A DNA stretch of 64,000 nt from Ectothiorhodospiraceae bacterium (GTDB lineage: Bacteria > Pseudomonadota > Gammaproteobacteria > Nitrococcales > Aquisalimonadaceae), in assembly GCA_020831845.1 (NCBI GenBank), contig JAFIFV010000058.1, positions 1 to 64,000 of the forward strand. The letters are read 5' to 3'. The notes under the pieces are model-generated. The model saw nothing but the letters and a program-made list of their open reading frames with translations. It did no database searches and had not been told where the DNA came from. This document shows positions 1 through 64,000 of this stretch, one piece after another. The translations under genes were made by a program, and so were the position numbers. How positions within the stretch are numbered: position 1 is the first letter of the stretch; each line of letters starts with the position of its first letter.

Positions 1-70
1 GTCGCAAGCCACCACAGGTAGAACCACTACCTGCGGCACCTTGCTCCTGGCCACGAACGAAAACCGGTCT

Positions 71-106
71 CGAGCGCGACAGCGCGAATACTTCAGCGCT
101 CCCTTA
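71..106 (+). repeat. Copy 1 of a degenerate 36-bp intergenic repeat (cgagCGCGACagcgcgaatACTTCAGCGCTcCCTTa)
   Basis: Ungapped alignment with copies at 13426-13461, 33799-33834 and 25811-25846 (minus); 18 of 36 positions invariant in all four. Confidence 0.6.
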
Positions 107-136
107 AGGAGCCTCTGATAGATCAGAGGCTCCTTA
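105..136 (-). terminator. Perfect 14-bp stem, 4-nt loop hairpin that includes the pbpC stop codon
   Basis: TAAGGAGCCTCTGA-TAGA-TCAGAGGCTCCTTA; the pbpC TAA lies at 134-136; no clear T-tract. Confidence 0.6.
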
Positions 137-2329
137 ACGCACCGTTATCAGTACCGGGCGGGACCGTTCCGGGCGGAACGGCGACTCCACGTGGAAGGCA
201 TAACGACCCGCCTCCATGGGCCACTGGAACGCCTGGTCGGGGGCGAGTACTGCCTGCGGCCGGCCGTTCACGTACCACACCAGTTGGTCGATACCCGGAT
301 CGACCTCGGCCCACAGGCGTATGCGATCCAGCCCCTCGGGCGTTTCCGGATTGCGGAAATACACGGTGCCGGTGGCGGGCGAGGCGATGCGCAGTGACAG
401 TTCACGACGTTCCACCAGATCCCGCTCCGGCAGCGGGGCCAAGGTCGCCGTCGCAATGCCCTCCTCGTGCGCAGCCCGCACCCATTCGGTCGTCACCGCC
501 GGACACCGGGTCAAGTCCCTGGAACCGGTGTGCAGGCAGAGCGAAACCGGGGCGTAGCCCTCCGGCGGCGGGAATGCCCGCGCCTGGCGCGGAGCGCCGG
601 GCAAGGCATAGAGCCCCAACAGCACCTCCCGGGCCAGCTCGGCAGCCGCACTGCCGCGCATGCCATCGTGCATTGGTGCGCCGTCACTGCGTCCCGCCCA
701 CACGCCGACCACATAGTCACGCGTGTAGACCACCGTCCAGGCATCGCGGAAGTCCTGGCTGGTTCCTGTTTTCACAGCCGCGGGGAACGGGTATTCCAAT
801 GCCCCCATGCGGGAGAAGCTCGGCAGACGTACCATGGGATCCGACAGGAAGGCGGTGACCAGCCGGGTGCTGTCGGCCCCCAGCATCCGGGCCGTCGGTT
901 CTTCCGGCGGGGCGTCCCGCAGCCAGCGCAGCGGCTGCAGTTGCCCGTCGTTGGCGAGAATACCGAAGGCCTGTACCACGTCGCGCAGCGTCACGTGCAG
1001 CGTACCCAGCGTCAGGCCGGCCCCGTAGTGCTCCGCCGGTCTTGCATCATGATGCAGGCCGGCCTGCTCCAGAAACCGGTAACTGGTCTCCAGGCCCACC
1101 TCCTGCACCAGCTGCGCCGCGGGCACGTTGCGGGAGTTGGCCAGGGCCTGGCGCGGCAGCATGGGACCGAGGAACAGCCTGTCGGCGTTGCGGACCCCGG
1201 ACGCTTCCCTGGCGCGGTCCCAGAGTATGGTGTCCGGCCGGATGACCTGTCGCTCCAGCGCCAGCGCGTAGACCAGCGGCTTCAACACCGAACCCGGCGA
1301 GCGCGGCCGGCGCGTATAATCCAGGGAGCCTCCGCTCGCATCGAAGTAATCCCCGGAGCCCACCAGCGCCCGCACCGCCATGGTCTCCCGGTCCACCGCC
1401 ATGACGGCCACATGTTGCACGGCCTGCTCGGCATGGGCATGCAGCCAGCGCTGGCTGGCCCGATAGGCCATCTGCTGGCTGGGAAGATGCAACGACGTCA
1501 CCGCCACTCCCGCCGGCCGTGCAGACCACTGCAGTTGCCGCTCCAGTTCGAGAATGGCGTGCAGCCCGCCCGCCGGTCGCTGCGGCCGGGATCGGAGGCC
1601 AAGCCGGCCGATCTGGCGTTCGGCCAGCTCCAGCTCTGCCGCGTCTATCACGTCAAGCGCGTGCAGGGCGTGCAGGATGCGCGCACCCCGGGCGGCAGCC
1701 TGCTCGTGCCCGCCGGGACGGACTGGGTTCAGCCGATGGGGGGCATGCGGGATGGCGGACAGGTAGGCGATCTCGGCCCAGCTCAGGTCGTCCACCGGCT
1801 TGTCCAGGTACCACTGGGCCGCATGGCCGATACCGTGGCTGCCGTTCCCGTAAGGCACCAGGCGCAGATACTGCAGCAGGACGGCCTCGCGCCCGTAGCG
1901 CAGGGTGAGAAACAGGGCGGTCAGCGCTTCCATGCTCTTGTTGCCCAGCGTGCGTGGGGCCGGGTTCTGCAGGCGGGCCACCTGCATGGCGATGGTGGAC
2001 GCCCCGGAATGCACGCAACCACAGCGCAGGTTCTGCCAGGCCGCCCGCAGCAGGGCCAGGGGATCCACGCCCGGATGGCTGTGGAAGCGCCCGTCCTCCA
2101 GCGCCAGAGTGGCCGCCGCGACCCGCTCGGGCACCCGCTGCAGCGGCCAGTAGCCGTGATCTCCCGGCGCCGGCCCGCCGACATCCGCCAGGTAGCTGCC
2201 GTGACGATCGGTCAGCAGATGACTGGCCGGCGGCTCGGTCAGCTCGGCCCGCTGCCAGGCTGCCACCAGCGGCGGCAGAAGCGCGGCCGCCAGGACCAGC
2301 AGCGCGACGCTAGCGGCTTTCCGCACCAT
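134..2329 (-). CDS. pbpC: Penicillin-binding protein 1C (glycosyltransferase + transpeptidase + C-terminal BiPBP_C-like domain)
   Basis: ORF 134..2371; GT51 motifs (ALEDGRFHSHPGVDPLALLRA, GASTIAMQVARL), transpeptidase SPGSVLKPLVYALAL and KTGTSQDFRDAW. Internal Met at 2329 (MVRKAASVALLVLAAALLPP) is preferred as start. Confidence 0.93.
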   Translation of the reverse strand: MVRKAASVALLVLAAALLPPLVAAWQRAELTEPPASHLLTDRHGSYLADVGGPAPGDHGYWPLQRVPERVAAATLALEDGRFHSHPGVDPLALLRAAWQNLRCGCVHSGASTIAMQVARLQNPAPRTLGNKSMEALTALFLTLRYGREAVLLQYLRLVPYGNGSHGIGHAAQWYLDKPVDDLSWAEIAYLSAIPHAPHRLNPVRPGGHEQAAARGARILHALHALDVIDAAELELAERQIGRLGLRSRPQRPAGGLHAILELERQLQWSARPAGVAVTSLHLPSQQMAYRASQRWLHAHAEQAVQHVAVMAVDRETMAVRALVGSGDYFDASGGSLDYTRRPRSPGSVLKPLVYALALERQVIRPDTILWDRAREASGVRNADRLFLGPMLPRQALANSRNVPAAQLVQEVGLETSYRFLEQAGLHHDARPAEHYGAGLTLGTLHVTLRDVVQAFGILANDGQLQPLRWLRDAPPEEPTARMLGADSTRLVTAFLSDPMVRLPSFSRMGALEYPFPAAVKTGTSQDFRDAWTVVYTRDYVVGVWAGRSDGAPMHDGMRGSAAAELAREVLLGLYALPGAPRQARAFPPPEGYAPVSLCLHTGSRDLTRCPAVTTEWVRAAHEEGIATATLAPLPERDLVERRELSLRIASPATGTVYFRNPETPEGLDRIRLWAEVDPGIDQLVWYVNGRPQAVLAPDQAFQWPMEAGRYAFHVESPFRPERSRPVLITVR

Positions 2330-5300
2330 CCGACTCCACCTGCTCCCGGATGATCTGGATGGCCGCTCCATGACTCTGGCCGCGCACTGCCTCCTGATAC
2401 ATCAGCTCGGCCACCGCCGGGGGCTGGGTGTACTGCCCGGGAATCTGCGCGCGCAAGCGGAAGGCGAAGTCGTAGCTGCCCGCGGGCAGCGTTTCGTAGT
2501 AGAAGGCCACCTGGTGGTCATGGTAGGCGACGTAGTCGGGCGGCCGGCTCAGGGGCCGGGACGGCGTCGCTTCCGGCGGGGCGGTTTCCAGCGTCGGGTT
2601 CAGCGGCTCCATGCCCGCGGCGAGCGGCATGACCACCGCCACGTGGTGACGCTCTTCCGGATTGACCAGCGTCAACCGGTCTTCCACCACCTCGCCGACG
2701 GCAAAATCCACCACCCGGCCCGGCGAATCCAGCGCGACAACACGTTCCCGGTCCCGGACGACGCGAACCAGGCGCCGATCCACGGCGAAGCCTCTGGCAT
2801 GAGACGCGGCCTGCGAACCCGGTGCTGCGGGCACGTGACTTTGCCGCAGCAGCACGCCCAGCGGCTGGTCGCCGTCCTGGCTGAGTTGCAGCGGGCCGCC
2901 GTGTTCCAGCGGCAGACGCAGCAGCGGTGCCTCCGAACCCAGACGCTGCCGCCGTTGGCCGTCTTCCTGCGCAATGACGACCGTCACGTCGGCGCCCGCC
3001 GGATCGATGCGGGTCAGGCTCTCCGACAATGCCACGATGGCCTCCGCGTTGCTGTTGGTCGTCCCCCAGCCGTTGCCCCGGCCGAGTTGCACCAGGATGT
3101 CCACCAGCGCCTGCTCTCTCTCCGCCGCTCCGCCCGAGGCCTGCACCGCCTGCAGGACCTGGGCGATGGTGCGGGTCTCGGAGGGAAGTATCACCGGTGA
3201 ACGGTCCGTGGCCTGCTCGCGAAGACCGGCGTAGATCTCCTCGCCATCGTGCAGGCGGAAAATCAGGCTGCCCCACAGCATCTCGTTCAGGCGTTGCAGC
3301 ATGGCCTGTCCGGGGTTGCTCTCGGAGGCCAGCGCACGGGTGACGCGGGCGCTGGATTCGGTGTCCAGGAATTGGGTGCGCCGCGCCAGCTCCGCGGCAT
3401 AGCCGCTGTCCAGCTCGCCGTCGGCAGCCAGCGCCGTCAACGCCATGGTGCGCTCCAGGTAACGGCTGTAATAGCGGCCATGGCCGCCGCGCAGGCCCCG
3501 CCGCAGCGCGTTCTTCACCCGCTGTCGAAGTACCGGGTCAACGGTGAAGCCGGCCGCCTCGGCCTCGATCATCAGGTGCAGCGCCCAGGCGGTGACCGCC
3601 ACGTTGCCGTGGCGGGCGCCGGGCCAGAAGCCGATGGAACCGTCCTCCGCCGCGGCATCGGCCAGATAGGCCAGCGTGCCGTTGACATGGTGGTCCAGCA
3701 ACGCCGTCCCCTGCTCCGGATACAGCAGGCTCAGCAGTTCCCGCGCCGCCAGCAGGGCACGTGCCCTGCTGATGCGCTGCTCCGCGCATCCATGGGGATA
3801 GTGCAGCAGGTAATTCAACCCCGCGGCCGTCTCCAGCACGCCGGCCTGCCGCGACAGCAGCAAGGACCGCTGCAGGCTGCGTTCCCGTACCGGCTCGTCG
3901 ATGCCGTCCAGCGCGAGTGTCTCGCCGGGGCCGAGCCGCCGGCTCAGGACCGTACGGACCGCTTCGCGATCCGGGTACAGGGGCAGGTTCACGGAGAAGG
4001 CGTCACCGGCGCCGTCCGACTGCCGGCGGACACCCACCGTGATGCCGACATCGGGCCGTCGGGACGGGGCCTGCGGCCCGTGTTCCGGCATCGGCACCGA
4101 GACCGGGTATTCGATGCGGTGGGCACCGGTCCCCGGCCAGCGGAACTGCTGCTCCGCGGCCGAGCCGGCCTCCAGCCCGCGGAGTTCCAGCACCGCCTCG
4201 CCGGCGCCGGATTCGCCGTCCACCACCCTGCTGGTCGCGGACAGCGTGAACCGGTCACCATAGCGCAGGAACCGCGGCAGCGACGGTTGCACGATCACCG
4301 GCAAGCGCACGGCCATTCGGCCGGTGCCGTGGCCGAAGCGGTCCGGGCCGGCGACTGCCTTGGCCCGCAGCATGAAATTGGTGAGGTCATCCGGCAAGGT
4401 GATGGTCACGCTGGCCGTGCCGTCCGTGCCCACGGCAATGCCATGCTCGAAATACGGCACGGACTCGAACCGCTCCCGCACCGTGAGACCGTCCAGTATC
4501 TGCTGGGCACTGTCCATGCGGGCGGCGGCATCGCCGCCAGGCTCGGTGAGAAAGGGCAAGGTCCCCACGGCGCGGTTGCGTGTATCCCGGATGGCCGTCC
4601 GCACGGGGCGCTCGCGAATGAAATCGCGCAGCGGGTCCAGCGGCTGTTCCTCGCCGAGGGCAAGCACCGCCTGATCCACCAGCCAGAGACTGACCCGGCC
4701 GGCCAGCGGCCTGCCCTCGCGATCGGAGAGACGGATGCGCAGGGTCACATCCTCGCCGGGCCGGGTCTGCGCCGGGTACTCCAGCGCCACCTCCAGACGG
4801 TGGTCGTCGTCCGCCACCGTCACCGTGGCGGTCGCCGCCATGGTGACCGGCTTGCCCAGGTCCAGTCCGTGACGGTCGACCGGTCCGGCTCCCTCCAGCC
4901 GGCCGCGCATCAGCACGAAATGCACCGGCACGCCGGGCATGAAATCCCGGGTCACCGGCAACTCGAAAACCGCCTTGCCGTTCTCCACCGCCAGCCAGTG
5001 ATAGCTGTTGCTGCCATCCGGGCGCTCCACCATCGCAAGCACACTGGCGGCGGCCATCGGGCTCTGCAGGATGAAGCGGGCCGTGTCGCCGGGCGCATAG
5101 CGGTCGCGCTCGGTGGCCACATCAAAGGTGGCGGCCGGCGGCCGGGGCCAGGTGGCGCGGCTTTCACCGTTGTTGAACAGGTCCAGTTCCACGTGCTGGC
5201 TGCGGCCGAGGGCATCCCGGGCGGAGACTTCCAGCACGTAGACACCGGTATCGTCCAGCGGCAGGCTGAACGCCAGCGGCTCCGCGGCGCTGGTCAACGT

Positions 5301-8156
5301 GCGCTCCGCCAGCGGCTCGTCGACGACCTCGGTGCGATAGGCCGGCTCGCCGTCCGTGAAGTCCGAGGCCTGCAGCCGGGCCGCCCAGCGGCGCCGGATC
5401 AACCGCACCGTGATCTCTTCGCCGGCAATCAGCTCCTCGTCGGGGCCCACCATGATCACCGAGGCATCCAGCGTGTCCGCGCGCTCCAGGTAGCGCGGCG
5501 CCTTCAGCCCCAGCACGAACGGCGGCAGCGCCAGCACGTCCAGCGTATCCGTCACCGTCTGGTCGTCGTCTCCGACCACGGTGGCCTCGAACACATAGCG
5601 GCGAGGCTGGGCCGTGGGCTCACGCGTGGGATCCACGGCCAGGGCGGCCACGCCGTCACCGTCGGTGCGTCCCTCCTCCGACAGCGCGGGCCGGGACTCG
5701 AACCGGGCCATGCCCGAGTAGCGGGCATCGGAGGAAAACAGATAGCCATCCCGGCCACGGGGTTGCCAGCGATAGGGAAACTGGGTCACCCGCCAGCGCA
5801 CCGGACGCTCCCGAACCATGCCGCCGGCATAGTATTCGGCATCCAGCCGCACCTGGAAGGGTCGATCCATGGGCGTCCGCGCCGGGCCGTCCAGCCGCAC
5901 TTCGAAGCGCGGGATGCGGTAGGCGGTGCGCTCCACCGTCACCGTGCCGCAGGGCTGCAAGCGCTGTTCGCTGCCGTAGCTGGCGGTGATGCGGTATTCG
6001 CCGGTGGCCTGGGTGTGTTCGTCGAACAGGCTGTAGAAGCCACCGTGGTCGTCCAGTTCGGGCCGGTAGCGCCACTCGCTGCCATCCGGCCCGGTAACCA
6101 CCAGGCTGACGCGGTTAGGCCGGTTCTCGATTTTCCCCCGGTGCACCTGACGCAGATAGCCGGCCATGTGCATGGCCTCATCCGGCCGGTACACCGGCCG
6201 CTCGGTGTACAGATGGCAGCGCCAGTCCGGCGATTCCGGACGCCCCGCCAGCGCGGCGGGGGATGCCACCCATTGCAGCCAGCCGCCCTCCCGGGCCAGA
6301 TTGCCGCGGAAGTAGCGCTCCGGCGGGCTGGAGCGGACATCCACCACCAGTGTGTCGTCGCCGTGGGTGACCACGATCCGCTCCGGCGGCAGTTCACCCC
6401 GGCCCGGGCGCGGCTGCCAGACATAGGCCCCGGACCGGTCGGTGAGGCCGTCGGCACGGTTCACCAGCAACTGGCCCGGCTGCCGCCGGGCGTCGCCGGC
6501 ATCCACCCGCACCCGTGCCCCTGCCACCGGTTCGCCGCTGCGCAGCGAGGTGACCATGAAGCGGATCTGCCGCTCCTCTTCCACCACCGTCAACGAGAGG
6601 TCGGTGACCTGCAGGCGCACCCAGTGACGCTGATCGCTGTCGTCCAGTCGCCGCAGACCCACCAGGTAGGTTCCGGGCCGGCCTTCGCCGGCGATCCGGT
6701 CCAGATGCCCGGACAGATCCAGACCGAACCGTGCCACGCCCTGGTGATCCCCCAGCGGCAACCGCACCAGCTCGGAGACGCTGGGCGAGCCCAATGCGTG
6801 GATGCGGGCGGCCAGCGCCTGGGGATCCATGCGCAACTGCGCCCGCGCCCCCGGCTCCTCGCCCGGGCCGGGCGGCCGTGCGTCATCGCTGACGACCACG
6901 GGGCTGTCCACATAGGGCCAGAAATCCAGGTCCTCCGGATCCACGGCATGGATGCGCAGATCCACCCGGCTGTCGCCCCGGCCACGCAACGGCAGCATCC
7001 GCGGACCATGGCGCTCCATCAGCACCCGCCCCTCGCCACCATTGACCGACAGGAAATCCTGCGGCGCGGGAAATGCGAAATGCAGGCTGCTGGCACCGCC
7101 CAGCTCCAGCGGCCGGCCGTGCACGTCCTCCAGGCCGGCGGGGGTGACCGTCATCCGGTAGACGGTGTCAGACCGGAAATCGCCGCTGACGCGCAGACGG
7201 TTACCCGCCACCCGGTAGCTGAGGCCGTCCACGGCCGGCTCGAAACTCATCAGGTTGCGGCCCTGCACCGGATCCACCGGTGCCGGTTCTTCGGTGAAAT
7301 GCACGTCCAGCGAGCGGTGTTCCTGCCGACACAGCGTCACATCCTCCGCCGGATAGGCGGTACCCTCCTGGGTCACCGCCCGCAGGGACTGGGGACAGCC
7401 GAAACTGACCGGGCGGAACGGCCGCCGGGTGCGGAAATCGATGGTCTGGAAGGCCTGCTCGGCGGCGTCATCCAGCGAAAGGCGCAGCCGGACCACCGCG
7501 CGCATGCCCTCGCCCACGGGGTCCTGCAGCCGGAGACGGTAGCGGGCCGGTGCAGCGCGGTCCGCCCGCTCCAGGGCCTGGAGACTGAAAGCCTCGCTGC
7601 CCAGCGTCCGCAGCGGCTCGGCATCGATTCCGGGCTGGCGGTAGACATCCACGCGAATCATCCGGGCCAGGTCGTCTTCGGCCACGGGTTCTCGGAAACC
7701 GAGGATGATGGTATCCACCGGCGGCAGGTTGTCGGCACCATCGGCGGGCAGGCTGAGTATGGCCGGGGCCATCAGCGTGGACAGCGTCCGGCGGTGGTCG
7801 CCCACCTGCCAGCGGATCCCGGCCAGCGCCGGCCAGGGATCGACCGGCCGGAACTGCAGCGTCCGCGCATCCAGCCAGCGGTAGACGCCGGGGTGCTCGG
7901 GCGTCAGATGCACATGGCGTTCGGGCTCGGTTTCCAGCCCTCCTTCCGCGGGGCCGCGATCCTCGTCGAAGAAGATGGTGACCGGGTCCCAGGCCCGCAG
8001 AAACCGTTCGGGAACCATCACCGCGCCGTCCGGCCGCGCCGGCACCGCGTCGGCCAGCGCCGGGGCGCAGACCAGGGCGAACAGCAACAGCAGCGCCAGG
8101 CCGACGAGCTGCCGGCAGAGGCGGGGCCTTCGAGGGAAGAATCCTGTTGCTCGCAT
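2310..8156 (-). CDS. Alpha-2-macroglobulin family protein (YfhM-like), thioester CxEQ motif intact
   Basis: 1948 aa; signal peptide; MG/A2M domain text; YPHGCAEQRISRA thioester motif encoded at about 3777-3788; adjacent to pbpC as in E. coli yfhM-pbpC. Confidence 0.92.
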   Translation of the reverse strand: MRATGFFPRRPRLCRQLVGLALLLLFALVCAPALADAVPARPDGAVMVPERFLRAWDPVTIFFDEDRGPAEGGLETEPERHVHLTPEHPGVYRWLDARTLQFRPVDPWPALAGIRWQVGDHRRTLSTLMAPAILSLPADGADNLPPVDTIILGFREPVAEDDLARMIRVDVYRQPGIDAEPLRTLGSEAFSLQALERADRAAPARYRLRLQDPVGEGMRAVVRLRLSLDDAAEQAFQTIDFRTRRPFRPVSFGCPQSLRAVTQEGTAYPAEDVTLCRQEHRSLDVHFTEEPAPVDPVQGRNLMSFEPAVDGLSYRVAGNRLRVSGDFRSDTVYRMTVTPAGLEDVHGRPLELGGASSLHFAFPAPQDFLSVNGGEGRVLMERHGPRMLPLRGRGDSRVDLRIHAVDPEDLDFWPYVDSPVVVSDDARPPGPGEEPGARAQLRMDPQALAARIHALGSPSVSELVRLPLGDHQGVARFGLDLSGHLDRIAGEGRPGTYLVGLRRLDDSDQRHWVRLQVTDLSLTVVEEERQIRFMVTSLRSGEPVAGARVRVDAGDARRQPGQLLVNRADGLTDRSGAYVWQPRPGRGELPPERIVVTHGDDTLVVDVRSSPPERYFRGNLAREGGWLQWVASPAALAGRPESPDWRCHLYTERPVYRPDEAMHMAGYLRQVHRGKIENRPNRVSLVVTGPDGSEWRYRPELDDHGGFYSLFDEHTQATGEYRITASYGSEQRLQPCGTVTVERTAYRIPRFEVRLDGPARTPMDRPFQVRLDAEYYAGGMVRERPVRWRVTQFPYRWQPRGRDGYLFSSDARYSGMARFESRPALSEEGRTDGDGVAALAVDPTREPTAQPRRYVFEATVVGDDDQTVTDTLDVLALPPFVLGLKAPRYLERADTLDASVIMVGPDEELIAGEEITVRLIRRRWAARLQASDFTDGEPAYRTEVVDEPLAERTLTSAAEPLAFSLPLDDTGVYVLEVSARDALGRSQHVELDLFNNGESRATWPRPPAATFDVATERDRYAPGDTARFILQSPMAAASVLAMVERPDGSNSYHWLAVENGKAVFELPVTRDFMPGVPVHFVLMRGRLEGAGPVDRHGLDLGKPVTMAATATVTVADDDHRLEVALEYPAQTRPGEDVTLRIRLSDREGRPLAGRVSLWLVDQAVLALGEEQPLDPLRDFIRERPVRTAIRDTRNRAVGTLPFLTEPGGDAAARMDSAQQILDGLTVRERFESVPYFEHGIAVGTDGTASVTITLPDDLTNFMLRAKAVAGPDRFGHGTGRMAVRLPVIVQPSLPRFLRYGDRFTLSATSRVVDGESGAGEAVLELRGLEAGSAAEQQFRWPGTGAHRIEYPVSVPMPEHGPQAPSRRPDVGITVGVRRQSDGAGDAFSVNLPLYPDREAVRTVLSRRLGPGETLALDGIDEPVRERSLQRSLLLSRQAGVLETAAGLNYLLHYPHGCAEQRISRARALLAARELLSLLYPEQGTALLDHHVNGTLAYLADAAAEDGSIGFWPGARHGNVAVTAWALHLMIEAEAAGFTVDPVLRQRVKNALRRGLRGGHGRYYSRYLERTMALTALAADGELDSGYAAELARRTQFLDTESSARVTRALASESNPGQAMLQRLNEMLWGSLIFRLHDGEEIYAGLREQATDRSPVILPSETRTIAQVLQAVQASGGAAEREQALVDILVQLGRGNGWGTTNSNAEAIVALSESLTRIDPAGADVTVVIAQEDGQRRQRLGSEAPLLRLPLEHGGPLQLSQDGDQPLGVLLRQSHVPAAPGSQAASHARGFAVDRRLVRVVRDRERVVALDSPGRVVDFAVGEVVEDRLTLVNPEERHHVAVVMPLAAGMEPLNPTLETAPPEATPSRPLSRPPDYVAYHDHQVAFYYETLPAGSYDFAFRLRAQIPGQYTQPPAVAELMYQEAVRGQSHGAAIQIIREQVESDGAESR

Positions 8157-8159
8157 TCC

Positions 8160-11100
8160 TTACTCCTGTCCCTGGCCGCTGAGCCGCCGACGCACCTCGT
8201 CCGGAACCAGATCCTCCGGTGCTTCCGAACCCACCAGCGCGGCGCGCACCAGCACCGGCGCCTGATCCGGCGGCAGGTGGGCAATCAGGTAATAGTTCCC
8301 GGCCGGCAGGTCCCGATGCAGTTGCACGACGCCCTCGCCCAGCACCTCGCCGTGGGCGTCCATCAGGCGCCCCTGCACCACGTCCTGGTCCGCCCGCAGG
8401 CCGACGCCCACGGTGCGCTCCTCGTCCAGCCGGAAGCCGAACACCCGGCTTTCGCCCGGCGCAAGCCGCACGGGCTCACCCAGCCCTTCCGGCATGGGGT
8501 CGGCGGATGCCAGCCGCCATTCCGGCACCCCGCCTGTGCCGGCCAGCGCGAAGCGCAGCCGGTGCTCGCCGGCAGGAAGCAATACATCGACCGGATGGGC
8601 GGCATCCAGCCAGTAATCCCCCCTCTCGCCGACTCGGGCCACGGCCGCAGCCGGGCTGCGCAGGCCCAGCAGCGCCGGCGTGGCGGTGCTGATCGTTGCC
8701 GCTTCCGTCCACTCCGGGCCATCGTCAGCCTCGATCCAGACGCCGTAGGCCCCGGTGCCGTGGGCGAGATGCAATCTTCCCCTCGAGGCGTTTCCCACGG
8801 CGATCATCCCGTTCGCCGACCGGATCATCCGGCCGTCGCCGGTCAGCATGTAGGCGAGACCCAGATCGCCACCGAGGCGGATGACGGCATCGGGTTCCAG
8901 GCCGCTCACCGACACGATGCGTTCGCCGCGGTGGCCCTCGGCCAGATGCAGCATCCGGCCTGGCTCCAGGTGGCGGTGTGCGCCAGCCGGCAGCAGAGAC
9001 AGGCTGATCCCGGCGCTGCTCTCACCGGCGTTGGCCAGCCAGAGCACGCCTCCCCGTACCGGTCCCCGGACCGTGCCGGCGGAAAGACCGGTCCAATGGA
9101 CCTGGCCGTCATTGCCACCGCCGGTGATAGCGGCAATACCTGCCGGCCCGGCCAGCCGCAGTTCATGCGCCGCCCCGTCCGGCAGCACGAACTGCGCCAC
9201 GGTGCCGGCCTCCAGATGAACCTGGCGACGGGCATTCACCGCCAGCGCCCCGTGATCTTCCACGGCCAGTGTGCGTTGCTCCAGGCGCAGCGTTGCGGGC
9301 CGGTCCACGCCGTCGGCCCGCCGCACCTCCAGCAAGGCCACTTCTTCGCCAGGCAGGGCCACCGCCACCGCGCTGCGTCCGGCCACCGTCCACCGGCTGT
9401 CGTCGCGCTCCGCGGCGCGAACCACGGGCGCCGGCCCCGCGCTCTCCGCCAGCCAGAGCCGGAAGGTCGTCTCGTTCCCGGCACGGTCGTCGACGGGCAG
9501 TCGCACGGCCGACGCCACCGGAACGTCCAGCCGCTGCCCTGCGCGCAGCCGCGGAGCAGTCAGCGTGACTGGCGCCGGTTCGCGATCACCCACCAGCCAG
9601 AGCACCGGTTCCGTCGCCGGGATCCAGCCCCGGGCGGCCGGGCGGAATACACCTCCCGGATGAGCCCACAGCAGGTCATCGGCGCCCTGCGCCTGTTGCA
9701 GCGTGGCGACCGGCAACCGGCTCGACGCCAGCGTCATGCCGGTACCGGGAACAGCCCGAGGCTGGACCATCAGGGTATCCCCGGCCCCCGGCTCCTCCAG
9801 CAGGCTGTCCGGAGCCGTGCCTACGGCGATCTGAACGGGGGCCTGACCGTCATCCAGCGGCCAGACCTGTAACCGGTGCGGCGCGGCATCCGTGCCCGCA
9901 AGCACCAGCCCGGCCCGGTTGGTACGCCCGGTGACCGTGTGCAGCACCTGCCAGCGGTCGCCTTCCAGCCGCTCCAGGGACAGGCCGTGCGTGCCCCTGG
10001 AGCGGGTCTCGACGAGCAGGGGGTAACCCTGCTCCGGCACGACGTCAGGCAAGGCCAGCGGATAGGCATGCACCTTCCGCTCCTGCTGCTCGGCATCGTC
10101 ACCGGCTGCCAGCGCCGGCTTGTCCCCTCGTTCCAGCCAGGCCAATGCGATGTCGGCCTCGCCATCACGACCATCCGCGGCATTGAGTTCCAGGCTGTAG
10201 CGTCCAGCCGGCAGATGCCGGCTGATCAGGAAGTTCCAGTCGTCCGGCCGGCTGTCGCTGAAGGCCACACGATGACCATCCGCATCCCGCAGGGTGGCCT
10301 CCACATCCAGCCCGGACAGGGACCAGAGCTGCACCATGCCGTCCTCGGCCAGGGACAGCGGCACGGAACCGGGCACAGCGACCCGCCGGCTCTGCCCGAA
10401 CGGCAGTTCACGGGTGCTGACCGCCAGGCGGTAGCTGCGCCGGTCATCCCGGCGGGCGGCGCGGACCAGCAAGCGATGGTCACCGGCTTCCAGGGCATGC
10501 CAGGCCGGCTCCACCGCCCCACGGATGCGGGCGACCGGCCGCCACGCCCGGTCGTCTCGCCGTTGCAGTTCAGCCTCCATGGCCGGGTGCAGATCCACCC
10601 GCACGTCCATGGGCGCGTCCAGCGCGAACTCCCACTGGTCAGGATGACGCTCGCTCTGCCCGTCACCGGGTTCGCGCCAGAGGTGGCTGCGCCGCGCGTT
10701 CAACGGCAACGGATGCGGCCCGTGCCCCTCGGTCTCGACAGCAGGTTCCGGCGGCGCGCGGACCCGGGTGACGGCCCGCGCGGTAACCGCTTGCGGAATC
10801 ACCGTCAGTGTGTGCTCGCCGGGCTCCAGCCGGACGGTCAGCGGCGTGCGGCTGCCGGGAACGATCACGGGCCAGCCATCCGGGCCGTCCAGCTGGATGG
10901 CGAAATCCTGCTCCAGACCGCGCACATGTATACGGTGTGGGCCCGGGCGGCTGACCGGGACGGTGTAGCGGATGGCGCCCTCGGGGCTCAGCGTGGCCCG
11001 GCCCGTGGTATCCGGCGGCAGCAGGCCGCCGTCATCGATCGGGGTGCGCGCCAGGCGCACCGCCATCGGCCCGGCGCTGCGCCCCTGCACGCCTGTCACC

Positions 11101-13325
11101 AGACGGTATTCACCGTCCCGCAGGTAGCGCTGGATGAGGAAGTTGCGGCCGCTGCCGCCTTCCGTCGAGGAAGCCAGTTCCAGCGTGGTACGATCACGCA
11201 GCTCACCGCGGGTATCCAGCAGGCCGGTGGATTCCAGCCGGTACAGCGCCGGCTCCGTCACGCGCAGCAGCAGGCTCTGACGGCTCTGGTGAGGCAGCGT
11301 AAGGCGCACCTCACCGTCCTGCGGCAGCTCCGCCGGCGGCTGGATGCGGCTGGCCAGAACCTGCTGCGGCAATACGTCCAGATCCGCATGGGTGACCACG
11401 GCGGGTGGTTCCTGCTGCCAGCGCAGGTGGAAGTTCACCGGCCGATCCGCGTCATTGCGGACGTAGGCGGTAAACGGGCCATCCCTGTTGACCGGGATGG
11501 CGCTGTCCCACGGCCCCTGCCGGCGCGCGGCGATCGGCAGCAGGCTTCCATCCGGGGCCTCGGCGACCAGGGTCCGGCCGCGTACGCCCTGGACCGGGAA
11601 ATCCCGGATGCTGCCGCCGGCCTGAGTCACCGGCAGCACCTGTTCCAGCCGCAGCGGCGTCGTGCGGATGACCAGCCCGCCACCGCCGTGGTCGAAGTCG
11701 TTGACCTCGGCAATCCGGCTCCTGCCGCTGTCCACCAGCCGCAGCATACCGGCATCGCGAACCGCGACCGCTTCGGCTTCGTCGACGTGATCGTCGCCAT
11801 CCGGCCCGATGCGCAGCTCGGCGATACCGGGATGCCCGGCGGCCGGACGCAGGGACAAGCGGTAGAGCCCGGCATTGAGCTCCCAGACATGGCGGCTGCC
11901 GGCTTGCCAGTCGGTGCCGGCCGTGTGCGGCGCGGACTGATACAAGGGCTGGATGCGAAAATCGGCGATGGCTTCGGACTGTTCGGTCAGTTCGGCCCGA
12001 TAGGTTCCGCCGTCCTCCACCTGCAGCAGCAGGTCCACGGGCCGCAGCAGGTTGAAGCGGTCGCGCCAGGCCTGCCGCTCCGAGACGGTCGGCAGCTGCC
12101 CCGTGAGCAGACCGCCCACCCCCCGGCGCAACAGTTCGTGGTCGACCACCGCGACGGTGGCCTGGACCGAGTCACGCGGATCGCCAAGACCGGCAATGCC
12201 GATCCACTGCGCCTCGGTATGTGGACGGTGCAGGGAATACCGGGTGCCGTGGTGCAGGTAGGCCAGCCGATACGGCTGTCCGGGGGCGTGTTCCACGGTG
12301 ATCAGCCTGGGCCGATGGCCATCCCCGTCGCGCACGGTCACTTCCGGCAGGCGGGCATCGCGGTCCAGCACCGCGCTGCTGAGGCGGACACCGAACGGGT
12401 CCGCGCCCTCCGCCAGCGGGCCTACGCTCAGCCGGGCGGGCTCGGCCTCATCCAGCTTCAGCTGGTACACATTGGCCGTGGTATTGACCCGCCATCTGTC
12501 CACCCCGAACGGGCTGGTCCGGTGCTGCCACCAGCCGTAGGCCGGCAGTTCGGGGATACCCTTGCGCAGGTACAGCGGTGCGCCCTCGGCCTCTTCCGCC
12601 CAGCGCTCGCCTTGGCCGCCGTAGACGGTCAGCCGGTAGATGCCCGGCTGCAGCCGGGTGTGGACGGTGCGTGCCTGCAATGGCCGGCCGCTCTCCGGCT
12701 CGATGCGACGACGATCTGGCACCACGTCGGTAAGCCATTCGCCATCACGCCAGAGGCGGACGTCATCCAGGTAGCGGCCGGCCAGTTCCAGCGTCATCCA
12801 GCGAGGCTCGTCCACCACGACCCAATAGGAACGCTGCTGGAAGTCCTCCAGCGTGGTTTCCAGCAGACGGGCTTCGGTCAGGCGGGGAAACGGCGCCTGA
12901 TGGAGTTCCCGGTACGGATGGACGCGGAAAGCGACCTCGCCCTCGCCATCGGGGTGCAGCACGGCCTTGACCAGACCGGCGCCAAAAATACGGTCGTGCC
13001 GATGACGGCGGGTTTCCAGCGGCCCGGCCATGCGGTCGACCAGTTGCACGCCGACCGGCATGTCGCCGTCGGCAATGAAGGCATGGCGTCCCGGCTCGGA
13101 CACCAGGATTTCCCGGCTGTGCCGGCCGGATACCGACAGCGTCTGTTCCACCGGCTCCGACGCGATCTCCAGGGTCGGGCTCACCTCTGCCGACACGCAG
13201 ACGCCTGCCGAAAGGAGCCCGGCCGCAACGGCAACGCATGCCAGCCGGCAGCGTAGCGAATCGGACGAAAAACCACCCCCTGGAGCACCGGCGAGGCCTG
13301 CCGCCGAGCTTGTTGCTGTCGTCAC
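8160..13325 (-). CDS. Giant predicted secreted protein (1721 aa) of repeated beta-rich modules, function unknown
   Basis: N-terminal signal-like segment (LRCRLACVAVAAGLLSAGVCVSAEV); recurrent 'L..G.YRL.v' units such as RNFLIQRYLRDGEYRLVTG, WNFLISRHLPAGRYSLEL, HRDLPAGNYYLIAHL; 3-bp gap to the A2M start. Confidence 0.8.
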   Translation of the reverse strand: MTTATSSAAGLAGAPGGGFSSDSLRCRLACVAVAAGLLSAGVCVSAEVSPTLEIASEPVEQTLSVSGRHSREILVSEPGRHAFIADGDMPVGVQLVDRMAGPLETRRHRHDRIFGAGLVKAVLHPDGEGEVAFRVHPYRELHQAPFPRLTEARLLETTLEDFQQRSYWVVVDEPRWMTLELAGRYLDDVRLWRDGEWLTDVVPDRRRIEPESGRPLQARTVHTRLQPGIYRLTVYGGQGERWAEEAEGAPLYLRKGIPELPAYGWWQHRTSPFGVDRWRVNTTANVYQLKLDEAEPARLSVGPLAEGADPFGVRLSSAVLDRDARLPEVTVRDGDGHRPRLITVEHAPGQPYRLAYLHHGTRYSLHRPHTEAQWIGIAGLGDPRDSVQATVAVVDHELLRRGVGGLLTGQLPTVSERQAWRDRFNLLRPVDLLLQVEDGGTYRAELTEQSEAIADFRIQPLYQSAPHTAGTDWQAGSRHVWELNAGLYRLSLRPAAGHPGIAELRIGPDGDDHVDEAEAVAVRDAGMLRLVDSGRSRIAEVNDFDHGGGGLVIRTTPLRLEQVLPVTQAGGSIRDFPVQGVRGRTLVAEAPDGSLLPIAARRQGPWDSAIPVNRDGPFTAYVRNDADRPVNFHLRWQQEPPAVVTHADLDVLPQQVLASRIQPPAELPQDGEVRLTLPHQSRQSLLLRVTEPALYRLESTGLLDTRGELRDRTTLELASSTEGGSGRNFLIQRYLRDGEYRLVTGVQGRSAGPMAVRLARTPIDDGGLLPPDTTGRATLSPEGAIRYTVPVSRPGPHRIHVRGLEQDFAIQLDGPDGWPVIVPGSRTPLTVRLEPGEHTLTVIPQAVTARAVTRVRAPPEPAVETEGHGPHPLPLNARRSHLWREPGDGQSERHPDQWEFALDAPMDVRVDLHPAMEAELQRRDDRAWRPVARIRGAVEPAWHALEAGDHRLLVRAARRDDRRSYRLAVSTRELPFGQSRRVAVPGSVPLSLAEDGMVQLWSLSGLDVEATLRDADGHRVAFSDSRPDDWNFLISRHLPAGRYSLELNAADGRDGEADIALAWLERGDKPALAAGDDAEQQERKVHAYPLALPDVVPEQGYPLLVETRSRGTHGLSLERLEGDRWQVLHTVTGRTNRAGLVLAGTDAAPHRLQVWPLDDGQAPVQIAVGTAPDSLLEEPGAGDTLMVQPRAVPGTGMTLASSRLPVATLQQAQGADDLLWAHPGGVFRPAARGWIPATEPVLWLVGDREPAPVTLTAPRLRAGQRLDVPVASAVRLPVDDRAGNETTFRLWLAESAGPAPVVRAAERDDSRWTVAGRSAVAVALPGEEVALLEVRRADGVDRPATLRLEQRTLAVEDHGALAVNARRQVHLEAGTVAQFVLPDGAAHELRLAGPAGIAAITGGGNDGQVHWTGLSAGTVRGPVRGGVLWLANAGESSAGISLSLLPAGAHRHLEPGRMLHLAEGHRGERIVSVSGLEPDAVIRLGGDLGLAYMLTGDGRMIRSANGMIAVGNASRGRLHLAHGTGAYGVWIEADDGPEWTEAATISTATPALLGLRSPAAAVARVGERGDYWLDAAHPVDVLLPAGEHRLRFALAGTGGVPEWRLASADPMPEGLGEPVRLAPGESRVFGFRLDEERTVGVGLRADQDVVQGRLMDAHGEVLGEGVVQLHRDLPAGNYYLIAHLPPDQAPVLVRAALVGSEAPEDLVPDEVRRRLSGQGQE

Positions 13326-13425
13326 CGGTTCCCTCGGCCATGTTGTTCTTCGTAGACCCGCGACATCCTGCGAGTGCTTTCAGGAAGCGCTGCGCGCCAC
13401 GCTTGGCATCGGGAACAGTCTGGCT

Positions 13426-13461
13426 GCAACGCGACGGCGTGAAGACTTCAGCGCTTCCTTT
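13426..13461 (+). repeat. Copy 2 of the 36-bp degenerate intergenic repeat
   Basis: gcaaCGCGACggcgtgaagACTTCAGCGCTtCCTTt; an inverted 11-mer AGGAAGCGCTG (13382-13392) matches CAGCGCTTCCT (13449-13459). Confidence 0.6.
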
Positions 13462-13568
13462 GTGCCGAGCATACGCAAACAGGCTGTCGAGGGGAACGGC
13501 GAAGCATTCCCGCGAGCGCATGCGATTCGGCGATCGTTGCCGGTGGCGGGCAGGACGCCGCAGAAAGT

Positions 13569-13859
13569 TCAGTCGTCCGGCACGAACAGCATGGTGCCGT
13601 CATCCAGGCGGTAGGTGGTGCCGGCACGAACACCCTGCCCCTCGCCGATCTCGCCGCTGGTTTCGAAGCGCTCCAGCCGCTCCGCGGCGTCCGGGATGAT
13701 CTCGCCCCCCTCGTCACGGGCGGTCTGCTGCAGCGTGGTGGCGGCGCTCTGCGCCACCATGATCAGCAGCATGACCACGATCACCAGGAACACATCCACC
13801 ACGTTGACCACGGACAGGATGGGATCGTCGGCTTCCTCGGACTCCAGAAAACGACTCAC
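13569..13859 (-). CDS. DUF2149-like small membrane protein, ExbD/TolR-like TM segment
   Basis: 96 aa; DPILSVVNVVDVFLVIVVMLLIMVAQ resembles the ExbD 'PLvDvmLVLLIiFMv' TM with Asp; 4-nt overlap with the upstream ExbB-like gene. Confidence 0.75.
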   Translation of the reverse strand: MSRFLESEEADDPILSVVNVVDVFLVIVVMLLIMVAQSAATTLQQTARDEGGEIIPDAAERLERFETSGEIGEGQGVRAGTTYRLDDGTMLFVPDD

Positions 13860-14335
13860 GCCCGCGCCTCCTGCTGCTCAAGGCTCTTCAACGCGGACAG
13901 CAGCCAGCGACGGCGGACGGTGAGCACCCAGAAGGTGATGGAGGCCGTGATCAGCGCCAGGATAACGGCGGCGAAAGCCACCACCAATTGTTCGCCGACG
14001 GTGGCCAGGTCGCCGTCGCCAAGAGCCAGCAGCGCCGGGCCCAGTGGGATCATGGTCGCCACCAGTCCCAGCATGGGCGCGGTGCGCGACACCACCCGCA
14101 GCGGTTCCAGCCGACGCAGGATGAGCAGTTCCAGCTCTTCGCTGTCCGCAGGGCCGTGGGCGGCCTGGTGCGCCCTGAGCGGGCAGTGCTGCCGGCCCCG
14201 ACGCCGTTGCCAGGCGTCCATGGCGAAGGCCCCCAGGGCATAGAAGGCATAGGCGAACAACAGCAGGATCAATACCAGCACCGGCATCAGGAACAGCCGG
14301 CCCAGTTCGTACATGGCGAGTTCGAGTGCGGTCAT
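13856..14335 (-). CDS. MotA/TolQ/ExbB proton-channel family protein
   Basis: 159 aa; three hydrophobic segments; RTAPMLGLVATMIPLGPALLALGDGDLATVGEQLVVAFAAVILALITASITFWV matches the ExbB/TolQ C-terminal pattern. Confidence 0.88.
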   Translation of the reverse strand: MTALELAMYELGRLFLMPVLVLILLLFAYAFYALGAFAMDAWQRRRGRQHCPLRAHQAAHGPADSEELELLILRRLEPLRVVSRTAPMLGLVATMIPLGPALLALGDGDLATVGEQLVVAFAAVILALITASITFWVLTVRRRWLLSALKSLEQQEARA

Positions 14336-17300
14336 GCGGGAAATCCTCGATCCGGATGAATGGAAGCGCGCCGGGCACGCCAGCCCTGGTGGCCGACGCC
14401 CAGCAGGAAGCAGAGCAGCAGGGCAAGCAGGTAGAGCAGTGTCAGCCAGTCGCGGGCGGATTCCGCGCCGGCCTCGCTCACCGGCTGCATGACCTGGCCG
14501 GTCACGGTGACGGGTTGCGCCGCGCCGCCGGGCATGGCGGCGTTCATGCCGAATCCCGCCGCGGTTTCCATGATGAATTCATCCCGCGCCGCACTGTCGT
14601 TGCTACCGCCGTGCGCCTCGGTCCAGTCGTGATGGTGCGCCACCAGCGCCTCCAGCACGGCATCGTCCGGCGTCCAGTGGCCGGTGCGAACGGCATCCAG
14701 CATGCGCTCGATGATACGGGTCAGCGCTTCCGGGTTGTGGCTCTCGAACCACTCCGCCAGCCCCAGGTCATAGGCGTCGTCCACATAGATGTCGAAGAAC
14801 CGCGTCCACTGGTCGTCACGCACCATTTCCGGGGCCGTGGCCTGCCAGCCCCAGAAATTCTCGATGGTGGCCTGCAGCGTGGTGGTGCCGGAGTAGCCCT
14901 CGTTCACCATGCTCTGCAGCCAGCGCGGGTGGTGATAGCGGGTACGCAGTTCCCGCGACAGGAACCGGTCGGCGCGCTCGGTCTGTGCGCTGGCGGGGTC
15001 ACGCAGGTTGCTGATATAGAGCGTCGGCCGCTCGCCGCCGGCCACCTTGGCACCCAGCGACAGGCCGCCCAGGTACTGGAAGGGATCATCCGAGCTGAGC
15101 AGACCGTACAGGTTGGAGCTGCGCGCGAAGATTGCCGCATCCACGGTGGCGAGCTGGGTCTCGAACAGGTTCAGACCCGGTACGGTCTCGCCCCAGTGCT
15201 CCGGATCCGGCCCATAGGCATGCTGCAGACGGTCGAGGAAAACCCGGCCCAGGTAGGCTTCGTCCAGCACGCTGCCGTTGGACCAGGCATCCACATCGGC
15301 CACGGCGCCGTCCAGGCCCAGACCGTACTGGCCGATGTCCGAGGAGAAAGCACGGGTCCGGCTCAACCGCTCCACCGCGTCGGCATCCAGCCCGGCGGCG
15401 GCCAGTTGCTCGGCCAGGGCCCGGGTCATGGCCCGGACCGGGTTGTCCGGTTCATCCTGCCCGGCGGCCAGCGCGGCGGCTTCCGCCAGGAGTTCCAGGG
15501 TGCCGGCGAAGGCGTCGCGGTAGAGGCCGCTGGTCTGCAGCAGCACGTCTACGCGCGGGCGGCCCAGTTCCTCCGCGGGAACAACTTCCACGCCGGCCAG
15601 TCGGCCGCGATCATTCCACACCGGTCTGACGCCCAGGGCGGTGAGTACCTGCCCCTCCACCACGCCATGGTGGCGCATCACTTCCATGGACCAGAGCGTG
15701 AAGGCCAGCCGCTCGGGCGGCCTGCCATGCTCGGCCTCGTGATCGGCGATCAGGCCCTCCATCAGTTCGGCGCCGGCCTCGAACGCCGCCCGGGTGGGCA
15801 CGCGGGAGGGATCGAAACCGTACAGGTTGCGGCCGGTGGGCAGCGAGTCCGGGTTGCGGATCGGGTCGCCGCCCACCGAAGGTTGCACGAATCGCCCCTC
15901 CAGGGCCGCCAGCAGGGCCGACAGCTCCTGCTGGTCCCGCAGCGCCTGCATGTAACCGGCTCCGCGCTCCAGCTGTGCGCGCAAGGCGTCGGGGGCATCG
16001 TCCGGTGGCGAGTCCTCCAGCAGGAAATCGTGCAGCACCCGGTACGGCCGCGATTCGAACACGGCGGTCTCGTGGTCGCCGGCAAACAGTTCTTCCGGGT
16101 CGGACGAAACCAGTTCCAGGAAATCATCGGCCAGCATCTGCATCACCGTGGTGACCAGGTGGGCGTCCTCGGCCGGCCGGCCGAAGGTGTGCAGGCCGAT
16201 GGGCTCGCTCTGCTGCGCCATGGCATGGATATAGTTGTGCAGCTCGTGCAGGTAATGATGGAAGTGATGACCCAGCGTGTGGTCGTCGAAACCCAGGTCC
16301 TGGTGGATATCCAGCTCCCGGCTGACGGCGATGATCTGCGCCTGTACCCGGTCGCGGGCAGCACCGTCGTCCATGGTCTCCCAGTCGTGCACCAGATGGT
16401 GCAGGTCCACCAGTTCGTGGTAGAGCGCTGCCGGCGCGAACGGCGGCGTCTGGTGGGAGATCATCGTGGCACGCAACCGCCGCTTTGCCAGCGTGGCCTC
16501 GGCCAGGTTGTCGACGATATACGGATAGACATGGGGCAGTTCACCGACCACGGCATGCGGATCGTCGTCCAGCGCCAGGCCACGGGTCTTGCCGACGCCG
16601 AATTCGGCTGAACCGTGGGTGCCGAAATGGATCAGAGCGTGTGCTCCATGCGCCTCATGCAGCCAGGCATAGCTGGCCAGGTAGTCATGGCTGAACGGCA
16701 GATCGGTATTGTGATAACTGCCCTCGCGCTCCGGATCGCCGCGCGGCGCCCTCGGCGGCTGCGACAGCAGGGCCACGTTGCCCAACCGCAGACGCGGGAC
16801 GACGAAATACTTGCGGCCATCACGCTCCACGACCGTGCTGGCGGATTCAGGCTCGCCCCATTCCTGCAACGTGCGCTGGACCAGGGTGTCGCCCCTGCTG
16901 GCCAGCCATTCCCGGTAACGGTCCAGCGGTAGCAAGACCGCAAGCCCGTCTTCCAGCAGGCCCTCCAGATCGGCATCGGGATAATAGGCGCCCACCAGCC
17001 GCTTGCCGGCCTCGGTGACACCCTCGACATCCGCCTCCGGCACGTCGTAGCCGGCCCGCTCCAGGGCCTGCAGGGTGGCCACCAGACTCTCCGGCACATT
17101 CATGTTGGACGCGGAGAAATTGGTGTCGCCGGAAGGGTAGTTGTAGATGTAGATACCCAGGCGCTTGTCGGCATTCGGCATGCGCGCCAGTTGCGCCTGA
17201 TTCATGGCCCGCCGGACCAGCCTGTCCAACTCCGGTTGGACAGGCACTACCTGGCCGTCACCCTCCCTTTCGGCGGCCACCACGGTGGGATCGGTCGCAC

Positions 17301-18273
17301 CGGCCATCTCCGCCATGGCGAAGTAGAACGGCGTACTGCCCCGGGGGAAACCCACCGGATCCGCCCGCCAGGCGGCTTCATCGCCGTCCCTGTAGATCAG
17401 CCCCTGCAGCACCGGGACACCGAGATCGCGAAAGTCCTTCCGCCGGCCTTCCGGGTTCAGTGCCACACGATAGAACAGCAGCGCGTCAATCACAGGGTCG
17501 CCGTCGGGCGCGACCACGGCAGGCAGGCCTTCCGGATCGTTGACCGGCACGTAGAAAACCAGCGGCACACCGCCGGCGGCCTCGATGCGCTCCGCGGTGG
17601 CGTCGATCCAGTCGGTCAGCGTGTGACGGATGTGGATGTCATGGACCAAGACACCGATGACCGGCTTGCCGCCGAAGTCACCGTACCAGTTGCGGTAGCT
17701 GTCCAGATACGGGAACACTACCCCCTCGTAATCCGGGTGGTAGACGCCGCGCTCGGGATAACGGATCGGATCCGGCGCCGTGCCCGCGTGCAGGCCCAGC
17801 ACCGGGCCGGCGATGTGGCGGTAGAGGGCGTCGAAATTGCGAGCGCCGCCCTCGGACAGATACAGGCCCAGGCGCTCGCCCAGGGAGGTTTCCAGCCCAT
17901 CCACCTCGGTACGCTCGCGGTGAACGATCACCATCGGCGTTCCGCTGGCGCTCAGCGCCTCCCGCAAGGCCTGCACGCGTTCCGGTTGCGCAATGGCGTG
18001 ACTGGGCGCGAACACCACGACCAGATCATGCCCTTCCACCAGCGCCGCATCCGGCTCTGGTGGAAGGGTCTCGACGTAACCGGTTTCGGTTTCGATTCCG
18101 TGCTCCCGGCCCGTAAGCCGCAGCTCGGCCAGCAGACCTGGACGAACCGTGTCGTTCCCCAATAGCAGGATGCGCGCGGGAGCATCCGCCGAAGCGCCTG
18201 ACGGTACGAGTATGCACAGCGCCAGCACGATGAGCCCCAGCAGCCTGTGGGCCGTGTGCTTCCCTCCTTCCAT
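14332..18273 (-). CDS. CobN/Mg-chelatase H-family protein with predicted N-terminal signal peptide and C-terminal TM anchor
   Basis: 1313 aa; HFGTHGSAEFGVGKTRGLALDDDPHAVVGELPHVYPYIVDNLAEATLAKRR and IGLHTFGRP are CobN-like; N-terminus HRLLGLIVLALCILVPSGASADAP; C-terminus DWLTLLYLLALLLCFLLGVGHQGWRARR. Confidence 0.9.
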   Translation of the reverse strand: MEGGKHTAHRLLGLIVLALCILVPSGASADAPARILLLGNDTVRPGLLAELRLTGREHGIETETGYVETLPPEPDAALVEGHDLVVVFAPSHAIAQPERVQALREALSASGTPMVIVHRERTEVDGLETSLGERLGLYLSEGGARNFDALYRHIAGPVLGLHAGTAPDPIRYPERGVYHPDYEGVVFPYLDSYRNWYGDFGGKPVIGVLVHDIHIRHTLTDWIDATAERIEAAGGVPLVFYVPVNDPEGLPAVVAPDGDPVIDALLFYRVALNPEGRRKDFRDLGVPVLQGLIYRDGDEAAWRADPVGFPRGSTPFYFAMAEMAGATDPTVVAAEREGDGQVVPVQPELDRLVRRAMNQAQLARMPNADKRLGIYIYNYPSGDTNFSASNMNVPESLVATLQALERAGYDVPEADVEGVTEAGKRLVGAYYPDADLEGLLEDGLAVLLPLDRYREWLASRGDTLVQRTLQEWGEPESASTVVERDGRKYFVVPRLRLGNVALLSQPPRAPRGDPEREGSYHNTDLPFSHDYLASYAWLHEAHGAHALIHFGTHGSAEFGVGKTRGLALDDDPHAVVGELPHVYPYIVDNLAEATLAKRRLRATMISHQTPPFAPAALYHELVDLHHLVHDWETMDDGAARDRVQAQIIAVSRELDIHQDLGFDDHTLGHHFHHYLHELHNYIHAMAQQSEPIGLHTFGRPAEDAHLVTTVMQMLADDFLELVSSDPEELFAGDHETAVFESRPYRVLHDFLLEDSPPDDAPDALRAQLERGAGYMQALRDQQELSALLAALEGRFVQPSVGGDPIRNPDSLPTGRNLYGFDPSRVPTRAAFEAGAELMEGLIADHEAEHGRPPERLAFTLWSMEVMRHHGVVEGQVLTALGVRPVWNDRGRLAGVEVVPAEELGRPRVDVLLQTSGLYRDAFAGTLELLAEAAALAAGQDEPDNPVRAMTRALAEQLAAAGLDADAVERLSRTRAFSSDIGQYGLGLDGAVADVDAWSNGSVLDEAYLGRVFLDRLQHAYGPDPEHWGETVPGLNLFETQLATVDAAIFARSSNLYGLLSSDDPFQYLGGLSLGAKVAGGERPTLYISNLRDPASAQTERADRFLSRELRTRYHHPRWLQSMVNEGYSGTTTLQATIENFWGWQATAPEMVRDDQWTRFFDIYVDDAYDLGLAEWFESHNPEALTRIIERMLDAVRTGHWTPDDAVLEALVAHHHDWTEAHGGSNDSAARDEFIMETAAGFGMNAAMPGGAAQPVTVTGQVMQPVSEAGAESARDWLTLLYLLALLLCFLLGVGHQGWRARRASIHPDRGFPA

Positions 18274-18275
18274 GC

Positions 18276-20213
18276 TTAGAACTCCCAGGCGACGGAGGTG
18301 TAATAGAAGCGGCCGCGGATTTCGTTGGTGTAGGCCTCGTCCAGATCGGCCAGACGCTGGTCGGTGAGATTGTCGATCCCGGCTCGCAGGAAGAAGCCGC
18401 TGCCCAGCGCCTGGCTGACGCCGATATGGAACAACGTGTAGTCCCGGGTCCAGTTGCCGCTGCGGCGCTGGGAGCCGATGTACTCGGTGCGTACATGCGC
18501 GCTTGCGCCAGGCCAGGTGGGCGTCTCCGCCAGCAGGTTGAAGCGGTTGCGGGGGCGGCGTTCCAGCGCCTCGCCGCTATCCCGGTCCCGGGCGTCCAGG
18601 TAGGTGTAGTTGGCCCGCAACAACATGCCGTTGTCCCAGCGGTGCGCTCCCTCCAGTTCCACACCCTGGGTGCGCGCACGATCCACGTTGCGATAGGTGG
18701 AGAGCACCAGCTCGCCTGCCGGCGGATCACCGGGTTCGCAGTATTCGATACACTCCAGATCGATCAGGTCCTTGATGTCGTTGCGGAATACAGTGACCGC
18801 AGCTCGGCGACGGGCGTCCTCGAACTCAAGGCCCAGGCTGTAGCTGTCGCTGCGCTCGGGCTCCAGATCGGCGTTGCCGATGATGCGCCGAGGCAGCGTG
18901 GCGAATGTGAAGTCGTAATCGCCGGCCGCGCGGCGGAGGTCCGGAGCAGCGAAGCCCCTGCCGTAATCGGCTTTCAGCCGGGTGGTTTCCGTGAAGGCGA
19001 AAACGGCTCCGACCCGGGGACTGATCTCCCCGGTGTAATTGGTGTGGTCGTCGTAGCGGGCGCCGACGGTCAGGATCAACTGATCGTCCAGCAGGTAGCT
19101 GCGATTCTGCACCAGCACGCCACGGTGGCTCACGGTCTGGTCCAATTCCCGACTACCTTCCCGGTCGCGCCAGAAACGCTCCCGACGGTAATCCGCACCG
19201 ATGGTCAGCGTCTGTCCTCGCCCCCAGTAACGCGAGCCGCTCCAGTCCACGATATCGTCGGTGTGCTCCTCCTCCCGATCCACATGGTGTGCTTCGGAGT
19301 GACTGCGAGACCGGTACACATCCACGCGGGAACGCCAGTCGAGGCTATCGAAGTCGTACCGCACACCGCTGCTGTAGCGGAAGATGTCCATCTCACGGGT
19401 GTCGGCGCTTCCGCGCCTCGCCCGGCGCTCGTCGTGGGCGCCGTGGAAGAACAGCTCCAGCTCGTGACCGGGTGCCGGGCGGTAGAAGAAGCTGCCAAGC
19501 CCGGTGAAGGCCTCCCGCCCCTCGATCTCGTCCAGGCCCGGCTGATCCGGATTGAGCGAACCGTTCCGGTCCAGGTACTCCACGCTCAGCAGCGCTCCGG
19601 TGTTTTCTGTCACCGGCCCGGCCGCATAGAAAGACATATTGCGCTCCTCGCCACCACGTCTGGGATCCGTGGCGCCAACCCTTGACTGAACCCGACCCGT
19701 CCAGCTGTCCCCCGGCGGACGAACAATGACGTTGACCACGCCGCCGAGCGCGTCGGCACCGTACAGCGACGAGGTGGGTCCGCGCACAACCTCGATACGA
19801 TCAATGGCGGAGGTGGGGATCTGGGTGAGCCGGAAATCGCTGTGCCCCACCAGTTCATCGGTGTTATTGACGCGCCGGCCATTGATCAGAACCAGCGTCT
19901 GCGCCGGCTCGAAACCGCGAATACGGACCTGCCCCCGTCCGTCCTGTTCGTTGTCGGCGGCAACGCCAGGCAGATCCCGCAGCAGTTCGCCCAGGGTGGA
20001 TGCCGGCTTGCGTTCAATATCCTGCCGGGTAACTTCGGAATAACCGGCCGGGGCCTCCTCCCGGCGGATATGGCTTCGGGTGGCAGTGACCACCAGCGGA
20101 CTCAGTACTTCAGGTTCCGTCACCCGGGTCGCTGCTTCCTCGGCTCCAGCCTGTGCCCAAACGGCCATGCCGGCAAGCAACAAGCACGGCACCCCCCGTG
20201 TGTATGCGTGCAT
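18276..20213 (-). CDS. TonB-dependent outer-membrane receptor (BtuB/CirA-like)
   Basis: ORF 18276..20339, preferred start 20213 (MHAYTRGVPCLLLAGMAVWAQAGA); plug domain LSPLVVTATRSHIRREEAPAGYSEVTRQDIERKPASTLGELLRDLPGV, VEVVRGPTSSLYGADALGGVVNVI-type motif; C-terminal aromatic FYYTSVAWEF. Confidence 0.95.
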   Translation of the reverse strand: MHAYTRGVPCLLLAGMAVWAQAGAEEAATRVTEPEVLSPLVVTATRSHIRREEAPAGYSEVTRQDIERKPASTLGELLRDLPGVAADNEQDGRGQVRIRGFEPAQTLVLINGRRVNNTDELVGHSDFRLTQIPTSAIDRIEVVRGPTSSLYGADALGGVVNVIVRPPGDSWTGRVQSRVGATDPRRGGEERNMSFYAAGPVTENTGALLSVEYLDRNGSLNPDQPGLDEIEGREAFTGLGSFFYRPAPGHELELFFHGAHDERRARRGSADTREMDIFRYSSGVRYDFDSLDWRSRVDVYRSRSHSEAHHVDREEEHTDDIVDWSGSRYWGRGQTLTIGADYRRERFWRDREGSRELDQTVSHRGVLVQNRSYLLDDQLILTVGARYDDHTNYTGEISPRVGAVFAFTETTRLKADYGRGFAAPDLRRAAGDYDFTFATLPRRIIGNADLEPERSDSYSLGLEFEDARRRAAVTVFRNDIKDLIDLECIEYCEPGDPPAGELVLSTYRNVDRARTQGVELEGAHRWDNGMLLRANYTYLDARDRDSGEALERRPRNRFNLLAETPTWPGASAHVRTEYIGSQRRSGNWTRDYTLFHIGVSQALGSGFFLRAGIDNLTDQRLADLDEAYTNEIRGRFYYTSVAWEF

Positions 20214-20238
20214 GAGTCTGTCCCCCCCTGAATAAAAA

Positions 20239-20257
20239 GATAACGTTATAACATAAC
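20239..20257 (-). promoter_or_regulatory. Candidate Zur-like operator upstream of the TonB receptor/CobN operon
   Basis: Minus strand GTTATGTTATAACGTTATC, palindromic core GTTATAAC, 26 bp upstream of the start codon; resembles the gammaproteobacterial Zur core ATGTTATAATAT. Confidence 0.45.
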
Positions 20258-20310
20258 TCTTCATGGCAATTGCAAGCCTGGGAAAGCACGTGCGCTCAAC
20301 CCATTGTTGC

Positions 20311-20325
20311 GAATAATTCTCATTT
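20311..20325. promoter_or_regulatory. Partial Fur-box-like sequence
   Basis: GAATAATTCTCATTT matches the right part of AAATGAGAATAATTCTCATTT; left part poorly conserved. Confidence 0.3.
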
Positions 20326-20495
20326 CTGTTTATCATCATAATAGGTTCTACCGATAACGAATCGGATCAGGGGAAGACCGACGACCCACACCGCTGCGCT
20401 CGACCTCGGTTTCCTTTGCGGCAGCAGCAAGGCGCCGCCGCGAGGCAGGACCCGTTGAGCGCGCGGATTTACAGCGGACAGGGAGTGAATTTGCT

Positions 20496-20801
20496 GTGAG
20501 CGGCAGGCGCGAACCAGTGAATCTGGTGTGGTGGCTACTGGCAGGAGGCATTCTGCTGGGCATACTCATCGACAACCCTCTCGATTGGGATGCGGAGTTG
20601 CTGCGGGAACGCGAGAGCCGCAGTTTGCAGATGCACTCCGAGCCAGCGCGGGTCCGGGAACCATCCGTTCTGCTTTCCAGTACTGCAACCCCGTTCATCA
20701 CGCCCAACCACAGGAATCAGCATGTCGAGATCGAGCCCACGCAGAGCCATTTTCCATGGCACACCGGAACACCTCTCCTCCAGGAAGCCGGCAGCCGGTG
20801 A
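20496..20801 (+). CDS. Small predicted membrane protein
   Basis: 101 aa, GTG start; one hydrophobic segment VNLVWWLLAGGILLGILI; overlaps the next ORF, so tentative. Confidence 0.3.
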   Translation: MSGRREPVNLVWWLLAGGILLGILIDNPLDWDAELLRERESRSLQMHSEPARVREPSVLLSSTATPFITPNHRNQHVEIEPTQSHFPWHTGTPLLQEAGSR

Positions 20802-21459
20802 AGCCCCCCGTATGCCCAACGCGCAAGTGATCGAGATGATCCGCATGGGAAATCTCCAGGGCATCTGGCGCCCTTTCCTGATGGCGCTGCGCTCGGGATA
20901 CGTGGACACAGGCTATCAGCGGCTTGCCGCGGACGGCACGCTCCGACCCACACTGCTGACCATGATCATGATCAAGGCGCCGATGGAGGTTGTCTCGGCC
21001 GCTGTGGAGGCGGGTGCGCGCTGTGACCCCGACCACCTGATGGGCGCGGCGGCCTCGGGAGAGACCGCCAAGCTGCAATGCCTGCTGGAGCGGGGCCTCC
21101 TGCCTGAAGGCATGTCCATGGCGCCGGAGTTCCTGTTGCTGGCGGCAGCGAACAGCGGCAGCGTGGAGATGTTGACGCGCATCTGGTCGTTGCCCCACCG
21201 GTGGGACGCGGCGCGCGCTCGCGAGGAAGTCAGGGTCTTCGATTGCGTGGTGCAACGGGAGCATGCGGAACGCGTGATCCCCTTTCTGCTGGAACGCGGC
21301 ATCGGCCCCAGCGGGCGCTGGATGGCCGAAGGAACGCACCGCCAGCATCTATCGGCCGGTATTGCGCGCCAGCTCCTGGCCAGGGGCTGGCAGTTGCCCG
21401 CCGCACAGGTCTCCGGTGGAAACAGCGGCGCTCACCGCGCTTCCGAAATCGTGCACTGA
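20722..21459 (+). CDS. Ankyrin-repeat-like protein of unknown function
   Basis: Met at 20722 preceded by ACAGGAATCAG; helical repeat text such as APMEVVSAAVEAGARCDPDHLMGAAASGETAKLQCLLERGLLP. Confidence 0.55.
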   Translation: MSRSSPRRAIFHGTPEHLSSRKPAAGEAPRMPNAQVIEMIRMGNLQGIWRPFLMALRSGYVDTGYQRLAADGTLRPTLLTMIMIKAPMEVVSAAVEAGARCDPDHLMGAAASGETAKLQCLLERGLLPEGMSMAPEFLLLAAANSGSVEMLTRIWSLPHRWDAARAREEVRVFDCVVQREHAERVIPFLLERGIGPSGRWMAEGTHRQHLSAGIARQLLARGWQLPAAQVSGGNSGAHRASEIVH

Positions 21460-21509
21460 CAGTCCGTCACCGGGGGGCGGTTGATCGCCCTCTCCATCCG
21501 TGCTGATAA

Positions 21510-21532
21510 TGCCGGTACATCAGGTACCGGCA
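21510..21532. promoter_or_regulatory. Perfect palindrome upstream of the TetR gene (candidate autoregulatory operator)
   Basis: TGCCGGTAC-ATCAG-GTACCGGCA, ends 6 bp before the start codon at 21539. Confidence 0.5.
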
Positions 21533-21538
21533 GGCTTC

Positions 21539-22237
21539 ATGGCACAGAACGTCGACAACAACAGCAAACGCGGGCGGCGTTACCGGGGCCGTACCACCGA
21601 AGAACTCAGCGAGGAAAGACGCCAGCGCCTGCTTGAGGCAGGCCAACGCATGATCGCCCGTGAGGGTTACGCCCAGATCTCCATCGAGCGCGTCTGTGCC
21701 GAGGCCCACGTCAGCACCCGGCACTTCTACGAACACTTTCGCTCCCGCGAATCGCTGCTGGTCGCCCTGTTCGAGCTGTTTCTGCAGGACATGATGCGCG
21801 TCGTCATCAGCAGCTTCGAGGCCTCCGGCAAGGCCGAGCGGGACCCGATGGAACAGGCCCTGGACGCGGTACGAGCGCTGGTACGATTCTGCATGGAGCA
21901 CCCTGCCCGTGCCCGCATCGCGCTGGTAGAAACGGTGGGCGTAAGCCGGGACATGGAACGACATCGCCGGCAGATCATCCGCGAGTTCGCAGGTATCGTC
22001 GCCGGCCTGGCGGACCAGCTCGCCAAAGCCGAAGTCATTCCCCAGGCTGATTATCACCTGCCCGCCATTGCACTGGTCGGCGCCACCAACGAACTGCTGG
22101 TGGAATGGCTGAGCGGGGAAACCCGGTTGGACAGGGAGCAGATGGAGAACCAGATCGCCGCCATCTACAAGGCCATCATCGAGGGTGCCATCGTCCGCGA
22201 GCGGCGGCGTCAGTCCAGAGCCACTCGTCAATCCTGA
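21539..22237 (+). CDS. TetR/AcrR family transcriptional regulator
   Basis: HTH RRQRLLEAGQRMIAREGYAQISIERVCAEAHVSTRHFYEHFRSRESLLVALF; ORF 21500..22237, Met at 21539 preferred. Confidence 0.92.
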   Translation: MAQNVDNNSKRGRRYRGRTTEELSEERRQRLLEAGQRMIAREGYAQISIERVCAEAHVSTRHFYEHFRSRESLLVALFELFLQDMMRVVISSFEASGKAERDPMEQALDAVRALVRFCMEHPARARIALVETVGVSRDMERHRRQIIREFAGIVAGLADQLAKAEVIPQADYHLPAIALVGATNELLVEWLSGETRLDREQMENQIAAIYKAIIEGAIVRERRRQSRATRQS

Positions 22238-22257
22238 CGGCCCAACCGGGCAACCTC

Positions 22258-23127
22258 CTACAACAGATCCAGACGACCGCTCAGATACCGTTGCTCCCGC
22301 GCCGGGTCGGCAAGCACGAACGCCACCCAGGGTTCATCGGGCTTGCGCAGCAACACAGCCTCCCCTGGCAACAGCAGCGGTCGTTTGAAGACCACATCCA
22401 GTTCAACGGCGTCCGCCGGTTGTTGCCCCAACAACTGCCCGGCGCAGCGGGCGAACGACCACATGCCGTGTGCGATCGCGCGGGGAAAGCCGAACAGCCT
22501 TGCCAACGTGGCATTGAGGTGAATCGGATTGATGTCGCCGGCGAGCCAACCGTAACGCCGGCCGATGCTCCCAGGCACTGCCCAGCCCGCCAGTTCCTCA
22601 TAGCCGCCCAGGTCCGGCTGCGTGAACGAGGCTTTCCCGCTGCGGCGGGCCCCGTTACGCGCCAGCATGGTGCTGTCGCTTTCCCAGATCAGCTCGCCGT
22701 CCGCCCCCAGGACACGGGTCTGCAGATCGAACTCCAGCCCCTGCCCCACCTCCCGGTGTCCATCCACTCGCACGTCCAGGTCCAGAGCCTCCGTCAGCGA
22801 GATAGCGCGATAGCGCCGCACCCGGTTCGCCACGTGCACCAGTCCCGGTAGACGCAACGGGAAATCGGCATGGGTCATCAAGGCCAGATGCAACGGTGCC
22901 GCAAGCACGTGGGGGTAAGCCAGCGGCAGCCTTGTCTCCGCCTGATCCCCGCACAGCGCAGCGTAGCGGCGAACATGCCTGGGGTCCGGTCGAAAACCGC
23001 CCAGCCTGGCGTGCATGGCCGGTATGGCCCCGCCCCGTGCGAGGCCCCGCTTACGCCCCAATCCTGCACGGACGAATCCGAGCAGCGTCGATGGCATGCG
23101 ATCGAATTCCAACTGGATCCGCGCCAT
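22258..23127 (-). CDS. MaoC-like (hot-dog) acyl dehydratase
   Basis: GDINPIHLNATLARLFGFPRAIAHGMWSFA is the MaoC hydratase motif. Confidence 0.9.
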   Translation of the reverse strand: MARIQLEFDRMPSTLLGFVRAGLGRKRGLARGGAIPAMHARLGGFRPDPRHVRRYAALCGDQAETRLPLAYPHVLAAPLHLALMTHADFPLRLPGLVHVANRVRRYRAISLTEALDLDVRVDGHREVGQGLEFDLQTRVLGADGELIWESDSTMLARNGARRSGKASFTQPDLGGYEELAGWAVPGSIGRRYGWLAGDINPIHLNATLARLFGFPRAIAHGMWSFARCAGQLLGQQPADAVELDVVFKRPLLLPGEAVLLRKPDEPWVAFVLADPAREQRYLSGRLDLL

Positions 23128-23129
23128 GG

Positions 23130-24476
23130 TCAGGCCCCGATCAGCGATTGACCGCAGACCCGGATTGTCTGCCCGGTGACGCCCACGGCGCCCGGCGATG
23201 CCAGGAAGGTGACCAGTTCCGCCACATCCTCCGGGTGCCCACCCTGGGATAACGCGTTCATCCGTCGTCCGCCTTCCCGGACCAGAAACGGCATCGCGGC
23301 GGTCATCTGCGTTTCAATGAAGCCCGGCGCGGCCGCGTTGAAGCGTATGCCACGTTCGGCCAGTTCCTCGGCGCGTGCACGAACATAGCCGATAAGCGCC
23401 GCCTTGGTCGTAGCGTAGTTGGTCTGGCCCACGTTTCCGGCAACGCCGCCAATGGAGGACAGGCAGACCACCCGACCACCGTCGGTGAGCTTGCCGGCAG
23501 CCAGCAGATGCGCGTCCAGCCGCAGGATAGCCTTGAGGTTCACGGCCAGCACGCTGTCCCATTCGCCTGCGGACATCTTCGCCAGCGTGCGGTCGCGTGT
23601 GATCCCGGCGTTGTGAACCAGTACGTCCACTCCGCCGGGCAGCGCCTCTGCGATGCGCTGCGGGGCGTTCTCGGCGGTGATATCCAGCGCCAGCGACGTG
23701 CCGCCCACGCTCGCCGCCACCGCGTCGGGCTTGCCGCCGGGCATGTCCAGGCACACCACGTGCGCGCCCTCCATGGCCAGCCGGTGGGCAGTGGCCGCTC
23801 CAATGCCCCGACCCGCACCTGTCACCAATGCGGTCTGCCCTGCCAGCACCTGCTCCACCGGCGCTTCGTCCAGGGCATTCACCTCCGTGGTCACCCGCAT
23901 CACCTGGCCGTCCACATAGGTGGAATGGGGCCCGAGGAGAAAGCGCATCGGCTGCTGCAACCGGCGCTCCGCACCCGGCTCCAGTACCAGCAGGTTGGCA
24001 CGGGCGCCGCGGCGCCCCAGCTCTTTCGCCAGTGAGCGCAGGAAGCCTTCCACGCCACGCTGGACCGAGGCCATGACCACGCTCCCGGCCGCTTCCGGCA
24101 GGCTGCTGATAATGACCACGCGTCCTTGCGGTTTCAGTTGCCGGACCATGGGGTGAAAGAACTCGTAGAGCCCGCTCAGCGACTCCGGCTCATCGGCAGA
24201 GGTGCAATCGAACACCAGGGCGTCCACCGCCTCGCCGCCGGCCTCCGGGCCGGCCCAGGCGGTCGCCTCGGCACCGGTCTCCGCCAGTAGTGACGGCAGC
24301 AACGCGCTGACCGCACTCTCGCCACAGGCACCGACGACAACCCGCTGCCCCTCCAGCGGCCGGGCACGATAACCGTGATCGGGTCGCGACAGCGCCAACG
24401 GCTGCGGCATACCGACCGTGCGGACCAGTCGCCGGGTGACCGGATTCTGGCCCAGTCGTATCAGATAGTCACTCAT
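23130..24476 (-). CDS. Long-form 3-oxoacyl-ACP/CoA reductase (FabG4-like SDR with N-terminal Rossmann-like extension)
   Basis: [20 protein letters not shown]-type VHNAGITRDRTLAKM, YATTKAALIG; Met at 24476 (MSDYLIRLGQNP). Confidence 0.92.
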   Translation of the reverse strand: MSDYLIRLGQNPVTRRLVRTVGMPQPLALSRPDHGYRARPLEGQRVVVGACGESAVSALLPSLLAETGAEATAWAGPEAGGEAVDALVFDCTSADEPESLSGLYEFFHPMVRQLKPQGRVVIISSLPEAAGSVVMASVQRGVEGFLRSLAKELGRRGARANLLVLEPGAERRLQQPMRFLLGPHSTYVDGQVMRVTTEVNALDEAPVEQVLAGQTALVTGAGRGIGAATAHRLAMEGAHVVCLDMPGGKPDAVAASVGGTSLALDITAENAPQRIAEALPGGVDVLVHNAGITRDRTLAKMSAGEWDSVLAVNLKAILRLDAHLLAAGKLTDGGRVVCLSSIGGVAGNVGQTNYATTKAALIGYVRARAEELAERGIRFNAAAPGFIETQMTAAMPFLVREGGRRMNALSQGGHPEDVAELVTFLASPGAVGVTGQTIRVCGQSLIGA

Positions 24477-25798
24477 CTCGCGGGTTCCTGTTGATTGAAG
24501 GACGCACAATCCGCATCACGCTCCAGGATGGCCACCACTCCCTGTCCACCGGCAGCGCAGACGGAGATCAGCCCACGGCCTTGCTCCCGTTCCGACAGCA
24601 GTTTTGCCAGCGTGCCGACCACGCGTCCGCCGGTAGCGGCAAACGGATGTCCTGTCGCCAGGCTGCTGCCGTGAACGTTCAGTTTCGCCGGGTTGATACT
24701 GCCCAGCGGCGTCGGCAGTCCCAGCCGGTCGCGACAGAAGGTGGCATCCTCCCAGGCTTTCAGCGTGCTCAGTACCTGGGCGGCAAAGGCCTCGTGAATC
24801 TCGTACAGATCGAAATCCGCCAGCGTAAGGCCTCGCCGCGCCAGCATACGCGGTACCGCATAGGCGGGCGCCATCAGCAGGCCTTCGTTCTCATTACGGA
24901 AATCCACCGCTGCCGTCTCGCCGGTAACGAACCAGGCAAGCACCGGCAGGCCTTGCCGGCGCACCCAGTCCTCGCTGGCAAGAAGCACGCATGAAGCGCC
25001 ATCGGTCAGCGGCGAGCTGTTGCCGGCGGTGAGGGTGCCGCTGCCCGCCCTGAACGCTGGTTTCAGCCGGGCCAGCTTGTCGGCACTGGAATCCGCCCGC
25101 AGGTTGTTATCCCGCTCCAGGCCCCCGCAGGCCGTCATCAGGTCGTTGAAGAAGCCGCTGTCGTATGCCTGCGCCAGGCGCCGGTGGCTTTCGGCGGCCA
25201 ACGCATCCTGCGCCACGCGCGTCACGCCCCAGCGCTCGGCGGTGATCTCGCAATGCTGCCCCATGGAAAGGCCGGTCTGCGGCTCGCTGTTGCGCGGAAT
25301 CTCCGGGACCATGTGGGCGGGGTTCAGCATGCGGGCAAACGCCTTCAGGCGGGCACCCCGGCTACGCGCCGCGTTGAAATCCATCATTGCCCGTTGCAGC
25401 CCCGGGTTGACGGCAATGGGTGCGTCCGAGGTGGTGTCCACGCCGCCGGCGATGCCCGCATCAATCTGCCCCAGCGCGATCTTGTTCGCCACCAGGATGC
25501 AGGCCTCCAGCCCGGTGCCGCAGGCCTGCTGGATATCGTAAGCCGGTGTTTCCGGCGCCAAGGCGCTGTTCAGAACCACTTCCCGGGCCATGTTCCAGTC
25601 CCGGGCGTGCTTGAGCACAGCCCCGGCGACGAACTCGCCCAGGCGCTCACCCTCCAGCCCGGTCCTGCGGACCAGCCCGGCCAGCGCCGTCCCGAGCATA
25701 TCCTTGTTGGACAGCGATGCGTACGCGGTTCCGGAGCGGGCGAATGGTATGCGGTTGGCGCCAACCACGGCGACGCGGCGCAGGGTTGTGTTTGTCAC
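24473..25798 (-). CDS. Acetyl-CoA C-acyltransferase (thiolase, FadI-like)
   Basis: IQQACGTGLEAC nucleophile region, NSSPLTDGASCVLLAS, HEAFAAQVL, GHPFAATGGR, C-terminal VCAAGGQG. Confidence 0.93.
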   Translation of the reverse strand: MTNTTLRRVAVVGANRIPFARSGTAYASLSNKDMLGTALAGLVRRTGLEGERLGEFVAGAVLKHARDWNMAREVVLNSALAPETPAYDIQQACGTGLEACILVANKIALGQIDAGIAGGVDTTSDAPIAVNPGLQRAMMDFNAARSRGARLKAFARMLNPAHMVPEIPRNSEPQTGLSMGQHCEITAERWGVTRVAQDALAAESHRRLAQAYDSGFFNDLMTACGGLERDNNLRADSSADKLARLKPAFRAGSGTLTAGNSSPLTDGASCVLLASEDWVRRQGLPVLAWFVTGETAAVDFRNENEGLLMAPAYAVPRMLARRGLTLADFDLYEIHEAFAAQVLSTLKAWEDATFCRDRLGLPTPLGSINPAKLNVHGSSLATGHPFAATGGRVVGTLAKLLSEREQGRGLISVCAAGGQGVVAILERDADCASFNQQEPAR

Positions 25799-25810
25799 GA
25801 ATGGATCTCC

Positions 25811-25846
25811 TGGGTAAGCACTGAAGTATTCACATTGCCGCGTTGC
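25811..25846 (-). repeat. Copy 4 of the 36-bp degenerate intergenic repeat
   Basis: Minus strand gcaaCGCGGCaatgtgaatACTTCAGTGCTtACCCa. Confidence 0.5.
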
Positions 25847-25897
25847 GGTCGGATTCTTCGCTATGCAGGCGCAGTGCGAAGAATCCGACCGTAACGC
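25840..25897. repeat. REP-like inverted repeat, 22-bp arms with one mismatch, 14-nt loop
   Basis: GCGTTGCGGTCGGATTCTTCGC ... GCGAAGAATCCGACCGTAACGC. Confidence 0.75.
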
Positions 25898-25906
25898 CTC
25901 GGGGCA

Positions 25907-27727
25907 CTAGAGCGTCAGCTTGCGTTGCCGGATGGCCTGGCACATGTCTGCCGTCAACGGCTCGTAGCCCTGTTCGCGATCCCGAAGCACGTAAACCGGC
26001 TCACTCACCGCCTCGGGATCAAAGCCCTGCCGCTTCAGGTCGGTCTTGCGGTACTTGAAGGTGGAAGTGGTCTCGTGGCCATTGCGCATGCGCAGGAACA
26101 GCGGCACGGCATAGGCTGGCAAGGCATCCCGAAGATGCCGCGCCAGCGCTGCACCGTCCAGGTGTCCATTGCCGTGTCTCAGGGTCACCGCAGCCATGCC
26201 GGCGCGGCCCTCGTGGCCCGGCACCTCCACCCCGTAAACCACGGCTTCGTCCACCATCGGTGCCGCATGCATCACCTGCTCGACCTCCGTGGTGGCGACG
26301 TTCTCGCCCTTCCAGCGGTAGGTGTCTCCCAGGCGGTCCACGAACTGCACGTGCCGGAAGCCCATCGGACGCACGAGATCGCCGGTGTTGAACCAGCAGT
26401 CGCCCTTGCGGAACCCGTCGCGCAGCAGTTTCTTCTCGCTCTCCCCCTGGTCGGTATAGCCATCGAACGGCGACAACCGGGTAACCCGGGACAGCAACAG
26501 GCCAGGCTGGCCCCGTCGCACCTTCAGCAACCGGCCACGCGCGTTGCGCCGCGGCTGTTCGGTATCCGGATCGTACTCCACCACCGCATAGGACAGCGGA
26601 CAGAAACCGCAGGATCGGGAAATATTGAAACTGTTGGTGAACACCAGGTTGCACTCGCTGGCACCGTAGAATTCGTTGATGTGCGGGATGGCAAAGCGCT
26701 GCTTGAAGCGGTCCCAGAGCTCCGGTCGGAGACCGTTGCCCAGACAGACGCGGATGCGGTGGTCGCGCTCCACGGGGCGCTGCGGCTGTTCCAGCAGATA
26801 GCGGCAGAGTTCGCCGATGTAGACGAAGGCGGTGGCGTCGAAATTCCTGGCTTCATCCCAGAAACCACTGGCAGAGAATTTCCGACCGATGGCCAGCGTG
26901 GCGCCGGCACCGAGCACGGCCCCCCAGGACAGGGTCAGCGCATTGTTGTGATAGAGCGGCAACGGGCAATAGAGCACATCGTCATGGCGCATGCGCATGG
27001 ACGCCAGCCCCACGCCGTACATGGCGCGCAGCCAGCGACCGTGGGACATGACCGCTGCCTTGGGCATGCCGGTGGTACCGGAGGTGAAGATGTGAAACGC
27101 CGCATCGCTGGTGGTCACCGCACCGGTGGTGGCGGGATTTCGAGCGGGCTCGGCAGCGCTCTCGCCTGCCAGGTCCCGCAACCCTTCGATGGGTTCATGC
27201 TCCCCGTCGGCAAGCCAGAATACGCGGTCGCCCAGCGATTCCGGCAGGTGGTCACGCACGGTCTCGAAGGCATCGCGACATTCCGTGCCCACCACCAGCG
27301 CCCTGGGCTCGACCAGGGACAGACTGTGCGCCAGCACGTCCCCGCGCTGCTGATAATTCAGCATGCCGGCTGCGGCCCCCAGTTTGACGCTCCCGGTGAC
27401 CAGCGTGATGACCTCGACGCGGTTCTGCATCAGCACCGCCACCACGTCGCCGGCACCGACACCGCAGCGGGCCAGCAAGGCTCCATGGCGATTCGCGGCG
27501 GCGTTGTACTCGCGGTATGTCAGCCGCTGCCGATGGTCCTGCAACGCAATCGCATCCGCCCTGCGCCGGGCCCAATGCTCCACAAGCCGGCCGATGGAGC
27601 GGCGCTGCCCGGACCGCACCAGCGGCAACATGGCCAACCCCTTGTTGGCGATATGCAAGCGCGGCGTGATCGCCACCGCTCCACGCAGCAACTCCAGCAC
27701 GCTGACCTTGGCTTCCTTATTCATCAC
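25907..27727 (-). CDS. Long-chain/very-long-chain acyl-CoA synthetase (FadD6/FATP-like AMP-forming ligase)
   Basis: FTSGTTGMPKAAVMSH, NEFYGASECN, NTGDLVRP, YRWKGENVATTEVEQV. Confidence 0.92.
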   Translation of the reverse strand: MMNKEAKVSVLELLRGAVAITPRLHIANKGLAMLPLVRSGQRRSIGRLVEHWARRRADAIALQDHRQRLTYREYNAAANRHGALLARCGVGAGDVVAVLMQNRVEVITLVTGSVKLGAAAGMLNYQQRGDVLAHSLSLVEPRALVVGTECRDAFETVRDHLPESLGDRVFWLADGEHEPIEGLRDLAGESAAEPARNPATTGAVTTSDAAFHIFTSGTTGMPKAAVMSHGRWLRAMYGVGLASMRMRHDDVLYCPLPLYHNNALTLSWGAVLGAGATLAIGRKFSASGFWDEARNFDATAFVYIGELCRYLLEQPQRPVERDHRIRVCLGNGLRPELWDRFKQRFAIPHINEFYGASECNLVFTNSFNISRSCGFCPLSYAVVEYDPDTEQPRRNARGRLLKVRRGQPGLLLSRVTRLSPFDGYTDQGESEKKLLRDGFRKGDCWFNTGDLVRPMGFRHVQFVDRLGDTYRWKGENVATTEVEQVMHAAPMVDEAVVYGVEVPGHEGRAGMAAVTLRHGNGHLDGAALARHLRDALPAYAVPLFLRMRNGHETTSTFKYRKTDLKRQGFDPEAVSEPVYVLRDREQGYEPLTADMCQAIRQRKLTL

Positions 27728-27757
27728 GCCCCCTCCGTTTCACGTTATTGTCTGCGC

Positions 27758-30235
27758 TCAGGACGCAGCGCGTGCACGCTCCCGCGTCTTTTCCATCTCG
27801 CGACGGTAACCGACCGGATCGCGCACGTAGGCGGGATCGAAATCGTCGGTGAGAATGACCTCTTGGCGCAGAACGTCGTAACGGCGGATGGCCTCCGCCT
27901 CGTCCGCGGAGAGCAGGCCGTGGTCCCGGGCGGACTGCAATTGCTCGTCCAGCGTGGCCCCCTGGATGCGGCCACGGGACACGTCTTTCAGGAAACGGTC
28001 ATAGACGGGCCCCATCTCCTGCAGCAGTTCGAAGGCATGCATCAACTGCGCATTGGGATCGTTGTCGGGATCGCCGATGAACACCTGGTCCCGCACCTGG
28101 CGGGTCAGGTCGTTCATACGCATCATCTGCCCGGCAACCTGCGCATTCAGGTGATCCGAAGGCGCCCGCCATGGGTTGCCGAAGGGCAGCACCACGCGCC
28201 GGAGCAGCCGGCCCACCAGCGGTCGCGGAAAATTGGCGCAGAAGGCGTCCAGCGCACGACCGCTTTCGTGCAGCGCGTGATCCAGCGCCCAACGGGCATG
28301 CGGCAGATGGTCTTCGGAGCTCGCCCCGTAAGTGGCATGAAACTTCAGCACTGCGGTAGCGATGTAGAGTTGGGAAAGCACATCCCCGAGACGTGCGGAG
28401 GTGGATTCCCGCAGCTTCAGTTCACCGCCGAGCACGCCCATGGAGACATCGGCGCAGAAGGCCAGCGCTGCCGACAGCCTCTCCACCTGGCGATAATAGC
28501 CGGATAGCGGCCCCTGCTCCGGGCTACGCGCAAGCCGGGCACCGCTGAATGCCAGGCCGACGGCACGCACGCCACGGTTCAGCGTGTAACCGATATGCCC
28601 CCAGAACAGGCGATCGAAATCCGGCAGATCCCCCGCCCGGGCGGCTTCCATTTCCCGATAGACGTAGGGGTGGCAACGGATCGCCCCCTGACCGAATATG
28701 ATCAGGCTGCGGGTCATGATGTTGGCGCCTTCCACCGTGATGGCCACCGGCAGCAGCTGCCATGGAATGGCAAGGTAGTTGCGGGGTCCCATGATGATGC
28801 CGCGCCCACCATGGATATCCATGGCGTCCACCAGAACACGACGCATCATCTCGGTGCTGTGGTACTTCATGATCGCCGTGACCACGGACGGCGCGCAGTG
28901 ATCCACGGCACTGGCGGTCAGTACACGACAGGCCTCAAGCGCATAGGTATGGCCGCCGATCCTGCCCATGGCCTCCTGCACCCCTTCGAAACGACCCACC
29001 GGCAGGTTGAACTGCCGTCGAATCGCGGCATAGGCGCCGGTGGAGCCGTAGATACCCTTGCCAGAGGCCGCCGCCAACGCCGGCAACGAGATGCCGCGTC
29101 CGGCGGAGAGACACTCGACCAGCATCCGCCAGCCCTTGCCGGCCATGTCCGCTCCCCCGATGATGGCGTCCAGAGGAACGAACACGTCGCTGCCCCGGAT
29201 CGGGCCGTTCATGAACGCACCGCCGGGGTAATGCCGCCGGCCGATTTCCACACCGGGCGTGGATGCCGGCAGAAGCGCGCAGGTGATGCCGTAATCGGTC
29301 CTGCCGGAATCACCCAACAGCCCGTCCGGATCCAGCAGGCGGAACGCCAGACCGATCACGGTGGCGACCGGCGCCAGCGTGATGTATCGCTTGTCGAAGG
29401 TCAGGCTTAGCCCCAGGACCTGCTCGCCGTCGACCTCCCTTCGGCACACCACACCGGTATCGGGAACCGCACCAGCATCCGAACCGGCTTCCGGGCCGGT
29501 GAGACCAAAGCAGGGGATTTCCTCGCCACGGGCCAGGCGCGGCAACCAGTAGGCTTTCTGTGCATCAGTGCCGTAGTGCTGAAGCAATTCACCAGGCCCC
29601 AAGGAGTTGGGCACCATGACCGTGACCGCAGCCGTTACCGAACGGGTAGCGATCTTGGAGACAACGCAGGATTGGGCATTGGCGGAGAAACCGAGCCCGC
29701 CGTTCTCCTTGCTGATCAGCATGGCGAATAAGCCGCTGCCACGGATGTAGCTCCAGACCTCCGGCGGCAGGTCGCGCTGCTCGAAATGCACCTCCCATTC
29801 ATCAATCATGCGGCACAGCGTTTCGGTCTCATTGTCGAGAAAACGCCGCTCCTCCTCCGTGAGTTCCGTATACCGGAATGCCTTCAGTTGATCCCAGTCG
29901 GGTCGGCCGCGGAACAGTTCCGCCTCCCACCACGTGTCGCCAGCCTCGAGCGCTTCCTTCTCGGTGGAGGACATGGCCGGCAGCACCCTGCGGAAGGTAT
30001 TGAAGACCGGTGCCGTCAACAGGCGGCGGCGCAGTGGTACCACGTTGAGCAGTACAGCGGCGGCGCCCCAGGCGGCAATCAGCACACCACCGGGCCAAGG
30101 GGACAAGACGCCACCCAGCGTCAGCACCAGCAGACCAAGGCCCGATACCGCCGTCGCAACAGAAAGGGACACTCCCCGGTAGGCCAGAACCAACAGCAGG
30201 GCGATAAATCCCGCCAGAAACAGGGTTGACATCAC
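27758..30235 (-). CDS. fadE: Acyl-CoA dehydrogenase, FadE type
   Basis: 825 aa; N-terminal hydrophobic segments; SKENGGLGFSANAQS, CFGLTGPEAGSDAGAVPDTG, DAMDIHGGRGIIMGPRNYLA. Confidence 0.94.
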   Translation of the reverse strand: MMSTLFLAGFIALLLVLAYRGVSLSVATAVSGLGLLVLTLGGVLSPWPGGVLIAAWGAAAVLLNVVPLRRRLLTAPVFNTFRRVLPAMSSTEKEALEAGDTWWEAELFRGRPDWDQLKAFRYTELTEEERRFLDNETETLCRMIDEWEVHFEQRDLPPEVWSYIRGSGLFAMLISKENGGLGFSANAQSCVVSKIATRSVTAAVTVMVPNSLGPGELLQHYGTDAQKAYWLPRLARGEEIPCFGLTGPEAGSDAGAVPDTGVVCRREVDGEQVLGLSLTFDKRYITLAPVATVIGLAFRLLDPDGLLGDSGRTDYGITCALLPASTPGVEIGRRHYPGGAFMNGPIRGSDVFVPLDAIIGGADMAGKGWRMLVECLSAGRGISLPALAAASGKGIYGSTGAYAAIRRQFNLPVGRFEGVQEAMGRIGGHTYALEACRVLTASAVDHCAPSVVTAIMKYHSTEMMRRVLVDAMDIHGGRGIIMGPRNYLAIPWQLLPVAITVEGANIMTRSLIIFGQGAIRCHPYVYREMEAARAGDLPDFDRLFWGHIGYTLNRGVRAVGLAFSGARLARSPEQGPLSGYYRQVERLSAALAFCADVSMGVLGGELKLRESTSARLGDVLSQLYIATAVLKFHATYGASSEDHLPHARWALDHALHESGRALDAFCANFPRPLVGRLLRRVVLPFGNPWRAPSDHLNAQVAGQMMRMNDLTRQVRDQVFIGDPDNDPNAQLMHAFELLQEMGPVYDRFLKDVSRGRIQGATLDEQLQSARDHGLLSADEAEAIRRYDVLRQEVILTDDFDPAYVRDPVGYRREMEKTRERARAAS

Positions 30236-30248
30236 AGCACCTCCAGTT

Positions 30249-30271
30249 AGGAAATTATTCTTTCCTGTTTA
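30249..30271 (-). promoter_or_regulatory. Shared fadE/fadL upstream motif, copy 1
   Basis: AGGAAATTATTCTTTCCTGTTTA (+ strand), 19/23 identical to 32634-32656; contains palindrome AGGAAA-N6-TTTCCT. Confidence 0.45.
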
Positions 30272-30332
30272 AACGCCAAACTCTGCGGGCGGTCCTTCCT
30301 CAGGGAAGGCCTGATTGATTCCCGCGCTCGCG

Positions 30333-30842
30333 TTACGGTTTCACTGCCCGATGACGGCGTGTCATCGGGCCATTGCGAATAAAGCTGGCGGCGCTGGTGG
30401 CCACCGGTTTTTCCGGGTCACCGTCGTGAACCACGCAACGCACGAACACGATCTGCCGGGTGATCCGGTAGCAATGCGCTTCCGCGTAGATCGCACGTCC
30501 GCGGCCGGCGGCACGCAGGTGGTCGATACGCAGATCCAGCGTTGCCACCACCTCCAGCGGCCGCAGGCTGAGACTGGCCGCGGCACCGCTGACCTGATCC
30601 ACCAGCGTGGTGATAACCCCACCATGGAGTTGCCCGGTGACGGGATTCCCTACCAGGTGGGGTTGCCAGTCCACTCGGGCCAACACACGCCGCGCATCCA
30701 CCCGCAGCACGCGCAGTCCCAGTTCGCGGCAGTGCGGGGTTCCCCGGAAGAACCGGACGCCGGCGTAGTGCCGGATCCGGCGGAACCGGAACAGGAAGCT
30801 CCAGAGCCGCCTGTTACCGCCGCTTGCCAGGTCTCGTGCCAT
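30333..30842 (-). CDS. PaaI-family hot-dog thioesterase
   Basis: NPVTGQLHGGVITTLVDQVSGAAASLSL hot-dog motif. Confidence 0.85.
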   Translation of the reverse strand: MARDLASGGNRRLWSFLFRFRRIRHYAGVRFFRGTPHCRELGLRVLRVDARRVLARVDWQPHLVGNPVTGQLHGGVITTLVDQVSGAAASLSLRPLEVVATLDLRIDHLRAAGRGRAIYAEAHCYRITRQIVFVRCVVHDGDPEKPVATSAASFIRNGPMTRRHRAVKP

Positions 30843-30853
30843 GTCAGCGCTGC

Positions 30854-32443
30854 TCAGAACGCATAATTCACCTGTGCGCCCACACTGTGCAGATGGCCAT
30901 CGTAATCACCTTCCATACGGTGCTGCGATCCTGCCGGGTTCTCTGAGTTGTTGATTTCCGAACTGCGGAAATGGGTGTAGGCATATGCCATGTCCACACT
31001 CAACCGCGGGGTCGCCTGCCACCCCGCACCCACGGCGCCGATGATGCGATCACTGTCCGGGCCACGCGGTGTGCGGCGTTCCGCGTCGGGCACGGGGCTC
31101 TCGTCATAAGCCACGCCCGCGCGCAGGGTCCAGGTCCTGTTCGGACGGAAAATCACCCCAACCCCGTAGCGCCAGGTATCCTCCCAGGCGAAGGGTTGCA
31201 CCAGATCCCGGCGCCGCACATCGTCGCCGCCTCCCGTGTAGTCCTCTCCACCACGGTCAGTGGAATCCGTGTAGGTGAATCGCAGTTCCTCGATTCGGCT
31301 CCAGCGCGTCCAGGTCACACCGCCCGTGAGCGCCCAGCGAGGTGTCAGATCGTGGTAGAAACTGAGCGTTGCCGTCTCCGGCATATCAACCAGCAGCCCT
31401 ATCCTGCCGCCAGCGGCACCGAGCGGCCCCACCGCCCTGTCGGCTCCATCCGCCGCGCTCTCCGGCTGCTGCGAGCCGATGGTACCCACGGGAATCCATA
31501 ACCCCAGGATATTGGCTTCCAGCCCAAGCCCGGCGATGGTCGATTCAAGGTTGTCGCGAAACTCCGCGTCCGTGGTTTCCGGACGATCAGCGCGGCCTTC
31601 GGCCGAATGCCGGATCCGGCTCTGGAAGTTGAAGCCGATGCGGGTGGCGTCGGTGGGCTCCCAAAGCACACCGAAGTTGAACCCGTAGGCCCAGCTGTCC
31701 ACCTCCATGGTGTTGTCCACATCATATTGATGTGCCAGCGCGTCGACCGCTGCCTGTTCGCCACCTTCCAGCCGCACCTGGGCGCCTGCCGGCCCTTCGG
31801 TTTCCGCGATCTGCTGGATGACCTGATCCGCCACCAGGTAACCCAGATCGATCTTGTTCCGAAACTCGGCATCGAGGTACTGAACCACCGCCCCGGCGCC
31901 GATCGAAAGCGTCGATGTGGGCTGCCATGCGAAGACCGGGTTGAAGTTGATCGCTGTGATATCCGTCTCGGTGGCGTGATAGCGTCCGGCCCAATCGCCG
32001 GGATAGTCGGTGGTGCTGCCGAAGGGCGCGTAGATCCCGAAGCCGACCGCGGCATTATCCGCGATGCGCTGCGCATAATAGACATGGGGTACCAGCGACG
32101 TGGCGGAGATGCTGCCATCCGACTTGCCCGGCACCGTTCCGCCGACCCCCTCCACCAACTCGCGATGAACCTCCACATCGTAATCGAATCCGGACCTGAT
32201 CAGGGTAAGGCCACCGGAGATGTTATGTCCCTCCAGACGCATCAGCCCGGCAGGATTGTTGGCTACCGCGCTTGCATCCTCCAGCAGCGCCGCCGAACCG
32301 GTGTAAGCCACTCCCATCTCCTTGATACCTCGTTGCGGAACCTCGAATCCCGCGCTCCCCGCCTGGCCGGCACTGATGATGAGTACCAGGCCCGACGCGC
32401 CGCCGATAGCCCGGCGACCTGCAGCCGTTGTCCATGCCTTCAC
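30854..32443 (-). CDS. fadL: FadL/OmpP1 outer-membrane fatty-acid transporter
   Basis: GFEVPQRGIKEMGVAYTGSAALLEDASAVANNPAGL; ORF 30854..32593, GTG start at 32443 preferred (signal peptide follows; GGAGGGGGAGC RBS). Confidence 0.92.
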   Translation of the reverse strand: MKAWTTAAGRRAIGGASGLVLIISAGQAGSAGFEVPQRGIKEMGVAYTGSAALLEDASAVANNPAGLMRLEGHNISGGLTLIRSGFDYDVEVHRELVEGVGGTVPGKSDGSISATSLVPHVYYAQRIADNAAVGFGIYAPFGSTTDYPGDWAGRYHATETDITAINFNPVFAWQPTSTLSIGAGAVVQYLDAEFRNKIDLGYLVADQVIQQIAETEGPAGAQVRLEGGEQAAVDALAHQYDVDNTMEVDSWAYGFNFGVLWEPTDATRIGFNFQSRIRHSAEGRADRPETTDAEFRDNLESTIAGLGLEANILGLWIPVGTIGSQQPESAADGADRAVGPLGAAGGRIGLLVDMPETATLSFYHDLTPRWALTGGVTWTRWSRIEELRFTYTDSTDRGGEDYTGGGDDVRRRDLVQPFAWEDTWRYGVGVIFRPNRTWTLRAGVAYDESPVPDAERRTPRGPDSDRIIGAVGAGWQATPRLSVDMAYAYTHFRSSEINNSENPAGSQHRMEGDYDGHLHSVGAQVNYAF

Positions 32444-32633
32444 GCTTGCTCCCCCTCCGTTGATGCAGGCGGTTCCGTGTCTGGGGGGCCGGCGAACAGC
32501 TTGTCCACGCCAACCGCATTGCCGGCAAACCGGCTCCTGGGCCACCGTGGGACAGATCTTGCGCGACCTCCTCCATGACGGGCTGCCTGCCATGAGCCCG
32601 TCGTAAGCAGCGTTTCCCGACGCATCTCAAATC

Positions 32634-32656
32634 AGGAACGCATTCTTTTCTGTTTA
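32634..32656 (-). promoter_or_regulatory. Shared fadE/fadL upstream motif, copy 2
   Basis: AGGAACGCATTCTTTTCTGTTTA (+ strand). Confidence 0.4.
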
Positions 32657-32773
32657 TGGGTATTTTTTAACAGGAAGTCGCGGCGGATGCTTGAACGAAA
32701 CGGAAACGGGATCCAGGCCACCGCAGCACCGCGGTCTCCTGCCTCTGCGGTTGCGGCAGCGGGCACGCGGGGC

Positions 32774-33628
32774 TCACTCGACAGACCTGTGGACCCTCCG
32801 GAACCGCAGGGTGCGCGCATGACGCAGCCAGTCCGCAGGCGCCAGGCCAAACAGCCTGCTGAAGGTCCGGCTCAGATGGGCGAGATCGGCGAACCCGGCT
32901 GCAAACGCGATATCGGTCAGGGTTCTGTACTCCGGGATGCGATTTGCCGCGGCCTGCAGTCTCTGCCAGAGGATAAACCGTCGATAGCGCAGGCCGGTCT
33001 GCTCCTTGAAAAGCGATTGCACGCGCCTCGGAGAGAGCTCAAGGCGCGCGGCAAGCTCGGTGAGCGCAGGCGGCGATTCCTCCGGGCTATCCAGCAGGGA
33101 AAGCAGGTCCCGGCTTCCGTCCGGCGCCCGGGCCTGCCCGGGGATGTCGAAAGCAGCGGCCAGCCGCTGCACCAGGTCGTTCCCGGACGGTAGTTGCCGG
33201 TACGCATCGTCCAGGACCGGGAGCAGCAACTCCCCGGATTCGGCGATCTCACTGACGACATCGCCGTAACGACGGCGCAGGCGCGGATACAGGGGGTTGT
33301 CTGCGCCCAGCAGGATCGCAGCGCCGGGGCCGCCGCCGGGGTCGAGTTCCGGGACGGCCATTTCCGGCGGCGCGTACAGCGCTCGCAAGGATCCGTCAGC
33401 CGTGGTGAAGCCCTGGCCAAGGCTGACATAAAGTCCCACTGCCGGGTGCCGGTGGGGTCTCAGCACCGGGGCGGGCCCGAGATAGACCAGCCAGCCGCAA
33501 CCGGCATAGATCACGCCATTCCTGTTCTCGGTCGCAACTCGCACCACACCATTCCCTGTGCCGCTCACCCGGATGAGAGATAGGCCCGCCGCTGAACGAA
33601 AACCTGCGGGCTCGCCCCAGTCTGCCAC
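32774..33628 (-). CDS. AraC-family transcriptional regulator
   Basis: C-terminal double HTH: LAARLELSPRRVQSLFKEQTGLRYRRFILWQRLQAA...LTDIAFAAGFADLAHLSRTFSRLFGLAPADWLR. Confidence 0.9.
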   Translation of the reverse strand: MADWGEPAGFRSAAGLSLIRVSGTGNGVVRVATENRNGVIYAGCGWLVYLGPAPVLRPHRHPAVGLYVSLGQGFTTADGSLRALYAPPEMAVPELDPGGGPGAAILLGADNPLYPRLRRRYGDVVSEIAESGELLLPVLDDAYRQLPSGNDLVQRLAAAFDIPGQARAPDGSRDLLSLLDSPEESPPALTELAARLELSPRRVQSLFKEQTGLRYRRFILWQRLQAAANRIPEYRTLTDIAFAAGFADLAHLSRTFSRLFGLAPADWLRHARTLRFRRVHRSVE

Positions 33629-33798
33629 GGCCCGGCCATTTGCACCTACCGCCAGCTCATCAGCGACTCATCGTTGTGTTAACGTTGACCCAGCGCCGCC
33701 AGAGAAACACCAGCGAGCCCCCACCGCCGCGTTGCGGCTGCCTTGCCTGCAAGACACAACGGGTGGGGACGGGGGTCCAGCCTCCGACAGACCTGACT

Positions 33799-33834
33799 CG
33801 AGCGCGACGTTGAGATGACTGCAGCGCGTCCTTG
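33799..33834 (+). repeat. Copy 3 of the 36-bp degenerate intergenic repeat
   Basis: cgagCGCGACgttgagatgACTGCAGCGCgtCCTTg. Confidence 0.55.
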
Positions 33835-33861
33835 AAACAGCACAGGGAAAAGACGAGCGCC

Positions 33862-35937
33862 ATGGACCAGCCCAACCCGCAGATTGCCGACATCGAGCCC
33901 GGTTTCGCCGCAAACCTCTCCGACCAGCCCCCGGTTTACATCCTTTCCCCGCAGGCCGAGGAGGCCGCCGAGCTGGCAGCGGAACTGCGGGAACTGGGTT
34001 TCCGCACCCGGCATTTCGTACGCGCCGATGTGCTTGTGAATGCCGCCCGCCAGATCGCGCCCGGTGCGCTGGTGGCGGACTCCGGCCTGCTGGCGGAGGA
34101 GGCAACGCGGGACATGGTCCAGACGCTGCGCGAGGAACACCCCTGCTCCCTGTTCCTGCTCAGCCACCGGGACACGCTGAGGGACAGACTCGCCGCCGTC
34201 AGGCTCGGCGGAGACGCCTTTTTCCTCCGCCCGCTGAATGTACCCGTACTTGCCTATCGCCTGCAGCACCTCGCCACCGGCCTGGACGCTCCCTGCACGC
34301 TGGCGGCGCTGGATGACGGCGAGAAGCTGAACGGACTGGCGCGGGAACTTGAACAGGCAGGACACCCGGTAAAGCGGCTGACGACGCGACCGGACCTGCT
34401 TGCGACACTTACCGACGATCTACCGGATCTCTTGCTGGTCAACGGGGACATGACCGGACTGAATCCACTGGAACTGCTTCCGGCGCTTCGCCAGTACCCG
34501 GGGCTCTACAGCCTGCCGGTCTTGCTGATGACGGCCGGCGACAAACGCCGCTTCGACGGCATCGCCGAACGGGCAGCGCTGGACGGCATCGTGGGCAGTA
34601 ACATCTCCAGCGTGGACCTGGCGGGAATCATCCGCAGCCGTGTGCGGCGGGCACGAGGACTGCAGGCCTCGTGGCGCTATCACAGCCGGCGGGATCCGGC
34701 CTCAGGTCTTCACAGCCGCGCGCACTTCATGGACGAGTTGCGCCAGGCGATCACGGTTGCCCGTCAGACCGGCGGGGGCGCCACCCTGATCTACCTGACC
34801 GCCACCGCCGCCGGGAACAGCCCCGACCCCAGTCCACAGGCCTCCCTGGTGGCTGTCGCCGGATTGCTTCAGCGGCTGCTGCCACCCCCGGCAGTGGGCG
34901 CCCACCTGCAACAGGGGCAGTTCGCCGCGATGGTCTACACGCGGGACGAGCACACGCTGGACACTCTGATCACCGATCTGCGCCGGCACCTGGGCGAGGG
35001 AATAAGAATCCCGGGCAGCCTGCCCTTGTGCTTCGATGTTCAGTTGGGGACCACGCTGCTGGGCAGCCAGATTTCCTCTCCGCTGCAGGCCCTGGACCAG
35101 GCACGCCGAGCCGCCGGGGAGCAACCGGAAGCCGATACCGGCGACGCCGCCGCGCCGCTCATGGAACGGGAGTGGAAGAGCGAGCTGGGCCGCGCCTTGA
35201 AGGAAAACCGGTTCCGGCTGGTCTATCAGCCCATTGCCAGCCTCACCGGCCAACCGACCAATCTTTACGAGGTCTTCGTCCGCATGCTGGACGGGAACGG
35301 GCAGGATCTGCTCCCACAGGAATTCCTGCCGCCCGCACAACGCCTCGGGCTGAACCGACATATCGACCGCTGGGTGATCCTCCGCGCACTGAATGTGCTC
35401 GCCGAACAGCAGAGTCGGCGGGAAAAGCCAGTGTTCTTCATCAAGCTGTTCGCCGAGACACTGGAAACCCGGGGCTTCGCCCTCTGGCTTGCCGAACAGA
35501 TCCGTTCAACGGGAGTTGCGGCCGATCATCTGGTGTTCCAGCTCTCGAAGCAGGCAGCCTCACACCGTCTGCAAACCGTCATCGACGCCTTCCGCAGCCT
35601 GCGGGACATGGGTTGCGGACTGGCCCTGGAACACTACAATCCGGCGGACGATCACCAGGATCTGCTTGCGCAACTACCGCTGGATTACGTGAAGATTTCC
35701 CCCGAGTTGACACGTGACATGCTGACCAACCCCGATCACCTGCGCGATATCCAGGGTCTTGCCAGCCGTGCCCGCAAGCATGGCCTGCGCACCATCGCCG
35801 CCCTTATCCAGGATGCCAGCGCCATGTCCGGCCTCTGGGGGGCGGGAATCGACTACATACAGGGATACTTCATGCAGCCCCCTGCCGACGTCTTCGGGGG
35901 AGAAGAACTGGCCCACGGAACCGACGACCAGCAATGA
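33862..35937 (+). CDS. FimX-like protein: receiver-like domains + degenerate GGDEF + degenerate EAL (probable c-di-GMP effector, not an enzyme)
   Basis: EAL motif replaced by YEVFVRM; DDFG replaced by EHYN; GGDEF replaced by QQGQF; YQPI and QGY retained; ORF 33832..35937 with ATG at 33862. Confidence 0.8.
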   Translation: MDQPNPQIADIEPGFAANLSDQPPVYILSPQAEEAAELAAELRELGFRTRHFVRADVLVNAARQIAPGALVADSGLLAEEATRDMVQTLREEHPCSLFLLSHRDTLRDRLAAVRLGGDAFFLRPLNVPVLAYRLQHLATGLDAPCTLAALDDGEKLNGLARELEQAGHPVKRLTTRPDLLATLTDDLPDLLLVNGDMTGLNPLELLPALRQYPGLYSLPVLLMTAGDKRRFDGIAERAALDGIVGSNISSVDLAGIIRSRVRRARGLQASWRYHSRRDPASGLHSRAHFMDELRQAITVARQTGGGATLIYLTATAAGNSPDPSPQASLVAVAGLLQRLLPPPAVGAHLQQGQFAAMVYTRDEHTLDTLITDLRRHLGEGIRIPGSLPLCFDVQLGTTLLGSQISSPLQALDQARRAAGEQPEADTGDAAAPLMEREWKSELGRALKENRFRLVYQPIASLTGQPTNLYEVFVRMLDGNGQDLLPQEFLPPAQRLGLNRHIDRWVILRALNVLAEQQSRREKPVFFIKLFAETLETRGFALWLAEQIRSTGVAADHLVFQLSKQAASHRLQTVIDAFRSLRDMGCGLALEHYNPADDHQDLLAQLPLDYVKISPELTRDMLTNPDHLRDIQGLASRARKHGLRTIAALIQDASAMSGLWGAGIDYIQGYFMQPPADVFGGEELAHGTDDQQ

Positions 35938-37367
35938 ACACGAACAGCCCTTTTGCCAATAGCCGCGAGGGCAGCCTCACTCGGGAGATGGTGGAAACGC
36001 TGTTTCCCCTTTTCGAAGAAGCCAGCGCCGGCGCCATCGCGGTGGATGCCAAGGCACGCATCACCTGGATCAACCAGAGCTACGCCCAAGTACTGGATAT
36101 CGGGGACCCGGAATCCGTGATCGGCAAGCCAGTACTGGACGTGATACCGGCCTCCCGCATGCACGAGGTAGTCCGCACCGGCCGGCCCATATTGCTGGAC
36201 ATCATGGAGTTCAAGGATCTCCACCTGGTAGTTACCCGCCTTCCCGTCCGCGCCGAGGACGGAACGGTGATCGGCGGAGTCGCCTTCGTTCTGTATGACG
36301 ATCTCCAGCCGCTGACACCGCTGATCTCGAAATACCGGCGACTGCAGAAGGAGCTGAGCGCAGCGCGCAGGGCGCTGGCGCGACGAACGACCCGCTACGA
36401 TATGTCCGATTTCGTGGGTGTCAGCCCGGCGATGCTGGAAATCAAGCATCGCGCCCGCCTGGCGGCGGGCAGGAATACACCAGTACTTCTCCTGGGAGAA
36501 ACCGGAACCGGCAAGGAGGTCCTGGCCCAGGCAATTCACGCGGCATCGGCGCGTGCGGATCAACCCTTCGTGGGCGTCAACCTTGCCGCCATACCGGAAA
36601 ACCTGTTGGAGGCAGAGTTCTTCGGCGTCGCGCCAGGCGCGTACACCGGTGCGGACAAGCGCAGTCGCGAAGGGAAGTTCCAACTCGCCAATCACGGCAC
36701 GCTCTTCCTCGACGAGATCGGCGACATGCCACTGCAACTGCAGGCAAAGCTGCTGCGGGTCCTGCAGGAAAAGGAAGTGGAGCCGCTGGGCTCGAACGCC
36801 ACCCACAAGGTGGATGTCCGTGTAATCGCGGCCACCAGCCGCGATCTCGAGGCGATGATGTCCGAGGGAACCTTCCGCTCCGACCTCTACTACCGTCTCA
36901 ACGTACTGCAGATCCGCATCCCACCGCTGCGGGAACGCCTGGGGGATCTGGGGGTGCTCTGCGAAGCCATTCTTGGGGATATCGCGGCGGACGGCGAACC
37001 CTACGCGACTATCTCCCCGGAGGCTGTCGGCCTGCTGGCGCATCACGCCTGGCCCGGCAATGTGCGGGAACTGCGCAACACGCTGGAGCAAGCGCTGACC
37101 CTCAACGAGCACTGCAAACGGATAGACGTGGCCGAACTGGAACCGTTGATTCCCAGCGCTCCCCGACTCAGACCAACCCGCACCGGAGCACCTGCGCGTA
37201 CGGTAAGACCGCTTCAGGAGGTTGTGATGGACGCAGAGCGGGAAGCACTGATGAATGCGTTGAACCTGACCGGCGGAAACCGCAGCAAGGCTGCGCGCCT
37301 GCTAGGGATTTCCCGCTCTGTTTTCTATGAAAAGCTGGAGCGAATGTCCGAAAAAACGGACACTTGA
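35934..37367 (+). CDS. PAS-domain sigma54-dependent transcriptional activator (AAA+ / Fis HTH)
   Basis: GETGTGKEVLAQAIHAAS Walker A, GAYTGA loop, LFLDEIGDMPLQLQAKLLRVLQE Walker B, HTH GGNRSKAARLLGISRSVFYEKL; ATGA overlap with the upstream gene. Confidence 0.94.
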   Translation: MNTNSPFANSREGSLTREMVETLFPLFEEASAGAIAVDAKARITWINQSYAQVLDIGDPESVIGKPVLDVIPASRMHEVVRTGRPILLDIMEFKDLHLVVTRLPVRAEDGTVIGGVAFVLYDDLQPLTPLISKYRRLQKELSAARRALARRTTRYDMSDFVGVSPAMLEIKHRARLAAGRNTPVLLLGETGTGKEVLAQAIHAASARADQPFVGVNLAAIPENLLEAEFFGVAPGAYTGADKRSREGKFQLANHGTLFLDEIGDMPLQLQAKLLRVLQEKEVEPLGSNATHKVDVRVIAATSRDLEAMMSEGTFRSDLYYRLNVLQIRIPPLRERLGDLGVLCEAILGDIAADGEPYATISPEAVGLLAHHAWPGNVRELRNTLEQALTLNEHCKRIDVAELEPLIPSAPRLRPTRTGAPARTVRPLQEVVMDAEREALMNALNLTGGNRSKAARLLGISRSVFYEKLERMSEKTDT

Positions 37368-37424
37368 CCGGAAACTCGGACAGAAAAACCAGCTTCCGAG
37401 CAATCATGTCCTAAAACCCGGACA
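37345..37424. promoter_or_regulatory. Three phased palindromic sites TGWCC-N8-GGACA (candidate activator UAS)
   Basis: 37345-37362 TGTCCGAAAAAACGGACA; 37365-37382 TGACCGGAAACTCGGACA; 37407-37424 TGTCCTAAAACCCGGACA; start spacing 20 and 42 bp. Confidence 0.75.
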
Positions 37425-37487
37425 TTCATCCTGCCCTTCTTTTCAGAACAATACTCAACAGATTGATTAAAAAAGATAAATTATAAG

Positions 37488-37503
37488 TGGCATCGGATGT
37501 GCA
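37488..37503 (+). promoter_or_regulatory. Candidate sigma54 (-24/-12) promoter of the TRAP operon
   Basis: TGGCATCGGATGTGCA vs TGGCACNNNNNTTGCW; invariant GG and GC at correct spacing. Confidence 0.75.
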
Positions 37504-37719
37504 AAGAACGATGCAGATGGCGGCATCAAGACCGCCAGCAAAGAATGCAGTGCCGGAGGAGCCAGACAGCCGATCAGCAGTCGTACTGCCTTCGCTCCCC
37601 GTTTGCTGCCCTGCTTCTGCGGTCGACCTGACCGGAGAACGGTTCGGCGTGTGCTGCCGGCCGACGTCTTCCGTTTGGGAGACACAACGACAAAGAACCC
37701 AATCGAGTGGAGGAGTCCC

Positions 37720-38820
37720 ATGGACCTGACAAGCGGTCTGACCAACGTCGCCCGTAAAACCGCCGTCGGCGCTGCCGCCACGGCATTGCTTGCCGGCACT
37801 GTCCTGACCAGTACGGCACACGCCCAGGAGCGGGTGCGCTGGCAGGTACCGATTGCCTTCCCGTCGCACCTTGTGGGGCTGAGCACCCCGATCAAGCACC
37901 TGACGGAAACGCTGTCCGCCATTTCCAACGGCAACATGCAATTGCGCTACTACGAACCGGGAGAACTGATCCCTCCGTTCGAAATTCTCGATGCGGTATC
38001 TGAGGGTCGCTACAACGCCGGTTTCACCTGGATCGGCTACGATCAGGGCAGCATCCCTGTCTTGCCGCTGCTCTCGGGCCCCCCCTTCGGCATGGAACCC
38101 CCGGCATTCATGGCCTGGCACTACTTCGGCGGCGGTAACGAACTGCTGCAGGAAGTGTACGAGCCCTACGGAGTCCACGCCCTGCTCTGCGGCGTGATCG
38201 GCCCCGAAGCCGCCGGCTGGTTCGCCGAGCCGCTGGAGTCGCTGGACCAGATCGACGGCCTCCGCATTCGTTTTGCCGGGATCGGCGGCCGCGTGATGGA
38301 AGAGCTGGGCGCTTCGGTGACAATGATTCCGGGCGGCGAACTCTACCAGGCGATGGAACGTGGAACCATCGACGCCATGGAATTCTCCGCACCGGCGGTG
38401 GACCGCATCCTGGGGATGCAGGAGATCGTGCAGAACTACACCCTGCCCGGCTGGCACCAGACCTACACCACCTCCCATCTGCTGGTGAACCAGGATGCGT
38501 GGGATGGCCTTTCCGATACCAGCCGCGCCATGCTGGAAGTCGGCTGCCGTTCGGCGACGCTACACGGATTCTCCGAGAGTGAATGGGAAAACCCCCAGGC
38601 CCTGCGCGACTTCGAGGCAGAGGGCGTACAGTTGCAGGTCCTGCCGGAGAGCCTGCTTGCCGAACTGGAAGAGGTTACCATGCGTGTGCTCGACGAGATG
38701 GCCTCGGAGGACGAGATGTTCGGCAAGGTTCTGGAGAGCCAGCGCGAATGGATGAAGGTGCACGGAAACTGGCATCACAAGGGGCATCTGCCACGCTCTT
38801 ACTATGCGCCGCGTGACTGA
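37720..38820 (+). CDS. TRAP transporter solute-binding protein (DctP family)
   Basis: ATG at 37720 after GTGGAGGAG; signal peptide TALLAGTVLTSTAHAQ; first gene of a DctP-DctQ-DctM set. Confidence 0.92.
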   Translation: MDLTSGLTNVARKTAVGAAATALLAGTVLTSTAHAQERVRWQVPIAFPSHLVGLSTPIKHLTETLSAISNGNMQLRYYEPGELIPPFEILDAVSEGRYNAGFTWIGYDQGSIPVLPLLSGPPFGMEPPAFMAWHYFGGGNELLQEVYEPYGVHALLCGVIGPEAAGWFAEPLESLDQIDGLRIRFAGIGGRVMEELGASVTMIPGGELYQAMERGTIDAMEFSAPAVDRILGMQEIVQNYTLPGWHQTYTTSHLLVNQDAWDGLSDTSRAMLEVGCRSATLHGFSESEWENPQALRDFEAEGVQLQVLPESLLAELEEVTMRVLDEMASEDEMFGKVLESQREWMKVHGNWHHKGHLPRSYYAPRD

Positions 38821-38841
38821 CCCGCTTCAATAGGGCCAACG

Positions 38842-38910
38842 GCCGGGGCGTGGGCATACCACGCACCCCGGCTCTATCCTTGCGGGGACGGCCGTTGGCG
38901 GCCGTCCCCG
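38842..38910 (+). terminator. Two consecutive hairpins between dctP and dctQ (attenuator/mRNA stabiliser)
   Basis: GCCGGGGCGTGG-gcata-CCACGcaCCCCGGC (38842-38872) and CGGGGACGGCC-GTTGGC-GGCCGTCCCCG (38883-38910). Confidence 0.65.
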
Positions 38911-38941
38911 TGATGTCAAAGCATGGTTCGGAGCATTCGCG

Positions 38942-39574
38942 ATGAGCGATCGTAGCAACGCATCTCCCGAGGACCGGGATGCGAGCCCGGCAACGGGATT
39001 CTCCAGCGGAATGGAACTGCCCACCAACCGTATAAGCTACCACGTCGACGGCGGCATCGAGCTGTTCGGCAAGCTGGTTTCCTGGCTCTGGATCGTCACC
39101 CTGTTTGTGGTTCTGACCAACGTCGTCAACCGATTCATACTCGGACGCGGTTCGATCGGCGTGGAGGAACTGTCCTGGCACCTGTTCGGGACCACGATGA
39201 TGCTCACCCTGGCCTATGCAGTGGTCACCGACTCTCACGTCCGGGTGGATGTGCTGCGGGAGAAGTTCTCTCTGCGCACCCAGGCCTGGATAGAGTTGCT
39301 GGCCATCGTGCTGCTGCTTCTGCCGGTGCTCTACTTCGTCGTCGACGAACTCATCCAGTATGCCTGGCGTTCATACCTGCGGGGTGAGCGCTCCCAGGCC
39401 CCCAGCGGGCTTCCGTACCGATTCATCATCAAGAGCATGCTGCCGATCGGCATGCTGCTGGTGGCCATCGCCATCGCCTCCCGGGCTCTGCGCTGCTGCA
39501 CGCTGCTGTTCGGTTTCCCCAGAGTCTATCTGCACCCGGGAAACTCAGACGGCAACGAAAAGGCCGGGTCCTGA
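38942..39574 (+). CDS. TRAP transporter small permease (DctQ family)
   Basis: Four-TM profile; SWLWIVTLFVVLTNVVNRFIL and GVEELSWHLFGTTMMLTLAYAV; position between DctP and DctM. Confidence 0.9.
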   Translation: MSDRSNASPEDRDASPATGFSSGMELPTNRISYHVDGGIELFGKLVSWLWIVTLFVVLTNVVNRFILGRGSIGVEELSWHLFGTTMMLTLAYAVVTDSHVRVDVLREKFSLRTQAWIELLAIVLLLLPVLYFVVDELIQYAWRSYLRGERSQAPSGLPYRFIIKSMLPIGMLLVAIAIASRALRCCTLLFGFPRVYLHPGNSDGNEKAGS

Positions 39575-39603
39575 TAATCAGACACTGAAGAGGCGCGCAT
39601 CTC

Positions 39604-40974
39604 GTGGGTACGGAAGAATTACTGGTCATTGGCATGTTTGCCACCTTCATGGGGCTGTTGCTGCTGGGCTTCCCGGTCGCATGGTCCCTGGCCGGCGTCG
39701 GTTTCCTGTTCGCCATCATCGGTCATGTGCTGGTGGAGTATTTCCAATCGGATATCTGGTTCACCTGGGGCGGCACCATGGGGGTGCTGGACAGGCGGAT
39801 CTACGGCATAGTCGCCAACGAGCTGATGGTGGCCCTGCCACTATTCATCTTCATGGGCATCATGCTGGACCGCTCGGGCATCGCCGAGCGCCTGATGAAT
39901 TCCCTGGTCACCGTCCTCGGGGGGCTGCGTGGCGGCTACGCAGTCACCGTGGTGATCGTGGGCGTGCTGCTGGCGGCCTCCACGGGCATTGTCGGCGCAT
40001 CCGTGGTCCTGCTGGGCATGCTGTCCCTCGGCCCCATGATGGCGGCAAAGTACAACAAATCGCTGGCCGTGGGCACCGCCTGCTCGGTGGGCACGCTGGG
40101 AATCCTCGTCCCTCCCAGCATCATGCTTGTACTGATGGCCGACCGGCTGGGCACACCGGCAGCCTCCGTTGGCCGCCTGTTCATGGGCGCCCTGGTACCC
40201 GGCATCATGCTGGGGCTCATGTACATCGCCTACATCGTCATCGCCGCTTACCTGAAAAAGGATCTGGCTCCCGCGCCGGCGAACCGCAAGCGCCTCGATC
40301 TGCGGGCGTTCCTTGACGTGTTCATTGCCGTACTGCCTCCTCTCGGCCTGATCGTAGCGGTATTGGGCTCCATCTTTACCGGCTTTGCCACCACAACGGA
40401 GGCCTCCGCCGTCGGGGCTCTGGGCGCGCTGCTGCTGGCGGCCTTCAATCGCAGCCTGAACTACCGTGTCCTGGCTGATGCGGTTTACCAGACCAGCCGC
40501 ACCACGGCATTCATTTTCGCCATATTCATCGGTGCGACCATTTTCGCCTCGGTGCTCCGGGGACTCGGCGGGGATGACGTGGTGCGCGCCGCGATCACTG
40601 GCCTGCCTTTCGGCGAAACCGGTATCGTGCTTACCATATTGTTCGTGGTGTTCCTGTTGGGGTTCTTTCTTGACTGGGTCGAGATCACGCTGATCATCCT
40701 GCCGCTGGTCGCCCCCGTGGTCTTCAGCCTCGGAGTCGATCCCGTCTGGTTCGCCATCCTGTTTGCCATCTGCCTGCAGACATCGTTCCTCACCCCCCCG
40801 GTGGGCTTCGCGCTTTTCTATATCAAGGGGGTCTGCCCACCGGGCATCAGAACACGGGACATCTACATCGGCGTCGCCCCGTTCGTGGCACTGCAACTGC
40901 TCGGGCTGATGCTGGTGTTCTGGTTCGAACCACTGGCTACCTGGCTGCCGCAGGAAATGTACGGCGGCCGATAA
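39604..40974 (+). CDS. TRAP transporter large permease (DctM family)
   Basis: Polytopic; FIFMGIMLDRSGIAERLM, GTLGILVPPSIMLVLMAD, LGFFLDWVEITLIILPLV; GTG start. Confidence 0.93.
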   Translation: MGTEELLVIGMFATFMGLLLLGFPVAWSLAGVGFLFAIIGHVLVEYFQSDIWFTWGGTMGVLDRRIYGIVANELMVALPLFIFMGIMLDRSGIAERLMNSLVTVLGGLRGGYAVTVVIVGVLLAASTGIVGASVVLLGMLSLGPMMAAKYNKSLAVGTACSVGTLGILVPPSIMLVLMADRLGTPAASVGRLFMGALVPGIMLGLMYIAYIVIAAYLKKDLAPAPANRKRLDLRAFLDVFIAVLPPLGLIVAVLGSIFTGFATTTEASAVGALGALLLAAFNRSLNYRVLADAVYQTSRTTAFIFAIFIGATIFASVLRGLGGDDVVRAAITGLPFGETGIVLTILFVVFLLGFFLDWVEITLIILPLVAPVVFSLGVDPVWFAILFAICLQTSFLTPPVGFALFYIKGVCPPGIRTRDIYIGVAPFVALQLLGLMLVFWFEPLATWLPQEMYGGR

Positions 40975-41000
40975 AGGGTTCACTCTAGGAGGCTACATAG

Positions 41001-41783
41001 ATGCGTTTAGCGAACAAGGTCGCCCTGATCACCGGGGCGGGTCGAGGCATTGGTCGCGCCATCGCGGAAGCGTATGCCCGCGAGGGCGCCAGGGTGGCAA
41101 TCGCCGATCTGGATGCCGCGACTGCTGAAGAGGCGGCGGCGGCGATCCGGGACGCCGGCGGGGAGGCCCTGGCAGTGGCCATGGACGTCACGGACGAGGC
41201 CGCCGTTCAGGAAGGTGTCGCCACCACCATCGACCGGCTCGGCGGCCTGGATGTGGCAATGGCCAACGCAGGCATCCAGCACATCGACCCCCTGGACAAG
41301 CTGGAATTCGCCAACTGGCGCAAAGTCATGTCGGTGCACCTCGACGGCGCGTTCCTGTTGACCCGCGCGGCCCTGCGCCACATGTACGCCAGCGGCAGGG
41401 GCGGCAGCATGCTTTACATGGGGTCGGTACATTCGAAGGAAGCCTCACCGCTGAAGGCGCCGTATGTCGCGGCCAAGCACGGCCTGCTGGGCCTGTGCCG
41501 GGCGGTGGCAAAGGAGGGTGCCGCCCACGGCGTGCGTTCCAACATCATCTGCCCCGGGTTCGTCCGCACACCGCTGGTGGAAAAGCAGATTCCGGAGCAG
41601 GCAAAGGAATTCGGCATCTCCGAAGACGAAGTGATACGCAACATCATGCTGCGAAACACCGTGGACCACGAATTCACGACCCTGGAAGACGTGGCGGAAC
41701 TGGCGGTCCACCTCGCCGCGTTCCCGACCAACGCGCTGACGGGCCAGTCCATCGTGGTCAGCCACGGCTGGCACATGCAGTAA
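41001..41783 (+). CDS. SDR oxidoreductase, probable 3-hydroxybutyrate dehydrogenase
   Basis: [52 protein letters not shown] typical of BDH; linked to acetoacetyl-CoA synthetase. Confidence 0.85.
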
Positions 41784-41807
41784 GCCGAACCAGCGAGACA
41801 GAGACTT

Positions 41808-43790
41808 ATGAACGAAAGCAACCCGGTGCTATGGGAACCCGGTCAACAGCAGCTTGAACACAGCCAGATGGCCAGCTACCAGCGCTGGCTGGAGCAGCGG
41901 GGCATCGGCCCGTTTCCTGATTACCAGGCGCTGCACGCCTGGTCGATCAGCGACCTGGAAGCGTTCTGGCAGTCGGTGTGGGATTTCGCCGGCCTGCACG
42001 CCGACACGCTGCCCGAGCGAATGCTGGGCAGCGTGGACATGCCGGGCGCGCGCTGGCTCCCCGGGGCAAGACTGAATTTCGCCCGCAACCTGCTCAAGCA
42101 CGCTCTCGAAGGCGACCTGGAACAGGAGGCGGTGGTCGCCTATGCCGAGGGGCGCCAGGTGGTACGACGCAGCTACGGCGAGCTGCTGGCGGACGTGGGC
42201 GCACTGGAGGCTTTTCTGCGCTCGCGCGGCCTACAAGCTGGCGACCGCGTTGCCGGCCTGGTATGCAACAGCTATGAAACACTGGTGGCAATGCTTGCCA
42301 CGACAAGCCTCGGAGCGGTGTGGAGTTCAGCCTCGCCGGACTTCGGTTCGGAGGCAACACTCGATCGTTTCGGCCAGATCGAACCCAAGGTGCTGATCGC
42401 CGTGAACGGCTACGGTTACGGCGGCAAGACCTTCGAGCGCCGGGAGCAGATCGAGCGGTTGAGCAGCCAACTCCCCGAGCTTGCCCACACGATCGTGATC
42501 CGGCACCTGGAGAACGCCCCGCTGCCAGAGGGCGACCGATTCACCGCCTGGGACGATGCACTGGCCGCCGGCCAGGGCCAGACCCCGAGCTTCACGCCGT
42601 TGCCGGCGGACCACCCCGTCTACATCCTTTATTCCTCCGGCACCACCGGTAAACCGAAGTGCATCGTCCACGGGGCTGGCAACATCCTGCTGAACCACGC
42701 CAAGGAGCTGATGCTGCACGGCGATGTGGCGGGCGCCGGCGACCGCTTCCTTTACTTCACCACTTGCGGCTGGATGATGTGGAACTGGCAGGCATCCGTG
42801 CTGCTGACCGGCGCCACCCTGATTGTCTACGATGGCTCTCCCGCGCAACCGGATGCCGGCATGCTCTGGCGGCTGACGGCGGACGAGAAACTGACCCACT
42901 TCGGCACCAGCGCGCGGTTCCTCGCCAGCTGCAGAAAGCTCGGCTTGACGCCGGGGCGGGATCTGGATCTGAGCCGCCTCAGGGTGGTTTTCTCCACCGG
43001 CTCACCATTGCTGCCCGAGGACTACGACTGGTTTTACGACAATGTTTCCCGAGACGTGCTGCTGGGCTCGATAGCCGGCGGCACGGATATCTGCGGCTGT
43101 TTTGTGGGTAGCAACCCGTTGCTCCCCGTCCGCCGCGGTGAAATCCAGTGCGCCATGCTGGGCGTGGATGCAGTGGCATTCGGCGAGGACGGACAGGCCC
43201 TGGTCCATGACCGCGGTGAACTGGTCTGTCGCAAACCCTTGCCTTCCATGCCGGTCGGGTTCTGGAACGACGAGGACGGCAGCCGCTACCGCGATGCCTA
43301 TTTCGAGACCTTCCCCGGCGTCTGGGCGCATGGCGATTTTGTCCGTTTCACCGAACACGGCGGTGCGATCATCTACGGGCGTTCCGATGCCACCCTGAAC
43401 CCCGGCGGGGTCCGCATCGGTACGGCGGAGATCTACCGGCAGGTCGAGACCATCGACGAGATCAAGGACAGCCTGGTGGTGGGCAGGCCGGTGGAGGGCG
43501 ACGTGGAAGTGGTACTGCTGGTCATGCTGAAGGAAGGCACGACACTGGACCAGTCCCTGAGCCGCACCATCAAGGACCGTATACGGCGCAATGCCAGCCC
43601 GCGTCATGTACCCTCGCGGATCGTTGCGGTCGACGACATCCCCTATACCCGCAGCGGCAAGAAGGTGGAAATCGCCGTTGCCCGCATGCTTCAGGGGGAA
43701 ACCAGGGCAGGCAACCTGGGGGCGCTGGGAAACCCGGAATCCCTGGATGCCATCCGCCATCGGCTGCAGGAGGCGAAACTGCTACCGTGA
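41808..43790 (+). CDS. Acetoacetyl-CoA synthetase (acetoacetate-CoA ligase)
   Basis: 660 aa; YILYSSGTTGKPKCIVHGAGN, GWMMWNWQ, GSIAGGTDICGCFVGSNP, HGDFVRFTEHGG, GKKVEIAV. Confidence 0.94.
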   Translation: MNESNPVLWEPGQQQLEHSQMASYQRWLEQRGIGPFPDYQALHAWSISDLEAFWQSVWDFAGLHADTLPERMLGSVDMPGARWLPGARLNFARNLLKHALEGDLEQEAVVAYAEGRQVVRRSYGELLADVGALEAFLRSRGLQAGDRVAGLVCNSYETLVAMLATTSLGAVWSSASPDFGSEATLDRFGQIEPKVLIAVNGYGYGGKTFERREQIERLSSQLPELAHTIVIRHLENAPLPEGDRFTAWDDALAAGQGQTPSFTPLPADHPVYILYSSGTTGKPKCIVHGAGNILLNHAKELMLHGDVAGAGDRFLYFTTCGWMMWNWQASVLLTGATLIVYDGSPAQPDAGMLWRLTADEKLTHFGTSARFLASCRKLGLTPGRDLDLSRLRVVFSTGSPLLPEDYDWFYDNVSRDVLLGSIAGGTDICGCFVGSNPLLPVRRGEIQCAMLGVDAVAFGEDGQALVHDRGELVCRKPLPSMPVGFWNDEDGSRYRDAYFETFPGVWAHGDFVRFTEHGGAIIYGRSDATLNPGGVRIGTAEIYRQVETIDEIKDSLVVGRPVEGDVEVVLLVMLKEGTTLDQSLSRTIKDRIRRNASPRHVPSRIVAVDDIPYTRSGKKVEIAVARMLQGETRAGNLGALGNPESLDAIRHRLQEAKLLP

Positions 43791-43814
43791 GCCCGTGCCG
43801 AGGGCACTCCGCCG

Positions 43815-43864
43815 TTGCGGGACTCGTTGCCGGCTTCTTCAGCAGCGAGTAACGAGGCCCGCAA
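43815..43864. terminator. Weak stem-loop downstream of the acetoacetyl-CoA synthetase gene
   Basis: TTGCGGGACTCGTT ... AACGAGGCCCGCAA (14-nt arms, one mismatch); long loop, no T-tract. Confidence 0.35.
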
Positions 43865-44132
43865 TCAGCACCACAGCCATGGCCCGGACGGCGCCATGCA
43901 TGCTCCCCAGGGCAGCGACCAGACACCCGCGAAGGTTGGCAATTCGCGGTCCACGTCACAGTCCGGGCCATTCTCCCTTGCTATCGTTTCGCTCAATGAA
44001 TGCGATAGTTTATATTGCGTTCAACTGCCTGCAGCCCCCGACAGTCGCGAGCCACCCCGGTAACCGGGGTGACGATGGTCCGCTGTCCCGGAGGGCACAG
44101 CAGCGGCGACGACAACAAGACGAGCAAATTGA

Positions 44133-45857
44133 ATGGCGATTGCGAATCCGACAATCAGGCTCAGCGGTCTCGCCGGCCGCCTGGTCAGGGACGGACTGCT
44201 CGAAGAAGAAGCGGCAAAGTCCGCCATTGACGCCGCGCGCAAGGCCAAGCAGCCCCTGGTTGCCCACCTGGTTGATCACAGGATCCTCTCGGCCGCCGAT
44301 CTCGCGACGGCCGCGGCAGCCGAGTTCGGCGTGCCCCTGCTCGATCTCAACTGCATGGAACTGGACCCTGCCGTCACCGGCCTGGTCAGCGAGAAGTTGA
44401 TACGGCACCACCATGCCCTGCCCTTGTTCAAGCGCGGCAAGCGACTGTTCGTCGCGGTCTCCGATCCGACCAACCTGGACGCGCTGGACGAATTCAAATT
44501 CCACTGTGGGCTAACCACGGACCCGGTCCTGGTGGAGCAGGACAAGCTGACCCGCGCCATCGACAAGGCGATGGACGCCCAGGACACCAATTTCGGGTCC
44601 GAGGAACTGGACGAGGATCTGGACAACCTCGCCATCTCCGGCGGCGACGAGGTGGAAAACGCATCCGGCGACGTCAGCGAGAGCGAGGCCGACGACGCGC
44701 CGGTCGTGCGTTTCGTCAACAAGGTTCTGCTGGACGCCATCAAGAAGGGTGCCTCGGATATCCACTTCGAGCCGTACGAAAAGAGCTTCCGGGTGCGTTT
44801 TCGCCAGGACGGCATGTTGCGCAACGTGGCCAGTCCCCCACTGGGCCTGGCGCCGCGTATCTCCGCCCGACTCAAGGTCATGTCGAGAATGGACATCGCG
44901 GAGCGGCGCGTGCCCCAGGACGGGCGTATCAAGATGAAGCTCTCCAAGAAGCGGGCCATCGACTTCCGTGTGAACTCCTGCCCCACGCTGTTCGGCGAAA
45001 AGATCGTACTGCGCATACTCGACCCGAGCAGTGCGATGCTGGGCATTGATGTACTGGGCTATGAGGAAGTCCAGAAGGAGCGGTTCCTGGAAGCCATCTC
45101 CAAGCCGTACGGCATGGTGCTGGTCACCGGTCCGACCGGCAGCGGTAAAACGGTCTCGCTGTATACCGCACTGAATATCCTGAACACCGAGGATCGCAAC
45201 ATCTCCACCGTCGAGGATCCGGTGGAAATCAACCTGCAGGGCATCAACCAGGTCAACCTCAACGTCAAGGCGGGGCTGACTTTTGCCTCGGCACTGCGTT
45301 CCTTCCTGCGCCAGGACCCGGACATCATCATGGTGGGGGAAATCCGCGACCTGGAAACCGCGGAAATCGCGGTCAAGGCGGCTCAGACAGGGCACCTGGT
45401 GCTGTCTACGCTGCACACCAACGACGCCCCGCAGACGCTGACGCGACTGGCGAACATGGGCGTACCGCCCTACAACATCGCCTCCTCGGTGCATCTGATC
45501 ATCGCCCAGCGCCTGGCCCGGCGACTCTGCAACAACTGCAAGGAGCCCATCGACGTACCGCGCGAGGCGCTGCTCGAGGAGGGGTTTACCGATGCCGATC
45601 TGGCGGAGAACCCGACCTTCTACGCCCCCAAGGGCTGCGACCAGTGCGCCCTCGGCTACAAGGGGCGGGTGGGTATCTATCAGGTGATGCCGGTATCCGA
45701 AGAGATGGGACGCATCATCATGGAAGGCGGAAACTCCCTCCAGCTGGCCGAACAGGCGAAGAAGGAGGGCATCAACGACCTTCGGCGCTCGGGCCTGATG
45801 AAGGTACTGCAGGGCATGACCAGCATCGACGAAGTCAACCGCGTCACCAAGGACTAA
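44133..45857 (+). CDS. pilB: Type IV pilus assembly ATPase PilB
   Basis: GPTGSGKTVSLYTALNILN, RQDPDIIMVGEIRDLETAEIAVKAAQTGHLVLSTLHTNDA, CxxC CNNCKEP ... CDQCALGYKGR. Confidence 0.96.
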   Translation: MAIANPTIRLSGLAGRLVRDGLLEEEAAKSAIDAARKAKQPLVAHLVDHRILSAADLATAAAAEFGVPLLDLNCMELDPAVTGLVSEKLIRHHHALPLFKRGKRLFVAVSDPTNLDALDEFKFHCGLTTDPVLVEQDKLTRAIDKAMDAQDTNFGSEELDEDLDNLAISGGDEVENASGDVSESEADDAPVVRFVNKVLLDAIKKGASDIHFEPYEKSFRVRFRQDGMLRNVASPPLGLAPRISARLKVMSRMDIAERRVPQDGRIKMKLSKKRAIDFRVNSCPTLFGEKIVLRILDPSSAMLGIDVLGYEEVQKERFLEAISKPYGMVLVTGPTGSGKTVSLYTALNILNTEDRNISTVEDPVEINLQGINQVNLNVKAGLTFASALRSFLRQDPDIIMVGEIRDLETAEIAVKAAQTGHLVLSTLHTNDAPQTLTRLANMGVPPYNIASSVHLIIAQRLARRLCNNCKEPIDVPREALLEEGFTDADLAENPTFYAPKGCDQCALGYKGRVGIYQVMPVSEEMGRIIMEGGNSLQLAEQAKKEGINDLRRSGLMKVLQGMTSIDEVNRVTKD

Positions 45858-45876
45858 TCAGCAAGGGATAACAACA

Positions 45877-47100
45877 ATGGCACAGAAGGCGGCCAAACTT
45901 CCCACTTTCGTATGGGAAGGCACGGACAAGCGGGGCGAAAAGGTCAAGGGAGAGGCTCAGGCGGCCAATGTGACGCTGATGAAGGCGGAACTGCGACGTC
46001 AGGGCATCGCCCCCAAGGCCGTCCGCAAGAAATCGGCGCTGGCCTCCATGGGCAAGCGCAAGAAGAAGATCACGGCCGGCGACATCGCGGTCTTCAGCCG
46101 CCAGCTCGCCACCATGATGGGAGCCGGTGTGCCGCTGGTACAGGGCCTGGACATCGTAGGACGCGGCCACGAAAACCCAGCCATGCAGGACCTTGTCATG
46201 GCGATCAAGGCAGATGTGGAAGGCGGCACCAACCTGAGTGAAGCGCTGGGCAAGCACCCACGCCATTTCAATGAGCTGTTCTGCAACCTGGTGGAAGCCG
46301 GTGAATCGGCCGGTGTGCTGGATACGCTGCTGGACAAGCTGGCAACGTACCTCGAAAAGACTGAATCCATCAAGAAGAAGATCAAGAAGGCCCTGTTCTA
46401 TCCCGCCGCGGTGCTGGTGGTAGCCTTCGCCGTGACCGCAATCCTGCTGTATTTCGTGGTACCCCAGTTCGAGTCGCTGTTCACCGGTTTCGGGGCCGAC
46501 CTTCCGGTATTCACCCAGTTCGTACTGCGTCTCTCCTACTTGATGCAGGACTACGGCCTGTTCATGCTGATCGGCCTGGTGGCAGCCATCCTCCTGTTTG
46601 CTGAGGCCAAGAAACGCTATCCGGCGGTGACGCACTTCCTCCAGCGGGCAGCGTTAAAGCTGCCGGTGATCGGAGAAATTCTGCACAAGGCCGCCATCGC
46701 ACGCTATGCACGCACGCTATCGACCATGTTTGCGGCAGGGGTGCCGTTGGTTGAGGCGCTTGAATCCGTGGCCGGTGCCACGGGTAACGTGGTGTACTCC
46801 GAAGCCGTCCTGGAAATGCGGGAACAGGTGGCCAGCGGCCAGCAGTTGCAGATGGCAATGAAACTGGCCAACCTGTTCCCGAACATGGTGATCCAGATGA
46901 CCGCGATCGGCGAGGAATCCGGATCCCTGGACAGCATGCTGGCCAAGGTGGCGGACTTCTACGAGGAAGAAGTGGACAACATGATCGACAGCCTGAGCAG
47001 CCTGCTGGAGCCGATGATCATGGTCATCCTCGGCGTGCTGGTGGGGGGCCTGGTGGTGGCCATGTATCTGCCGATCTTCCAGATGGGTCAGGTGATCTGA
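45877..47100 (+). CDS. pilC: Type IV pilus inner-membrane platform protein PilC
   Basis: FSRQLATMMGAGVPLVQGLDIV, YARTLSTMFAAGVPLVEALESVAGATGN, MIDSLSSLLEPMIMVILGVLVGGLVVAMYLPIF. Confidence 0.96.
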   Translation: MAQKAAKLPTFVWEGTDKRGEKVKGEAQAANVTLMKAELRRQGIAPKAVRKKSALASMGKRKKKITAGDIAVFSRQLATMMGAGVPLVQGLDIVGRGHENPAMQDLVMAIKADVEGGTNLSEALGKHPRHFNELFCNLVEAGESAGVLDTLLDKLATYLEKTESIKKKIKKALFYPAAVLVVAFAVTAILLYFVVPQFESLFTGFGADLPVFTQFVLRLSYLMQDYGLFMLIGLVAAILLFAEAKKRYPAVTHFLQRAALKLPVIGEILHKAAIARYARTLSTMFAAGVPLVEALESVAGATGNVVYSEAVLEMREQVASGQQLQMAMKLANLFPNMVIQMTAIGEESGSLDSMLAKVADFYEEEVDNMIDSLSSLLEPMIMVILGVLVGGLVVAMYLPIFQMGQVI

Positions 47101-47101
47101 T

Positions 47102-47968
47102 TTGCTTGAGCTGATCACCGCGTCTCCGACGCTGCTCATCGCGCTGGTCTTCGTGCTCGGCTTGCTGGTGGGCAGCTTTCTCAACGTCGTCATCCTGCGA
47201 TTGCCCCGCATGCTGGAACAGGAATGGCGGCAGCAGGCCCAGGAGACCCTGGGCCTCAACGAGCACGCTCCGGCGACACGGATAGGGCTGGCCCGTCCTG
47301 CCTCCCATTGTCCTTCCTGCGGCCACCGCATCAGGCCGTGGGAGAATATCCCCGTGGTCAGCTGGCTGGCGTTGCGCGGGCGCTGCAGCAACTGCAACGC
47401 CCGCATCAGTGTTCGTTATCCTCTGGTGGAATTGCTGACTGCCTGCCTGTCAGCCATCGTGGCCTGGCAGTTCGGGTGGGGCTGGGAACTGGTCGCCGGC
47501 CTTTCCCTGACCTGGATACTGATCGCACTTTCCGGCATCGACTTCGACACACAGTTGTTGCCTGATACCATCACCCTTTCTGGTTTATGGCTGGGGCTTG
47601 CATTCAGTCTGGTTCCCGTCTTCGCTGACCCTGCCGAAGCCATACTGGGCGCCATCGCCGGCTATCTGAGCCTGTGGCTGGTGTTCCACGGCTTCCGTCT
47701 GGTCACCGGCAAGGAGGGGATGGGTTATGGCGATTTCAAGCTGCTGGCCCTGCTCGGCGCCTGGCTTGGTTGGAGCGCTCTGCCCGTGATCATACTGCTT
47801 TCCGCACTGGTCGGTGCCGTGGCCGGTATCACGATGATCGCCGCCCTTGGGAGGGACCGCCAACTGCCGATCCCGTTCGGCCCCTACCTGGCCGGTGCCG
47901 GTTGGCTGGCATTGCTGTGGGAGGACGCCCTGGTCGGTGCATACCTCCGTTGGTCAGGGCTCGGATAA
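47102..47968 (+). CDS. pilD: Prepilin peptidase PilD
   Basis: GSFLNVVILRLP, CPSCGHRIRPWENIPVVSWLALRGRCSNCNARIS (two CxxC pairs), GKEGMGYGDFKLLALLGAWLGW; TTG start. Confidence 0.95.
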   Translation: MLELITASPTLLIALVFVLGLLVGSFLNVVILRLPRMLEQEWRQQAQETLGLNEHAPATRIGLARPASHCPSCGHRIRPWENIPVVSWLALRGRCSNCNARISVRYPLVELLTACLSAIVAWQFGWGWELVAGLSLTWILIALSGIDFDTQLLPDTITLSGLWLGLAFSLVPVFADPAEAILGAIAGYLSLWLVFHGFRLVTGKEGMGYGDFKLLALLGAWLGWSALPVIILLSALVGAVAGITMIAALGRDRQLPIPFGPYLAGAGWLALLWEDALVGAYLRWSGLG

Positions 47969-48576
47969 TGTCGCGCCGTGTTTATACGGTCGGGCTGACC
48001 GGTGGCATTGCAAGCGGAAAGACGGCAGTCTCCGACCGTTTGAAGGCCCTGGGCGCGGACATTATCGACGCCGACGTGGCTGCACGGGCGGTGGTCGAGC
48101 CGGGAGAGCCCGCCCTTGAAGAACTCACCCGGGAATTCGGCCCCACCATATTGCAGGCGGACGGCACCCTGGACCGCGCCGCGCTGCGGCGACAGGTTTT
48201 CGGGGATACCGCCGCACGCAAGCGCCTCGAAGCCATACTCCATCCGAAGATTCGCGAATGGCTAATGCAGCGGCTGGAAGCCTCTCCCGGCCCCTACGCC
48301 GTACTGGTGGTCCCGCTGCTTGTGGAAGGTGGGCTCGTGGACCTGGTAGACCGCGTCCTGGTCGTCGACGTCCCCGAAACGGTACAGCTTGAACGCCTGG
48401 TCCGGCGTGACGGCAGTGATGAACAACAAGCGCGGGCGATCCTCGCCGCCCAGGCCGGCAGGGACCAACGTCTGGCACGCGCCGACGACGTCCTCGACAA
48501 CACCGCCCCTCTGGAGGATCTGGACGCCCGTGTCGAGGAACTGCATCGACGCTATCTGGCGCTTGGCGGTTGGTAA
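47968..48576 (+). CDS. coaE: Dephospho-CoA kinase
   Basis: YTVGLTGGIASGKTAVSDRLKALGADIIDADVAAR; TAATG overlap with pilD. Confidence 0.95.
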   Translation: MSRRVYTVGLTGGIASGKTAVSDRLKALGADIIDADVAARAVVEPGEPALEELTREFGPTILQADGTLDRAALRRQVFGDTAARKRLEAILHPKIREWLMQRLEASPGPYAVLVVPLLVEGGLVDLVDRVLVVDVPETVQLERLVRRDGSDEQQARAILAAQAGRDQRLARADDVLDNTAPLEDLDARVEELHRRYLALGGW

Positions 48577-48627
48577 GAACGGTGAACGTGCGCGACAATG
48601 GGCGAAATGGGCACTGAAGGATGACTG

Positions 48628-49416
48628 ATGGGCGGAGGCCAGATCGACGAACACGCAATGCGCTTCGAGCAGCCTTTGAGCGAGCGCATCCGCACGATGA
48701 TGCGACTGGAGTTCCTGTTCGAGCAAAGTCGCTTCGCCATCGCCGGTGACGAGGAATGGCACAGCCGCCTCGCCATCGCGACGCTGGCGGAAGTGCTGGA
48801 GGTGCTCGCCCGGGGTGATCTGAAGTCCGAGTTGATCAAGGAACTGGAGCGGGTCACGGGTACCCTGCAGCAGCTGAAGGACAACCCCAGCGTTGATTCG
48901 GACCGCCTACAGTACGTGGTCGACCAATGCAATGACCTGCTGGAGCGCCTGCGGCTGCACAATGGCCCGCTAGGGGCGGCGCTGCGACAGGACGAGTTCC
49001 TGGCCAGCATCATGCAGCGCAGCGGCATCGCCGGCGGCACCTGCGCCTTCGACCTGCCGGGTTACCATCGCTGGTTGCAGCGCCCCGCGGAACAACGTCG
49101 CCAGGCACTGGAGAACTGGTATTCGGCACTGGAGACCGTCCGCCTGTCCTCGCGGTTGATACTGCAACTGATTCGGGACAGCGCCGCGCCCCGCAACCAG
49201 ACGGCCCGTGACGGCACCTACCAACGCAACCTCGAGAAAGGCAACAGCTACCAGCTCATCTGTGTGGAATTGCCACCGGACAGCCCCTATTTCGCCGAGA
49301 TCAGCGGCAGCAAACACTTCATCACGGTACGTTTCATGGAACAGGCGCCAAATGGGGACCGCCCGTCCCAGACCGTCCGCGACGTGGATTTCCTGCTTCG
49401 CTGTTGCGGTCTCTGA
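48628..49416 (+). CDS. zapD: Cell division protein ZapD
   Basis: RFEQPLSERIRTMMRLEFLFEQ and position coaE-zapD-yacG. Confidence 0.93.
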   Translation: MGGGQIDEHAMRFEQPLSERIRTMMRLEFLFEQSRFAIAGDEEWHSRLAIATLAEVLEVLARGDLKSELIKELERVTGTLQQLKDNPSVDSDRLQYVVDQCNDLLERLRLHNGPLGAALRQDEFLASIMQRSGIAGGTCAFDLPGYHRWLQRPAEQRRQALENWYSALETVRLSSRLILQLIRDSAAPRNQTARDGTYQRNLEKGNSYQLICVELPPDSPYFAEISGSKHFITVRFMEQAPNGDRPSQTVRDVDFLLRCCGL

Positions 49417-49455
49417 ACCAGGCGGCGCCACCAAATTCCGTATCGGGTTGAAGCG

Positions 49456-49653
49456 ATGACGCAGATAATTCACTGTCCTACCTGCAGGGCTCCGGTCGAG
49501 TGGAGCGAACGCGCCCGCTGGCGGCCTTTCTGTAGCGAACGCTGCAAGCTGATCGATCTGGGCGCCTGGCTCAAGGAAGAAAACACGATACCGGGCATCG
49601 AGCTGCCGGAGGAACTGCTGGAAGAATTCAAGGATGAGGAACCACGCCGCTGA
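49456..49653 (+). CDS. yacG: DNA gyrase inhibitor YacG (zinc-binding)
   Basis: 65 aa; [36 protein letters not shown]. Confidence 0.95.
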
Positions 49654-49667
49654 GCGGCAGCCGCTCC

Positions 49668-50594
49668 CTACCAGAACGCGGATATCGCGGCGATGCCCTG
49701 GCCGCGTGCCCTGGACACAGCCGGCAGGTCACTTTCGGACATGCCGCCCAGTGCGTAGACGGGGCGTGGGAAATCCCGAACCAGCCTCGCAAAACGGTCC
49801 AGGCCCATGCCTTCTTCACCAGGGTGACTGCGGGTGGACGAGACGGGGCCCAGGACGACGAAATCCACATCAATGCGCAGAGCGTGCGCAAGTTCCTCGG
49901 CACCGTGACAGGACGCCGCCACCAGCGAACCCTTCGGCAACGGCCTGGCGGCAAGCGCCATCAGGCGGTGATGATGCAGATGAACCCCGACTCCGAGCTT
50001 CCAGGCCAGTCTCGGATCGGCGTTCACCAGAAGCTGAGCCCCGGCAGCCCGGGCAAGTTCAGCTGCGCGCTCGGCCACCGTCCGGTAGGCAGCATCGTCC
50101 AATTCATGGGCGCGGAGCTGAACCAGCCGATGACCTTCTTCCAGCCGCTGCTCGAAGGCCGCGAGGAACGTTGCGGCATCCGACAGGGACGGCGTGATCA
50201 GGTAACGCTCCGGCAACTGCAGTGCCTGAGTGATCGGCTGATTGGCAACGGGAAAGACGTACTCGCCCAGCGCCGATTGCGGCACCCAGCGCAGAGGTTG
50301 CTGCTCCAGCCCTGACGGCTCGCCGCTGAAACGCTTCACCCGCCAGACATCCAGCAGCACCCGCTTGTCACCGTAATCATGCGGAACACGGATCAGCGGC
50401 ACCATGTCGGTGGGCTCGATACCGATCTCTTCCAGCAATTCCCGCCGCAACGCCTGCTCAACGGTCTCGTCTGCCTCCAGCTTGCCTCCAGGGAACTCCC
50501 ACAGGCCACCCTGGTGTGCGTCATCGGGGCGGCGCGTAATCAGTACCCGGCCCTGATCATCCTCCACCACCCCGACTGCGACATGCACCGTCAT
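49668..50594 (-). CDS. Nudix hydrolase (MutT-like) fused to a thiamine-phosphate-synthase (ThiE/TenI)-like domain
   Basis: Nudix box [25 protein letters not shown]-terminal [47 protein letters not shown]; Met at 50594. Confidence 0.93.
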
Positions 50595-50598
50595 GAGA

Positions 50599-51804
50599 TC
50601 AACTTCGGTATTCGGCGTTGATGCGAACATAATCGTAGGAAAAATCGGTGGTCCAGACCACGGCTGCGCTCTGGCCGCGCGCGAGATCCACCCGAACCGT
50701 GACTTCGTCCCTGTTCATGCGGGCGGCCGCCTCCGCTTCCAGATAGCCGTCCGCCCGGCCGCCCTGCTCGGCAATCAGGTAGTCATCCAGCCAGATCCGC
50801 ACCGCGGAGACATCCAGGTCGTCGATACCCGCTCGACCGATGGCCGCTAGAATGCGTCCCCAGTTCGGGTCGCCGGCGAAAGCCGCAGTTTTCACCAGCG
50901 GCGAGTGGGCGATGGTATAGGCAACAGCTTCACACTCCGCCTGGCTGGCACCGTTTTCCACCTGCACGGTGATGAATCTGGTCGCGCCCTCGCCGTCACG
51001 CACCACGGCCTGGGCCAGTTGGGTACAGATGTCGGTCAGCGCATCGACGAAGGCCCGATACGCCACCTCGTCCGTCACCGAGACCTTGCCGGTGGCAATG
51101 AGCACGCAGGCGTCATTGGTGGACGTGTCCCCATCCACGGTGATGCGATTGAAGGAGTAGCGCACAGCTTCGGTCAGCGCACGATCCAGCAGTTCCTGCG
51201 GCAGCTCCGCATCGGTGGCAATAAAAGCAAGCATGGTGGCCATGTCCGGACGGATCATGCCCGCCCCCTTGGCGATACCGGTCAGCGTGATATCGGCCTC
51301 GCCCACACGGACCCTGCGGCTAGCCCCTTTTGGCAACGTATCCGTGGTCAGGATACCCGACGCCGCCTCGCTCCAGCCACTGTCCGCCAGCGATTCCAGC
51401 GCGGAAGGCAAGGCATCAAGAATACGTTGCGACGGCAAGGGCTCACCGATGACGCCGGTGGAGAACGGAAGCACCGCCTGCGGCGACACCCCTGTCAGCT
51501 CGGCTAGCCGGGCACAGCAATCGCGGGCATCTTCAAGCCCGCGCTGACCCGTACCGGCATTGGCATTACCCGTGTTCACGAGCAGATATCTCGGAGCAGC
51601 CGCTCCGAGATGCTCACGCGCGACAGTGACTGGGGCGGCGCAGAAACGATTGCGGGTGAACACAGCCGCAACCCGCGAGCCTTCACACAACTCGAATACC
51701 ACGAGATCCCGGCGACCCGGTGTCTTGATGCCTGCGCTCGTCGTGCCCATGCGAATCCCGGGCACCGGATGCATCGCGGGAAGCGGCCCCAAACCTACTG
51801 CCAT
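50599..51804 (-). CDS. argJ: Bifunctional glutamate N-acetyltransferase/ornithine acetyltransferase
   Basis: [37 protein letters not shown] autoproteolysis motif. Confidence 0.95.
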
Positions 51805-51844
51805 GAAACGCCTTCTTCTGCTGTGCTGAATTCGCTTTTCTTGA

Positions 51845-54553
51845 TCAGTTCAAGCGACCGTGACACTGCTTGTACTTCTTTCCCGAGCCACAGGGACAGG
51901 GGTCATTCCGTCCCACTTTCGGTCCTTGTCGCACAAAGGTTCCGTCGCTGCGCTTGCCTTCGCCCTCATCGTCTTTCTTGTTATCCATGGCGCTGGCATT
52001 GGCGTGCTGGAACTCCAGTTCCTTTTCCTGTTCCTTGCGCCGGCGCTCCAGCTCTTCCACTTCCTCACGGCTGCGGATGCGGACCTGTTGCACCAGGCGG
52101 ACCACCTCGCGCTGCACCTCGGCGAGCATTGACGTGAACATGGAGAAGGCTTCCCGCTTGAACTCCTGCTTGGGATTCTTCTGGGCATAACCGCGCAGAT
52201 GTATGCCTTGCCGAAGGTAATCCATGGCCGCCAGGTGTTCTTTCCACTGACCGTCCAGCACCTGGAGCATCACAGCCTTCTCGAACTGGCGCAGTACATC
52301 GGCACCGGCCTGGTTCTCCTTCTCCCTGTAGGCTTCCAGCACCGCCTCGTGGATACGCTCGCGCAACGGCTCTTCATGAAGGGCGTCGTCCTCGTCCAGC
52401 CACTGTTGGATGGACAATTCAACCCCGAAGTCGCGCTCAAGCACCTCCTCCAGGCCGGCAACGTTCCATTGCTCCTCGATGCTGCCCGGGGGGATATGCT
52501 GGTCGATAACGCCATCGATCACCTCATGGCGCCACGCATCTATGGTCTCGGAAACATCGTCGGTTTCCAGCAATTCCCGGCGCTGGGAGTAAATGACGCG
52601 GCGCTGGTCGTTGGCCACGTCATCGAACTCCAGCAGATGCTTGCGGATATCGAAGTTGTGACCTTCCACCTTGCGCTGGGCGTTCTCGATCACGCGCGAC
52701 ACCAGTCCGGACTCGATCGCCTCCCCTTCCTGCATGCCCAGGCGCTGCATCATGGAGGAGACACGACCGGAGGCGAAAATACGCAACAGGCTGTCTTCCA
52801 GAGACAGAAAGAAACGGCTGGAACCCGGGTCACCCTGGCGACCGGCACGGCCACGGAGCTGGTTGTCGATTCGCCGCGATTCGTGCCGTTCCGTACCCAG
52901 CACATGCAGGCCGCCGGCGGCCACCACCTGGTCGTGACGCTCCTGCCATTCCCTGCGCATGCGCTCGACGGTGGCCTCGTCCGGGTCCTCGAGCTGGTCC
53001 ACTTCCACCTCGATATTGCCGCCGAGCACGATATCCGTACCACGGCCGGCCATGTTGGTGGCGATTGTTACCGCACCGGGCCTGCCTGCCTGGGCAATGA
53101 TCAAGGCCTCACGATCATGCTGCTTGGCGTTCAGCACCTCGTGGTCGATCTTCTCCTCGCGCAGCCGATTGGAGATCAGTTCGGAGACCTCGATGGACGC
53201 GGTGCCCACCAGGACCGGAGCCCCTTTCTGCTGGTGCTCGATGATGTCCTGCACGATGGCGTCGAACTTTTCCTTCTGTGTCAGATAGACCAGATCATGG
53301 TGGTCCTGCCGGGCCATCGGGCGGTTGGGCGGAATAACCACCACTTCAAGACCATAGATATGCTGGAATTCGTAGGCTTCCGTATCCGCCGTGCCGGTCA
53401 TGCCCGCCAGCTTGTCGTAGAGCCGGAAGAAATTCTGGAAGGTGATGGAGGCCAGGGTCTGGTTTTCCTGCTGCACCTTCAGGCCTTCCTTTGCCTCTAC
53501 CGCCTGGTGCAGACCATCCGACCAGCGGCGACCAGGCATGGCGCGCCCGGTAAACTCGTCAACGATGACGACCTGGCCGTCCCGAACAATATACTGGTCA
53601 TCCTTTCTGAACAGGTGATGTGCCCGCAGCGCAGCGTTGAAATGATGCATGAGGGCGATGTTGCCGGCGTCGTACAGCGATTCGTCATCGCCAATCAGGC
53701 CCTGCTCCGACAGCATGTTCTCCACTTTCTCGTGGCCCGATTCGGTCAGGTAGACCTGCCGTTGCTTCTCGTCAAGCCAGAAGTCACCGGCGCCCTCTTC
53801 TTCCTCCTGGCGTACCAGCTTCGGCACCAGCTTGTTCACGGCTTCGTATAGCTGGGAGCTGTCCTGCGCCGGGCCGGAGATGATCAGCGGCGTGCGGGCC
53901 TCGTCGATCAGGATGGAGTCCACTTCGTCGACGATGGCGAAATGCAGATCCCGCTGTACCCGGTCTTCCTTGCGGAAGGCCATGTTGTCCCGCAGATAGT
54001 CGAAACCGAACTCGTTGTTCGTGCCGTAGATGATGTCGGCGGCGTAGGCCTCGTGCTTCTCTTCCCGGGTCATTCCCGGAACGACCACCCCGACACTCAT
54101 TCCAAGGAAGCGGTAGATGCGTCCCATCCAGTCGGCGTCGCGGCGGGCGAGATAGTCGTTCACCGTGACCACGTGCACGCCCTTGCCGGAAAGCGCATTC
54201 AGATAGACCGGGAGAGTGGCCACCAGCGTCTTGCCCTCGCCGGTCTTCATTTCGGCGATCTTGCCTTGGTGCAATACCATGCCGCCGATCAACTGCACAT
54301 CGAAATGCCGCATGCCGAGCGCACGCTTGCCGGCCTCACGCACGGTGGCGAAGGCTTCAGGCAGCAGGCTATCCAACGACTCCCCCTTGCCGATGCGGTC
54401 GCGAAACTCGGCCGTCTTGGCCTGCAATTCGGAATCAGACAGTTCCTGAAGCGAGGACTCCAGGGCATTGATCCGCTCCACCTGCTTGAACAGGCGTCGC
54501 ACAGTCCGGTCATTGCGGCTACCGAACACCTTCTTTGCAATTGCACCTAGCAT
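51845..54553 (-). CDS. secA: Preprotein translocase ATPase SecA
   Basis: [36 protein letters not shown]-terminal Zn motif [17 protein letters not shown]. Confidence 0.98.
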
Positions 54554-54777
54554 ACGAACCTTCTCAGAAAACCTGTCGTGTCTCGACGGACCCGGCGCTC
54601 GAAGCCGTTAGCGAACAGCGACCGCGCCAGACGCCCGGGCGTTGCGGTGGTCAACGGGCCACGGACCTGCATCCACTCTTGTCGGATTGCCCGGAAAGCT
54701 GCCAATCATAACCTATTCCCCTTAGAATTATTAGGATAGGTCGAGGCCTCCATGCTCGCTTCAAAGGGCGCACTGCA

Positions 54778-55224
54778 ATGAGCAATCAATCCCGTTCACC
54801 ACGCCCGCTGTCCAGGACGCTGGCCAGCGGTGCGGGCAAGCTGGCCGGACTGGAACAGCGCGTGGCGACTCTGCAGCATTGGCAGACCATTCTGGCGCGG
54901 GTACTCCCTCCAGAAGCAAGGGGACACTGGGGGTTGGCGCGTATCGATGCCGACGGCATGGTGCTGGTGGCGGACGGCTCCGCGTGGGCCAGCAAGCTGC
55001 GCTTCATGTCCACTGCGATGGCCCGCACGGTGGCGGACGCGGGAGGGGTGCAACCAAAGCGAGTGATCGTCAAGGTCGGCTCACCCAGGCCTGTCGACAA
55101 AAAGCGGACGCCCCGCCAGCTCAGCGAGCAGGCGAGGCGTCATTTGATGGCGGCTGCGTCGACGGAAGACAACGCCGCCCTGCGAGCCGCCCTGCAAAGG
55201 CTCGCGAGGCGGAGGGGTTCCTAG
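54778..55224 (+). CDS. DUF721 / DciA-like protein
   Basis: 148 aa; WQTILARVLPPEARGHWGLARIDADGMVLVADGSAWASKLRF; divergent from secA, convergent with lpxC. Confidence 0.8.
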   Translation: MSNQSRSPRPLSRTLASGAGKLAGLEQRVATLQHWQTILARVLPPEARGHWGLARIDADGMVLVADGSAWASKLRFMSTAMARTVADAGGVQPKRVIVKVGSPRPVDKKRTPRQLSEQARRHLMAAASTEDNAALRAALQRLARRRGS

Positions 55225-55233
55225 GCTTCAGCC

Positions 55234-56154
55234 TCAGGCGAGAGCCGGTACCGGCACCGACTGATCGAAGGAGATCGGCGCTTTCGCCTCGTCCTCGAAT
55301 GTCACCTCTTCCCAGGCTGCTTCATCCTTCAGCAGTTCACGCAGCAACTGATTGTTCAGTGCGTGGCCGGACTTGCTGCCGGTAAACTCGCCGATCAGGC
55401 TGTGACCCAGCAGATACAGGTCGCCGATGGCGTCCAGGATCTTGTGTTTCACGAACTCGTCGCGATAGCGCAAGCCGTCTTCGTTCAGGATTCGGTAATC
55501 ATCCACGACGATGGCGTTATCCAGGCTGCCGCCCAGCGCCAGCTTGCGCTGCTGCAACGCCTCTATATCGCGCATGAAGCCGAACGTGCGGGCACGGCTG
55601 ACTTCCTTCACGAAACAGGTGCTGGAGAAATCAACCGTCGCGGACTGCGAACCTTCCTTGAACACAGGGTGGTCGAAATCGATCGAGAACGAGACCTTGA
55701 AGCCTTCGAAGGGTTCGAATTGAACCCAGCGCTCGCCGTCCTCGACACGAATCGGTTTCTTGATACGGATGAAACGCTTGGGGGCGTCCTGCTCCTGGAT
55801 ACCAGCCGACTGGATCAGGAACACGAACGGACCTGCGCTGCCATCCATGATCGGAACCTCGGGCGCGCTCAGCTCCACGTAGGCGTTGTCGATACCCAGC
55901 CCTGCCAAAGCGGAGAGCAGATGCTCCACCGTGGAGACACGCACGTCATCCTTGACGAGACAGGTGGAGAGCTGAGTGTCGCCAACGTTCTCCGGATGAG
56001 CGCGGATTTCCACCGGCTCGTCCAGATCAACGCGGCGAAACACGATCCCGGTATCAGGCGCGGCAGGCAACAGGGTGAGGTAAACCTTCTCCCCCGTATG
56101 CAAACCCACACCTGTGGCGCGGATCACGTTTTTCAAGGTGCGTTGCCGAATCAT
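55234..56154 (-). CDS. lpxC: UDP-3-O-acyl-N-acetylglucosamine deacetylase
   Basis: [66 protein letters not shown]. Confidence 0.97.
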
Positions 56155-56394
56155 TGTGCCTACCTAACTCCTTGCGCCCTGGAATGAACCGGGCAGCATG
56201 GTCTGAATCCGCCAACGCCACCGATACGGCGACGTATGGACCAAATAGCGTCATTTTACTGTAATCAAGACGCTTTGCATACTGCAGTGCAACATACCTG
56301 CGGCATGCGGTCCCACCCTGCCTCAGCGCGATGATGGTAGCCCACGTCACACCGACCCAGTGCGACGTCTGTCACAAAACCGCCATCATGCGCA

Positions 56395-56423
56395 CTGCGC
56401 CGTCAGTCAGCCTGACGGCGCAG
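56395..56423 (-). terminator. 12-bp perfect hairpin overlapping the ftsZ stop codon and last codons
   Basis: CTGCGCCGTCAG-TCAGC-CTGACGGCGCAG; followed on the minus strand by GGCGGTTTTGTG. Confidence 0.6.
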
Positions 56424-57548
56424 AAACGCCGGGATATCGAGATAATCCATATCGCCGGTGTCGCCGTACTTATCGTTAGCAGCTTTCTTTCGAACGGTGG
56501 CCGGTGTATCCAGCTTTCCGTAGTCCACTTCGCCGTTCGGCTTGCGCGGCGCACTCACAGCCTTCAACTGTGGCTTCTCCTGCTGCATGGCCGGCCTGCC
56601 AAGCCCGGTCGCCACCACAGTGACCCGCAGTTCGTTCTCAAGTTCCGGATCAATAACGGTGCCCACCACCACCGTGGCATCATCGGAGGCGAATTCCCGA
56701 ACGGCCTGGCCAACCTCATCGAACTCGCCGATGGACAAGTTTAGACCAGCGGTGACATTCACGAGAATGCCGTTTGCACCGGCCAGGCTCACATCCTCGA
56801 GTAGCGGGCTGGCAATAGCGCGTTCCGCCGCTTCCCGCGCCCGGCCTTCGCCAGAGGCGGCCCCCGAACCCATCACCGCCATGCCCATCTCGGACATCAC
56901 GGTGCGGACGTCGGCAAAGTCCACGTTGATCAGGCCCGGACGGGTGATCAGTTCGGCGATTCCCCGGACCGCACCCAGCAGCACGTCATTGGCGGACTTG
57001 AAGGCATCAAGCAGGGTCAGATTCTTGCCCAGCACGCTGATCAGCTTCTCATTGGGAATGGTGATCAGCGAATCCACGTGGCGGGACAGCTCCTCGATAC
57101 CCTGCTGAGCCACGCGCAGCCGCTTGCCGCCCTCGAAGGGAAACGGCTTGGTGACCACGGCCACGGTGAGTATGCCCAGTTCCCGGGCGATCTCCGCCAC
57201 CACCGGGGCCGCGCCGGTGCCGGTGCCACCGCCCATGCCCGCGGTGATGAACACCATATCCGCCCCGTCCAGCACCTCGGCGATGCGATCCCGGTCTTCC
57301 CGCGCGGCGTCACGCCCCACCTCCGGGTTTGCCCCGGCGCCCAGACCCTTGGTCATGTTGCTGCCCAACTGAAGCACGGTTTTGGCCGCCGTGTTCTTCA
57401 GCGCCTGGGCATCGGTATTGGCGCAGATGAAATCCACGCCCTCGATATCGGCCGCCACCATGTGCTGCACGGCATTGCCGCCGCCACCGCCGACGCCGAT
57501 CACCTTGATTACTGCGTTCTGACTGAACGAATCCATCAGCTCAAACAT
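56403..57548 (-). CDS. ftsZ: Cell division GTPase FtsZ
   Basis: [16 protein letters not shown] tubulin signature; C-terminal peptide [14 protein letters not shown]. Confidence 0.98.
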
Positions 57549-57600
57549 TGTCGTGTCTCCTATGGATGCTTCCTTCGATCCAATCGTTGCTGCATGAAAA

Positions 57601-58836
57601 CTAGAAATTGCCCTGGAACCAGCTCTTCATTCGGGCCCAGATCGCGCTGAACCCGTTTTCGGAGTCGTACTGCGTCATCTGTTGTCCCCGGTTGTTGGCA
57701 CCGAAATAGAGCAACCCGACACCGGTGGAATAGATCGGGTTGCGTACCACGTCCGACAGGCCGGTCACGTTCTGGGGAACCCCCAGCCGCACCGGCACAT
57801 GAAACACTTCCTCCGCGAGATCGATGGCCCCTTCCATCTTGGCGCTGCCGCCCGTGAGCACGATCCCGGCAGCGATCAGGTCCTCGAAGCCGCTGCGCCG
57901 CAGCTCCTGCTGCACCAGCGTCATCAGTTCCTCGTAGCGTGGCTCCACCACCTCGGCCAGCGTATGCCGTGAAAGCCGACGCGCCGGCCGTTCCCCCACC
58001 GAAGGCACCTCGATGGTCTCGTCCGCACCGGCCAGATGGGAGAGCGCACAGGCGTACTTCACCTTGATTTCCTCGGCATGCTGAGTCGGTGTCCGCAACG
58101 CCACGGCGATATCGTTGGTCACCTGGTCACCGGCAATCGGAATAACGGCGGTGTGCCGTATGGCGCCCTCGGTAAACACCGCGATATCGGTGGTGCCGCC
58201 GCCGATGTCCACCAGGCAGACCCCCAACTCCTTTTCGTCATCCGTCAACACGGCGTAGCTGGACGCCAGCTGCTCCAGGATGATGTCGTCCACCTCCAGC
58301 CCGCAGCGACGTATGCACTTGACGATGTTCTGTGCAGCGCTCACCGCCCCGGTCACCATGTGGACCTTGGCTTCAAGCCGCACCCCGGACATGCCGATGG
58401 GCTCCCGCACCCCTTCCTGGGCATCGATGATGAATTCCTGCGGCAGGATGTGGAGGATCTTCTGGTCCGCCGGGATGGCCACGGCCCGGGCCGCGTCGAT
58501 GACACGATCCACGTCCGCCTGGCCCACCTCCTTGTCGCGGATCGCGACGATGCCGTGCGAATTGAGGCTGCGAATGTGAGAGCCCGCGATGCCGGCGTAG
58601 ACGGAATGAATCTGGCAGCCGGCCATCAATTCCGCTTCTTCCACGGCACGCTGAATGGACTGGACGGTGGATTCGATATTCACCACCACGCCCTTTTTCA
58701 GTCCGCGGGAGGGGTGCGAACCCAGGCCGACAATCTCGACGATGCCGTCCTGTCCGACCTCACCCACAATCGCGACCACCTTGGAAGTGCCGATATCCAG
58801 GCCGACCAGCAGGTTTCGCTCCGTTCTCTTCGACAT
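57601..58836 (-). CDS. ftsA: Cell division protein FtsA
   Basis: [42 protein letters not shown]-terminal amphipathic [12 protein letters not shown]; Met at 58836. Confidence 0.97.
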
Positions 58837-58876
58837 CCTCCGTTCCTCTTCCATCAGTCTCAAAAAACCCGTAGCC

Positions 58877-61494
<2,618 letters not shown>

Positions 61495-61495
<1 letters not shown>

Positions 61496-62937
61496 CACTG
61501 CCCGCCTCCCGTCAGTTGTTCCCGCAGACGTCCCGCCACGCCGCCGATGCTGCCGGCACCCATGGTCAGCAGGATGTCGCCGTCGCGCAGCACCCCCGGA
61601 AGGGCTTCTATCAGCTCGTCCACTCCCTGGACGAACACCGGGTTGACCTTTCCGCGAGCGCGAATCGCACCACACAGGGCACGGCCGTCCGCGCCGGCGA
61701 CAGGCTGTTCACCCGCGGCATAGACGTCGGTCATCACCAGGGCATCAACCTCGGTGAGCACGCGGGCAAAGTCCTCGAACAGGTCTCGTGTCCTGCTGAA
61801 ACGATGCGGCTGGAATGCCAGCACCAGCCGTCGCTCCGGCCAGCCGTCCCTGACGGCCCGCAGGGTGGCCTGTATCTCGCTGGGATGATGACCGTAATCG
61901 TCCACCACCAACGCAGACCCGCCCCCAGGCAGCGGCAGGTCGCCGTAGCTCTGGAAGCGGCGACCGATTCCCTGGAACTCCGCCAGTGCCCGCACGATAT
62001 CCGTCGCTGCCAGTCCCAGCTCGCGACCGATGGCGATGGCGGCCAGGGCGTTCTGCACGTTGTGGCGGCCGGGGAGGTTCAGATCCACCTGCAGCGGTTC
62101 TTCACCATTGATGCGTACCGTGAACCGCGTACGACCGCCTTGCTGCGATACATCGAGCGCACGCACATCAGCCTCTTGATCGACGCCGTAGGTACGCACG
62201 GGACGGGTGATCTCCGGCAACAGGTCCCGGACCACGGGGTCGTCCACGCAGACCACCGCGAGCCCATAGAACGGGAGGTGATGGAGGAATTCCAGGAAAG
62301 TACCGCGCAGGCGCTGGAAATCGCCGCCGTACGTACCCAGGTGATCCGCATCGATATTGGTCACGGTGGCGATCACCGGCTGCAGATACAGGAACGAGGC
62401 ATCGCTCTCATCCGCCTCCGCCACCAGGAAGCGGCCCTCGCCCAGCCGCGCGTTCGCGCCCGCACTGTTCAGTCTGCCGCCGATCACGAAGGTGGGATCC
62501 AGTCCCCCCTCGGCCAGCACGCTGGCCACCAGGCTGGTCGTCGTGGTCTTGCCATGAGTACCGGCCACGGCGATGCCGAACCGAAACCGCATCAGCTCCG
62601 CCAGCATCTCGGCCCGCGGCACGACCGGAATGCGGGCGTCCCTGGCCGCCTGCACCTCCGGGTTGTCCTCACTGACGGCACTGGAAATGACCACGGCGTC
62701 CGCCTTCGCCACATGACCGCCGGCATGGCCAATGCGTACCGTGGCACCCAGCGACTGCAGACGACGGGTCACCGGGTTCTCCTTCAGGTCACTACCGGAG
62801 ACCCGGTAACCCAGGTTGATCAGCACTTCGGCGATGCCGCTCATGCCCGCCCCGCCAATACCGACGAAGTGTATGCGCCGAACGCGGCCCATGCCGTCCG
62901 GCCGGGTGTGGTCCCAAATCTGTCTGGTCTCAGTCAT
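61495..62937 (-). CDS. murC: UDP-N-acetylmuramate-L-alanine ligase
   Basis: [47 protein letters not shown]. Confidence 0.98.
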
Positions 62938-64000
62938 GCGGCCTCCAGGCAGGCGTCGGCCACGTCTTCGGCGGCGGCAGGGCGCACCAGGTCACGGGCG
63001 CGCTGTGCCATTGCCAGCAAGGCGCGACGCCCGTCTCCGTACTCTTCCAGCAGTTGCGCCAGATGCTCCGGGCAGAGTTCCTGCTGAGGCAGCAAAAGCG
63101 CCGCCTGTCGGTCCGCGAGGAAGCGTGCGTTGCCGCTCTGGTGGTCGTCCACAGCGTGCGGCAGCGGGACCAGGCACGCCGCCACCCCGGCGGCCGCCAG
63201 TTCACTCACGGTCAGCGCGCCCGCGCGGCAGATCACCAGGTCCGCCCAGGCATAGGCGGACGCCATGTCATCGATAAACGCGGTCACATCGCCCTCGACC
63301 TTGTGTCGCCGATAGTTCTCCAGCGCCACATCCAGCGTGCGCTCACCCGCCTGATGGCGAACGAGGGGCCGTCGATCCTCCGGCAGCCTGGCCACCGCCG
63401 CTGGTACGCACTCGTTCAGCACCTGCGCGCCAAGGCTGCCGCCGATCACCAGCAGGCGAAGCGGCCCTTCGCGGTCCTGGAATCGTTCCTCCGGCGCGGG
63501 CAGGGAGAGGATGGCGTCCCGAACGGGGTTTCCCACGACCCGCGCGGCGACCCCCTTGGGGAAGTCCGCAGGAAAGCCGCAAAGCACCTGATCTGCCACA
63601 CGCGACAGCATTCGATTGGTCAGGCCCGGCACGGCATTCTGCTCGTGCAGCACCAGGCGATACCCGGCCAGCCGTGCCGCAAGCCCGCCGGGCCCGGCGA
63701 CATAGCCTCCCAGGCCCAGCACGGCCCGCGGCTGATGCCGCCGCAATACGCCGAGGCTCTGGCGCACGGCCGCCGCCAGTCTGAACGGAGCCAACAGCCA
63801 GCCACGAACGCCCTTGCCACGCAGACCGCGGATGTCCAGCCACTCGATGGCCAGGCCGGCATCAGGCACCAGCCGTGCCTCCAGGCCAGCCCTGGTACCC
63901 AACCAGACCACTGGAACGCCTCGCTCCTGCAGCACCTGGGCGACGGCAAGCCCCGGGAACACATGCCCTCCGGTTCCGCCCGCCATAATCAGCACCGGCC
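62934..64000 (-). CDS. murG: MurG glycosyltransferase, 5' end truncated by the window edge
   Basis: (V)[21 protein letters not shown]; reading frame stays open to the window end (…PVLIMAGG), so the start codon is probably outside. Confidence 0.95.

Follow-up and report, generated by a model that had tools for sequence, protein, structure and literature searches.

Among described systems, the closest to the operon considered here is HmuYRSTUV of the Bacteroidota, which contains the heme de-chelatase HmuS/BtuS. HmuS is anchored in the membrane and takes Fe out of heme (PMC12583661). Its His538 is essential, activity being lost in the H538A variant, and the protein is active in vitro with NADH and without HmuU/HmuV (PMC12583661), so that the motor is not strictly needed in the case of HmuS. 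BtuS1 and BtuS2 of B. fragilis support the use of heme iron (PMC6460266), and the same study cites an older proposal that BtuS represents a third type of CobN, engaged in metalloporphyrin salvage. A further relative, the P. aeruginosa operon PA1922-PA1925, is known from work on zinc: under Zn depletion, a znuA mutant expresses its genes at levels raised 147-, 122-, about 45- and 56-fold (PMC4542158), and EMSA showed binding of Zur to the promoter of PA1922 in vitro (PMC8531726). An initial, sequence-only reading of the present locus had drawn this parallel correctly.

The window, by which we mean the whole stretch of 64,000 nucleotides analyzed from an Ectothiorhodospiraceae bacterium (contig JAFIFV010000058.1), carries the four-gene operon detailed in Table 1. 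In the earlier reading, all genes run in one direction, the first two lying 2 bp apart and the other two junctions overlapping by 4 nt each; this layout was exact on re-check. Pfam scores were 951 bits for CobN-Mg_chel, 57 bits for DUF2149, and 28 bits, which is above the cut-off, for MotA_ExbB. At its longest, the receptor ORF extends to 20339, but the ATG at 20213 is the likelier start. The best solved relative of the receptor is the colicin I receptor Cir (2hdf, E 4e-73), and the window receptor shares 32% identity with its P. aeruginosa counterpart. Downstream of the operon lies an ORF of 1721 aa that has no Pfam or NCBIfam match and is not conserved alongside it. The earlier statement that TonB and CobS/CobT are missing holds within the window but, for TonB, fails genome-wide, as three TonB_C and five ExbD matches are found elsewhere in the genome. 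Neither a CobT nor a second CobN was found in this 89%-complete assembly, making the window copy of CobN the sole one.

Table 1. Location of the operon and its features in the window
Feature	Position	Strand	Evidence
Four-gene operon (receptor, CobN-like, ExbB-like, DUF2149)	13569-20213	minus	
Cir-like TonB-dependent outer-membrane receptor, 645 aa from ATG at 20213	18276-20213	-	Pfam Plug + TonB_dep_Rec
CobN-like periplasmic class I chelatase subunit (predicted), BtuS/HmuS-type, 1313 aa	14332-18273	-	PF02514, PDB matches, tree
ExbB/TolQ-like proton-channel subunit, 159 aa	13856-14335	-	PF01618, AlphaFold2 model, Foldseek
DUF2149 protein, one TM helix with invariant Asp and small periplasmic tail	13569-13859	-	PF09919, alignments, model
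Asp22 codon in DUF2149 TM	13794-13796	-	alignments
C-terminal TM anchor of CobN-like protein, about aa 1276-1294	14392-14448	-	hydrophobicity scan, alignment
DDPFQYLGG, aa 1062-1070, Asp where HmuS has His1209	15064-15090	-	alignment vs motif in PMC12583661
HFGTHG motif, aa 549-554, His553 equivalent to HmuS His538	16612-16629	-	alignments
Sec-type signal peptide of CobN-like protein, aa 1-29	18187-18273	-	inspection of sequence
Zur box GTTATGTTATAAC, 32 bp upstream of receptor ATG	20245-20257	-	pattern search of own genome
Weak Fur-like site TGAGAATTATTCGCA, 3 mismatches	20308-20322	-	pattern search

The sequence-only reading proposed a role in handling a metal, and this can now be sharpened to zinc through the Zur box and the zinc-regulon genes that accompany the operon. 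In the 4.69 Mb of the host genome, the pattern GTTATRNTATAAC is matched exactly four times, and its reversed form has a single match at ≤1 mismatch. One of the four exact sites is the box of the window operon; the others are found in the gap separating znuC from a COG0523 GTPase gene in a znuABC/COG0523 locus (L036), before a secreted M10 protease (L034), and before an ABC ATPase in a cluster with a DUF3299 gene (L035). The last cluster we assign to the type of PA4063-PA4066, listed as a Zur-linked system (PMC4542158). The operon is preceded by exactly this 13-mer, as in the window, in two Billgrantia loci (L041 and L042), in Parvibaculum (L110), in genome G020 (L025), where a Zrg-type ABC ATPase adjoins the operon, and in L188. 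For the orthologue in the metagenome-assembled genome BRH_c0 (L040), the order is TBDR-CobN-ExbB-DUF2149-dksA-COG0523-DUF1826-zrgA-FUR-family regulator-COG0523; genes for DUF3299 and an ABC ATPase adjoin this array in divergent orientation. In genome G003 (L027), a Zur-like box precedes the series COG0523-dksA-CobN-ExbB-DUF2149; here the CobN N terminus is shortened, and no receptor was found nearby. From promoter and neighborhood together, the prediction that the window operon responds to zinc starvation is well supported.

A survey with a profile built from three CobN proteins gave 80 named loci, in nearly all of which receptor, CobN, ExbB-like, and DUF2149 genes lie on one strand. The conserved co-occurrence anticipated in the earlier reading is therefore real, and chance as the origin of the grouping is excluded by its retention in nearly all of these relatives. 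In a tree, the Zur-linked CobN-like proteins form two supported groups, Z1 (the window, L027, L040, L041, and L042) and Z2 (L025, L188, L189, L152, L110, L112, L099, L109, L115, L116, and L117); an AU test (p 0.22) does not reject their union as a single clade. A Zur box (≤1 mismatch, ≤3.5 kb upstream) precedes 12 of the 16 Z loci and none of the 64 others, a difference with a Fisher p of 3e-11 that is somewhat optimistic, as the groups were drawn on the tree with the promoter matches already known. Fur-like sites (≤3 mismatches, same distance) show the opposite distribution, with 1/16 against 33/64; within 650 bp they occur at 24 of the 64 non-Z loci, compared with 7 of 273 random windows. 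L188, in which the CobN-like gene is 1.2 Mb from a canonical CobN, is probably PA1922-PA1925 itself.

The Sec-type N terminus and the C-terminal hydrophobic helix of the CobN-like protein, both pointed out in the earlier reading, are genuine and conserved. An N-terminal hydrophobic stretch is present in 81 of 90 relatives, and the hydrophobicity scan detected a C-terminal TM in 81/90 proteins of type A, 7/8 of type B, and 0/5 canonical CobN proteins. Signal and TM predictions thus provide good support for an exported protein that is anchored in the inner membrane and faces the periplasm, as had been suggested. NCBIfam names it "cobaltochelatase subunit CobN" (NF004644, 1312 bits, cut-off 1248). 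The context does not support that name. Cobaltochelatase CobN is cytoplasmic, has CobS/CobT partners, and belongs to a cob gene context; the window protein has a predicted signal and TM, with no CobT found in the genome and no cobalamin riboswitch in the window. In searches of the PDB, HmuS (9d26) was the top match, and CobN (7c6o) was also retrieved. His553 is the active-site His of the entire superfamily, and the motif around it in the Zur and Fur clades, HFGTHG or H[YF]GTHG, is like that of HmuS; canonical CobN has H[VL]GKHG and type B HLGRHS or HVGRHS. Thr552 is common to the window protein, HmuS, and the Fur type, its place being taken mostly by Lys in canonical CobN and by Arg in type B. 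Gln913 is among the few positions that separate both Zur groups from the Fur type, which has Ser there; it lies two residues away from the counterpart of HmuS Ser1067, a residue of the cleft proposed as the active site. By homology, release of Zn from a chelate is the best-supported reaction for the protein.

The explanation that we favor on balance is Zur-repressed zinc scavenging, in which a Zn chelate is imported and then stripped by the CobN-like protein under the drive of the ExbB-like/DUF2149 pair. Zinc shortage would lift repression by Zur and allow the operon to be expressed. The Cir-like receptor, run by the ordinary TonB-ExbBD of the cell, would import the chelate to the periplasm. 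There, the CobN-like protein, a Sec substrate tethered to the inner membrane through its C-terminal helix, would act as a class I chelatase in reverse and free Zn2+ for uptake by ZnuABC and a Zrg-like ABC system. The ExbB-like/DUF2149 pair would act on the CobN anchor as an ion-driven motor, replacing the ATP-based drive that CobS/CobT or ChlI/ChlD supply to the cytoplasmic relatives. To our knowledge, all characterized homologues of the CobN-like protein act on a tetrapyrrole, which makes a Zn-tetrapyrrole the natural candidate for the chelate. Zn-coproporphyrin III, a bacterial Zn-tetrapyrrole found in nature (PMC6104308), is one candidate substrate. The Cir-like character of the receptor is a point against a tetrapyrrole, as it makes a non-tetrapyrrole metallophore possible as cargo.

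Sister modules occur in the setting of other metals. In the Fur type (L024 and L054, the latter from Alkalilimnicola ehrlichii), TAATGATTATCATT lies upstream and a bacterioferritin-like gene is found beside the module. Type B proteins, of 1433-1500 aa, are encoded among cobalamin genes, with a cobalamin riboswitch before the receptor in 5/5 loci with the upstream region in hand. Genome G020 contains Fur (L024), Zur (L025), and B12 (L026) versions together, its Fur-type protein being identical in the tree to that of A. ehrlichii. A Runella plasmid has the order hypA-hypB-hypF-TBDR-urease accessory gene-ExbB-DUF2149-CobN-hypC-hypD-hypE and an Azospirillum plasmid CobN-ExbB-DUF2149-ABC genes-TBDR-nikR. 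Gene context (L190 and L192) thus suggests a link to nickel; a scan of the Pseudomonadota loci for NikR boxes gave chance-like matches only. It is tempting to view CobN-ExbB-DUF2149 as a general PMF-driven periplasmic de-chelatase that mines imported metallo-tetrapyrroles and has been re-specialized for zinc, iron/heme, cobalt/corrinoids, and nickel, but we put this forward tentatively and consider it rather doubtful as a generalization.

The proposed motor deserves closer consideration. The AlphaFold2 model of the ExbB-like protein has a pLDDT of 94, and when it was used in Foldseek, ranks 1-42 were all ExbB/TolQ, with probabilities of up to 1.0 and E values of about 0.05, none being below 0.001; a PDB sequence search using the ExbB alignment gave no match. 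Asp22 in the TM of DUF2149 is invariant (77/77 relatives), and a weak profile alignment (hhalign prob 8%) places it at the ion-carrying Asp of ExbD. The score was equaled by one of eight TM-shuffled controls, and the indication of homology between DUF2149 and ExbD is thus a weak one. The predicted structure of DUF2149 is of low confidence (pLDDT 65) and of no use for fold searches. DUF2149 was also detected in Methanosarcina acetivorans, an organism with no outer membrane.

The sequence-only reading had allowed that the pair might serve either CobN or the receptor, and the first option has fared better. If the pair energized the receptor as a private TonB-like system, the CobN-like protein might be merely a periplasmic binder of zinc or its chelate. 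Such an arrangement would fit the position of the receptor before CobN in most loci and the treatment of PA1924 as a possible TonB uptake component (PMC4542158, PMC8456098). However, in a set of 249 Pseudomonadota genomes, CobN is present in 91 and DUF2149 in 10, and in 10/10 of the latter, no more than about 1.3 kb separates DUF2149 from a CobN gene. Moreover, ExbB-DUF2149-CobN occurs without an adjoining receptor in L208, as does the module of L192, and a Trichlorobacter plasmid (L205) combines ExbB-DUF2149-CobN in one operon with a separate exbB-exbD-tonB. The host of the window operon has housekeeping TonB/ExbD, and the small C-terminal part of DUF2149 has no ExbD-like fold match. Receptor-less modules and the dual-system locus indicate that the pair most likely drives CobN and not the receptor; L205 and L208 in particular disfavor a private energizer, and we regard this alternative as unlikely. 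We infer that the pair is an ion-driven motor acting on CobN.

A second alternative is a Hmu-like heme system, in which the CobN-like protein takes iron off heme and Zur control reflects cross-talk between Zn and Fe. The gene set is indeed that of HmuR-S-U-V, Fur boxes are found at most proteobacterial sisters, and a weak Fur-like site lies upstream of the window receptor. That site is not conserved in the relatives L041/L042, though, and the neighboring genes are those of a zinc regulon. The residues of the protein also argue against heme. Equivalents of the Met79/His254 heme site of HmuS (head/neck, HGR motif) were not found in what is a region of low identity: the profile alignment sets M79 opposite Pro90 and H254 opposite a hydrophobic residue, and a MAFFT alignment likewise has no His at position 254. 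LSLDHxxEFMGG of HmuS (His1209/Glu1212) is not kept, the window protein reading LSSDDPFQYLGG, and the Met-rich insertion of about 120 residues is missing (~48 residues in place of the ~212 of HmuS). On the heme-site residues and the insertion, we rejected the window protein as an HmuS orthologue. As Met79/His254 and His1209 are not kept, the heme chemistry of HmuS is not transferable to it, and a heme system seems quite improbable.

Alternatively, zinc starvation might induce the import of cobalt or corrinoids, with the CobN-like protein inserting or handling cobalt that replaces zinc. Cobalt is raised in the P. aeruginosa znuA mutant (PMC4542158), zinc starvation is eased by cobalt (PMC13083405), and cobalamin riboswitches control the sister operons of type B. 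Type B is, however, a separate lineage with HLGRHS/HVGRHS in place of HFGTHG, and no cobalamin riboswitch was found in the window; we give the idea little credence. Forward chelation, with zinc inserted in the periplasm into a ligand that is exported or recycled, is highly improbable. Insertion is the normal direction of class I chelatases, and the chemistry of HmuS could in principle run both ways, but an operon that is induced by starvation and includes an importer is more in keeping with release, in which the sole characterized periplasmic relatives also act (PMC12583661, PMC6460266).

Few zinc-starvation operons of P. aeruginosa are induced as strongly as PA1922-PA1925, which is usually labeled as serving the synthesis of cobalt or B12 compounds. 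Our comparison places it, with the window operon, in the family of periplasmic de-chelatases, and predicts for both a zinc chelate as substrate and an ExbB/DUF2149 pair that belongs to CobN. It further allows the metal handled by any unannotated "CobN" cluster to be predicted from the regulator, which the HmuS study held not to be reliably possible (PMC12583661). The coupling to a motor, inferred as it is, represents the most novel part of the reading; were the general PMF-driven de-chelatase to prove true, it would be the first known ion-driven motor powering a metal chelatase.

How, then, does the window operon relate to what has been described? With canonical CobN (partnered by CobS/CobT) and ChlH/BchH (partnered by ChlI/ChlD), its CobN-like protein has in common the PF02514 body and the active-site His, but those proteins are cytoplasmic, have ATPase partners, and lack TMs (0/5 for canonical CobN, the motif of which is HxGKHG). 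The small membrane pair resembles ExbB-ExbD-TonB, TolQR, and other 5:2 ion-driven motors in its ExbB/TolQ fold match and in a one-TM partner with an invariant Asp; it differs in that DUF2149 has no detectable ExbD periplasmic fold and no TonB or TolA gene is included, and CobN may be the driven element. HmuYRSTUV (PMC12583661, PMC13227078, PMC10434189; L193 and L209) has the same genes for a TonB receptor and CobN-like, ExbB-like, and DUF2149 proteins, and HmuS has the same signal or N-terminal TM, C-terminal TM, and HFGTHG with the essential His. The window operon lacks HmuY, HmuT, equivalents of Met79/His254 and His1209, and the Met-rich insertion, and has a Zur box in place of iron/heme control; in the tree, a partial HmuS falls outside the proteobacterial clade (SH-aLRT 90-99) on a long branch. 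With PA1922-PA1925 (probably L188), the CobN of which is in Z2 and not, like that of the window, in Z1, the likeness extends to gene content, gene order, and the Zur 13-mer alike.

Cobalamin riboswitches precede the receptor-CobN-ExbB-DUF2149 operons at five of the compared loci (L026, L028, L030, L031, and L032), where cobalamin genes adjoin and the CobN motif is HLGRHS/HVGRHS. These operons represent a corrinoid version of the system, the CobN of which may insert cobalt in the periplasm, as a chelatase, or remove it there, as a de-chelatase. A Trichlorobacter plasmid carries, in a benzimidazole/cobamide gene region, both ExbB-DUF2149-CobN and a separate exbB-exbD-tonB set, with two TonB receptors flanking.

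On a Runella plasmid, the module is enclosed by a NiFe-hydrogenase maturation cluster, and on an Azospirillum plasmid, it lies near nikR, in the company of ABC genes and a TonB receptor. Their gene setting suggests that both would constitute a nickel version.

Coordinates of the features discussed
Feature	Position	Source
ExbB-DUF2149-CobN and exbB-exbD-tonB	L205:7367-13945	Trichlorobacter plasmid
ExbB-DUF2149-CobN	L190:5839-11552	Runella plasmid
ExbB-DUF2149-CobN and neighbouring genes	L192:7905-19720	Azospirillum plasmid
CobN copy	L027:5592-8831	genome G003
1721-aa ORF	8160-13325	window
Periplasmic CobN-like protein	14332-18273	window
Perfect Zur box	L034:5139-5151	own genome, contig C26
Secreted M10 (matrixin) protease gene	L034:5236-6009	own genome, contig C26

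Elsewhere in the window organism's genome, a Zur box lies ~85 bp upstream of the M10 gene, the product of which is a possible zinc protease induced by zinc starvation. Within the window, the 1721-aa ORF, 243 bp downstream of DUF2149 on the operon strand, has no Pfam or NCBIfam match and no counterpart adjoining the operon in relatives.

G003, from the same family, encodes a CobN 72% identical to that of the window, with its start corresponding to residue ~241 and no TonB receptor detected nearby; it is possibly a degraded or remodelled copy. NCBIfam NF004644 names the periplasmic family of the window protein “cobaltochelatase subunit CobN,” a label that is probably misleading for DUF2149-linked members.
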